Of a DNA stretch of 41,550 nucleotides, positions 1-41,550 are shown one piece after another. Made by a program: the position numbers and the translations under genes. The DNA is from Lachnospiraceae bacterium (GTDB lineage Bacteria > Bacillota > Clostridia > Lachnospirales > Lachnospiraceae): positions 1 to 41,550 of the forward strand of contig JAUNGI010000022.1 of NCBI GenBank assembly GCA_030524525.1. Direction: 5' to 3'. The notes under the pieces were generated by a model, which worked only from the letters and a program-made list of their open reading frames with translations, ran no database searches and had not been told where the DNA came from. The stretch's first letter is position 1. Each line of letters starts with the position of its first letter.

Positions 1-170
1 TTAAGAGAATTTATGGCTGAGAGTGTAACACATGTTTGACAAACCTACAAAAATCAAATTTCTTCTACTTTTCTTCCAAAACGATCTATGCTATACTTAA
101 ACGAGAGTCCGCCGGGGGTTCTGCAAAATTGGCGGGCGAGGGCAAAAGCGTCAGGTGGGAGGATGAAAAA

Positions 171-845
171 ATGAAATACGAAATCAAGGGGACTCCGTTT
201 CCGGTCGTGGTGTGTACGCTGGATTCCGGAGAAAGCATGATCACGGAAAAGGGTTCCATGGTTTGGATGTCTCCGAATATGAAGATGGAGACCGTTGGCG
301 GGGGACTCGGAAAAATGTTCGGCAAGGCGTTTTCCGGAGAGTCCATGTTCCATAACGTATACACGGCGATGAACGGAGCGGGGCTGATCGCCTTCGGCTC
401 AAGCTTTCCGGGCATGATTATGCCGGTGGCGATCGAACCGGGAAAGGAGATCATCGCGCAGAAATCCGCGTTTCTGGCCTCCGAAAAGGATGTGAAGCTC
501 TCCGTGCATTTTCAGAAAAAGCTCGGCGCCGGTTTTTTCGGCGGCGAAGGCTTTATCATGCAGAAGATCTCCGGCAGCGGAATAGCGTTTCTGGAGATCG
601 ACGGCGCGATTCAGGAATACGATCTTGCGGCGGGGCAGAGCATTCTGGTGGATACCGGCAATTTGGCGGCGATGACGGCGGGCTGCCAGATCGAGATCGT
701 ACAGGTACAGGGATTGAAAAACAAGCTGCTGGGAGGCGAGGGTTTTTTCAATACCGTGGTCCGCGGTCCCGGAAAGGTGTGGCTGCAAACAATGCCCGTC
801 AGCAACGTGGCTTCCGCGCTGCGGCCGTTTATGGTAAGCAATTAG
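171..845 (+). CDS. AIM24 / TIGR00266-family protein
   Basis: The 224-residue product has the glycine-rich, beta-strand-rich sequence of the AIM24/TIGR00266 family, including the stretch around GMIMPVAIEPG and a C-terminal VVRGPGKVWLQTMP segment typical of these double-psi/beta-roll proteins. Cellular function in bacteria is not established; the yeast namesake is mitochondrial. No signal peptide or membrane segment is visible, so it is probably cytosolic. The ATG at 171 is chosen because GTGGGAGG lies at 155-162 with good spacing; the reading frame stays open further upstream to position 36 but without a ribosome-binding site. A TATACT box at 92-97 might be its -10, but no good -35 accompanies it. 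It ends 66 bp before the sugar kinase gene and may be co-transcribed with it. Family call fairly sure, role unknown. Confidence 0.8.
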   Translation: MKYEIKGTPFPVVVCTLDSGESMITEKGSMVWMSPNMKMETVGGGLGKMFGKAFSGESMFHNVYTAMNGAGLIAFGSSFPGMIMPVAIEPGKEIIAQKSAFLASEKDVKLSVHFQKKLGAGFFGGEGFIMQKISGSGIAFLEIDGAIQEYDLAAGQSILVDTGNLAAMTAGCQIEIVQVQGLKNKLLGGEGFFNTVVRGPGKVWLQTMPVSNVASALRPFMVSN

Positions 846-911
846 GGTCGGAACGCTGCTTTCGAGAAGGCGGGAAACGATCGCTATTTTATGTAGGAGG
901 GAAGAGGGAAA

Positions 912-2486
912 ATGACGCAAACAGACATGATTCAACAGGGAAAGACCTGTCTTGGGATTGAATTCGGTTCCACACGCATCAAGGCGGTGCTCGTGGACGA
1001 TTCCTGCGTCCCGTTGGCTGCGGGAAGCTACGACTGGGAAAACCGTTATGAAAACGGATATTGGACCTACTCGCTGGAGGACATTCACACCGGGCTGCAG
1101 TCCTGCTACGCTTCTTTGGCGGCGGATGTGAAGGCGCGGTACGGCGTAACGCTCACAACGGTGGGCGCGATCGGCATTTCGGCAATGATGCACGGCTATC
1201 TGGCGTTTGACGCGCAGGATCGGCTGCTCGTGCCGTTCCGGACATGGCGGAACACCACGACCGAGCGGGCGGCTGCCGAGCTTTCGGAGCTGCTGCATTT
1301 CAACATCCCCCAGCGCTGGAGCATCGCGCATCTGTATCAGGCGATTCTTAACAAGGAGGAGCATGTGCCGCAGATCGCTTCGGTCAATACGCTCGCGGGC
1401 TACATCCACTATCGGCTGACCGGCAGACGGGAGGTCGGCGTCGGCGAGGCTTCCGGGATCTTTCCCGTGGAGGGGAACGGGTATCATCCCGAATACCTGA
1501 GACGCGCCGAGGAGGCGTGTCGCCGTCACGGATTTACGCAGAGCCTGAGCGAGGTGCTTCCGAAGGTGCTTCTGGCGGGCGCAAAGGGCGCCGTGCTGAC
1601 CGAGGAGGGAGCCGCTTTTTTGGATCCCACCGGAAGCCTGCGGGCGGGCGTTCCGCTTTGTCCGCCGGAGGGCGATGCGGGAACCGGCATGGTGGCGACG
1701 AACAGCGTGCTTCCGCGAACCGGAAACGTGTCTGCGGGAACCTCGATCTTTGCGATGCTGGTGCTGGAACACGCGCTGAGCGGCGTATATCCGGAGATCG
1801 ACGTTGTGACCACGCCGGACGGCGCGCCGGTCGCAATGGTACACTGCAACAACTGCTGCTCCGAGCTGGACGCATGGGTCAAGTTGTTCGGCGAATTTGC
1901 CCAGCTGAGCGGGCGGCCGATGGACAAATCGGCGCTTTACGAAACGCTTTACCGGAACGCGCTGCGGGGTGACGCCGACTGCGGCGGCGTGGTGGCGTTC
2001 AACTATCTTTCCGGCGAGCCGGTGACCGGTTTGGAGAGCGGCAAGCCGATGTATTTCCGGCGGGCGGAGGGACGCTTTGATCTGGCGAATTTCTTCCGCG
2101 CCGAGCTGTATTCCGCAATGGCGACGCTCAAGCTCGGAATGGACATTTTGTTTGAAAAGGAACGGGTCGCTGCGGATAAGTTCACGGGACACGGCGGACT
2201 GTTCAAGATCGAGGGCGTTGCGCAGCAATTTCTGGCGGACGGACTGGAAACGCCGGTTGCCGTGATGAAGACCGCCGGAGAGGGCGGAGCATGGGGCATG
2301 GCGGTGCTTGCCGCCTATATGCTTTGGGGAGGCGAGGCTTCTCTGCCGGATTATCTGGAAAACGAGGTGTTCGTTTCCATGGAAAGCCGGACGCTTGCGC
2401 CGGACGAAGCGGGAAGCCGCGGCTTTGCCGCCTTTATGGAAAATTACCGGGCGGGACTGCCGGCGGAAAAGCTGCTGGCGGACTAA
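912..2486 (+). CDS. FGGY-family carbohydrate kinase
   Basis: This 524-residue protein belongs to the FGGY sugar kinases, which phosphorylate pentoses, polyols or deoxysugars with ATP. The N-terminal phosphate-1 motif (GIEFGSTRIKAVLVD) lies near residues 15-29. GDAGTG at about 254-259 contains the Asp expected to act as catalytic base (D255), and GTSIFAML follows it. The C-terminal actin-like domain has the adenosine-binding type segment TGHGGLFK near 425-432. Length matches xylulokinase-like members. The start follows AGGAGG at 895-900. No sugar transporter or isomerase gene sits beside it, so the substrate cannot be inferred from context. It is close to no single well-known subfamily I can name; xylulose, fuculose or ribulose kinases are alternatives. 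Confidence 0.85.
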   Translation: MTQTDMIQQGKTCLGIEFGSTRIKAVLVDDSCVPLAAGSYDWENRYENGYWTYSLEDIHTGLQSCYASLAADVKARYGVTLTTVGAIGISAMMHGYLAFDAQDRLLVPFRTWRNTTTERAAAELSELLHFNIPQRWSIAHLYQAILNKEEHVPQIASVNTLAGYIHYRLTGRREVGVGEASGIFPVEGNGYHPEYLRRAEEACRRHGFTQSLSEVLPKVLLAGAKGAVLTEEGAAFLDPTGSLRAGVPLCPPEGDAGTGMVATNSVLPRTGNVSAGTSIFAMLVLEHALSGVYPEIDVVTTPDGAPVAMVHCNNCCSELDAWVKLFGEFAQLSGRPMDKSALYETLYRNALRGDADCGGVVAFNYLSGEPVTGLESGKPMYFRRAEGRFDLANFFRAELYSAMATLKLGMDILFEKERVAADKFTGHGGLFKIEGVAQQFLADGLETPVAVMKTAGEGGAWGMAVLAAYMLWGGEASLPDYLENEVFVSMESRTLAPDEAGSRGFAAFMENYRAGLPAEKLLAD

Positions 2487-2534
2487 GCGCGGCGCCGGTC
2501 TTCCGGTTTTGCATAGGATATGGAGGAACAGGCT

Positions 2535-4067
2535 ATGGAAATTTATCTGTTGTTGGGCTTTTGCGTGGTGCTTCTCGTGGTGATCCTTGGAATGGCGATC
2601 TCGCTGAACGGAAAGAAGCGGGAGCTGGAGGCTGTGAACAAGGAACTGACGCAGACGGCTTCCCGCCTTCGGAAAGCCGATACCATGTACCGGGAAGCCA
2701 TGCTCGGCAAGGAAAATCTGAACACGATCTACGAGGAGCTGAAAGAACAGTACGAGCGTACGAACCGGCTTGCCTATACCGATACGATCACGGAGCTTCC
2801 CAACCGGCAGCAGTTTGACGAGATTCTTGAGGGCGTGACGCAGACGCTGCGCAGCGGCGAGTATGCGGCGCTGGCGATCTTGGAGTTCCCCGATCTGCGG
2901 ACGACGGGAGACGCTTTCGGAAAGAGCACGCAGAACGAGCTTCTGCTGGATCTGACCCAACGCTTAAAGGCAAATATCGGCTTCCATGACGAATATCTGG
3001 CGCGCGTCGGGGAAGATACGTTTGCGGTCATTTTCCAGAATTTTGACAGCGTCGGGGAGCTGGAGGAGCGTTGGAACCGCTTGTTCCGGATTTTGACGAT
3101 GCCGATGCAGTCCGGCGGGCGCGAGCTGGTGCCGAAGCTGTACGGAGCCTGTGCGGTCGCTCCGAGAGACGGAAAAAATGCGCAGCTTCTTTCGATGAAC
3201 GCGGAGCTGGCGCTGTGCGAGGCGAAAAGCGCCGGGCAGAGCGGCTACCGCTATTATGAGGATGCGTTTGCAAGGAAGGCCATGCAGCGCATGGAGATGC
3301 AGGCGGATCTGCGCCGTGCGTTCCGGGAGGGGCAGATCGCCTATGCCTACGGCGCGCAGGTGAATCTGAAAACCAATTTGGTGGACGTCTATGAGGCGGT
3401 TCCCCAGTGGAATCATCCGGTTCACGGGAAGCTGGCGCTGCCTGCGTTCCGTTCGGTGCTGGAGGAAAGCGAATTCTGTATGCCCTGCTTCACCGATTTG
3501 ATCACGGAAGCCTTTGCAAAGCAAAAGGCATGGGAGGAAAAGGGGTACCGCGACTTGCAGGTGGCGATCCCCTGTCTGACCCGACAGCTCTGCGACGCGG
3601 AATTTACGAAGCTCGTATACGACGTCTTGCAGAAAACGGGCGCGAATCCGTCCCGGATCGTCTTTGAGATCTCGGCGGACGCCTTCAAGGGGAAGAACGG
3701 CGAGATCCCCGATATGCTGAAGAAAATGACCCGCTCCGGCTTCCGCTTTGTTTTAGACGATTACGGTTTTGAGGAGCTTCCGTTTTCCGCGCTGTTTGCG
3801 GCGCCGCTCCATGGTGTGCTGCTTGGCGATTCCGTGCTTGCGGGAGAAAACGCCGAGGCGGAGAAGATGCTTCTGGCGCTGATCCCGATGCTGCATAATC
3901 TGCATTTGAAGGTTACGGTTCGGGATATTGCCTTGGAGGAACAGAAGGTCTTTCTTAGGAAAGCAGGCTGCGATCTGGCGCAGGGAGAGCTGTACGGAGG
4001 CTATCTCAGCGAGGAAATGGCTGTGCAGTATTTACGAATGAGCAACGTGGAGCGGGGAAAAAACTGA
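2535..4067 (+). CDS. Membrane-anchored GGDEF-EAL protein with degenerate active sites
   Basis: The 510-residue product begins with one transmembrane helix (about residues 4-24), followed by a charged coiled-coil-like stretch (about 25-75), a GGDEF-type domain (about 80-240) and an EAL-type domain (about 250-500). Such domains normally make and break cyclic di-GMP. Here the GGDEF signature reads GEDTF (159-163). The EAL motif reads EAVPQW (E287 onward), the usual Asn of the second strand is replaced (VAIPCL), and the late Lys and Glu positions also differ, although EIS and DDYG remain. I infer a catalytically dead sensor or scaffold. The ATG at 2535 is preferred over the one at 2520 because GGAGG (2522-2526) overlaps the upstream ATG and is well placed for 2535. 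A terminator follows at 4163. Confidence 0.85.
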   Translation: MEIYLLLGFCVVLLVVILGMAISLNGKKRELEAVNKELTQTASRLRKADTMYREAMLGKENLNTIYEELKEQYERTNRLAYTDTITELPNRQQFDEILEGVTQTLRSGEYAALAILEFPDLRTTGDAFGKSTQNELLLDLTQRLKANIGFHDEYLARVGEDTFAVIFQNFDSVGELEERWNRLFRILTMPMQSGGRELVPKLYGACAVAPRDGKNAQLLSMNAELALCEAKSAGQSGYRYYEDAFARKAMQRMEMQADLRRAFREGQIAYAYGAQVNLKTNLVDVYEAVPQWNHPVHGKLALPAFRSVLEESEFCMPCFTDLITEAFAKQKAWEEKGYRDLQVAIPCLTRQLCDAEFTKLVYDVLQKTGANPSRIVFEISADAFKGKNGEIPDMLKKMTRSGFRFVLDDYGFEELPFSALFAAPLHGVLLGDSVLAGENAEAEKMLLALIPMLHNLHLKVTVRDIALEEQKVFLRKAGCDLAQGELYGGYLSEEMAVQYLRMSNVERGKN

Positions 4068-4162
4068 CGTTCCTTTTTGCAAAAGCGACAAAAAACGGCG
4101 GGCAAATTCTACACGAAACGGTGGGAAAAGGGCTTGCAAAACGAACAAAAAGCAATTACCAT

Positions 4163-4197
4163 GAGAGTTGTCTTGCGCGAGACAACTCTCTTTTTTT
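4163..4197 (+). terminator. Rho-independent terminator after the GGDEF-EAL gene
   Basis: A perfect 11-bp stem (4163-4173 with 4180-4190) closes a 6-nt loop, TGCGCG, and is followed by seven T at 4191-4197. Confidence 0.9.
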
Positions 4198-4302
4198 CGA
4201 GAAAAATCATGCGGGCGGCCTTGCCCGATCAAGATCCGGATTTCAATGCAGAAGATTACTGCACCCCCTTTTGTACAGAAAAAAACACCTATGGAGGTAA
4301 CT

Positions 4303-5301
4303 ATGCAACAGAAAGAACGCTATTCGCGTTTCTGCGACGCCGTCCGGGACGCGATCCGGGAACGGCTTGGGACGGAATATGAAGTGTCGGTACACAGTGT
4401 AATGAAAAACAACAACGTTCGGCTCGAAAGCCTGCTGATACGCAAGGCGCAGACGCTTGTAATGCCTGCGATCTACCTGAACGAATTTTACAGGGAATAC
4501 AAAAACGGAAAGGCGTGGGAGACGATCCTTTCGGATATTTTGCAGTCGTATGAGGAGAATCGGCTGACCTGTGAAGAACGGATCTCGTTTCGCTACGACG
4601 ATCTGAAGGATTATATTTTTTACCGTCTTGTCAATTACGAACGCAATCGGGAAAGCTTGGAGGTCATGCCGTACTACCGTGTGGGCGGCTGCGCCGTCAT
4701 TTTTCAGTGTATGATCTTCGGCGGCGATAAACGGATGGGAACGATCCGGCTGACGCAGGAGCATTTGGAAATTTGGGGCGTTTCGCAGGAGGAAGTGTTC
4801 GCAAGGGCGCGGGTCAATACGACGCGGCTGCTGCCGCCCAGCCTTCGCCCGATGGACGAGGTCATGGAAGAGATCCTTTGGGAGGGGCTTGGGCGGAGCG
4901 TAAAGGAGGAGTCCGCCGAGGAGACCGAAGCCGCGGTGAGGCGGATCTTGGAGCGGAAAAAGGAGTCCCTGCCCATGTACGTGCTGAGCAATCAGAGGGG
5001 AAGCTTCGGCGCCTCGGCGCTTTTGGAGGTTCGCCTTTTGGACGCCTTCGCAAAGGCGATCGCGGACGATTTTTATATTCTGCCTTCAAGCGTTCACGAG
5101 GTTTTGCTGCTGCCCCTCCGCTTTGCGCCGGAGGCGGAAAAGATCGAGACGATGGTGCGGGAGATCAACGAAACCCAGATCCCGGAAACGGAATATCTAT
5201 CCGACGACGTGCTGCTCTATTCGGAGTTCCGTGCCCTGCTTCCGGAGCGGCTGCTGGAAGGAGACGGCGCCGGGCGGGCTGCGGACTTTTTTGAAAATTA
5301 G
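4303..5301 (+). CDS. DUF5688-like protein of unknown function
   Basis: The 332-residue cytosolic protein contains no obvious catalytic motif. It has features I associate with the DUF5688 group common in Lachnospiraceae: an N-terminal segment about 'VxNNNVxLxSLLI', a middle part around LSDILQSYEENRL, and a C-terminal part with YVLSNQRGSFGASALL. The ATG at 4303 is chosen because GGAGGT lies at 4293-4298; the open frame upstream crosses the preceding terminator and is not credible as coding. The gene stands alone between two terminated units and is followed at once by the promoter of tRNA-Arg. Function unknown; in other genomes such genes occur in multiple copies, which cannot be judged here. 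Confidence 0.7.
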   Translation: MQQKERYSRFCDAVRDAIRERLGTEYEVSVHSVMKNNNVRLESLLIRKAQTLVMPAIYLNEFYREYKNGKAWETILSDILQSYEENRLTCEERISFRYDDLKDYIFYRLVNYERNRESLEVMPYYRVGGCAVIFQCMIFGGDKRMGTIRLTQEHLEIWGVSQEEVFARARVNTTRLLPPSLRPMDEVMEEILWEGLGRSVKEESAEETEAAVRRILERKKESLPMYVLSNQRGSFGASALLEVRLLDAFAKAIADDFYILPSSVHEVLLLPLRFAPEAEKIETMVREINETQIPETEYLSDDVLLYSEFRALLPERLLEGDGAGRAADFFEN

Positions 5302-5303
5302 GC

Positions 5304-5332
5304 TTTACAAATGGGAAGTCATTCGTTATAAT
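5304..5332 (+). promoter_or_regulatory. Sigma-A-type promoter for tRNA-Arg
   Basis: TTTACA (5304-5309), a 17-nt spacer and TATAAT (5327-5332) lie about 70 nt upstream of the tRNA. Confidence 0.8.
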
Positions 5333-5403
5333 AATCAGCGTGGTTCTTGTTTGAATCGGAGCGCTCCGTCTGCGGAGGTCCGCCTGTCAAACACAGAAAA
5401 GTT

Positions 5404-5477
5404 GCACTTGTAGCTCAGCTGGATAGAGTAGTGGCTTCCGAAGCCAAAGGTCGGGGGTTCGAATCCCTTCAGGTGCA
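5404..5477 (+). tRNA. tRNA-Arg (anticodon CCG)
   Basis: A complete cloverleaf is visible. The acceptor GCACTTG pairs with CAGGTGC, a D-arm follows TAGCTC, and the anticodon loop TTCCGAA gives anticodon CCG, which reads CGG. The T-loop is TTCGAAT with a GGGGG/CCCTT stem. The discriminator is A and CCA is not encoded. It has its own promoter (5304-5332) and terminator (5530). Confidence 0.95.
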
Positions 5478-5529
5478 GAAAAAAGCTGTCTGCTGCACGG
5501 CAGGATATGCAGAGCAGACGGAAAAATGT

Positions 5530-5558
5530 AACCGGAAGGCAAACGTCTTCCGGTTCTT
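5530..5558 (+). terminator. Terminator after tRNA-Arg
   Basis: A 9-bp stem, AACCGGAAG with CTTCCGGTT (5530-5538 and 5547-5555), closes an 8-nt loop and is followed by a short T-rich run. A second weaker hairpin (GTCTGCT with AGCAGAC) lies between it and the tRNA. Confidence 0.65.
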
Positions 5559-5623
5559 TGCTCTATAATCGTTTGGAATTGAAATCTGCGTTCATAAATT
5601 TGGGAATTCTGCCTATCCTATAA

Positions 5624-5652
5624 TTGCACTTGTTTTTAAGATCGTATATAAT
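5624..5652 (+). promoter_or_regulatory. Candidate promoter for the D-lactate dehydrogenase gene
   Basis: TTGCAC (5624-5629), a 17-nt spacer and TATAAT (5647-5652). Transcription would start almost at the AGGAGG site (5659-5664), giving a very short 5' leader. A second TATAAT at 5619-5624 lacks a good -35 but would give a normal leader. Confidence 0.5.
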
Positions 5653-5671
5653 GATATCAGGAGGCAATGAT

Positions 5672-6652
5672 ATGAACAATGTATCTTTCTATGACACCAA
5701 ACCGTATGATCGGCTCTACTTTGACGAGCTTGCCGAGCAGTACGGCGTGCGGATCCATTACTTTGACGAGAAGCTCAATAAAAAGACGGCGACCTTTGCG
5801 GAGGGCGAAGCGGTGGTTGCCTTTGTCAATGACAATCTGGGCGAGGATTGTCTGAAAGTGCTGTATGAAAAGGGCGTCCGCGTGATCGCCATGCGCTGTT
5901 CGGGCTATAACAACGTGAATTTGAAATACGCGAAGGATAAGTTTCATGTTCTTCGCGTTCCGGCGTACTCGCCCTATGCGGTGGCGGAATATGCCATGGG
6001 AACGCTGCTCACCGTAAACCGGAAGCTGCACCGCGCCTACAACCGGACAAAGGAGTTCAATTTCAGTCTGAACGGTCTGACGGGCTTTGACCTGCACGGA
6101 AAGACCATCGGCGTAATCGGAACCGGGCGGATCGGACAGGCGTTTATTTCGATCTGCAAGGGCTTCGGGATGCGCGTGCTGGCATACGACGTATATCCCA
6201 TGCCGGAGCCGGATTTTGAATATGTCAGCCTTGACGAGCTGTACCGGGAATCGGACATTATTTCCCTGCATTGCCCGCTGACAAAGGAATCCTATCATAT
6301 GATCGACGCGGAGTCGATCCGGCAGATGAAGCAGGGCGTGTATCTGCTGAACACCTCCCGCGGCGCGCTGATCGACAGCGAGGCGCTTTTGGAGGGGCTG
6401 ATGTCCCGGAAGATCGGCGGCGCGGCGCTGGACGTTTACGAGGAGGAGACCGAGTATTTTTACGAGGACTTTTCGAACGACATCATTGACGACGATACGC
6501 TGGCACGGCTCGTATCGCTGCCGAACGTGCTGATCACCTCCCATCAGGCGTTTCTGACGAGGGAAGCGCTTCGGAATATTGCGGTGACTACTTTGGAAAA
6601 CTTGAAGGAATATTTTGATGGAAAAACGGAGTTTACAAACGAGATCCGGTAA
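5672..6652 (+). CDS. D-2-hydroxyacid dehydrogenase, D-lactate dehydrogenase-like
   Basis: The 326-residue enzyme belongs to the D-isomer-specific 2-hydroxyacid dehydrogenase family and most resembles LdhA-type fermentative D-lactate dehydrogenases, which reduce pyruvate to D-lactate with NADH. The Rossmann motif GTGRIGQAF (about 150-158) is intact. The catalytic Arg lies in NTSRGALID, the Glu in the DVYEEE region, and the His in ITSHQAFLTREAL near the C-terminus, a segment characteristic of LdhA. The ATG at 5672 follows AGGAGG with 7-nt spacing. The end overlaps the start of the next gene by 35 bp, so the two are likely translationally coupled. Other 2-hydroxyacids as substrate cannot be excluded. 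Confidence 0.88.
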   Translation: MNNVSFYDTKPYDRLYFDELAEQYGVRIHYFDEKLNKKTATFAEGEAVVAFVNDNLGEDCLKVLYEKGVRVIAMRCSGYNNVNLKYAKDKFHVLRVPAYSPYAVAEYAMGTLLTVNRKLHRAYNRTKEFNFSLNGLTGFDLHGKTIGVIGTGRIGQAFISICKGFGMRVLAYDVYPMPEPDFEYVSLDELYRESDIISLHCPLTKESYHMIDAESIRQMKQGVYLLNTSRGALIDSEALLEGLMSRKIGGAALDVYEEETEYFYEDFSNDIIDDDTLARLVSLPNVLITSHQAFLTREALRNIAVTTLENLKEYFDGKTEFTNEIR

Positions 6653-7463
6653 CGGCAGGGCGTTCTGTTTCTGCCTGCTGCTCTGCGCCGCGCTTCTTTT
6701 GGTGGCCTGCGGGAAGGAACCCGCCAAGACCGTCGGAGGGGAAGCCGCAACGCCCGCCGGAACCACCGGGGAGCCCGAACAGATCACGGAGGAGGAGCCG
6801 GCGCTTTCGGAACAGGCCCAAAGCGAATATCAGTTCCGGCAGCCGGTCAAGGGAGATACCTGCGCGGAGTTCGTGATTTCCGGCTACGGTTCGATCTTCG
6901 TGCGGCTGTTTCCGGCGGAGGCGCCCAAGGCGGTTAAAAATTTCACCTCGCTTGCCGAGGAGGGGTATTACGACAACATGAAGATCGACCGCGTGATCGC
7001 CGATTATCTGGTGCAGAGCGGAAGTCCGGACGGAAGCTCCGGCAAGAGCATTTACGGCGGCGGTTTTGAAAACGAGCTCTCGGAAAAGCTGATTCCCGCC
7101 AGAGGCGCGCTCTGCATGGCAAACTTCGGGGAGGACGGAACGAATACGAGCCAGTTCTTTTTTGTGCAGACAAAAAGCGAGGTCGTTCGCTCCCTTGCCG
7201 AGCCGCTGGAGAACCGGTACCATATGAGCCTGCGGGAATACTTTACCGAGGCCTATCAGACCGAGCTGTCCGAGGAGGAGCTGAAGCGCTATGAGACCTA
7301 CGGGGGCGCGCCGTGGCTTTCCGGGCATCATACGGTGTTCGGACAGATCTACGACGGCTTCTCGGTCTTGGATCAGCTTGCCGAAGCGAAGGTCACCTCC
7401 AAGCTGAAACCCAATCCGAGCATCACGATCGAAACGGTGCGAGTTTTTTCTTTCGAAGGCTAG
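6618..7463 (+). CDS. Cyclophilin-type peptidylprolyl isomerase lipoprotein
   Basis: The 281-residue product begins with a lipoprotein signal peptide: a basic N-terminus, a hydrophobic run near 18-31, and the lipobox LLVAC followed by GKE, so it should be anchored outside the cytoplasmic membrane. A Glu/Thr-rich linker (about 33-70) leads to a cyclophilin domain with VKNFTSLAEEGYYDN, SGGK-like and GALCMANFGEDGTNTSQFFF motifs. The last contains the Gln and Phe of the active site. Role: proline cis-trans isomerisation during folding of exported proteins. The ATG at 6618 lies inside the 3' end of the dehydrogenase gene, with GAAGGAA shortly upstream; a TTG immediately before it is less likely. 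Confidence 0.88.
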   Translation: MEKRSLQTRSGNGRAFCFCLLLCAALLLVACGKEPAKTVGGEAATPAGTTGEPEQITEEEPALSEQAQSEYQFRQPVKGDTCAEFVISGYGSIFVRLFPAEAPKAVKNFTSLAEEGYYDNMKIDRVIADYLVQSGSPDGSSGKSIYGGGFENELSEKLIPARGALCMANFGEDGTNTSQFFFVQTKSEVVRSLAEPLENRYHMSLREYFTEAYQTELSEEELKRYETYGGAPWLSGHHTVFGQIYDGFSVLDQLAEAKVTSKLKPNPSITIETVRVFSFEG

Positions 7464-7497
7464 AATAAGGAATGCCGGAAAAAGATCAGCGCCGACG

Positions 7498-7514
7498 TTC
7501 ACAATCCTTTCACA
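7498..7514 (+). promoter_or_regulatory. Candidate response-regulator binding site (11-bp-spaced direct repeats)
   Basis: TTCACA occurs at 7498-7503 and again at 7509-7514, exactly 11 bp apart. That is the spacing used by tandem OmpR/PhoB-type winged-helix dimers. It lies about 50 bp before the response regulator gene and just upstream of a TAAGAT/TATAAG stretch, suggesting autoregulation. Inference only. Confidence 0.35.
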
Positions 7515-7562
7515 CACACCTGCTAAGATATAAGCATTATTTTGACGATGGAGGCAGGCGCG

Positions 7563-8231
7563 ATGGATGAGATCAAAATTCTGGTGGTGGACGACGAGAG
7601 CCGGATGCGGAAGCTGGTCTGCGATTTCCTGCAAAAGCGGGGCTACCGGACTTATGAGGCGGAAAACGGGGAGCAGGCAGTCGATCTGTTTTTTGAGAAA
7701 AAGGACGTGAATTTGATCATTCTGGACGTGATGATGCCCAAAATGGACGGCTGGCAGACCTGTCGGGAAATTCGTCAGTATTCCAAGGTGCCGATCATCA
7801 TGCTGACCGCCAAAGGCGAAGAAAAGGACGAGCTTCTGGGCTTTCAGCTGGGGGTTGACGAATATATCAGCAAGCCGTTCAGTCCAAAGATCCTGATGGC
7901 TCGCGTCGATGCCATTCTGCGAAGGAGCGGTACGGCGGAAGAAAAGCTGGAGGTCGGCGGCATCGTCGTGGACAAAGCGGCGCATCAGGTGACGGTGGAT
8001 GGGGTTCCCATTGAACTGAGCGTAAAGGAGTTTGAACTGCTGACCTACTTCATTACCAATCGGGGCGTGGCGCTGTCCCGCGAGAAAATACTGAATAACG
8101 TATGGAACTACGATTATTTCGGCGACGCGCGGACGATCGACACCCATGTAAAAAAGCTTCGCAGCAAGATGGGCGAAAAGGGCGCTTACATTAAAACGAT
8201 CTGGGGAATGGGATATAAATTTGAGGTTTGA
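7563..8231 (+). CDS. OmpR/PhoB-family response regulator
   Basis: The 222-residue protein has an N-terminal receiver domain (about 4-117) with the acidic pair DDE, phospho-acceptor D55 in LIILDVMMPKMDG, the conserved Thr in IMLTA and Lys in ISKPFSP. A winged-helix DNA-binding domain (about 128-222) ends in the typical TIDTHVKKLRSKMG and TIWGMGYKFEV. It should bind DNA as a dimer when phosphorylated by the kinase encoded downstream. The ATG at 7563 is favoured by GGAGG at 7550-7554; two earlier in-frame starts overlap that site. The kinase gene follows, but only after a 214-bp gap containing a structured leader, which is unusual for such pairs. Confidence 0.92.
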   Translation: MDEIKILVVDDESRMRKLVCDFLQKRGYRTYEAENGEQAVDLFFEKKDVNLIILDVMMPKMDGWQTCREIRQYSKVPIIMLTAKGEEKDELLGFQLGVDEYISKPFSPKILMARVDAILRRSGTAEEKLEVGGIVVDKAAHQVTVDGVPIELSVKEFELLTYFITNRGVALSREKILNNVWNYDYFGDARTIDTHVKKLRSKMGEKGAYIKTIWGMGYKFEV

Positions 8232-8242
8232 ATCTGATGGCA

Positions 8243-8269
8243 GAAAGAGTCCGGCTTGCGGGCTCTTTC
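8243..8269 (+). other. 11-bp hairpin after the response regulator gene
   Basis: GAAAGAGTCCG (8243-8253) pairs with CGGGCTCTTTC (8259-8269), including one G-T pair, around a 5-nt loop. No T-run follows, so it is not a standard terminator. It may stabilise the upstream message or lower read-through into the kinase leader. Confidence 0.55.
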
Positions 8270-8286
8270 GCCGTTCGGGAGAAGAT

Positions 8287-8430
8287 AAGGGAAAAGTCAC
8301 ACGGAGGCGTTGATTTTTCCCTTGGCTGTTTGCGACGGAGCACAAACAGTTTGGGAACAGGAAGTGTTCCTTGCCGCAGGGCGGGAATTGGAGATTCTCG
8401 GCGCGGCGCCTCGCAAATAAATCCGCTCCG
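8287..8430 (+). promoter_or_regulatory. Structured leader element, copy 1 (upstream of histidine kinase)
   Basis: Four hairpins can be drawn. P1 is AAGGGAAAA (8287-8295) with TTTTCCCTT (8315-8323). P2 is GGCTGTTTG (8324-8332) with CAAACAGTT (8343-8351), with a 10-nt loop containing CGGAGC (8336-8341). A copy-specific hairpin occupies 8354-8370. P3 is CGGGAAT (8382-8388) with ATTCTCG (8394-8400). GCTCCG at 8425-8430 is complementary to the P2 loop and sits 2 nt before the GGAGAGG ribosome-binding site. A second copy with compensatory changes lies at 29612-29734. A linker CGCAAA (8412-8417) could alternatively pair with TTTGCG (8329-8334) and open P2. I infer a translational control element; ligand or partner unknown. 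Confidence 0.6.
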
Positions 8431-8445
8431 TTGGAGAGGTAAAAA

Positions 8446-9996
8446 TTGAAACATACGATTTCCTTTCGTACAAAAATGGCGCTGGCCTTTGTCGTGGCGG
8501 TGGCGAGCGCAGTCGGTCTCTGCTGGCTGATGTCGCGTTTTTTCCTGAAGGATTATTATACGGACATGAAGCTGGAAAATTTGGAGAGCTGCTACCGTGC
8601 GGTCAATCAGGCGTTCGGGGAGAATATGGAGCTTACGGAGGACGGCGATCTGATCTTGGAAAAGCTGTCGGATAACGGGCGCGTCAGTCTTCTGGTTATC
8701 AATCCGAGCGACACCGGGAATGAACGCTACCTCTTTACCACGGAATATAACAATATGGCGCTCGGACGTATGCTTTCCTCCATTCAGAAATACTTAAATC
8801 TGAGTACCGGTCAGGCGCCCTATGAGGTGCTGCGCTCGGATTCCGAAAACTACTCGATCTATAAGCTTTACGATGAGACGACCGACCGAAACAATATCGA
8901 CCTGTTCGGAAAGCTCGACAACGGCTGCTATGTTTTTCTGAGCACCAGCTATCAGAGCATTACGGACGCGGCGGACATTGCCTCCGGCTTTCTTGCGCGC
9001 GTCGGTATCGTGGTCATTATCTGCGGCGCCGTGCTCGTCTATTTCCTGAGCAATCTGATCACCCGTCCCATTCATCAAATGTCGGAGATCGCTCTGCGGA
9101 TGAGCCATCAGGATTTTGAGGCGCGTTTTCCGGTTCGCGGCAACGACGAGATCGGGATTCTGGGCGATTCCATGAATAAGCTGTCCGAGCGGCTGGAGGT
9201 GACGATCAAGGAGCTGAAGGAAGCGAACAACGAGCTGCAAAAGGATATTCAGCGCAAGGTGGAGATCGACAATATGCGGACGGATTTTATCTCGAACGTC
9301 TCGCATGAGCTGAAAACGCCGCTGGCGCTTATTCAGGGCTATGCGGAGGGGCTGCAGGAAAACATCAACGACGATCCGGAGAGCCGTGAATTCTACTGCG
9401 AGGTCATCGTGGACGAGGCGAAGAAAATGAGCCGGATGGTAAAGAAGCTTCTGACGCTGCATCAGATCGAGTTCGGGCAGAACACGCTGGAGCTGGAACG
9501 CTTTGATATTGTCGGAATGCTGCGCACCGTATTGGAAGCGACGGATATTCTGCGGGAGCAGAAGGAGGTCACGCTGCATTTTCGGGAGACCCAGCCGGTC
9601 TATGTATGGGCGGACGAGTACCTGATCGAGGAGGTCGTTACGAATTATTTGAGCAACGCCATGAACCATGTGGCAAAATCGAAAGAAATTGCGGTTTCGC
9701 TGCAGAAAATGGGTGCAAGCGTCCGGGTTTCCGTGTATAATACAGGAGAACCGATCCCCGAAGAAGACTTGGAAAATATCTGGGTCAAGTTCTATAAGGT
9801 GGACAAGGCAAGAACGCGCGAATACGGCGGCAGCGGGATCGGGCTGTCCATCGTAAAGGCGATTATGGAGAGCCACAATCAGAAATACGGGGTCATCAAT
9901 CATCCCGGCGGGGTAGAGTTCTGGTTTGAACTTGACGCCGCCGAAGAGACTACAACGGACGGAAGGCTGGTAGAGGAACATGATAGCGATCATTGA
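8446..9996 (+). CDS. Sensor histidine kinase (HAMP, HisKA, HATPase_c)
   Basis: The 516-residue membrane kinase has a first transmembrane helix near 10-27 and an extracytoplasmic sensor region (about 30-180). A second helix lies near 183-205 (IVVIICGAVLVYFLSNLI), then a HAMP linker (about 206-260). The HisKA domain carries phospho-acceptor H287 in SNVSHELKTPLA, and the ATPase domain has an N-box around NYLSNAMNHV and a G-box around GGSGIGLSIVKAI. It should phosphorylate the response regulator encoded upstream; the signal is unknown. Translation starts at a TTG (8446) after GGAGAGG (8433-8439). The start region is preceded by a structured leader that may control translation. The end overlaps hisH by 17 bp. 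Confidence 0.93.
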   Translation: MKHTISFRTKMALAFVVAVASAVGLCWLMSRFFLKDYYTDMKLENLESCYRAVNQAFGENMELTEDGDLILEKLSDNGRVSLLVINPSDTGNERYLFTTEYNNMALGRMLSSIQKYLNLSTGQAPYEVLRSDSENYSIYKLYDETTDRNNIDLFGKLDNGCYVFLSTSYQSITDAADIASGFLARVGIVVIICGAVLVYFLSNLITRPIHQMSEIALRMSHQDFEARFPVRGNDEIGILGDSMNKLSERLEVTIKELKEANNELQKDIQRKVEIDNMRTDFISNVSHELKTPLALIQGYAEGLQENINDDPESREFYCEVIVDEAKKMSRMVKKLLTLHQIEFGQNTLELERFDIVGMLRTVLEATDILREQKEVTLHFRETQPVYVWADEYLIEEVVTNYLSNAMNHVAKSKEIAVSLQKMGASVRVSVYNTGEPIPEEDLENIWVKFYKVDKARTREYGGSGIGLSIVKAIMESHNQKYGVINHPGGVEFWFELDAAEETTTDGRLVEEHDSDH

Positions 9997-10585
9997 TTAT
10001 GACGCGGGAAATATTCGGAACGTGGAAAACGCGCTGCACGCCCTCGCGGAGGAGACGGTGGTCACACGGGAGCCGGAAACGATCTTACGGGCGGAGCGCT
10101 GTATTCTGCCGGGCGTCGGCGCGTTCGGCGACGCCATGGAAAAGCTGCATGGGTTTGGACTTGTGCCGGTGCTTCGGCAATACGCGGAGAGCGGAAAGCC
10201 GTTTCTTGGAATCTGTCTCGGCTTACAGCTTTTGTTCGCTTCGAGCGAGGAGTCGGCGGGCGTTCCGGGGCTGGGGCTTTTGCCGGGGACGGTGCGGCGG
10301 CTTCCGGAAACGCCGGGCCTGAAGATCCCGCATATCGGCTGGAACGATATTCGCTTCCCGCGGGAAAGCAGGCTGTTCGACGGAATTGCGGACGGTTCGT
10401 ATGTGTATTTTGTGCATTCCTATTATTTGCAGGCGGGCGACGAGAGCATCGTGGCGGCGACCACCGAATACGGAACGACCGTTCACGCGGCGGTTGAAAA
10501 GGATAACGTATTCGCCTGTCAGTTCCATCCGGAAAAGAGCGGCGACGTCGGCATGAAGATCCTGAAAAACTTTTGCAGACTGTAG
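9980..10585 (+). CDS. hisH: Imidazole glycerol phosphate synthase, glutaminase subunit
   Basis: The 201-residue class I glutamine amidotransferase supplies ammonia to HisF in histidine biosynthesis. The nucleophile C79 lies in [10 protein letters not shown], and the His and Glu of the triad lie in CQFHPEKSG (H183, E185). [11 protein letters not shown] is the typical oxyanion-side loop. The ATG overlaps the last codons of the kinase gene, so translation is probably coupled. hisF follows after 27 bp. The other his genes are not in this window. Confidence 0.96.
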
Positions 10586-10612
10586 CGCAGAAAAAACAAA
10601 CGGGAGATTGAG

Positions 10613-11368
10613 ATGTTTACAAAGCGGATCATACCCTGTCTGGACGTACATAACGGCAGGGTCGTAAAGGGCGTTAATTTTGTGGATCTTCGGGACGCCG
10701 GAGATCCGGTGGAGGTCGGCAGGGCGTACGGAGAGGCAGGCGCGGACGAGCTGGTCTTTCTGGACATTACGGCTTCGTCGGACGCGCGGACCATCCGTGC
10801 GGAGATGGTGCGCCGGGTCGCGGAGACCGTGTTCATTCCGTTTACGGTCGGCGGCGGCATCCGTACGGTGGAGGACTTCCGTATGATCCTTCGGGAGGGC
10901 GCCGACAAGGTGGCGGTCAATTCGGCGGCGATCATGAATCCGGAGCTGATCTCCGAGGCGGCGGAAAAATTCGGCAGCCAGTGCGTGGTGGTGGCGATCG
11001 ACGCCAAACGCACGCCGGGCGGCTTTCACATTTATAAAAACGGCGGACGCGTGGATATGGGGATCGACGCGATCGAGTGGGCAAAGCGCGCGGAACGGCT
11101 TGGCGCGGGAGAGCTTCTTGTGACGAGCATGGACTGCGACGGTACGAAAAACGGCTACGACATGGAATTGACAAGGCGGATCTCCGAGAGTGTTTCCATT
11201 CCGGTCATCGCTTCGGGCGGCGCAGGGAGCTGTCAGCATTTTTACGACGTGCTGACCGAGGGAAAAGCCGACGCGGCGCTTGCCGCATCGCTGTTCCATT
11301 ATAAGGAGCTGGAGATCGGACAGGTAAAACAATACCTTCGGGAGAAAGGGGTCAGCGTAAGGATCTGA
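10613..11368 (+). CDS. hisF: Imidazole glycerol phosphate synthase, cyclase subunit
   Basis: The 251-residue (beta/alpha)8 barrel makes imidazole glycerol phosphate and AICAR from PRFAR and the ammonia delivered by HisH. The start [23 protein letters not shown] contains the first catalytic Asp (CLDV). [11 protein letters not shown] and VIASGGAGS are the phosphate-binding loops, and the second catalytic Asp lies in [13 protein letters not shown]. Length is standard. A strong GGGAGATTGAG-type site precedes the ATG. It directly follows hisH and is followed by ung 15 bp later. Confidence 0.97.
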
Positions 11369-11383
11369 CCGGGGGAACATCGG

Positions 11384-12064
11384 ATGGCAGCAATTACAGG
11401 AGAATGGCTCGAAGCCTTGGGCGGCGAGTTTCATAAGGAATACTATCGGAATTTATATCGCTTTATTGTGGAAGAATATCGGACGCACGTTGTATTTCCT
11501 CCCTCGGAGGATATTTTCAATGCGTTCCATCTGACTCCGCTTTCACAGGTAAAGGCGGTCATTTTGGGACAGGACCCTTACCACAACGACGGGCAGGCGC
11601 ACGGGCTTTGCTTTTCGGTGCAGCCGCAGGTGGAGATCCCGCCGTCGCTCGTGAATATCTACAAAGAACTGGAGTCCGACCTTGGCTGCCGGATCCCAAG
11701 TCACGGCTGTCTGACCAAGTGGGCGGAGCAGGGCGTTCTGCTCCTCAACACCGTGCTGACGGTTCGGGCGCATCAGGCCTTTTCCCATCAGGGGCAGGGC
11801 TGGGAGCAGTTTACCGACGAGGTCATCCGCGTGCTGAACCGGCAGGATCGCCCCATCGTCTTTTTGCTGTGGGGCAGTCCGGCGCAGAAAAAAGCGGCGA
11901 TGCTGACAAATCCCAAGCATCTGGTGCTGAAAGCGCCGCATCCCAGTCCGCTGTCGGCTTACCGGGGCTTTTTCGGCTGTCGGCATTTCAGTAAGACCAA
12001 CGAGTTTCTGAAGGCAAACGGAGAGCGGGAAATTGATTGGCAGATCGAAGAAATGGAAAAATGA
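11384..12064 (+). CDS. ung: Uracil-DNA glycosylase (family 1)
   Basis: The 226-residue enzyme removes uracil from DNA in base-excision repair. The water-activating motif GQDPYHNDGQAHGLCFSV (about 62-79) and the DNA-intercalation motif HPSPLSAYRGFFGCRHF (about 185-201) are both intact, as is LLLNTVLTVR. Length is typical. It overlaps the next gene by 32 bp, and the gene order hisF-ung-ydcF-like suggests one transcription unit. Confidence 0.97.
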   Translation: MAAITGEWLEALGGEFHKEYYRNLYRFIVEEYRTHVVFPPSEDIFNAFHLTPLSQVKAVILGQDPYHNDGQAHGLCFSVQPQVEIPPSLVNIYKELESDLGCRIPSHGCLTKWAEQGVLLLNTVLTVRAHQAFSHQGQGWEQFTDEVIRVLNRQDRPIVFLLWGSPAQKKAAMLTNPKHLVLKAPHPSPLSAYRGFFGCRHFSKTNEFLKANGEREIDWQIEEMEK

Positions 12065-12824
12065 GATCAAGGCGGGTTCGGAGAGAAAGTCGTCGCTTTG
12101 GCGTCGTGTCTGCGTCCGGCTTTATTTTGCCGCGCTCGGCTTGGCGGGGGCGGTGGTGCTCTTGAATTTGCTTGTGACCGGAGGCGCACGGAGCCGGATG
12201 TTTCTGACCGGCGCGGCGCTTGCGGAGGTGGAGAGCGGGCCGGAGGGCTTCCGAATCGGCAATTCCGAAAACGACGCGCTGCTTCCGAAGGCGGACGCCA
12301 TTCTGATCCTTGGCTGCGGCGTTTGGGCGGACGGTACGCCGAGCCCGATGCTGCGCGACCGGTTGGATCAGGGCATTGCGCTTTATAAGGCGGGCGTTTC
12401 CGACCGGCTTTTGATGAGCGGCGACCACGGAAGGACGGACTACGACGAGGTGAATGCGATGAAGCGCTATGCGGTCGCTGCGGGCGTTCCCTCGGAGGCG
12501 ATCTTTATGGATCACGCCGGCTTTTCCACCTACGATTCGGTGTACCGTGCCAAGGAGGTGTTCGGCGCGGAAACGCTGGTCATCGTAAGTCAGACGTACC
12601 ATCTGTACCGGGCGGTCTGGCTGGCGGAGGGGCTGGGCGTGGAGGCGTACGGCGTGAGCGCTTCGCTCCGAGATTACCGAAAGCAGGATCAATACAGCTT
12701 CCGGGAGCTTCTGGCACGCGTGAAGGCGGTCGGAGAACGGCTTGGAAAGCCGGAGGCGAAGCTTTTGGGCGAACCGATCTCGCTTGCGGGAAGCGGCGAT
12801 GTAACCAACGACGAAGGGGAGTGA
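12033..12824 (+). CDS. YdcF/SanA-family membrane protein (DUF218)
   Basis: The 263-residue product has one N-terminal transmembrane helix (about 25-46) and a DUF218 domain (about 85-240). The domain includes ADAILILGCGVWADGTPSPML, MSGDHGRTDYDEVNAM and STYDSVYRAKEVFG. Homologues such as SanA affect envelope permeability, but the biochemical activity is not settled. A TTG start at 12033, inside the end of ung, is supported by ACGGAGAG at 12019-12024; no ATG lies nearby in frame. It is followed 6 bp later by an AraC regulator. Confidence 0.8.
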   Translation: MIGRSKKWKNEIKAGSERKSSLWRRVCVRLYFAALGLAGAVVLLNLLVTGGARSRMFLTGAALAEVESGPEGFRIGNSENDALLPKADAILILGCGVWADGTPSPMLRDRLDQGIALYKAGVSDRLLMSGDHGRTDYDEVNAMKRYAVAAGVPSEAIFMDHAGFSTYDSVYRAKEVFGAETLVIVSQTYHLYRAVWLAEGLGVEAYGVSASLRDYRKQDQYSFRELLARVKAVGERLGKPEAKLLGEPISLAGSGDVTNDEGE

Positions 12825-12830
12825 ACAGGA

Positions 12831-13682
12831 ATGGACAATACCTTTTTTTCGGACATGGTGAGGCAGGATCTGAACCCTACGATCCTCTATTGCAGCAAAG
12901 TGAAGGATGCGCACTTGACCCACTCGCATTCGCATCCGAACATTGAGATCGCCTACATTCTTTCGGGAACCGGCTGTTATCAGGTGGAGGAGCGGGTATA
13001 TGAGGTAAAGCAGGGCGATCTGCTGATCTGCAATCCGGGAATCGTTCACCGGAGCATCGTGACCGACCCCGCGAATCCCACGCTGGAATTTGTGGCGGGC
13101 TTTACCGACGTGTTTTTTCAGGGAATGCCGGACAATCAGGTCGTGCTGCCGGACGGCGGGCATCTGCTGACGCTCTCCGACGAAGCGAAGCGGGAATTCA
13201 GCCGCTGCTGCTACGAAATTCTTGAGGAAAACGCTTCGACGGAGCCGGGGCGCTATTACATGATTCAGGCGCAGATGATCCGGATGCTCGTGCTGATTTA
13301 TCGGGCGATCTCGGAGAAGTCGGAGCCGGAGATGGTGGGGCTGACGTTTGAAAGCTACTCCCGCAGCTATGTGGTGAAAAAAATTCTCCATTATCTGAAC
13401 GACAATTACGCACAGAAAATATCCCTCGATCAGATCGCGCACAATATGTATCTGAGCCCCGTGTATATTTCCAAGATCTTCAAGGAAAAGACGGGCGACT
13501 CTCCGATCAATTATTTGATCCGCATCCGGCTGGCAAAGGCGAAGGAGCTGCTCGACAAGGATGCGGGCAACATCAAGGCGATCGCCGCGCAGGTCGGTTA
13601 TGACGACGTGTATCATTTTTCCAAGCTGTTCAAAAAATATTACGGGGTCTCTCCGATGAATTACCGGAAAAGCGTGCGGTAA
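12831..13682 (+). CDS. AraC-family transcriptional regulator with cupin sensor
   Basis: The 283-residue regulator has an N-terminal cupin-like sensing domain (about 25-150, with HSHSHPNIEIAYILSG and GDLLICNPGIVH) and two helix-turn-helix motifs at the C-terminus (about 185-283). The HTH segments include ISLDQIAHNMYLSPVYISKI and IKAIAAQVGYDDVYHFSKL, ending in the family signature YYGVSPMNYRK. Such proteins sense a sugar or related small molecule and activate a neighbouring operon. The only nearby transport-related gene is the stand-alone EIIA gene downstream, so the target is unclear. Confidence 0.9.
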   Translation: MDNTFFSDMVRQDLNPTILYCSKVKDAHLTHSHSHPNIEIAYILSGTGCYQVEERVYEVKQGDLLICNPGIVHRSIVTDPANPTLEFVAGFTDVFFQGMPDNQVVLPDGGHLLTLSDEAKREFSRCCYEILEENASTEPGRYYMIQAQMIRMLVLIYRAISEKSEPEMVGLTFESYSRSYVVKKILHYLNDNYAQKISLDQIAHNMYLSPVYISKIFKEKTGDSPINYLIRIRLAKAKELLDKDAGNIKAIAAQVGYDDVYHFSKLFKKYYGVSPMNYRKSVR

Positions 13683-13762
13683 GGACGGAATAATTTTAAG
13701 GTCTCTGCAAAGAATAGTTCTGACGCGGGCAGAAAATCTGTCTGCGGGAGCGGAGGCAGATT

Positions 13763-14224
13763 ATGGACAGTATTGCGATATATTCCCCCTTACAGGGCAA
13801 AACCATGCCGCTGTCAAAGATCGCGGATCAGCGTTTTTCGAAAGAACATTTCGGGCCGGGCGTCGTCGTGCTGCCCCGGAAAAATTATGTTTATGCCCCG
13901 TTTGACGGGGTTTTGGTGTCGGTCGCCGAAAACCGGCACGGCCTGTGGTTCCGCAGCAGGGAGGGCATCGAGCTGCTGGTCCATGTGGGACTGGACACGG
14001 TCTTTTTGAACGGAGAATGCTTTTCTACCATGGTAGAACCCGGAACGAGCGTATCGTGCGGACAGGCGGTGCTGGAGTTTGACCGGAAGCAGATCCGGCG
14101 GAAGGGGTTTTCGACGGCGACGCCGATCGTGATCACGAATTCCGGGCTGCCGGGCAGGCTGCACATTACCAAGCGGCGCTATGTCAGTCCGGAAACAATG
14201 CTGATGTATATTTCTTGTTCATAA
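13763..14224 (+). CDS. PTS EIIA(Glc)-like domain protein
   Basis: The 153-residue protein is a single EIIA domain of the glucose type. YAPFDGVLVS, the auxiliary histidine H59 (NRHGLWF) and the phosphorylatable H74 (LLVHVGLDTV) are spaced by 15 residues as in the E. coli protein (75 and 90). It accepts phosphate from HPr and either passes it to an EIIB/EIIC permease or acts as a regulator. No EIIB or EIIC gene is present here, so it must serve a permease encoded elsewhere or work in regulation. GGAGG precedes the ATG at 13763. Its own promoter is not obvious; the 80-bp gap after the AraC gene lacks a terminator. Confidence 0.88.
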   Translation: MDSIAIYSPLQGKTMPLSKIADQRFSKEHFGPGVVVLPRKNYVYAPFDGVLVSVAENRHGLWFRSREGIELLVHVGLDTVFLNGECFSTMVEPGTSVSCGQAVLEFDRKQIRRKGFSTATPIVITNSGLPGRLHITKRRYVSPETMLMYISCS

Positions 14225-14243
14225 AAAATTCATTTGCTTTTGC

Positions 14244-14272
14244 TTGTCTTTTCAACCTTCTTTTACTATAAT
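14244..14272 (+). promoter_or_regulatory. Promoter upstream of ftsH
   Basis: TTGTCT (14244-14249), a 17-nt spacer and TATAAT (14267-14272), about 80 bp before the ftsH start. Confidence 0.7.
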
Positions 14273-14354
14273 GTGGGTATTGATTCCTGTAACGGGAACA
14301 GAGCCGAACCCGGGGCGGACAAGCTTCGGAGGTGCTGTTATTTAGGAGGTTTCA

Positions 14355-16328
14355 GTGGAAGACAAAAATAACAATAATTCGCCGCAGCAAAAGGACGACG
14401 GAAAGCGGAAAGGTTTTTTCATGCGGATCGGCGTGACGATCCTGACCTTTTTGCTGTTTGTCGGGGCCTATGTGCTCATCAGCGATTACATTTCAACCAA
14501 AAAAAATAAAGAAATCACCTATAATGAATTTCTGAAAATGATCGACGAGGGTACGATCGAGTCGGTGGAGCTCCAGCCGGATTACGACCGCATTGTGATC
14601 AAGCCGAAAAAGGAGGCTATCCCGGAGGGGACGCTGCTGGAGACTTACTACACCGGTATGGTGGAGGACGATCAGCTGATCTCCCGTCTGATCGAAAAAG
14701 AGATCTCGGTGCAGCGGCTGATCGTAAATAAAAGCACCACGGTGATCGACATATTCATCGGCTACATTCTGCCGTTTATTCTGATCTATATCGTTATGTA
14801 CGCCCTGTTCCGGATGGTATCGAGAAGCGGCGGTCTGGGCGGCATCGGCAAGAGCCATGCGAAGGTGTACGAGCAGAAGGAGACCGGCGTTACCTTTAAG
14901 GACGTGGCGGGACAGGAGGAAGCAAAGGATTCCGTTATGGAGCTTGTGGATTTCCTGCACGACCCGGCGAAATATACCCGCATCGGCGCAAAGCTTCCGA
15001 AGGGCGCGCTTCTGGTCGGCCCTCCCGGAACCGGAAAAACGCTGCTTGCCAAGGCCGTGGCGGGCGAGGCAAAGGTGCCGTTCTTTTTCCTGTCCGGCTC
15101 CGATTTCGTAGAAATGTTTGTGGGCGTCGGCGCGTCCCGCGTGCGCGAGCTGTTTAAGCAGGCGCAGCAGGTGGCTCCGTGCATTATCTTTATCGACGAG
15201 ATCGACGCGATCGGCAAGAGCCGCGACAGCCGCTACGGCGGAAACGACGAGCGGGAACAGACGCTGAATCAGCTCTTGGCGGAGATGGACGGCTTTGACA
15301 CCTCGAAGGGAATCGTGATTCTGGCGGCAACCAACCGCCCGGAGGTTCTGGACAAGGCGCTGCTTCGTCCGGGACGCTTTGATCGAAGGATCATAGTCGA
15401 TAAGCCCGATCTGAAGGGACGGCTTGCCGTTTTGAAGGTACATGCCAAAAACGTGCTGATGCACGATTCCGTCGATTTGGACGAGATCGCGCATGCGACG
15501 AGCGGAGCGGTGGGCTCCGACCTTGCCAATATCATCAACGAGGCCGCCATTTTGGCGGTCAAGGAAGGCAGAACCGTGGTCAACCAGTCCGACTTGATGG
15601 AATCGGTTGAGGTCGTCTTTGCAGGCAAGGAAAAGAAGGATCGGATTCTGGGTCCGGAGGAAAAGAGGATCGTCGCATATCACGAAGTGGGACATGCGCT
15701 GGTGGCTGCCCTGCAGAAGGATGCGGAGCCGGTGCAGAAAATCACGATCGTACCGCGAACGATGGGCGCTTTGGGTTACACGATGCAGGTTCCGGAGGAA
15801 GAAAAATATCTGAACTCCAAGGAAGAGCTGCTTACGCTGATCCGCACGCTCTGCGGCGGACGCGCGGCGGAGCAGGTCAAGTTCGCCTCCGTCACAACCG
15901 GAGCGAGCAACGATATCCAGCGCGCGACGGAGCTGGCGCGTCAGATGATCACGCTGTACGGCATGTCCGACGAGTTCGGTATGGTCGCGCTTGAGACGGT
16001 GGAAAGTCAGTATCTGGAAGGCAGGACGATCCTGAATTGCAGCGAGGCGACTGCGGCGAGGGTTGACGCGGAGGTTTACCGCGTGATCCAAGAATGCTAT
16101 GAGAAGGCGGTCGGCTTTTTGGAGGAAAACCGCGAGCTGATGGACGAGGTGGCGGCGTTCCTGATCGAAAAGGAGACGATCACCGGAAAACAGTTTATGG
16201 AGATCTTTAACCGCTATCAGCATCCGGAGCTGCTGACCGGAACCGTGGAAAACATCGTTTTACAGAAACCTACGGTTGTAGAACAAGACGGCGGACGTGA
16301 GGATGGAAACGGGCCTGCCGAAGCATAA
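14355..16328 (+). CDS. ftsH: ATP-dependent membrane zinc protease FtsH
   Basis: The 657-residue protein is a membrane AAA+ protease that degrades misassembled membrane proteins and regulatory proteins. Two transmembrane helices (about 22-42 and 128-152) flank an extracytoplasmic FtsH-extracellular domain. Walker A is GPPGTGKT (222-229), Walker B lies in IIFIDEID, and the second region of homology includes [20 protein letters not shown]. The zinc site HEVGH is at 443-447. The C-terminal part has the usual GGRAAEQ and [12 protein letters not shown]. Translation starts at GTG 14355 after AGGAGG (14344-14349). Two tandem terminators follow. Confidence 0.97.
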
Positions 16329-16338
16329 CAGGGACTGA

Positions 16339-16375
16339 AAAAGCCGTCGCATGATTACGACGGCTTTTGTTTCTT
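16339..16375 (+). terminator. Rho-independent terminator after ftsH
   Basis: AAAAGCCGTCG (16339-16349) and CGACGGCTTTT (16358-16368) form a perfect 11-bp stem followed by a T-rich stretch. Confidence 0.85.
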
Positions 16376-16389
16376 CTTTTTTTCAGCGG

Positions 16390-16431
16390 AGAATCTCGCA
16401 GCGCGGGATTCTTTGTTCTATTTTGTCTTTT
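16390..16431 (+). terminator. Second hairpin with U-rich tail before uvrC
   Basis: AGAATCTCGC (16390-16399) pairs with GCGGGATTCT (16403-16412), with one G-T pair and a 3-nt loop; a T-rich tract follows. It is a likely back-up terminator, ending only about 20 bp before the uvrC start, or an attenuator of uvrC. Confidence 0.5.
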
Positions 16432-16452
16432 GGAGCAGGGGGGAGCTGCGGA

Positions 16453-18303
16453 ATGGTTGATTTTGTCATTGACGAGGAACTGAAAAAGCTGCCGGAGCAG
16501 CCGGGCGTCTATCTGATGCACGACGCTTCCGATCGGATCATCTATGTCGGGAAGGCAAAGATACTGAAAAACAGGGTTCGACAGTACTTTCAAAATCCTG
16601 CGCGCCTGTCCCCGAAAATCCGAAAAATGGTTTCTACCATCGCTTGGTTTGAATATATTGTAGTGGACACGGAGCTTGAGGCGCTGGTGCTGGAATGTAA
16701 TCTTATCAAGGAACATCGCCCCAAGTACAATACGATGCTCAAGGACGACAAGACCTATCCGTACATCAAGGTGACGACGGGGGAGGCGTTCCCGCGGGTG
16801 ATGATGACCCGCGAGCAGAAAAAGGACAGGGCGCGGTATTTCGGCCCCTACACGAACGGCGTTGCGATCAACGACACCATCGACCTGCTGCGGAAGCTTT
16901 ACCGGATCCGCACCTGCAACAAGGCGCTGCCCAAGGAGATCGGGAAGGATCGTCCCTGCCTCTATCACCAGATCCGTCAGTGCGACGCGCCCTGCATGGG
17001 CTATATTTCGCAGGAGGAATACGCAAAAACGGTCGATAAGGTGCTGACGTTTCTGAACGGGGACTATTCCGAGGTGCTGGGCGTTTTGAAGGAAAAAATG
17101 CTCGCGGCAAGCGAGCGGCTGGCGTTTGAGGAGGCGGCGGAATACCGCGATCTTGCGGACCGCGTTCGGGCGCTGGCACAGAAGCAGAAGGCGACCGACA
17201 CGAAGCACGACGAGCGCGATATTCTCGCAATGGCTTTGAAGGACGGGCACTGCGTGATCCAAGTCTTTTTTGAGCGCGGCGGGAAGCTGCTGGGGCGCGA
17301 GCACTACCATATGACCGGAGTCGCCGAGCGGCAGGACGGGGATATCCTCGCCGATTTTGTAAAGCAGTATTACGCGGGGACGCCCTACGTTCCGAAGGAG
17401 CTGCTTTTGGAGCTGCCGATCTCGGACGAGGCGCTGATCGCCGAATGGCTGTCCGCAAAAAAAGGACAGAAGGTCACGCTGCGCGTGCCGAAGATCGGCG
17501 ACAAGGAACGGCTTGTGCTCCTTGCAAAGCAGAATGCCGAGATGGTGCTTTCCAGAGATCTGGAAAAGCTCACAAGGGAAGAACAGCGGACGACCGGGGC
17601 GGCGGAGGAGCTGGCGGAGCTTTTGGGGCTTACGGAGCTTCGGCGCATGGAGTCGTATGATATTTCCAATACGAGCGGTTTCCACAACGTCGGCTCGATG
17701 GTGGTGTTTGAGTACGGAAGGGCAAAGAAAAGCGATTACCGCAAATTCCGCATCAAGGGAGTCAGCGGGCCGAACGATTACGCTTCGATGGAGGAGATGC
17801 TGACGAGGCGCTTCCTGCACGGAAAGCAGGATCGGGAGCAGGCGCTGCAGAACAGCTTTACGCGCTATCCGGATCTGATCCTGATGGACGGCGGAAAGGG
17901 GCAGGTGCATATTGCCGAGCAGGTGCTGGAAGCGCTCGGACTTTCCGTACCGGTCTGCGGGATGGTCAAGGACGATCACCACAGGACGCGGGGACTGTAT
18001 TTCCGGGATCGGGAGATCCCCATCGACACGCACGGAGAGGGCTTTGCGCTGCTTACGCGGATACAGGACGAGACGCACCGGTTTGCGATTGAATACCACA
18101 AGGCGCTGCGGGGAACGGCGCAGGTGCGCTCGGTGCTGGACGACATTCCGGGCGTCGGGGAGAAACGCCGCCGGGCGCTGATGCGCTATTATCAGAGTCT
18201 CGACGCGATCCGTCAGGCGGAGGTGGAGGAGCTGGCGGGGCTGCCGGGAATGAACCGCCGGGCGGCGGAATCGGTATACGCTTTTTTCCGCGAACAGCAT
18301 TGA
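16453..18303 (+). CDS. uvrC: Excinuclease ABC subunit C
   Basis: The 616-residue nuclease makes the two incisions in nucleotide-excision repair. The N-terminal GIY-YIG domain reads [19 protein letters not shown] (about 18-36) and contains the catalytic Tyr, Arg and Glu region. A UVR motif lies near 205-240. The RNase H-like C-terminal nuclease domain (about 380-540) includes [21 protein letters not shown] and [14 protein letters not shown]. Tandem helix-hairpin-helix motifs end the protein ([15 protein letters not shown]). The ATG at 16453 has GGGGGGAG upstream; the open frame before it runs through the ftsH terminator. The hprK promoter begins at its stop codon. Confidence 0.96.
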
Positions 18304-18328
18304 AAAAGCCGTGCCCTTCGAATATAAT
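18300..18328 (+). promoter_or_regulatory. Promoter of the hprK cluster
   Basis: TTGAAA (18300-18305), a 17-nt spacer and TATAAT (18323-18328). The -35 overlaps the uvrC stop codon, and the hprK start lies 30 bp downstream. Confidence 0.8.
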
Positions 18329-18358
18329 AAAACTTAATGAGGAAAATGGAGGTGCGGC

Positions 18359-19294
18359 ATGTATTCCGTTAGTTTACAAAAAATCGTGGAGCGGGTAGGA
18401 CTTGTCAATCTGACTCCCGAAATCGACATTTCGGATCGGAAGATCACAAAGCCGGAGATCAATCGTCCGGCATTGCAGTTGGCGGGGTTTTTCAGCGATT
18501 TTGACAAGGCGCGCATTCAGCTGATCGGCAACGTGGAGTATGCCTATATGTACCAGAACGAGATGACGTCGGAGCAGCGTCACGCCTGCTTTTCCCGGCT
18601 GATGGGCTATGACGTGCCCTGCATTATCTTCTGCCGGAATCTTGAAGTCAGTCCCGGAATGAAGAAGCTGGCGCTCGAAAAGGGCGTGCCGCTGTTCAAT
18701 TCGCCGCAGGAGACGACGGCGCTTGTCGCCGAGCTGGTGCGGATTTTGCAGGTGGAGCTTGCGCCGCGGATCAGCATTCACGGGGTTTTGGTCGATGTGT
18801 TCGGCGAGGGCGTTCTGATCACCGGCGAGAGCGGCATCGGCAAAAGCGAAGCGGCGCTGGAGCTGATCAAGCGCGGGCACCGTCTCGTTTCGGACGACGT
18901 TGTGGAGATCAAGCGCGTGAGCGACGAAACGCTGCTCGGTACGGCGCCGGAGGTGACGAAATATCTGATCGAGCTGCGGGGCATCGGCATTATCGACATT
19001 AAGATGCTGTACGGCGTGCAGAGCGTGAAGGAAACCCAGTCCATCAATCTGGTCATCCGTCTGGAGGATTGGGACAAGGATAAGGAGTACGACCGGCTGG
19101 GGCTGGAAGAGAATTATACGGAGATCCTCGGCAATAAGGTCGTCTGCCACAACATCCCCATCCGCCCGGGACGCAATCTGGCGATCATCTGCGAGGCGGC
19201 GGCGATCAACTACCGTCAGAAGAAGATGGGGTACAACGCCACCGAGGAGCTGTATCGCCGGGTAACGAATAATTTGATGAAGGGGAATCAGTAA
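18359..19294 (+). CDS. hprK: HPr kinase/phosphorylase
   Basis: The 311-residue enzyme phosphorylates and dephosphorylates Ser46 of HPr-type proteins in response to glycolytic intermediates, which drives CcpA-dependent catabolite repression in Bacillota. The N-terminal domain (about 1-130) precedes the kinase domain. Walker A is GESGIGKS (156-163), followed by RGHRLVSDDVVEIK and the HprK/P signature LRGIGIIDIKMLYGVQSV (near 204-221). Length is standard. A strong promoter precedes it. A suitable substrate, an HPr paralogue with Ser46, is encoded at the end of the same cluster. Confidence 0.97.
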   Translation: MYSVSLQKIVERVGLVNLTPEIDISDRKITKPEINRPALQLAGFFSDFDKARIQLIGNVEYAYMYQNEMTSEQRHACFSRLMGYDVPCIIFCRNLEVSPGMKKLALEKGVPLFNSPQETTALVAELVRILQVELAPRISIHGVLVDVFGEGVLITGESGIGKSEAALELIKRGHRLVSDDVVEIKRVSDETLLGTAPEVTKYLIELRGIGIIDIKMLYGVQSVKETQSINLVIRLEDWDKDKEYDRLGLEENYTEILGNKVVCHNIPIRPGRNLAIICEAAAINYRQKKMGYNATEELYRRVTNNLMKGNQ

Positions 19295-19317
19295 AACGAA
19301 AGCGGGAGGAAAATAAA

Positions 19318-20253
19318 ATGCGGTATTGTTTCGGAATCGACATCGGAGGCACGAGCGTCAAATGCGGTCTGTTTACCGAAGACGGCGAGGTAATCAAAAA
19401 GTGGGAGATCCCCACCGACCGTTCGGAACGGGGGAAGCGGGTACCCTATGACATTGCGGCGGCGATCCGGGAAACGATCGTCGGACAGGGACTGAAAACG
19501 GAGGAGATCCTCGGTGTCGGCATCGGCGTGCCGGGACCGGTTCTGGAAACCGGGGTCGTTTTGGAATGTCCGAACCTCGGCTGGGGCAGGATGGACGTCA
19601 AGGCGCTGATGGAGCAGGAGCTGGGGCTTCCGGTTCGCGTCGGGAACGACGCCAACGTGGCGGCGCTCGGAGAAATGTGGAAGGGCGGCGGCAGAGGCTA
19701 TGACGATCTGCTGATGATCACGCTCGGCACGGGCGTCGGCGGCGGCCTGATCATTAACGGTAGGATCGTCTATGGCGCGAACGGCGCTGCGGCGGAGATT
19801 GGGCATATGATCGTCAATCCGGCGGAGACCGATATCTGCGGCTGCGGCGGACACGGGCATCTGGAGCAGTACGCTTCGGCGACCGGCATCGTCCGCATGG
19901 CAAACCATATGCTTGCCGAGGACGCAGGAGAGACGGCGCTGCGGAGCTACGAGCGTCTGACGGCAAAGGATATTTTTGACGAGGCGAAAAAGGGAGACGC
20001 GATGGCGGAGCGGCTTGTCGATCAGCTTGGCAGCTATCTGGCGTTTGCGCTGACCCATGTGGCGGCGGTCGCCGATCCGAAGGTGTTCGTTGTGGGCGGC
20101 GGCGTCAGCAAGGCGGGAAGCTTTTTGCTGGATGCCATCGAGCGTCATTATAACGACAATATTATGACGGCTCTGAAAAATAAGGAATTCCGGCTGGCGG
20201 AGCTTGCCAATGACGCCGGAATTTTCGGAGCGGCAAAAATGATCTTAGATTGA
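19318..20253 (+). CDS. glcK: ROK-family glucokinase
   Basis: The 311-residue cytosolic kinase phosphorylates glucose to glucose-6-phosphate. It shows the ATP-phosphate motif GIDIGGTSVKCGLF (about 4-17), ITLGTGVGGGLIINGRI, the sugar-binding EIGHMIV and the zinc-binding CGCGGHGHLEQYAS cluster characteristic of ROK kinases. It sits between hprK (24 bp gap) and murB (15 bp gap), tying sugar phosphorylation to the HPr kinase gene. Other ROK hexokinases are possible, but glucokinase is the best call. Confidence 0.9.
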   Translation: MRYCFGIDIGGTSVKCGLFTEDGEVIKKWEIPTDRSERGKRVPYDIAAAIRETIVGQGLKTEEILGVGIGVPGPVLETGVVLECPNLGWGRMDVKALMEQELGLPVRVGNDANVAALGEMWKGGGRGYDDLLMITLGTGVGGGLIINGRIVYGANGAAAEIGHMIVNPAETDICGCGGHGHLEQYASATGIVRMANHMLAEDAGETALRSYERLTAKDIFDEAKKGDAMAERLVDQLGSYLAFALTHVAAVADPKVFVVGGGVSKAGSFLLDAIERHYNDNIMTALKNKEFRLAELANDAGIFGAAKMILD

Positions 20254-20268
20254 AACGGGAGCGGGAAA

Positions 20269-21249
20269 GTGCGCGAAACAACGATTCGGAGATTACAGGA
20301 GATTTTTGGAGAAGCACGCGTTCTGCGGAACGAGCCGATGAGCCGCCACACGACCTTTCGCATCGGAGGGCCGGCGGAGGCGCTCGTAAATCCGAAGAAA
20401 ACGGAGGAGCTGCGGGAGGCGCTGCGCGTCTGTCGGGAGGAGCGGGAGCCGTACTGCGTGATCGGAAACGGCAGCAATCTGCTTGTGGCGGACGGCGGGA
20501 TCTCCGGCGTGGTGATTGCGCTTGCCGGAGGCGGGGAGGAACCGTCCGAACGGATCGTCCCTTACGATGACGGGCGGTTCGCCGTTACCGTTTGGGCAGG
20601 GGAGCAGCTGTCGAGCTTTGCAAAGCGGATGACTAAGCGGGGGCTGACGGGGCTTGCGTGGGCAAGCGGGATTCCGGGAACCGTCGGCGGAGCCGTGCGG
20701 ATGAACGCGGGCGCTTACGACGGCTGCGTAAGGGACTGCCTGCTGTCTGCGGAGGTGCTGACCGAAAGCGGGGAATGCCTGCGGCAGCCCGCCGAGGCGC
20801 TGGAACTTTCTTATCGCCACAGCAGCGTTGCCGCAAACGGCTGGACGGTGACCGAGGCCACGTTTTTGCTGGCGGAGGGGGACGTCAAGGAGGGCGAGGC
20901 GAAGATCGCCGAATTTACCGAACGACGAAAGGCAAAGCAGCCGCTCTCCTATCCGAGCGCAGGCAGCACCTTTAAGCGTCCGGAGGGCTATTTTGCCGGA
21001 AAGCTTGTGCAGGACGCGGGGCTTCGCGGCTACCGGGTCGGCGACGCGCAGGTTTCGGAAAAGCACTGCGGCTTTGTAATCAATCTCGGGCGGGCGACCG
21101 CCGAGGATGTGGCGACGCTGATCACGGACGTACAGGAAAAGGTGCGGGCGGATTTCGGTGTGACTTTGGAACCGGAGATCCGCTTTCTCGGGGATTTCTC
21201 CGGGCTTTCGGAAAGGGTGATACAGGCATGTCGTTTGCCTCAGAAGTAA
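20269..21249 (+). CDS. murB: UDP-N-acetylenolpyruvoylglucosamine reductase
   Basis: The 326-residue flavoenzyme reduces UDP-GlcNAc-enolpyruvate to UDP-MurNAc in peptidoglycan synthesis. It shows the FAD-binding region with HTTFRIGGPAEALV and VIGNGSNLLVADGGISGVVI. GLAWASGIPGTVGGAVRMNAGAYDG and YPSAGSTFKRPEG carry the conserved Ser of the active site. A GTG start at 20269 follows a GGGAGCGGG-type site. Its end overlaps whiA by 22 bp. Confidence 0.96.
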   Translation: MRETTIRRLQEIFGEARVLRNEPMSRHTTFRIGGPAEALVNPKKTEELREALRVCREEREPYCVIGNGSNLLVADGGISGVVIALAGGGEEPSERIVPYDDGRFAVTVWAGEQLSSFAKRMTKRGLTGLAWASGIPGTVGGAVRMNAGAYDGCVRDCLLSAEVLTESGECLRQPAEALELSYRHSSVAANGWTVTEATFLLAEGDVKEGEAKIAEFTERRKAKQPLSYPSAGSTFKRPEGYFAGKLVQDAGLRGYRVGDAQVSEKHCGFVINLGRATAEDVATLITDVQEKVRADFGVTLEPEIRFLGDFSGLSERVIQACRLPQK

Positions 21250-22166
21250 AGAAGGAGCTGTGCGACCGGGGCGGAAATCATACCAACCTCTGCTTGGCGG
21301 AGCTGGCGGCGTTGTTTTTGCTCGGCGGTCGGCTGGAGCCGGGGGAAAGCGGGCAGAAAAATCTGCTTTTTTCCTCAGATAACGTCTTAATTTCAAAAAA
21401 ATGCTTTACTTTTCTCAAAAAGTCCTTTAATATGTCACTTAGAGTGTCAGAATGGGAGAAGTCGGAGGGTCGCCGGACGGAGTTTTCGGTTCTTGTGGAA
21501 GGAAACGAGTCGGTTCGGACGGTTCTGCGCGCTCTTGGCTTTGTTCCTGCGGACGGAGAGCTGTCCGACTGGGAATGGAATACGCTGACGCTCAAAAATC
21601 AGGGCTGCAAAAGAGCATGGATACGGGGACTGTTTTTGATGGGAGGAAGGATCAACGATCCTGCCAAGAGCTATCACTTTGAAATCAGCCTTCCGAATAT
21701 GCAGACGGCGGATATCCTGATGCGCTGCATCGGGGAATTTACCCGTGAGCCCAAGCTGCTCAAGAGAAAACAGCAATGGGTCGTGTATGTGAAAGACGGA
21801 ACGCAGATTGCTGATTTGTTAACCGTTATGGAGGCTCATGTCTCGCTGATGCGTTACGAGAATGAGCGGATCGTCCGAGAGGTGCGCGGGTCCGTGAACC
21901 GTCGGGTCAACTGCGAGGTTTCCAACCTGAATAAGACGCTGGCGGCAGCCAGAAAACAGGCGGAGGATATCGCATGGATCCGAGATCATATGGGACTGGA
22001 GCGCCTGCCGGAAAATTTGCAGGAGGTTGCACGGCTCCGTTTGGAGCATACGGAGGCCTCTTTGCAGGAGTTGGGGGAATTGTTGCACCCGCCGTTGGGG
22101 AGGTCGGGCGTCAACCACAGATTGCAGAAGCTATGTGAGATCGCGGAAGGTTTACGGTCAAATTAA
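21228..22166 (+). CDS. whiA: Sporulation/cell-division regulator WhiA
   Basis: The 312-residue protein has an N-terminal LAGLIDADG-endonuclease-like fold and a C-terminal DNA-binding helix-turn-helix domain. It begins MSFASEVKKELC and has the typical GRINDPAKSYHFEI and NCEVSNLNKTLAAARKQ segments, and ends with LLHPPLGRSGVNHRLQKL. Homologues bind DNA and influence cell division and, in some species, sporulation. In many Bacillota rapZ and yvcK lie between murB and whiA; here whiA directly overlaps murB and those genes are absent from this place. The HPr paralogue follows after 13 bp. Confidence 0.96.
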   Translation: MSFASEVKKELCDRGGNHTNLCLAELAALFLLGGRLEPGESGQKNLLFSSDNVLISKKCFTFLKKSFNMSLRVSEWEKSEGRRTEFSVLVEGNESVRTVLRALGFVPADGELSDWEWNTLTLKNQGCKRAWIRGLFLMGGRINDPAKSYHFEISLPNMQTADILMRCIGEFTREPKLLKRKQQWVVYVKDGTQIADLLTVMEAHVSLMRYENERIVREVRGSVNRRVNCEVSNLNKTLAAARKQAEDIAWIRDHMGLERLPENLQEVARLRLEHTEASLQELGELLHPPLGRSGVNHRLQKLCEIAEGLRSN

Positions 22167-22179
22167 GGAGGGCATTTTC

Positions 22180-22434
22180 ATGATTTCGAAGAATGTAACA
22201 ATCAATATTCCGACCGGCTTGGAGGCCAGACCGATCGCCTTATTGGTGCAGGTGGCCAGCAAATATGAGAGCAGCGTTTATGTTGCCTGCGGAGACAAGC
22301 GGGTAAATGCCAAGAGCATTATGGGAATGATGAGCTTGGCGCTTCCGACCGGAACCGAACTTACCGTGACCACGGACGGAGCAGACGAAGAAGCCGCAAT
22401 GGAAAACGTTGTGGAATATCTTTGCGGAAAATAA
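22180..22434 (+). CDS. HPr-family protein lacking the phosphorylatable His15 (Crh-like)
   Basis: The 84-residue protein has the HPr fold signature, but the PTS phosphorylation loop reads GLEARP with Glu at position 15 instead of His, so it cannot carry phosphate from EI to EIIA. The regulatory site around Ser46 (NAKSIMGMMSL) is intact, so it should be a substrate of HPr kinase. Bacillus Crh is the known precedent, with Gln at position 15. The negative charge of Glu might mimic His-phosphate; that is inference. Its place at the end of the hprK-whiA cluster matches the crh position in Bacillus. AGGAGGGC lies just upstream of the ATG, and a terminator follows. Confidence 0.9.
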   Translation: MISKNVTINIPTGLEARPIALLVQVASKYESSVYVACGDKRVNAKSIMGMMSLALPTGTELTVTTDGADEEAAMENVVEYLCGK

Positions 22435-22480
22435 ATGCCTTTCATGGAAACGACCAAGAACTCCAAATAGGAAAAGCGGA

Positions 22481-22513
22481 AACAGCATCCGAAAATCGGG
22501 TGCTGTTTTTTTC
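22481..22513 (+). terminator. Terminator of the hprK-whiA-HPr cluster
   Basis: A 12-bp stem (22481-22492 with 22496-22507, one G-T pair) closes an AAA loop and is followed by a run of T. Confidence 0.9.
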
Positions 22514-22522
22514 ATCAGCATA

Positions 22523-22551
22523 TTAACTTTGGTGCGAATTTGTGGTAAACT
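22523..22551 (+). promoter_or_regulatory. Candidate promoter for the repeat-bearing membrane protein and dnaE
   Basis: TTAACT (22523-22528), a 17-nt spacer and TAAACT (22546-22551), between the HPr terminator and the next gene. Confidence 0.5.
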
Positions 22552-22618
22552 AAAAGAAAATGGTGAAATGTTGCCGTTTGGAAGCAAACGGTACAAAAGA
22601 CACGGTCGGAGGAATTCG

Positions 22619-22990
22619 ATGGGGGAATACGGACAGGGGAAGGACAGACAGGAATCGGACGAGGCGAAGCGGGAAACGCAGCAGCCGAACGTCCCGGAGC
22701 CGGATACGGAGGAGCAGAGCGAAGCGGAGCGCGGCATGATGCAGCGGGAAACGCAGCAGCCGGACGTCCCGGAGACGGATACGAAGGAGCAGAGCGAAGC
22801 GGAGCGCGGCGCGGTGCGGCGGGCAACGCAGCAGCCGGATGTTCCGGAGCGATCGCCGCGGAAGAGCGGGCGCGAAAGCGACGCCCAGCATCGCCGGAAC
22901 ATTGTGCGCTGCAACCGTTTGCTTTTGCTGGAGGCTTTTGTGCTGGCGAGTCTTGTGATCGCTTTGATCCTGTCGTTTGTTTTGAAATAG
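22619..22990 (+). CDS. Small tail-anchored membrane protein with 25-residue repeats
   Basis: I do not recognise this 123-residue protein. The first two thirds are hydrophilic and built from a 25-residue repeat, beginning RETQQP and continuing through VPE and EEQSEAERG. The repeat occurs twice in full (from residue 18) and once in part, and is rich in Glu and Gln and probably disordered. Then comes a basic stretch (about 75-98) and a single C-terminal hydrophobic helix (about 99-121, LLLLEAFVLASLVIALILSFVL). The topology would be N-inside with a C-terminal anchor. TCGGAGGAATTC gives a good ribosome-binding site for the ATG at 22619. dnaE starts 25 bp downstream, so the two are probably co-transcribed. 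Confidence 0.7.
   Translation: MGEYGQGKDRQESDEAKRETQQPNVPEPDTEEQSEAERGMMQRETQQPDVPETDTKEQSEAERGAVRRATQQPDVPERSPRKSGRESDAQHRRNIVRCNRLLLLEAFVLASLVIALILSFVLK
22670..22855 (+). repeat. 75-bp in-frame tandem repeat (about 2.5 copies)
   Basis: Units start at 22670, 22745 and 22820, each beginning CGGGAAACGCAGCAGCCG or a close variant. The period is 75 bp, so copy-number change would keep the reading frame. Confidence 0.85.
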
Positions 22991-23015
22991 CCGCGTGGCG
23001 TTGAAGGGAAAATCT

Positions 23016-26000
23016 ATGAATTTTACACATTTGCACGTCCATACGGAGTACAGTCTGTTGGACGGCTCGGGCAAGATCCGGGAAATGGTTCGCCGCGCCA
23101 AGGAGCTGGGCATGGACGCGCTTGCGATTACCGATCACGGGGTCATGTACGGCGTGATCGACTTTTACCGCGCATGCAAGGAGGAGGGCATCCGTCCGGT
23201 CATCGGCTGCGAGGTTTATGTGGCGCCGGGTTCGCGCTTCGACAAGGAGGGCGCGCAGAACGACAAGCGGTATTACCATCTCGTGCTGCTGGCGGAAAAT
23301 CAGCAGGGCTATCAAAATCTGATGAAGATCGTCTCCAAGGGCTTTACCGAGGGCTTTTATTATAAACCGCGCGTCGATCACGAGCTTTTGCGGCAGTATC
23401 ACGAGGGGCTGATCGCCCTGTCTGCTTGTCTGGCGGGCGAGGTGCCGACCGCGCTTCGCATGGGACAGTACGACGAGGCGAAGGAACGCGCGCTCGCGAT
23501 GCAGAAGATCTTCGGAGAAAACAATTTTTTCTTGGAGCTGCAGGATCACGGCATTCCGGCGCAGAAGACCGTCAATCAGGGGCTTTTGCGGCTGCATGAG
23601 GACACGGGCATCCCGCTTGTGGCGACCAACGACATCCACTATACGCTGGCGGAGGACGCCGTGCCGCACGATATTCTGCTCTGCATCCAGACGCTGAGCA
23701 AGGTCTCCGACGAGAACCGGATGCGTTACGAGGGCGGGCAGTATTATATGAAATCCCCCGAGGAAATGGAACGGCTGTTTCCCTACGCCAAGGAGGCGCT
23801 GCAAAACACATGGGAGATTTCCAACCGCTGCAGCGTGGAGATCGTTTTCGGCGAATACAAGCTGCCGCGCTTTGACGTGCCGGAGGGCTATACGGCAAAG
23901 GCGTATTTGCGGCAGCTCTGCGAGGAAGGGCTGAAAACGCGCTATCCGGACTGTTGGCAGCAGCACCGGGAACGACTGGATTACGAGATCTCCACGATCG
24001 AAAACATGGGCTTTGTCGATTACTTCCTGATCGTTTGGGACTTCATCCGGTACGCAAGAGAGCACGACATTCCGGTCGGACCGGGACGCGGAAGCGCGGC
24101 GGGCAGCATCGTCGCCTATTCGCTGCGCATCACCGATATCGACCCCATCCGCTATAACCTGCTGTTTGAGCGGTTCTTGAATCCGGAGCGTCTGACAATG
24201 CCGGATATTGATATTGATTTTTGCTACGAGAGACGACAGGAGGTCATCGACTACGTCGTCCGCAAGTACGGCTCGGACAGGGTGGTGCAGATCGTGACGT
24301 TCGGAACGCTTGCCGCCCGCGGCGTGATCCGCGACGTGGGACGCGCGCTCGATCTGCCCTACAACCGGGTCGATTCGGTCGCCAAGATGATCCCGATGGA
24401 GCTTGGCATTACGATCGACAAGGCGCTTACGATGAATTCGGAGCTGCGGGAGCTGTGGGAATCGGACGAGGAGATCCGCAATCTGATCGAGATGTCCAAA
24501 CGGCTGGAAGGGCTTCCGCGCCATACGTCCATGCACGCCGCGGGAGTCGTCATTGCCAACGCGCCTGCGGACGAATACGTTCCGCTTTCGTGTTCGGGCG
24601 ACGGCACGGTGACGACGCAGTATACCATGACCACGCTGGAAGAGCTGGGACTTCTGAAAATGGACTTTTTGGGGCTTCGGACCCTGACGGTTCTGAAAAA
24701 CGCCGAGGAGCTTGCGCGGAAAAAGGACCCGGGCTTTTCGCTGGAGAAGATCTCCTATGAGGACGAAAATATTTACGAGCTGCTTTCCTCCGGCAAGACG
24801 GAGGGCGTGTTCCAGCTGGAAAGCTCCGGAATGAAGAGCTTCATGAAGGAGTTGAAGCCGCACAATCTGGAGGATGTGATCGCCGGGATCTCCCTGTATC
24901 GTCCCGGCCCAATGGACTTTATCCCCAAATACATCAAAGGCAAGGAGCATCCGGAGGCGATCGAGTACGACTGCAAGGAGCTGGAGCCGATCTTGGAGCC
25001 GACCTACGGCTGCATCGTCTATCAGGAGCAGGTCATGCAGATCGTGCGCGATCTTGCCGGTTACAGCTACGGCAGAAGCGATCTGGTGCGGCGAGCCATG
25101 AGCAAGAAAAAAGCCGCGGTCATGGAGAAGGAGCGGCAGAATTTTGTCTACGGCAATCCGGAGGAGGGCGTTCCGGGCTGCGGCGCCATCGGGATTTCCG
25201 AGGCGGTCGCCAATAAAATTTATGACGAAATGACCGATTTCGCGAAGTACGCCTTCAATAAATCGCATGCGGCATGCTATGCGGTCGTGGCATATCGGAC
25301 CGCATATATGAAATACTATTACCCGGTAGAATTTATGGCGGCGCTGATCACCTCGGTCATTGAAAATTCCGGGAAGGTGGCGGGCTATATCGCCAATCTG
25401 CGGCAAATGGGCATCGAGCTGCTGCCGCCGGATATCAACGAGGGCTTTGCGAATTTCAGCGTCGGCACGAAGGACGGAAAAAGCGCCGTCCGCTACGGAC
25501 TGTCCGCCATCAAAGGCTTGGGTAAATCGGTGATCGACGGCATCGTACAGGAACGGGAGGCCGGCGGACCGTATAAGGATCTGGCGGACTTTATCTCGCG
25601 TCTGACCGGAAAGGAAGTCAACAAGCGGACGATCGAAAACTTTATCAAGGCGGGAGCCTTCGACAGCCTGCCGGGAACGCGGAAGCAGAAAATGCAGGTT
25701 TACGGCCAGATCATGGACGGCGTGCTTCAGGAAAAGAAAAACAGCATGAGCGGACAGCTTTCCCTGTTTGAATTTATGGAGGAGGACGTGAGTCCGGTCA
25801 GCGTTTCCTACCCGCCCTGCGGTGAATTTGAAAAGCAGGAGCTGCTTGCGCTGGAAAAAGAGGTGCTTGGTTTTTATGTCAGCGGCCATCCGCTGCAGGA
25901 CGATATGGCAATGATCCAGAAGACCGCCACAAGGAGCACGGTGGATTTTGCGCTGAACGAGGAGACCGGGCTTCCGGGAGTGACGGACGGAGCGACCGAG

Positions 26001-26495
26001 ATCATCGGCGGCATGATCGTCGATAAAAAGCTGCTGACGACGAGAAGCAATGCCATGATGTGCTTTCTGACGCTGGAGGACGTGTCGGGAACCGTGGAGG
26101 TCATCGTTTTTCCGAAGGATTACGAGAAATATAAGGCGAAGCTCAATCTGGACGCAAGACTGTTTGTGAAGGGAAAGGTTTCGGCGGAGGAGGAAAAGGC
26201 GGCGAAGCTCATTTGCCAGAGCATCTGTCCCTTTGACGAGATCCCGAAGGAGATCTGGATCCGCTTCCCGGATAAGGCGGCTTACCAGAGGGAAAGCGAA
26301 GGGCTGGCGGAGCTGCTTGCAAAGAGCGACGGAACCGCGCCGGTCGTTATTTACTGCGACCGGGAACGGCAGATCCTGCGGCTGCCGAACAATCTGACCG
26401 CGCGGACGGACCCGGAGTTTGTGAACCGCCTCAGAGAGCTTTACGGAACGGAAAAGATAGGAATCAAAAATACAAAAATCACATTTTGGAGGTAA
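23016..26495 (+). CDS. dnaE: DNA polymerase III alpha subunit (DnaE type)
   Basis: The 1159-residue replicative polymerase has an N-terminal PHP domain starting HLHVHTEYSLLDG. The class C palm domain carries the catalytic acidic motif PDIDIDF (396-402) preceded by GPGRGSAAGS, and the fingers include SGKTEGVFQLES and YRPGPMDFIPKYI. A helix-hairpin-helix region and a C-terminal OB-fold (about 1000-1080) follow. It is the DnaE1/DnaE3-type enzyme; whether a PolC is also present cannot be seen here. The ATG at 23016 is preferred to an upstream GTG (22995) because the PHP start aligns. Its last codons contain the ribosome-binding site of pfkA. Confidence 0.97.
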   Translation: MNFTHLHVHTEYSLLDGSGKIREMVRRAKELGMDALAITDHGVMYGVIDFYRACKEEGIRPVIGCEVYVAPGSRFDKEGAQNDKRYYHLVLLAENQQGYQNLMKIVSKGFTEGFYYKPRVDHELLRQYHEGLIALSACLAGEVPTALRMGQYDEAKERALAMQKIFGENNFFLELQDHGIPAQKTVNQGLLRLHEDTGIPLVATNDIHYTLAEDAVPHDILLCIQTLSKVSDENRMRYEGGQYYMKSPEEMERLFPYAKEALQNTWEISNRCSVEIVFGEYKLPRFDVPEGYTAKAYLRQLCEEGLKTRYPDCWQQHRERLDYEISTIENMGFVDYFLIVWDFIRYAREHDIPVGPGRGSAAGSIVAYSLRITDIDPIRYNLLFERFLNPERLTMPDIDIDFCYERRQEVIDYVVRKYGSDRVVQIVTFGTLAARGVIRDVGRALDLPYNRVDSVAKMIPMELGITIDKALTMNSELRELWESDEEIRNLIEMSKRLEGLPRHTSMHAAGVVIANAPADEYVPLSCSGDGTVTTQYTMTTLEELGLLKMDFLGLRTLTVLKNAEELARKKDPGFSLEKISYEDENIYELLSSGKTEGVFQLESSGMKSFMKELKPHNLEDVIAGISLYRPGPMDFIPKYIKGKEHPEAIEYDCKELEPILEPTYGCIVYQEQVMQIVRDLAGYSYGRSDLVRRAMSKKKAAVMEKERQNFVYGNPEEGVPGCGAIGISEAVANKIYDEMTDFAKYAFNKSHAACYAVVAYRTAYMKYYYPVEFMAALITSVIENSGKVAGYIANLRQMGIELLPPDINEGFANFSVGTKDGKSAVRYGLSAIKGLGKSVIDGIVQEREAGGPYKDLADFISRLTGKEVNKRTIENFIKAGAFDSLPGTRKQKMQVYGQIMDGVLQEKKNSMSGQLSLFEFMEEDVSPVSVSYPPCGEFEKQELLALEKEVLGFYVSGHPLQDDMAMIQKTATRSTVDFALNEETGLPGVTDGATEIIGGMIVDKKLLTTRSNAMMCFLTLEDVSGTVEVIVFPKDYEKYKAKLNLDARLFVKGKVSAEEEKAAKLICQSICPFDEIPKEIWIRFPDKAAYQRESEGLAELLAKSDGTAPVVIYCDRERQILRLPNNLTARTDPEFVNRLRELYGTEKIGIKNTKITFWR

Positions 26496-26500
26496 CAACC

Positions 26501-27493
26501 ATGGCATTTTTGAAGGGAAAGAAGAAGGACATCAAAACCATCGCGGTGCTTACCAGCGGAGGCGACGCGCCGGGAATGAACGCCGCCGTCCGCGCCGTCG
26601 TCCGTACGGCGATCGTCAACGGCTTAAAGGTCAAGGGCGTTCTTCGGGGCTATACGGGACTGTTGGAGGAGGACTTCTTCGACATGGACGCGCGCAGCGT
26701 GTCGGACATCATCCAGCGCGGCGGAACGATCCTCTATACGGCGCGCTGTCCGGAAATGCTGCGCGCCGACGGCGTGGAGAAGGCGGCCTATATCTGTAAA
26801 AAGCACGGGATCGACGGTCTTGTCGTGATCGGCGGCGACGGCTCCTACCGGGGCGCGCAGAAGCTGTCCGAGCACGGCGTCAACGTGATCGGCGTGCCGG
26901 GAACGATCGACCTCGACATTGCCTGTACCGACTATACGATCGGTTTCGATACGGCGCTGAATACCGCCATGGACGCGATCGACCGGGTGCGCGACACCTC
27001 CACCTCCCACGAGCGGTGCAGCATCATTGAAGTTATGGGACGGAAGGCGGGGCATATCGCCCTTTGGTGCGGCATTGCAAACGGCGCGGAGGAGATCCTC
27101 GTTCCGGAGCGCTACGACTATGAGGAGCAGGCGATCATCGACCGGATCATCGCCAGAAAGAAGCTGGGCAAGAAGCTGCATATCATCATCAACGCCGAGG
27201 GCATCGGCGATTCCAACGGTATGGCAAAGCGCGTGGAGGCAGCCACCGGTCTGGAAACGCGCGCAACGATCATCGGCTATATTCAGCGGGGCGGAAGTCC
27301 GACCTGCCGCGACCGCGTTTTTGCTTCGGCAATGGGCGCGAAAGCGGTGGATATCCTCGTGTCCGGCGGCATGAACCGCGTCGTCTGTTATCAGAAGGGC
27401 GCTTTTGTCGATATGGATATTCAGGAGGCGCTGCTGATGCAGAAGGATCTCGACCAGTCCCTGTGGGAGATCTCGCGGAAGCTTTGTCGTTAG
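26501..27493 (+). CDS. pfkA: ATP-dependent 6-phosphofructokinase
   Basis: The 330-residue glycolytic enzyme makes fructose-1,6-bisphosphate. It shows the nucleotide-binding TSGGDAPGMNAAVR (about 19-32) and GGDGSYRGA, whose Gly pattern indicates ATP rather than PPi use. The catalytic loop PGTID lies at 133-137, MGRKAGHIALW follows, and RGGSPTCRDR is the substrate-binding segment. The loop reads TIDLD (L138), where the usual sequence is TIDND; both Asp residues are kept. GGAGGT at 26488-26493 lies over the dnaE stop codon, giving a 5-bp gap and probable translational coupling. dnaE next to pfkA is a recurring arrangement in Clostridia as I know it. Confidence 0.95.
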   Translation: MAFLKGKKKDIKTIAVLTSGGDAPGMNAAVRAVVRTAIVNGLKVKGVLRGYTGLLEEDFFDMDARSVSDIIQRGGTILYTARCPEMLRADGVEKAAYICKKHGIDGLVVIGGDGSYRGAQKLSEHGVNVIGVPGTIDLDIACTDYTIGFDTALNTAMDAIDRVRDTSTSHERCSIIEVMGRKAGHIALWCGIANGAEEILVPERYDYEEQAIIDRIIARKKLGKKLHIIINAEGIGDSNGMAKRVEAATGLETRATIIGYIQRGGSPTCRDRVFASAMGAKAVDILVSGGMNRVVCYQKGAFVDMDIQEALLMQKDLDQSLWEISRKLCR

Positions 27494-27505
27494 AGGGCTT
27501 TTGCG

Positions 27506-28039
27506 ATGTACTGGCCGAAAAATTACAAACATAACTGCCGCGTCGAGCTGCCGGAGGGCTATCTGAACGGTCAGGGCGTGGGGGCGCTTGCGCCGATGCG
27601 CTACGGGCTTTCCACGGTCGCGCACTCCGGCTGCGGCACGCTGGCGGTCTACAATGCGCTGGTGGCGCTCGGCCGTCCCGCGCCGCTTCCGAAGATCATT
27701 CGGGAGCTGGAGCTGTACGCGGAGTCCTTTTTCGGGCTGCTCGGCACGGTGCCGTTTTTTCTTGCGGTATATTTCCGGCGGCATAAGGTTCCGCTGCATA
27801 TGACGTTTTCGTACCGGAGGACGTTCCGAAGCCGCTATGCGGTCGCCGCTTATTGGACAAAGCGGCCGTTCTTTTCGGGCGCGCACGTGGTTTTTCTGGA
27901 ACGGTTGCCGTCGGGACGGCTGCGGGTGTATAACCGCTACAGCAACCGCGGCTGCGCGTACGAGCTGGCGTCCCCGGAAGAACTGACGACGCGGGCAAGA
28001 TTTATCGTGGGCTATGAGTACCGCCCGGAAAGGAAGTAA
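27506..28039 (+). CDS. Uncharacterised protein, possible C39-like cysteine hydrolase
   Basis: I do not recognise a named family with certainty. The 177-residue protein contains VAHSGCGTLAVYNAL with a Cys at 43 at the start of a helix, then GAHVVFLE with H127, then VYNRYSNRG with N143/N147. That Cys-His-Asn/Asp order and spacing is what C39-like papain-fold proteins show. A hydrophobic stretch near 74-90 could be a buried helix or membrane contact. There is no signal peptide. It lies 12 bp after pfkA and its end overlaps the longest possible pepT frame, so it belongs to the dnaE-pfkA transcription unit. A cytosolic peptidase-like or non-catalytic role are both possible. Confidence 0.6.
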   Translation: MYWPKNYKHNCRVELPEGYLNGQGVGALAPMRYGLSTVAHSGCGTLAVYNALVALGRPAPLPKIIRELELYAESFFGLLGTVPFFLAVYFRRHKVPLHMTFSYRRTFRSRYAVAAYWTKRPFFSGAHVVFLERLPSGRLRVYNRYSNRGCAYELASPEELTTRARFIVGYEYRPERK

Positions 28040-28049
28040 GAAAAAAAGC

Positions 28050-29273
28050 ATGGACAGTAAAGTAACGGAGCGCTTTCTTCGCTATGCGGAGGTGCTTACG
28101 CCGAGCAGCGAGGAGAGCGAAACGGTTCCGACAAGCGAGTGTCAGTTTACGCTGGCAAGGCTGCTTGCGGAGGAAATGAAGCAAATGGGGATCGCCGACG
28201 CCGAGGTGGACGACAAGTGCTATGTTTACGGCAGCATTCCGGCGACGCCCGGCTGCGAGGCGCGCCCGGCGCTGGGCTTTATCGCCCACATGGACACGGT
28301 AGCGGACTTTGCCGAGCATCCGGTGAAGCCGGTGCTGCATCCCCGGTACGACGGCGGCGAGCTGCCGCTTGGAGACAGCGGTAGAACTCTGAAAATAAAA
28401 GATTTTCCGCATCTTCCCTCGCTTGCCGGACGGACGCTGATCACCAGCGACGGCACGACGATCTTGGGGGCGGACGATAAGGCGGGCGTTGCCGAGATCC
28501 TGACGATGGCGGAGCGGCTTCTGACCGAAAACCGCCCGCACGGAAAGATCTGCATCGGCTTTACGCCGGACGAGGAGGTCGGAGCCGGCGCCGATCATTT
28601 TGACGTAAAACGCTTCGGAGCGGACTTTGCCTACACCGTGGACGGCGGGGCGGAGGGCGAGATCGAATACGAGAACTTCAATGCGGCGTCCGCCGTCTTT
28701 GAGGTCAGGGGCTTCAACGTGCATCCGGGAAGCGCGAAGGATGTGATGATCAACGCGGCGCTTGTCGCGATGGAGATCAACGGCAGCCTGCCGCCGCAGG
28801 AAACGCCGGAGCATACCGAAGGGTACGAGGGCTTTTATCATTTGACGGATATGAGCGGCAGCGTGGAAAAGGCAAGACTTTCGTATATCGTGCGCGACCA
28901 CGACGCGGCAAATTTCGAAAGGCGGCTGGAAACGCTGCGGAAGATCGCCGCAAGGTGCAACGCCGCTTACGGCGAGGGAACCGTGACGCTGACGATCCGG
29001 GAGCAGTATCGGAACATGGCGGAAAAGATCCGGTCCTGCTTTCATTTGATCGAAAACGCCTGCAAAGTGGTGGAGGAGCTGGGAATCGTTCCGCGCGTGC
29101 AGCCGATCCGCGGCGGCACGGACGGCGCGCGGCTGAGCTTTATGGGACTTCCGTGCCCCAATCTGGGAACCGGCGGCTATGCGTTCCACGGCCCCTACGA
29201 GCACATTACCGTGGAGGGTATGGAGCGCTCCGTGCAGATCCTTTTGGGAATTGTCGAAGTCTATGCAAAGTAA
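28050..29273 (+). CDS. pepT: Peptidase T (tripeptide aminopeptidase)
   Basis: The 407-residue M20 metallopeptidase removes N-terminal residues from tripeptides in the cytosol. Zinc ligands are visible in GFIAHMDTVADF and LGADDKAGVAEI. The catalytic Glu pair lies in GFTPDEEVGAGADHFD, the Asp in YTVDGGAEGEIEYENFNAA, and the last His in NLGTGGYAFHGPYEH. IRGGTDGARLSFMGLP is characteristic of PepT. The ATG at 28050 gives the family's usual N-terminus (VTERFLRY); an in-frame ATG at 28014 overlaps the previous gene and adds a Lys-rich extension. Confidence 0.95.
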   Translation: MDSKVTERFLRYAEVLTPSSEESETVPTSECQFTLARLLAEEMKQMGIADAEVDDKCYVYGSIPATPGCEARPALGFIAHMDTVADFAEHPVKPVLHPRYDGGELPLGDSGRTLKIKDFPHLPSLAGRTLITSDGTTILGADDKAGVAEILTMAERLLTENRPHGKICIGFTPDEEVGAGADHFDVKRFGADFAYTVDGGAEGEIEYENFNAASAVFEVRGFNVHPGSAKDVMINAALVAMEINGSLPPQETPEHTEGYEGFYHLTDMSGSVEKARLSYIVRDHDAANFERRLETLRKIAARCNAAYGEGTVTLTIREQYRNMAEKIRSCFHLIENACKVVEELGIVPRVQPIRGGTDGARLSFMGLPCPNLGTGGYAFHGPYEHITVEGMERSVQILLGIVEVYAK

Positions 29274-29276
29274 CGC

Positions 29277-29305
29277 TTGACATTTTCCGGGCGCTGCGCT
29301 AAAGT
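29277..29305 (+). promoter_or_regulatory. Promoter of the ribU transcript
   Basis: TTGACA (29277-29282), a 17-nt spacer and TAAAGT (29300-29305), about 20 nt before the riboswitch aptamer. Confidence 0.8.
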
Positions 29306-29325
29306 AAGTCTGACAAAAAAATAAA

Positions 29326-29443
29326 TTCTTCGGGGGCAGGGTGACTCGAAAGAGAATTCCCGACCGGCGGTACAGTCCGCGAGCGTTTTGCTGATCCGGT
29401 GAGATTCCGGAACCGACAGTAAAGTCTGGATGAGATGAAGAAA
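29326..29443 (+). promoter_or_regulatory. FMN riboswitch (RFN element)
   Basis: The conserved RFN core is present in order: TTCTTCGGGGGCAGGG, ATTCCCGACCGGCGGT, AGTCCGCGAGC, GATCCGGTGAGATTCCGG, CCGACAGT, AGTCTGGATG and closing GAAGAA. It binds flavin mononucleotide and represses downstream genes. A helper hairpin at 29450-29471 (GAAA loop) and a terminator at 29491 form the expression platform. TTCGGGGG (29329-29336) in the aptamer's 5' side is identical to the terminator's 3' arm, so CCCCCGAA (29491-29498) can pair with either, which explains FMN-dependent termination. Confidence 0.96.
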
Positions 29444-29490
29444 AGCGAAGTCCGTGCAGAAATGCATGGACGGTTTGTGCGGTACAAAGC

Positions 29491-29520
29491 CCCCCGAATT
29501 CGTTCGGGGGTTCTTTTTTT
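29491..29520 (+). terminator. Riboswitch-controlled terminator
   Basis: CCCCCGAA (29491-29498) and TTCGGGGG (29503-29510) form an 8-bp stem with a stable TTCG tetraloop, followed by TTCTTTTTTT. Confidence 0.92.
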
Positions 29521-29522
29521 GC

Positions 29523-29549
29523 TCTATGGGAACCTGTAGTTCCCATAGA
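29523..29549 (+). other. 11-bp perfect hairpin downstream of the riboswitch terminator
   Basis: TCTATGGGAAC (29523-29533) pairs with GTTCCCATAGA (29539-29549) around a CTGTA loop. No T-run follows. Function unclear; it sits between the transcription-control and the putative translation-control part of the leader. Confidence 0.6.
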
Positions 29550-29550
29550 A

Positions 29551-29570
29551 CAAAAACCGCTCCGCTGGGG
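29551..29570 (+). repeat. Truncated third copy of the structured-leader tail
   Basis: This stretch contains CCGCTCCG (29557-29564) in the same local context (CAA-A-rich run before, a G-rich run after) as the 3' ends of the two structured leaders at 8412-8440 and 29718-29745, but with no hairpins of the element before it. Its GCTCCG could compete for the CGGAGC loop at 29660-29665. Confidence 0.4.
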
Positions 29571-29611
29571 ATCACATTTGTTCCTTCCGATCCGAAGAAA
29601 ACGAGGTAAGA

Positions 29612-29734
29612 GTGAAAATCAGGCTGATGCGCTGCTTTTTCACCCTCGGCGGTTTGCGGCGGAGCACAAGCCGCCGGTGATCGCAGCCGAAAATTTGGGA
29701 TTTTCGGCGCGGCACTTCGCAAGAACACGCTCCG
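29612..29734 (+). promoter_or_regulatory. Structured leader element, copy 2 (upstream of ribU)
   Basis: P1: GTGAAAA (29612-29618) with TTTTCAC (29637-29643). P2: GGCGGTTTG (29648-29656) with CAAGCCGCC (29667-29675), with loop CGGCGGAGCA containing CGGAGC (29660-29665). P3: CCGAAAAT (29687-29694) with ATTTTCGG (29700-29707). GCTCCG (29729-29734) can pair with the P2 loop and ends 4 nt before the AGGAGG site. The linker CGCAA (29718-29722) can pair with TTGCG (29654-29658). Stems differ from copy 1 at 8287-8430 by compensatory changes, while loop and linker sequences are conserved, which points to an RNA rather than a peptide. Function unknown. Confidence 0.6.
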
Positions 29735-29751
29735 CTATAGGAGGTAGAAAA

Positions 29752-30501
29752 ATGAAAAATTTTTTGTCGAATCTCAAGGATATGGCGCTGCAGGCGAAGG
29801 AGCATCTGGGCTTTCTGCTCGCCGCCGTCTGCGTTGTGGCTGTGATCGTAGGTCTTGCCTACGCGGCGGAGGCGCTGATTCGGAAGGTACATAAGGAAGA
29901 GGCGCGCGGAAAAGAGTCGATGCGGCTTCGGCGGATGACGCTGATCGCCATGCTGTCCGCGATCGCCACGGTCCTGATGCTGTTTGATTTTCCGGTATGG
30001 TTCATCCCCAGCTTTTATAAGATGGATTTCAGCGAGCTGCCCGTGATCATCGGCGCGTTCGCGCTCGGGCCGGTGGCGGGCGTGCTTATCGAATTTTTGA
30101 AGGTGTTCCTCAATCTGTTCCTGAACGGAACGGACACGGCGTTTGTGGGAGAATTTGCAAACTTCTGCATGGGATGCTGCTATGTGGTTCCCGCGTCGAT
30201 TCTCTATTACGCAAAAAAGACGAAAAAGAACGCCGCGATCGGTCTGGGGCTGGGCGTTCTGATCGCCACGCTTGCGGGCTGCCTTCTGAACGCGTATCTC
30301 CTGATCCCGACCTATTCCAAGGTGTTTCATATGGATCTGAGCATCATCATCGGGATGGGAACGGAAAAGAACGCCAGCGTCGGCGGGCTGTTTACGTTCG
30401 TCACGCTGCTGGTGGCGCCGTTCAATCTGCTGAAATATACGCTGATGTCCGTTATTACGATGTTCAGCTATAAGCATATCAGCCGTCTTTTGAAGGGCTA
30501 G
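29752..30501 (+). CDS. ribU: RibU-type ECF transporter substrate-binding (S) component for riboflavin
   Basis: The 249-residue integral membrane protein is the riboflavin-specific S component of an energy-coupling-factor transporter, which works with a shared EcfT and EcfA module encoded elsewhere. The family motif DFPVWFIPSFYKMDFSELPV and IGAFALGPVAGVLIEFLK are present, followed by several hydrophobic helices. The FMN riboswitch in its leader strongly supports riboflavin or FMN as substrate. There is an extra N-terminal hydrophobic helix (about 18-41) and basic linker before the usual start (near MRLRRMTLIAML), making it longer than typical RibU. The ATG at 29752 follows AGGAGG (29739-29744); the frame is open upstream to 29578 only by chance. 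Confidence 0.93.
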   Translation: MKNFLSNLKDMALQAKEHLGFLLAAVCVVAVIVGLAYAAEALIRKVHKEEARGKESMRLRRMTLIAMLSAIATVLMLFDFPVWFIPSFYKMDFSELPVIIGAFALGPVAGVLIEFLKVFLNLFLNGTDTAFVGEFANFCMGCCYVVPASILYYAKKTKKNAAIGLGLGVLIATLAGCLLNAYLLIPTYSKVFHMDLSIIIGMGTEKNASVGGLFTFVTLLVAPFNLLKYTLMSVITMFSYKHISRLLKG

Positions 30502-30521
30502 ACAAAGCTTCTTTTCACCGC

Positions 30522-30549
30522 TTGCAATCCTGCCGTTATCTGTTATAAT
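30522..30549 (+). promoter_or_regulatory. Promoter for the YcxB-like/tsa cluster
   Basis: TTGCAA (30522-30527), a 16-nt spacer and TATAAT (30544-30549), about 60 bp before the next start codon. Confidence 0.7.
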
Positions 30550-30610
30550 CAATTTGTTGACGCGGCAGTGGATGCAGGCGGTTTTTTAGGCTTTTTTGAG
30601 GAGAACGGAA

Positions 30611-31165
30611 ATGGAAACAACGCAGGGATCGGGAGCTTCGGCTCCGGAAAACGAAAAAAAGGTGACGCTGGAATATCGGATGCGCTTTTGGGATCTGTAC
30701 GGCTTTTCTCTGCGGCAGGCGCTGACCGGTCTGAACGGATGCGCCTATTGGCTTGTGCTTGCGCTGCTTGTGTGGCGGATGATAACGGGCTTTGCGGAGG
30801 ATAAGCAGAGCGTTCGCATCCTGCTGATCGGAGCCGTGATCCTGCTTGTCGTCGTGATGCCGGCAAATATGGCGCTGCGGACGGCGCAGGCGCTTCGGAT
30901 GGCGGCGCAGTATCAGAACGACAGCGTCTATACGGTGAGCGCCGAGGGCATTTTTGTCAAGCAGGGAGAGGCGGAGGAGCTTGTGGAATGGAGCCGCATC
31001 CGGAAGGTTCGCGAGAGCCGGCGCTGTTTTTACGCCTATGTTCTGAAAAACAGCGCGTTTATTTTTCCGAAGGAGCTGCTGGGAGAAGATACGGAGACCC
31101 TGCGGGAGCTTCTGCAGGCCTACGCCGGGAAGTCCGTTCCGGACCGGTCTGCGGCGGAGCGGTGA
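30611..31165 (+). CDS. YcxB-like membrane protein
   Basis: The 184-residue protein has two adjacent transmembrane helices (about 42-62 and 75-95) and then a cytosolic domain (about 105-175) with the pattern of the YcxB-like family: VYTVSAEGIFVKQGEAEELVEWSRIRKV and AFIFPKELLG. Function in the family is unknown. GAGGAG (30598-30603) with a 7-nt gap supports the ATG at 30611. It is the first gene after the promoter, and tsaE begins 5 bp later, so it is co-transcribed with the t6A genes, although no functional link is known. Confidence 0.75.
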   Translation: METTQGSGASAPENEKKVTLEYRMRFWDLYGFSLRQALTGLNGCAYWLVLALLVWRMITGFAEDKQSVRILLIGAVILLVVVMPANMALRTAQALRMAAQYQNDSVYTVSAEGIFVKQGEAEELVEWSRIRKVRESRRCFYAYVLKNSAFIFPKELLGEDTETLRELLQAYAGKSVPDRSAAER

Positions 31166-31170
31166 AAATT

Positions 31171-31620
31171 ATGGTAATGGAAAGCTTTTGCGCGGAAGAT
31201 ACCTTCCGCATCGGAGAGATGATCGGGAAAAAAGCAAGAGCCGGCATGGTATTCTGCCTTGACGGAGAGCTGGGGACCGGAAAGACGGTGCTGTCAAAGG
31301 GCATTGCCAAGGGGCTTGGGATCGCAGAGCCGGTCAGCAGCCCCACATTCACCATTTTGCAGGAATATTCCGACGGTCGTCTGCCGCTTTATCATTTCGA
31401 CGTTTACCGGCTCGGAGAGCCGGAGGAGATGGAGGAGCTGGGCTATGAGGACTATTTTTACGGCGAGGGCGTCTGCCTGATCGAATGGTCGAGCCGCATT
31501 GCCGAGCTGCTGCCGGAGGACGCCGTTTTCCTGACGATAGAAAAAGATTTGAGCAAGGGGCTGTCCTATCGGCGGATCACCCTTGCGGCTGGAGGTAAGA
31601 GTGAAGATACTTGCCATTGA
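31171..31620 (+). CDS. tsaE: tRNA t6A biosynthesis ATPase TsaE
   Basis: The 149-residue P-loop ATPase works with TsaB and TsaD to attach threonylcarbamoyl to A37 of ANN-decoding tRNAs. Walker A is GELGTGKT (about 32-39). VSSPTFTILQEYSDG and PLYHFDVYRLG are family hallmarks, and LIEWSSRI lies near the C-terminus. The ATG at 31171 is used; a second ATG two codons later is possible. The tsaB start lies 20 bp inside its 3' end. Confidence 0.95.
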   Translation: MVMESFCAEDTFRIGEMIGKKARAGMVFCLDGELGTGKTVLSKGIAKGLGIAEPVSSPTFTILQEYSDGRLPLYHFDVYRLGEPEEMEELGYEDYFYGEGVCLIEWSSRIAELLPEDAVFLTIEKDLSKGLSYRRITLAAGGKSEDTCH

Positions 31621-32323
31621 CAGTTCGGGCGCCGCAGCGTCTGCGGCGGTGCTGAACGAAACGACTCTGATCGGGGAAATTACGCTGAACAACCGACTGA
31701 CCCATTCGCAGTCCCTGCTTCCGATGATCGACGAGGTCATGCGGATGACCGGAACGGAGGGGGCGGAGCTGACCTGTATTGCCGTTGCCGCCGGGCCCGG
31801 CTCGTTTACGGGGCTCCGCATCGGCGCGTCCACCGTAAAGGGGCTGGCGATGGTCTATGATAAGCCCATCGCGGCGGTGCCGACCGTGGATGCGCTCGCC
31901 TGCAATTATTACGGCGCGTCGCAGCTCGTCTGTCCGCTGCTCGACGCGAGGCGCGGGCAGGTCTACGGAGGGCTGTACCGCTTTACGGAGGACGGTCTGC
32001 AAGCGCTTGTGCCGCAGACCTGTACCGAGCTGTCGGAGCTTCTGGGAAAGGTGAACGCCTTGGGACAGGAGGTGCTCTTTCTGGGAGACGGCGCCGACGC
32101 GTACCGCGCCCGGATCCCGGAGCTGACGGAGGTGCCGTATCGCTTTGCGCCCCCGCATTTATCCAAGCAGCGCGCCGGCTCCGTGGGGCTGCTCGCCTTG
32201 CAGTACGCCAAGGAAAATAAGTACACTACCGCGGTAGAATTCGTGCCGGAGTATTTGCGGAAAAGTCAGGCGGAACGGGAGCGGGAGGCTCGCGGGACGG
32301 AAGCGTCCGGAGCGGAAGCATGA
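31601..32323 (+). CDS. tsaB: tRNA t6A biosynthesis protein TsaB
   Basis: The 240-residue ASKHA-fold protein is the partner of TsaD in the threonylcarbamoyl transfer complex. It begins VKILAIDSSGAAASAAVL and has the dimer-forming helix with THSQSLLPMIDEVM and the segment AAGPGSFTGLRIGASTVKGLA. A GTG start at 31601 follows GGAGGT (31591-31596). It overlaps tsaE by 20 bp and rimI by 4 bp (ATGA), so translation is coupled on both sides. Confidence 0.95.
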   Translation: MKILAIDSSGAAASAAVLNETTLIGEITLNNRLTHSQSLLPMIDEVMRMTGTEGAELTCIAVAAGPGSFTGLRIGASTVKGLAMVYDKPIAAVPTVDALACNYYGASQLVCPLLDARRGQVYGGLYRFTEDGLQALVPQTCTELSELLGKVNALGQEVLFLGDGADAYRARIPELTEVPYRFAPPHLSKQRAGSVGLLALQYAKENKYTTAVEFVPEYLRKSQAEREREARGTEASGAEA

Positions 32324-32787
32324 AGCCGCTGCGAATCGTACCGATGACGCCGGAGCATGTGCCGCAGGTGGCGGCGCTGGAGCAGGCGACGTTTTCGGAG
32401 CCTTGGAGCGAGCAAAGCCTTCTGCAGGCGGCGCTCGACGAACGCTACCGCTATCTGGTCTGTCTGGAGGACGAGCGGCTCGTCGGCTATGCGGGACTGC
32501 TGCTTGCTTCGGACGAGGGACAGGTGACCAACGTCGCCGTCCGCCCGCAGCGGCGGGGGCAGGGGGTCGGAACCCGGCTGATGGAGGCGTTGAAGGAAGA
32601 AGCCAAGAAACGCGGAGCAAAGCGGCTCTTTCTTGAGGTACGCGTCGGAAACGCGGCGGCGCGGCACGTATACGAAAAGTCCGGCTTTGTCGCCGCCGGT
32701 ATTCGCCGGGGCTTTTATCGGAAACCGCCGGAGGACGCAGTCGTTATGCTCTATGAGACGGATGGTCAAACGGATTCTCTCCTGTAA
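32320..32787 (+). CDS. rimI: Ribosomal protein S18-alanine N-acetyltransferase RimI
   Basis: The 155-residue GNAT enzyme acetylates the N-terminal alanine of ribosomal protein S18. The acetyl-CoA motif VAVRPQRRGQGVGTRLMEAL (about 71-90) and the later LEVRVGNAAARHVYEKSGF are intact, and the C-terminal RRGFYRKPPEDAVVML is typical of RimI. Its position directly after tsaB is conserved in many bacteria. It starts with an ATGA overlap with the tsaB stop. Confidence 0.92.
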   Translation: MKPLRIVPMTPEHVPQVAALEQATFSEPWSEQSLLQAALDERYRYLVCLEDERLVGYAGLLLASDEGQVTNVAVRPQRRGQGVGTRLMEALKEEAKKRGAKRLFLEVRVGNAAARHVYEKSGFVAAGIRRGFYRKPPEDAVVMLYETDGQTDSLL

Positions 32788-32871
32788 TTCCCACTAGGAA
32801 AAAGAAATTCGCTTCGTTATAATTTTTTCATAGAGGAAACAAAAGCGAAACGCTGGAATCGGGAGGATGCG

Positions 32872-33078
32872 ATGGAAGAACGGATTTGTAATTGCTGCGG
32901 AAGAACGTTGGGAAAACGAACGGAAGAAGACGCTCTTGAGGTAGTGAAAGAGTGGGGATATTTTTCCAAAAAAGATCTGGAACGTCATTCCTTTGTACTG
33001 TGCGAAGCCTGCTATGACCGGCTGATCGGGACGTTTGCGCTCCCGGTGCGGAAAACGGAAGTGACGGAGGCGCTGTAG
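32872..33078 (+). CDS. Small protein with two CxxC pairs (probable zinc ribbon)
   Basis: The 68-residue protein has C6-x2-C9 (with an extra Cys at 8) and C44-x2-C47, a pattern suited to binding one zinc ion. Between them lies a predicted helical, Glu- and Lys-rich region. No known family name comes to mind. GGGAGG a few bases before the ATG gives a clear ribosome-binding site. A TATAAT at 32818-32823 without a good -35 may offer a promoter in the gap after rimI. It sits between rimI and rnz inside the t6A cluster; its role there is unknown. Confidence 0.7.
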   Translation: MEERICNCCGRTLGKRTEEDALEVVKEWGYFSKKDLERHSFVLCEACYDRLIGTFALPVRKTEVTEAL

Positions 33079-33110
33079 GGAAGTTCGTAAGAGTTTGGTA
33101 AGAGGTAGAT

Positions 33111-34031
33111 ATGTTAGAGGTTTGTCTGCTGGGAACGAGCGGGATGATGCCGCTTCCGGGGCGGTTCCTGACCGCCTGTATGACGCGCTGCAACGGCAGC
33201 AGTCTGCTGATCGACTGCGGCGAGGGAACGCAGGTGGCGGTTCGGAAAAAGGGGTGGAGCTGTCACGATATCGACGTGATCTGCATCACGCACTGGCACG
33301 GAGACCATGTCAGCGGACTGCCGGGGCTGCTGCTTTCCATGGGCAATTCCGACCGGACCCGCCCGGTGACGCTGATCGGCCCGAAGGGGATAGCGGGCGT
33401 TGTGAACGCCCTGCGCGTCATTGCGCCGGAGCTGCCGTTTTCATTGGAATTTCGGGAGCTTACGGAAAACCGCGAGACGATCGCGCTGCCGGGCTACACG
33501 ATCGAAGCGTTCCGCGTCAGCCATAACATCGTGTGCTACGGCTATACGCAGCGCATTTCCCGCGCGGGAAAATTCGATCCGGAGAAGGCAAAGCGGAACG
33601 CCGTGCCGATGAAGGCTTGGAGCCGTCTGCAAAAGGGACAGACCGTAGAAGAGGACGGGATCGTTTATACGCAGGACATGATCTTGGGACCGGCGCGGAA
33701 GGGGTTGAAGCTGACGTACTGCACCGACTCCCGGCCGACCCAGCAGATCGCCGAATGCGCCGAGGGCGCGGATCTGTTTATCTGCGAGGGCATGTACGGA
33801 GAGCCGGGCTCGGAGGCAAAGGCGCGGGAGCATAAGCATATGACCTTTGCGGAGGCGGCTGCGCTCGCCAAAAAGGCGGGAGCGGCGGAGCTGTGGCTGA
33901 CGCATTACAGCCCTTCGCTTGCCCGTCCGAAGGATTACGAATGGGTGGCGCGGGAGATCTTTCCGAACAGCCGAACCTGTAAGGACGGCTATACAAAAAT
34001 GCTGGAATTTGAGAAAGACGAGGCAAATTAG
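33111..34031 (+). CDS. rnz: Ribonuclease Z-type metallo-beta-lactamase-fold nuclease
   Basis: The 306-residue protein has the metallo-beta-lactamase signature THWHGDH (H61, H63, D65, H66) and further metal ligands in FRVSHNI, TYCTDSR and WLTHYSPS. GSSLLIDCGEGTQ near the start is typical of tRNase Z, which removes the 3' trailer of tRNA precursors. That activity fits its tRNA-modifying neighbours and the lack of encoded CCA on the tRNAs in this window. Length matches the short bacterial form. The second motif residue is Trp where Leu or Phe is more usual. tsaD starts 6 bp downstream. Confidence 0.88.
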   Translation: MLEVCLLGTSGMMPLPGRFLTACMTRCNGSSLLIDCGEGTQVAVRKKGWSCHDIDVICITHWHGDHVSGLPGLLLSMGNSDRTRPVTLIGPKGIAGVVNALRVIAPELPFSLEFRELTENRETIALPGYTIEAFRVSHNIVCYGYTQRISRAGKFDPEKAKRNAVPMKAWSRLQKGQTVEEDGIVYTQDMILGPARKGLKLTYCTDSRPTQQIAECAEGADLFICEGMYGEPGSEAKAREHKHMTFAEAAALAKKAGAAELWLTHYSPSLARPKDYEWVAREIFPNSRTCKDGYTKMLEFEKDEAN

Positions 34032-34037
34032 CATACG

Positions 34038-35126
34038 ATGAAAAGCACATACATTTTGGCGATCGAATCCTCCTGCGACGAGACTGCCGCCGCCGTTGTG
34101 AAGGACGGCAGAACGGCGCTCTCCAACGTGATCTCCTCGCAGATCGCGCTTCATACGCTTTACGGGGGAGTCGTTCCGGAGATCGCATCGAGAAAGCATA
34201 TCGAACATATCGTTCCGGTCATTCAGGAAGCCCTAAAGGAGGCGAAAATGACGCTGGACGAGATGGACGCCGTCGCCGTGACCTACGGACCGGGGCTGGT
34301 CGGCTCGCTGCTCGTGGGCGTCGGCGCCGCCAAAGCCATTGCTTACGCGGCAAAGAAACCGCTGATCGGCGTGCATCATATCGAGGGGCATGTGGCGGCG
34401 AATTACCTGTCCAACCCGGAGCTGGAGCCGCCGTTTCTGTGCCTGATCGTCTCCGGCGGGCATACGCATCTTGTGATGATCGAGGACTACGGCAGCTACC
34501 GCATTCTGGGGCGCACCCACGACGACGCGGCGGGGGAGGCTTACGATAAGGTTGCCCGCGCCATCGGACTCGGCTATCCGGGCGGCCCCAAGATTGACCG
34601 CCTCGCCAAGGAGGGCAATCCGGAGGCGATCGCCTTTCCGCGGGCGCACATTGAGGGCAATCCGTACGATTTCAGCTTCAGCGGCGTCAAGTCGGCGGTT
34701 CTGAATTATCTGAATACATGCAAAATGAAGGCTTCCGCCGGGGAGCCGGAGCGTCATGCCGATATGGCGCACGCCGGGGAGGAGGACTACCTTTCGTACC
34801 TTCCGGAGGGGATCACGCAGGCGGATATCGCCGCGTCCTTTCAGGCAGCCGTCGTGGACGTGCTTGTGACGCGCACGGTCGCAGCGGCAAAGGCGGAGGG
34901 CGTCCGCAAGGTGGCTCTGGCGGGCGGCGTGGCTTCCAACAGCGCGCTTCGCAGCCATATGCGCGAGATCTGCGAGGCAAACGGTCTTTCCCTGTACTAT
35001 CCGGAGCCGATCCTCTGTACGGACAATGCGGCGATGATCGGTTCGGCGGCTTATTACGAATACCGCCGCGGCATAACGCACGACTGGACGCTGAACGCGG
35101 TGCCGAACCTAAAGCTCGGCGAATAG
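34038..35126 (+). CDS. tsaD: tRNA N6-adenosine threonylcarbamoyltransferase TsaD
   Basis: The 362-residue catalytic subunit of the t6A machinery transfers threonylcarbamoyl from its adenylate to A37. It begins with [16 protein letters not shown], carries the metal-binding HHIEGH motif (about 113-118), [12 protein letters not shown], the nucleotide loop [19 protein letters not shown] and [13 protein letters not shown]. Length is standard apart from a slightly longer insert (about 230-255, [20 protein letters not shown]). It closes the cluster and is followed by a terminator. Confidence 0.96.
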
Positions 35127-35178
35127 GTCGATTGCATTCAAAATATCAAGCGAAAACAGAAAAATGATGTTACGATAA

Positions 35179-35211
35179 GGTTGAGAGCGAGCTTTCAACC
35201 TTTTTCTTTTT
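35179..35211 (+). terminator. Terminator after tsaD
   Basis: GGTTGAGAG (35179-35187) pairs with CTTTCAACC (35192-35200) with one G-T pair, followed by TTTTTCTTTTT. Confidence 0.85.
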
Positions 35212-35228
35212 GGGAATGGAGAATTATT

Positions 35229-36035
35229 ATGTCGGGACAGTTGGCGCTTCTGGCACAGGCACTGTGCTATGTAGAAGAACATTTATGCGAAGAAATCACC
35301 GTGGCAGATGTGGCGGAGGCCTGCTATTGTTCTGTTTCGGCTTTGCAGAAGCTGTTCCGTTACGTTACCCACTACAGTATGAAGGAATATATCCGGAAAC
35401 GGAGAATTACCTGTGCGTCCCGGGAGCTGATTTCCTGTCCCGAAAGCAGTGTGCTGGATATTGCGGTCAAATACTGCTACGGTTCCAACGAAGCGTTTAC
35501 CCGGGCATTTGAACAGATTTGGCATTGTACTCCGACGGTATTTCGGAAGCAGGCGCGTTTTGCGGAGCTGCATCCCCGTTGGAAGATGCCGGACGAGAAA
35601 GGAGAGATGCATATGTTTCAGAAAAAAGAGCTGGACATCAGCGAGTTGTACGATTTGTTCTTGCAGCGAAAGGAATGCTGGTTTATTTGCTGTGATATTA
35701 AAGGGCTGATGCCCATTAACGAAATCAGCCGTGAGGCGGGGGATCTTGCCATTCTGACGACGGTGCGGCGAATGGAGGCAGCAGCGGATGAGGAGGATGT
35801 GATTTTCCGAGTCGGCGGGGATGAATTTGTCCTGCTGACCGGGACAACGAAAGAAAGCGAGGCGCGGAACAAGGCGGAAAAGATTCGTGCGGAAAACGGA
35901 ATTCCCGTCGTATATGAGGGGAGAGAGATTCCCCTGTCCCTTCATGTGGGCGTTACCCGCTTTGAGGAGGAGTTAAAGTACGACGAGCTGGTTGCGCGGC
36001 TCAAAAAAACAATGTACGAGATTCACGGGAAGTAA
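35229..36035 (+). CDS. AraC-type DNA-binding domain fused to a GGDEF domain
   Basis: The 268-residue protein begins with an AraC/XylS helix-turn-helix pair (about 10-108): ITVADVAEACYCSVSALQKLF and VLDIAVKYCYGSNEAFTRAFEQ, ending near the usual PTVFRKQ. After a short linker, a compact GGDEF domain follows (about 145-265) with a metal-site-like CCDIKGLMPINEIS and an intact RVGGDEFVLL (GGDEF at 196-200). The GGDEF half is shorter than usual and lacks the DxLTGLxNR start, so activity is uncertain. TGGAG at 35216-35220 supports the ATG at 35229. It stands alone between two terminators and faces the sigma/propeller operon. I infer a DNA-binding protein controlled by, or sensing, a nucleotide. Confidence 0.8.
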   Translation: MSGQLALLAQALCYVEEHLCEEITVADVAEACYCSVSALQKLFRYVTHYSMKEYIRKRRITCASRELISCPESSVLDIAVKYCYGSNEAFTRAFEQIWHCTPTVFRKQARFAELHPRWKMPDEKGEMHMFQKKELDISELYDLFLQRKECWFICCDIKGLMPINEISREAGDLAILTTVRRMEAAADEEDVIFRVGGDEFVLLTGTTKESEARNKAEKIRAENGIPVVYEGREIPLSLHVGVTRFEEELKYDELVARLKKTMYEIHGK

Positions 36036-36043
36036 AGAAAAAC

Positions 36044-36087
36044 GCCCTTCCTCCGTTTGGAAAAGAAACGGAGGAAGGGCAATTTTT
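36044..36087. terminator. Bidirectional terminator between convergent genes
   Basis: A perfect 15-bp stem (36044-36058 with 36066-36080) closes a 7-nt loop. It has a T-run after it on the plus strand, and an A-run before it gives a T-run for the minus strand. Confidence 0.9.
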
Positions 36088-36137
36088 ATGGGCATTCTCC
36101 GGCTTCTGCGTTCTCTCGGTTCCCAAGGGTTCCGGAG

Positions 36138-38057
36138 CTACTCCGCGGCTTCCCCGTCGTTTTGCAGAACCGGAACCACCAGAAAATTATTCGGGCCGAA
36201 TGCGTACAAATAGCCGTCGATATACACCGCCCGTTTGCGGCTGTTGTCGCCCGCAAGCGGTACGGTGGCTACCTCGTGCAGCCGGTAGCCGTCAAAGGAA
36301 AGCAGAAGGTAGCTGCCGTCCGTATATTGCGCGCTTCCCATGGAGAAGCCCAAGCCGACGAGCTGATTTTCCCGGTCGATCAGATACGACTTGTAATCGG
36401 ACGAATAGGAGGCGCCCGGAAGCTCGTACTTGCAGACCGAGGAAACGCCGTTTTCGGTCTCCTCATAAATTTCCAGCTTCACGCTTTCCGTTCGGTTGCC
36501 GCTCACCCCGATGCCGATGCCAAGCAGATAGCCGTTTCCGAAATTCACAAGCGAGGTCGAGTAGCCGTCGATGGTTCCGGTATGCTTATAAGTGATGTTG
36601 TCCGGGTCGCTCAGATCAAAGCAGAAGACGGGATCGCGAAGCTCCACGGAGGTGCAGACATAGGCGGTCTCCCCGTCAAAGCGGACCGAACGGACGACCT
36701 CGCCCTCCGGTGCAAATTTCGTAACCTGCGCGGCGATTTGTTGGCTGTCGAGGTCGATGCAGTAAAGGCTTGCATTTGTGTCGTCTATAGTTGCGATATC
36801 GTAAACTATGTTGCCCTCGTCGCCCCGTTTCTCGGATTTGGCAACGCGGGTTGTCGTAACAACGCGGAGCATCGAGTCATGCTCGTCAAGGCTGTACTGA
36901 TCTTTCACATATCCGGCGACAACGGTAGAACCTTGAAGCGTCAGATCTTCGCCCGTATAGGACAGCCACGAAATTTCGGTCATGGCGGTTTGGAAGACAT
37001 ATTCGCCTTCGGTGCTCTCCTCCGAAAAAGAACGGGTCACATAGACGTTTTGTTCGGAAACGTAGACCGTATCGGAATAGGAGAGGAAGGCGGAGCAGTC
37101 CTCCAAGGCAAGCGAGGCGGCGTCGAATTTGCAGACGATCGTATAACGCGCGGACGTAAGCGTTTTGGGCGCGACGATGTCCTCGGCGGGGATGCTCTCA
37201 AACCCGTTACCGGCGTCGATCTGCGGCAGGAAGCTTTCCTCGGCGGAAAAATCGGCGCCGTCAACGCGAAATTCGTTCAGAAGAAGAAGCTTGCCGTCCG
37301 TCAGCCGGGCGGAGAGATAGCTGCCGGTCAACAGCACCGTTTGGATCTCGGTCATATTCGCCGGGTCGGACACATCGACCGAAATAACGGCGACGCAGGC
37401 TCCCCGTTCCTTCTGGCTGCAGGGGGCGAGAACGGTGATCGTCTTGCAGTCCGAGGAGAGGAAAAATTCCCATTCGTCGGAGTAAAAGAAAACCGTGTCG
37501 TCCATATAATTAAAGAAATGGGAGCCGATCAGCTCGGAAGCTTCTCCTTGGATGGAATAGACCTTCAGGCACATTCCGTCCAGATAATAAATATATTTGT
37601 CGCTGCGTTTGATAAGGTCGGCCTCGATCACGCCCGCCGTTTGATTGTCGGTCGTTTCCTGATAGTTCGCGTCTTCGATTGAGCTCCCGTCGCTGGGAGC
37701 CTCGGAGTCTTCGGCGCTTTTATCTTGACTCATTACTAAGTCGGAAAGTTCGGCGCACAGGCGCTCCCAGTTGTTTTTGTAAGCGGGCTTTTGGTAATTG
37801 AGCGCGTTGATTTTCTGGATGATCTCGTAATATTCGCTGTCGGCATATTCCGATACGTCCGGCGGGGAGGTATCGTACGGCAGGAACAGGATCAGCCCGA
37901 GCGCCGCCGCAAAGGCGCAGAGACATGCCGCGACTATGGCGAGGCGGTTCCTGCCATAGTGTTTGCTTTGCTTTGGCGCAGCCTCGTTGGGAGCGGCTTC
38001 GGCAATGAATTTTTCGTCGATCTCATTTATGGCTAAAAGCATTTCTTCTTTCTTCAT
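36138..38057 (-). CDS. Membrane-anchored beta-propeller domain protein, likely partner of the sigma factor
   Basis: The 639-residue protein has a short cytosolic N-terminus (about 1-37, starting MKKEEMLLAINEIDEKF), one transmembrane helix (about 38-58), an extracytoplasmic acidic linker (about 60-145) and a large beta-propeller-like domain (about 145-635). The propeller is recognisable by recurring strands such as YIYYLDGMCLKVYSIQG, ISVDVSDPANMT, LYCIDLDSQQIAAQ and CFDLSDPDNITYKHTG, as in the C-terminal beta-propeller family often seen in Clostridia. Its start overlaps the sigma gene's stop by 4 bp. That layout suggests the N-terminus holds the sigma factor at the membrane and the propeller senses an external or envelope signal; this is inference. 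Confidence 0.8.
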   Translation of the reverse strand: MKKEEMLLAINEIDEKFIAEAAPNEAAPKQSKHYGRNRLAIVAACLCAFAAALGLILFLPYDTSPPDVSEYADSEYYEIIQKINALNYQKPAYKNNWERLCAELSDLVMSQDKSAEDSEAPSDGSSIEDANYQETTDNQTAGVIEADLIKRSDKYIYYLDGMCLKVYSIQGEASELIGSHFFNYMDDTVFFYSDEWEFFLSSDCKTITVLAPCSQKERGACVAVISVDVSDPANMTEIQTVLLTGSYLSARLTDGKLLLLNEFRVDGADFSAEESFLPQIDAGNGFESIPAEDIVAPKTLTSARYTIVCKFDAASLALEDCSAFLSYSDTVYVSEQNVYVTRSFSEESTEGEYVFQTAMTEISWLSYTGEDLTLQGSTVVAGYVKDQYSLDEHDSMLRVVTTTRVAKSEKRGDEGNIVYDIATIDDTNASLYCIDLDSQQIAAQVTKFAPEGEVVRSVRFDGETAYVCTSVELRDPVFCFDLSDPDNITYKHTGTIDGYSTSLVNFGNGYLLGIGIGVSGNRTESVKLEIYEETENGVSSVCKYELPGASYSSDYKSYLIDRENQLVGLGFSMGSAQYTDGSYLLLSFDGYRLHEVATVPLAGDNSRKRAVYIDGYLYAFGPNNFLVVPVLQNDGEAAE

Positions 38058-38611
38058 ACAACGATCCCTTCTTTCTCCAAGTAAGCTTTTAATTTGTTTC
38101 GGGTGCGCAGAAGCGTGACCTTGACGTTGCTTTCGGAAAGCTTGTATTCGAGCGCGATCTCCCGGATCGTATGGAAATACCAGTAGCGGCGGACAAAGAG
38201 AATCCTCGTCTGCTCCGGCAGAGCTTCCAGAAAGCGGTTCAGAAGATCCTTGAGCACGATCCCCTCGACCATGGACGAGGACGCGTCCTCGGACGGCAGA
38301 AATTCGCCCACCTCGTCAAGAATAAATTCCACGTTCGCGGAGCGCTTCTGCGCATGGTTGTGGATGTAGCGGTTCAGCGCGATATTGCGCGTAAGCTTCC
38401 CCAAAAACGTCGAAAGGCGGGTTGGCTTATGCGGCGGCATGGCGTTCCAAGCGTGAACGTAAGTGTCGTTGACGCACTCCTCGGCGTCCGGATGGGAATT
38501 CAAAATATGATAAGCGATCGAGTGGCAGTACCGTCCGTATTTCTGCTGGGTTTCGGAAATCGCGGTTTCGGAGCGCTCCCAGTACAAATTCACGATTTTT
38601 TGGTCTTCCAC
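38054..38611 (-). CDS. ECF-type sigma-70 family RNA polymerase sigma factor
   Basis: The 185-residue protein has sigma region 2 (about 25-95, CHSIAYHILNSHPDAEECVNDTYVHAW) and region 4 (about 128-180, LPEQTRILFVRRYWYFHTIREIA and LSESNVKVTLLRTRNKLK) with no regions 1 or 3, as in extracytoplasmic-function sigma factors. Translation starts at GTG (38611) after a strong GGAGGAGGT on the minus strand. The downstream membrane propeller gene overlaps by ATGA. The upstream region contains tandem 70-bp repeats, each with an extended -10 box pointing toward this gene. Confidence 0.9.
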   Translation of the reverse strand: MEDQKIVNLYWERSETAISETQQKYGRYCHSIAYHILNSHPDAEECVNDTYVHAWNAMPPHKPTRLSTFLGKLTRNIALNRYIHNHAQKRSANVEFILDEVGEFLPSEDASSSMVEGIVLKDLLNRFLEALPEQTRILFVRRYWYFHTIREIALEYKLSESNVKVTLLRTRNKLKAYLEKEGIVV

Positions 38612-38690
38612 AGAGTCACCTCCTCCTTCGTTTTTTAAGGCCTTTCAACTTAATACACAAAATTGCGGGGCGTAAGGTTACAAAAAGAGA

Positions 38691-38852
38691 AAAGCATTTT
38701 TCACATTATACCATGATCTCGTGCGCTTTGGCGCACACTAAGTTCAGAAGTGCTAAATGCAAAGCATTTTGCACATTATACCATGATCTCGTGCGCTTTG
38801 GCGCACACTAAGTTCAAAAGTGCTAAATGCAAAGCATTTTGCACATTATAAC
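38691..38852 (-). repeat. 70-bp tandem repeats carrying extended -10 promoters
   Basis: Two full units (38691-38760 and 38761-38830) and a partial third (to about 38852) are nearly identical. On the minus strand each contains TATAAT preceded by TG one base away (at 38705-38710, 38775-38780 and 38845-38850). Each full unit also has the palindrome GTGCGC-tttg-GCGCAC (38721-38736 and 38791-38806) upstream of the -10. No consensus -35 lies at 17 bp. They may be multiple promoters with operator sites for the sigma operon. Confidence 0.75.
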
Positions 38853-39410
38853 ATGATTTTGCGGCACGCGCTCTGTTTTCCTTGCATTGCGGTTCCTTTT
38901 TTGATAAAGTGTTTTTGCAGACGATTTTCGGGCGTGTGACTGACCAAGCTTTCACTGCGGTGCGCGAGGAGATTCCAAAGCGTATGCCGGCACGAAGAAC
39001 GACTGCACTTTTTGGCAATCGAAAAAGCCTTCGGGCTGGGTTCGATGAGGTTCAACCCCTCTCTTTTTTGGAGACAGGTTCTCCGTCGCGGGTTCGAATC
39101 CCGCCGAACGCGGTTTCCGTCAATGCGGGGCCGCGCTTCGCCAGTGGTTTGGATTGACGCTTCCAAAGCGTCGCTAGGAATGGCGTGCGAAAGCATGCTT
39201 CAAAATACGGCTGTTCGGCAAAGGACGCTCGGATCGCATCCGCAGCATTCCGCGCAATGCAGAGCCGACCTTGCCCGGAGCCGGATACCGCGCCGCTCGG
39301 AAACAGGCCAAAAGCATGCTTTCCGCCTGCTTCTTGACGGCGCTTAAGGCTCTGGCCGTCGGCTTTGCAGGAGCGGCTGTACACGAAAACAGATATCGGG
39401 AGGTTCATTT
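38853..39410. other. Non-coding stretch with tRNA-like debris
   Basis: I see no credible gene here. Open frames on both strands lack ribosome-binding sites and protein-like composition. Small hairpins are present (for example GACGCTT-CCA-AAGCGTC near 39158-39174) and a T-arm-like segment at 39088-39104. The end of the stretch supplies GGGAGG for the slipin-like gene. Confidence 0.5.
39088..39112 (+). pseudogene. tRNA 3'-end remnant (T-arm and acceptor strand)
   Basis: GCGGG-TTCGAAT-CCCGC (39088-39104) is a textbook T-arm followed by CGAACGC and G, which would be the acceptor strand and discriminator. The matching 5' acceptor GCGTTCG is absent upstream. GGAGA-caggt-TCTCC just before it (39070-39084) could be a long variable arm. 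It may be a decayed tRNA or an old integration site. Confidence 0.4.
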
Positions 39411-40511
39411 ATGAAAGTGATCATAAACGAGAAGGAACGCGGCTTCCTGTTCAAAAACGGGAAGTTTATCAAGGTGTTGGGCGTCGGGAAGCACCGTACG
39501 TTCGGAGGAAAGGAGATTGAAATCTCTGAGTTGGATCAGCCCATCGCTTCCGAAAGCTGTACGCTGGAGACGCTGCTTGCCGACAGGGAGCTGGCAGGGC
39601 TGGCTTCGGTCGTGGAGGTGGCGGACCGGCAGCTTGCGCTCCATTTTGTAAACGGGCAGTTTGCTTCGGTATTGAGCGGCGGAAAACATGCCTTCTGGCA
39701 GATCACGGATACGCATACCTATCAGCTTGTTGATATTTCCACGCCGGAGGTGGACGCTTCCGTGCCGGAATATATCTTTGCAAAGCTTCCAGCCAACGTC
39801 TATACCAAGGTCGAGGTGGCCGAGTGGCAGAAGGCGAGGCTGTATTTTAATAAGAAGCTTGTGCGGATCTTGGACGCCGGAACCTATTATTTCTGGAAAA
39901 ACGGCGTGAAGATCGACGTGGACTATGTGGATATCCGCCGGAGACAGATGGATATTACAGGGCAGGAGATTCTGACGCAGGACAAGGTCTCTCTGCGCAT
40001 CAACTTTGTCTGCAGCTACCGTGTAACGGATTATGTAAAGATCCTGACCGAGATCGACGACTTTGCCGAGCAGCTTCACGTTGCGGCACAGCTGGCGCTG
40101 CGGGACTATGTGGGCAAATATCGGCTGGACGAGATCCTTGAAAATAAGGAGCAGCTTTCGCAGTATGTCTTTGAAAAGCTCAAGGAAAAGGAGGGCGAAC
40201 TGTTTGTGGAGATCAGCGAAGCCGGCGTGAAGGATATCATTCTGCCCGGAGAGATCCGCGACATTATGAATACCGTGCTGGTTGCCGAAAAGCGCGCGCA
40301 GGCGAACGTCATTACCCGCCGTGAGGAAGTCGCCTCCACACGGTCGCTTCTGAATACGGCAAAGCTGATGGACGAAAACCATACGCTTTATAAGCTGAAG
40401 GAGCTCGAATATGTGGAACGGATCTGCGAGAACGTCGGGAACATTACGCTGAACGGCAGCGGCGACGTGCTGACGCAGCTTACGACCATCTTAGCGGAAA
40501 AGAAGGAGTAG
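39411..40511 (+). CDS. SPFH/band 7 (slipin-like) protein
   Basis: The 366-residue protein contains an SPFH domain (about 140-300) with the slipin-type stretch ILTQDKVSLRINFVCSYRVTDYVK, LRDYVGKYRLDEILENKEQL and GVKDIILPGEIRDIMN. The C-terminal part is a helical, coiled-coil-like region with RREEVASTRSLLNTAKLM. Unlike typical slipins it has no hydrophobic N-terminal anchor; instead, repeats of a short beta motif (FLFKNGKFIKVLGVGKH, then LHFVNGQFASVLSGGKH, then LYFNKKLVRILDAGTY) precede the SPFH domain. Such proteins oligomerise at membranes; the role here is unknown. The GNAT gene starts 6 bp downstream. Confidence 0.85.
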   Translation: MKVIINEKERGFLFKNGKFIKVLGVGKHRTFGGKEIEISELDQPIASESCTLETLLADRELAGLASVVEVADRQLALHFVNGQFASVLSGGKHAFWQITDTHTYQLVDISTPEVDASVPEYIFAKLPANVYTKVEVAEWQKARLYFNKKLVRILDAGTYYFWKNGVKIDVDYVDIRRRQMDITGQEILTQDKVSLRINFVCSYRVTDYVKILTEIDDFAEQLHVAAQLALRDYVGKYRLDEILENKEQLSQYVFEKLKEKEGELFVEISEAGVKDIILPGEIRDIMNTVLVAEKRAQANVITRREEVASTRSLLNTAKLMDENHTLYKLKELEYVERICENVGNITLNGSGDVLTQLTTILAEKKE

Positions 40512-40517
40512 AAAATC

Positions 40518-41069
40518 GTGGAGCATAAAGGAACGCAGAGACTGGAAACCGAACGGTTGATTTTACGGCGCTTCGCAGTGGAAGACGCGGCGGCGATGTA
40601 CCAAAATTGGGCGTCGGACCCGGAGGTCGTAAAATATCTGACATGGCCGGTGCACAGCGGCGCGGAGGCAACGCGCGCGCTTTTGGAAAACTGGGCGCGG
40701 CGGTATGAAAATCCGGACGTTTACAACTGGGGGATCGAGTGGAAGGAATCGGGAGAGCTGATCGGCAGCATTTCGGTCGTTCAGATCCGCGAAAGAGTTT
40801 CGGAGGCTTCGCTTGGCTGGTGCATCGGGAAAAGATGGTGGGGACAGGGCGTCATGCCGGAGGCGGGGAGCGCCGTGCTGGATTACCTGTTCCGCACGGT
40901 CGGCTTTCACCGGGTCGCGGCGACGCACGACGTGGATAACCCAAAATCGGGACGCGTCATGCAGAAGATCGGCATGAAATACGAGGGGACGCTTCGCAGC
41001 GCGGGGGTCAACAACCGTGGGATCTGCGACGTAGTTTGCTATGCGATCCTGAGCGAGGATTTTTTGTAA
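40518..41069 (+). CDS. GNAT-family N-acetyltransferase (RimJ/RimL type)
   Basis: The 183-residue enzyme starts with TERLILRRFAVEDAAAMYQNW, the RimJ/RimL-like signature. It has the acetyl-CoA region SLGWCIGKRWWGQGVMPEA and the later DVDNPKSGRVMQKIGMKYEGTLR. The substrate is not predictable; members acetylate ribosomal proteins, amines or antibiotics. The GTG at 40518 is the likely start, a few bases after a GGAG at the slipin-like gene's stop. Confidence 0.88.
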   Translation: MEHKGTQRLETERLILRRFAVEDAAAMYQNWASDPEVVKYLTWPVHSGAEATRALLENWARRYENPDVYNWGIEWKESGELIGSISVVQIRERVSEASLGWCIGKRWWGQGVMPEAGSAVLDYLFRTVGFHRVAATHDVDNPKSGRVMQKIGMKYEGTLRSAGVNNRGICDVVCYAILSEDFL

Positions 41070-41088
41070 AAAAAAGAAAAATGAGGGC

Positions 41089-41117
41089 TTGACACGTTTT
41101 GGGCGTTGTGTTAAGAT
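41089..41117 (+). promoter_or_regulatory. Promoter for the tRNA-Ser pair
   Basis: TTGACA (41089-41094), a 17-nt spacer and TAAGAT (41112-41117), 15 nt before the first tRNA-Ser. Confidence 0.85.
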
Positions 41118-41132
41118 AGCAAAGCGTTCTTT

Positions 41133-41218
41133 GGAGAGTTGCCCGAGTGGTTTAAGGGGCCGGTCTTGAAAACCGGTGATTCCGAAAGGGACCGTGGGTT
41201 CGAATCCCACATTCTCCG
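41133..41218 (+). tRNA. tRNA-Ser (anticodon TGA)
   Basis: A class II tRNA: acceptor GGAGAGT pairs with ATTCTCC. The anticodon loop CTTGAAA in a CCGGT/ACCGG stem gives TGA. A long variable arm precedes the T-arm GTGGG-TTCGAAT-CCCAC. CCA is not encoded. Confidence 0.96.
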
Positions 41219-41304
41219 TCGGTTTCCAAGAGCAACACACTGAACCGAATTTCATAGTTTTGGGAAAGCATGGGCGATTCCTCAGACGGTCGCCGCATGG
41301 ATCT

Positions 41305-41393
41305 GGAGAAGTACCCAAGAGGCTGAAGGGACACCCCTGGAAAGGGTGCAGGTCGTTAATAGCGGCGCGAGGGTTCAAATCCCTCCTTCTCCG
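41305..41393 (+). tRNA. tRNA-Ser (anticodon GGA)
   Basis: A class II tRNA: acceptor GGAGAAG pairs with CTTCTCC. The anticodon loop CTGGAAA in a CACCC/GGGTG stem gives GGA. A long variable arm follows, and the T-arm is GAGGG-TTCAAAT-CCCTC. CCA is not encoded. Confidence 0.96.
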
Positions 41394-41442
41394 TAGCTTC
41401 CTTTTTTCTCGAAAAAAGCGAGAAAAAAATTAAAAAAAGGGG

Positions 41443-41472
41443 TTGACAGAAAGCAAACCTTGTTGTAAACTG
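41443..41472 (+). promoter_or_regulatory. Promoter of a downstream rRNA operon
   Basis: TTGACA (41443-41448), an 18-nt spacer and TAAACT (41467-41472), preceded by an A-rich stretch like an UP element. The following leader supports an rRNA operon. Confidence 0.75.
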
Positions 41473-41550
41473 TCAAAGCTGCTCCGAAAAGGGAAGCAAC
41501 AAAGGAACCTTGAAAACTGAACAGTGAAACAACCTTGAAATTTCGTTGAC
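41473..41550 (+). other. rRNA operon leader (start of 16S rRNA lies beyond the window)
   Basis: AACCTTGAAAACTGAACAGT (41509-41528) is the kind of leader/processing sequence that precedes 16S rRNA or sits in spacers of clostridial rRNA operons. No 16S sequence is reached before the window ends. Confidence 0.6.

Follow-up and report, generated by a model that had tools for sequence, protein, structure and literature searches.

A probable family of mobile, structured RNA repeats at Shine-Dalgarno–start codon junctions in a Lachnospiraceae bacterium

The leaders of two genes in a 41,550-nucleotide stretch of Lachnospiraceae DNA (hereafter the window; GenBank assembly GCA_030524525.1, contig JAUNGI010000022.1, positions 1 to 41,550 of the forward strand) carry copies of a structured element that recurs elsewhere in the same genome. 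We consider it probable that the element represents a family of mobile, sense-only, RNA-structured repeats that enter Shine-Dalgarno (SD)–start junctions and re-supply an SD kept open by a pseudoknot. Direct observation covers the structure and its covariation, the number of copies, their placement and orientation, and two clean empty sites. In the proposed mechanism, the element would insert in the sense orientation into the spacer that separates the SD of a gene from the start codon, and the element's own 3′ end would then provide a replacement SD, mostly 5–6 nt before the host start.

Results

The first, diverged copy (8287..8443, forward strand; covariance model (CM) match C51:8281-8443, E 2.3e-27, the copy itself being in the seed alignment) follows a response-regulator frame that ends at 8231 and precedes the TTG start codon (at 8446) for a histidine kinase identified by NCBIfam. 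It comprises the P1 hairpin (8287..8323), the P2 hairpin (8324..8351) with a 10-nt loop at 8333-8342, an extra hairpin GGGAAC...GTTCC (8353..8370) and the P3 hairpin (8373..8408). The P2 loop contains the pseudoknot 5′ strand CGGAGC (8336-8341), and its complement GCTCCG, the 3′ strand or anti-SD (8425..8430), is followed by the element-borne SD GGAGAGG (8433..8439) and the start codon TTG (8446-8448). A hairpin resembling the extra one is also found in the copy before eda in this genome (G000 C40:6881).

The second copy (29610..29747, forward strand; CM match C51:29603-29747, E 9.5e-41, also in the seed) precedes ribU, and its closest relatives, 92% and 91% identical, lie elsewhere in the same genome. 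Its P1 hairpin (29612..29643) opens with a start-codon-like GTG (29612-29614) and is followed by P2 (29648..29675, loop 29657-29666, pseudoknot 5′ strand CGGAGC at 29660-29665), P3 (29676..29714), the 3′ strand or anti-SD GCTCCG (29729..29734), the SD GGAGG (29740..29744) and ATG (29752-29754). Just 5′ of this copy is an SD-like GAGG (29603..29606, forward strand), presumed to be the native ribU SD, which is also able to pair with CCTC at 29644-29647. The gene is called ribU on the strength of its ECF substrate-component domain and an upstream FMN riboswitch, NCBIfam giving no match.

The preliminary description of these leaders reported three hairpins, a shared P2 loop, a CGCAA linker and GCTCCG before the SD, all of which are present in both. 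The paired base changes that it listed also check out: T8327-A8348 against G29651-C29672 in P2, G8324/G8325 pairing with T8351/T8350 in one copy and the equivalent bases with C29675/C29674 in the other, G8385-C8397 against A29691-T29703 in P3, and the P1 pair T29613-A29642. Its statement that the element is present twice holds for the window, where the pattern CGGAGCA...TCGCAA...GCTCCG occurs exactly twice and in 0 of 100 shuffles, but is an undercount for the genome.

At curated scores, Rfam recognised three tRNAs in the window, the FMN riboswitch that lies at 29323-29445 ahead of the ribU copy, and nothing else, in keeping with the earlier remark that the element was not recognised as a known riboswitch. 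Permissive scans of both window leaders returned nothing relevant, and at curated score none of 10 loci with other subfamilies gave a match over the elements; the sole weak match was to TD-2, antisense, at E 0.096. A terminator-like hairpin (about 29490-29522, by eye) follows the FMN riboswitch; the element lies between this riboswitch and ribU. A second dispersed repeat is found at 29509-29573, in which runs of T and A border a long hairpin and CGCTCCGC(T)GGGGATC comes next. It occurs in eight distinct contexts among the fetched loci of this genome, and a similar hairpin is present in the congener G004 (L184).

Blastn with the ribU copy found 12 places in the same genome at E below 1e-12, its own among them, with identities of 73-100%; some of these copies are in tandem, others 5′-truncated. 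A covariance model built from eight copies gave 63 matches in this genome at E<=0.01, rising to 78 at E<=1. The set of 63 includes an artefact at C30:57726, where the model matched the reverse strand of a tandem copy, and some other members lie on duplicated or redundant contigs, so separate insertions number somewhat fewer than 63. Identical elements with identical flanks occur on two contigs at C20:65768/C23:6704 and C20:60660/C23:11831, reflecting either a duplicated segment or redundant contigs.

Homologues were found before start codons, contrary to one of the outcomes that the preliminary description had named as refuting. Among 21 other genomes of the genus, 19 had no CM match and two had one weak match each, both lacking the P1-P2 layout and an SD and start at the end. 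A family-wide scan was positive in 28 of 299 genomes, an order-wide scan with a second model in 12 of 295 (in this family and one sister family), this genome being counted in both, and a phylum-wide scan in 1 of 398, this genome alone; all three counts are lower bounds because 7-10 candidates were scored per genome under stricter filters. Presence is sporadic even inside genera. The copies analysed below form a set of 142, with 42 from this genome (E<=1e-6) and 100 fetched from 24 of the 27 other positive family genomes.

A short 3′-end motif common throughout the genome was set aside as an explanation, there being 14 occurrences here against 0-6 in each of the 21 congeners. Carriage by phage or plasmid was likewise rejected: the plasmid sequences searched held no element match, three exact patterns had none in IMG/VR, and only three partial matches were found, in unannotated human-gut scaffolds deposited as phage. 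Different element subfamilies precede the enolase gene in this genome (L191, named by NCBIfam) and an enolase-like start, judged by eye, in one phage-deposited human-gut scaffold (L255, MT836788.1).

Among the copies listed, the recurrent layout begins with P1, P2 (loop of 9-10 nt) and P3, continues with a CGCA-like linker and the complement of the P2 loop, and closes with the SD and the start codon. P3 is variable and at times absent, and element length ranges from about 100 to 170 nt. When 100 copies were aligned to the model, both partners had changed in 38 of the 42 P1-P3 pairs and 90.4% of cells were paired, with 0 of 500 shuffles reaching this on any of five measures; sliding the partners by 1-3 columns lowered pairing to 35-54%. 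These effects are flattered because the alignment was fitted to this same fold. The eight-copy seed alone was no better than shuffled in its number of covarying pairs (6 versus 6.2), while its covariation score was better than shuffled. Overall, the covariation across P1-P3 bears out the earlier proposal of a structured RNA. Conserved unpaired bases are GA in the P1 loop, AT.GCAG before P3 and CGC..A after P3. Across the stems, G-U outnumbers A-C by 125 to 80, which favours RNA over single-stranded DNA as the selected form without proving it, since the excess is modest and absent from P1 (6 versus 14). One copy (L211, C7:29873) has P1 and P2 loops that read by eye as their own reverse complements within an otherwise normal order; it follows a gene end, and by eye no gene was found behind it.

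The pseudoknot is not part of the covariance model. Over 131 distinct loop/3′-end combinations from 25 genomes, the mean score was 21.63, versus 15.95 when permuted and 19.0 when permuted within genomes, and 0 of 10,000 permutations was as good in either scheme. At least seven consecutive complementary bases are present in 119 of 142 copies, the other 23 having six or fewer, and at least ten compensated versions occur, including CGGAGCA/TGCTCCG, TTCTGAGCGA/TCGCTCAGAA, CCGCAGGCGC/GCGTCTGCGG and GAGAACGC/GCGTTCTC. In copies L427 and L428 of genome G941 a loop change is matched in the 3′ strand, while the similar copy L426 has an unmatched combination. On this comparative evidence the P2 loop:3′-end pseudoknot is real, as was its predicted position adjoining the ribosome-binding site.

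In the RNA, the P2 loop pairs with the bases directly before the element's SD, bases that could otherwise pair with the SD itself. The preliminary description had raised an on/off switch as a possibility, and as a possibility it is supported, the alternative examined here being pairing of GCTCC with the element's own SD. The loop:3′-end duplex averaged -15.1 kcal/mol against -7.6 kcal/mol for the local 3′ fold and was the stronger in 106 of 118 copies, on energies that exclude the pseudoknot loop cost. In 83 of 118 copies, four or more of the nine SD-zone bases are taken up by the local fold; by eye, the CUCC:SD alternative appears weak in types such as CCGCAGGCGC/GCGTCTGCGG. Because the pre-SD bases, once freed, could pair with that SD, the pseudoknot probably keeps the SD open. 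An open SD would in turn make insertions tolerable even before core genes, and the element presumably has an effect on translation. The pseudoknot is not essential for the host gene, since 5′-truncated copies without P2 still precede genes.

A 5′ end was recognisable in 130 of 142 copies and not in the other 12. The 14 nt before this end contain GGAG, GAGG or AGGA in 100 of the 130 copies (30 having no such tetramer ahead), compared with 5, 14, 20, 11, 18 and 21 of 130 in six control windows further upstream. At the 3′ end, a permissive rule found an SD-like tetramer and a start codon in 122 of 130, with an SD-to-start spacing of 5-6 nt in 87 of the 122. ATG frames of at least 100 codons begin at the 3′ end of 115 of the 142 copies (27 being without), versus 6 of 142 for antisense frames read from the 5′ end; among 1420 random positions, 293 had such a frame. 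In this genome alone, a permissive rule gave an SD, a start and a frame of 60 aa or more for 54 of the 63 matches, and the remaining nine include tandem upstream units, the reverse-strand artefact and the copy at C7:29873, which no gene follows. Spacing from the upstream SD to the insertion point is variable. Target choice appears to follow the SD–start spacer.

The alternative that the preliminary description allowed, a dispersed structured repeat lying near start codons by chance, is the nearer of its readings, except that the location near starts is more than chance. On its refuting outcome of a mobile repeat in random orientation the evidence is divided: species-specific occurrence and empty sites agree with mobile-repeat behaviour, but the orientation is sense and start-proximal rather than random. 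Among individual loci, L427 lies at a close stop/start junction (hypB) and L431 behind an apparent T-box leader (by eye); the TA|G junction would make a TAG stop for the upstream gene.

The placement past a native SD also bears on a mobile upstream-ORF cassette, in which that SD would serve an NTG of the element and the ribosome would then couple to the host start. Positions 3-5 of the element are GTG, TTG or ATG in 123 of 130 copies, mostly 4-7 nt past the upstream SD. In 38 of 118 copies the resulting frame stops no more than 30 nt from the host start, and in 46 of 118 it runs open as far as that start, the other two frames doing so in 0 and 17. Most frames stop sooner, however, at scattered places, and the substitutions by codon position (532, 500 and 593 over 97 pairs) show a slight third-position excess; the NTG also lies within the conserved end of P1 and could be kept for other reasons. 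We consider this cassette improbable. A protein-coding repeat in its own right was rejected, the NTG frame of the ribU copy ending after 22 codons and the third-position excess among copies being only slight. In the C30 copy, the element's own NTG frame runs into the host gene.

Two orthologous sites are cleanly empty in relatives. The rimM leader of the nearest congener sampled reads GGGAGCATAAATGG and has no element, while here the element stands between the native SD and the start, as GGGAGCATA|GATTGAAA...GAGGATTA|AATGG. The hypB leader is empty in G866 (GGAGAGAGAATAGATGAAAG), and in G941 an element follows GAGAGGAGCAGATA and ends before ATATGAAG. For ilvE and aspS the agreement is in outline only, the relative's upstream sequence being partly alignable; for rarA and an ABC permease that region is unalignable at the junction, and a search of the nearest relative did not recover an eno orthologue. 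The pattern expected of MITE-like repeats was found, namely 63 matches against none or one weak match per congener, with orthologous sites empty. Copies were probably gained by movement rather than lost from relatives.

No terminal inverted repeats of the element were seen by eye, the ends being GTGTGAAAAATC or GATTGAAAAATC and GGAATGGAGATTA. The analysis found neither an autonomous copy nor an enzyme that would mobilise the element. The TA at both rimM junctions could be a target duplication or an element end; among 39 copies with a left dinucleotide other than TA, the right spacer has TA somewhere in 22 and the same dinucleotide somewhere in 23. These features bear on a non-autonomous transposon acting at the DNA level (IS200/IS605- or REP-like, mobilised in trans) whose target motif resembles an SD by chance, the fold serving as single-stranded DNA ends and any translation effects being a by-product. 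Hairpins at the ends, the lack of visible inverted repeats and a 5′ flank ending in A in 114 of 130 copies (TA in 88) all fit such a transposon, and motif-directed insertion combined with selection against intragenic hits could yield the SD placement. On the other side, this genome (97% complete) has no Y1 transposase at E<=1e-10, the SD-to-insertion spacing varies and G-U exceeds A-C overall. Across 48 genomes neither candidate mobiliser tracks the element, Y1 transposases being present in 9 of 24 carrying versus 12 of 24 non-carrying genomes and reverse transcriptases in 13 of 24 versus 17 of 24, and mobilisation by IS200/IS605 or a reverse transcriptase was set aside accordingly. A Y1 source may lie outside this genome. 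We regard the DNA-level transposon as rather unlikely.

Of the 130 copies, 61 begin GTGTG, in line with the group II intron 5′ consensus GUGYG. If the element were a minimal intron of the self-splicing or trans-spliced kind, its excision would restore the leader seen at empty sites. Other copies, however, begin GATTG (39), GAGTG (8) or otherwise, a splicing element would be expected inside coding regions too, and reverse transcriptase counts do not correlate with the element. Rfam, moreover, gave no intron match over the window copies or the 10 loci of other subfamilies, and we think such an intron extremely improbable.

The genes behind the element are diverse. Pfam assigned 150 families among 118 downstream proteins, the commonest family being matched by only 3; the tally covers 118 of 125 downstream frames, in pieces of at most 230 aa, with seven omitted by eye as tandem-internal or doubtful starts. 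Hosts named by NCBIfam include enolase, aspartate-tRNA ligase, RimM, LeuS, release factor 3, RelA/SpoT, GMP synthase, the branched-chain aminotransferase IlvE and KDPG aldolase. The earlier idea of a riboswitch-type regulator was not borne out by this tally. Such a regulator, an unrecognised translational riboswitch or ligand-sensing leader controlling a regulon, would account for the complex conserved fold, the pseudoknot adjoining the SD, the conserved unpaired bases, the location mostly upstream of starts and the copies in tandem. It sits poorly with the gene diversity, with near-identical copies before unrelated genes, with the absence of a convincing copy in 21 congeners and the empty sites in relatives, and with ribU being already under an FMN riboswitch. 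Because the downstream genes are diverse, with no single-pathway association, and presence is sporadic across genomes, we rejected a riboswitch regulon and hold it to be very improbable.

Discussion

We favour a mobile repeat that re-supplies the SD of the gene it enters. More tentatively, it is possible that the element is a new class of mobile RNA whose machinery recognises translation-initiation regions, with entry only between SD and start, in the sense orientation, as a self-adjusting SD unit. If such targeting is true, each entered gene would be a translation unit under one shared RNA switch, and a common control would extend to dozens of genes that are otherwise unrelated, some of them core genes. 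Should the element's own machinery account for the start-site targeting, the element would form a separate class. In either case it occupies, and rebuilds, the SD–start spacer, the few nucleotides of a gene under the tightest constraint, even before enolase, RimM and GMP synthase. The family offers a natural experiment in how RNA structure around the SD sets translation. It may alter the expression of many genes at once within one lineage and, as a guess, may explain spurious short proteins in annotations of such genomes.

A search of the literature, covering the main text of open-licence papers, found nothing on this element, and it was compared with systems that share some of its features. 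IStrons are larger than the element. They too are mobile and have an RNA property said to render insertions harmless, but each, in the available portion of the source, is a DNA transposon joined to a self-splicing group I intron (PMC4227781). The element, unlike IStrons, appears harmless through target choice and SD re-supply. The translational riboswitch candidates pnuC and odc1 (PMC8632094), and those of PMC11109978, show a similar interplay of pseudoknot and SD before the start; as presented in the excerpts of both papers, they are tied to particular genes, whereas the element appears mobile and is not gene-tied. PMC11109978, in the same excerpts, also includes a category for mobile or repeat motifs.

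One expects small mobile repeats at the sites where an insertion is least damaging, and in Streptococcus pneumoniae the BOX, RUP and SPRITE repeats occur in excess between convergent genes (PMC3049150, in the text available). Like the element, these repeats are short, structured, multi-copy and nearly species-restricted, are regarded as parasitic and have few clear ties to the functional classes of their neighbours. Unlike them, the element lies in sense between SD and start and carries an SD, a placement not described in that portion of PMC3049150. bcr1 (147-167 bp) and other stem-loop repeats of Firmicutes resemble it in being intergenic, of similar length and of common fold, but the accessible part of PMC2267715 describes neither placement at start codons nor a pseudoknot to an element-borne SD. 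BOX, RUP, SPRITE and the bcr1-type repeats are closest in behaviour, none being tied to SD–start junctions as described in those sources.
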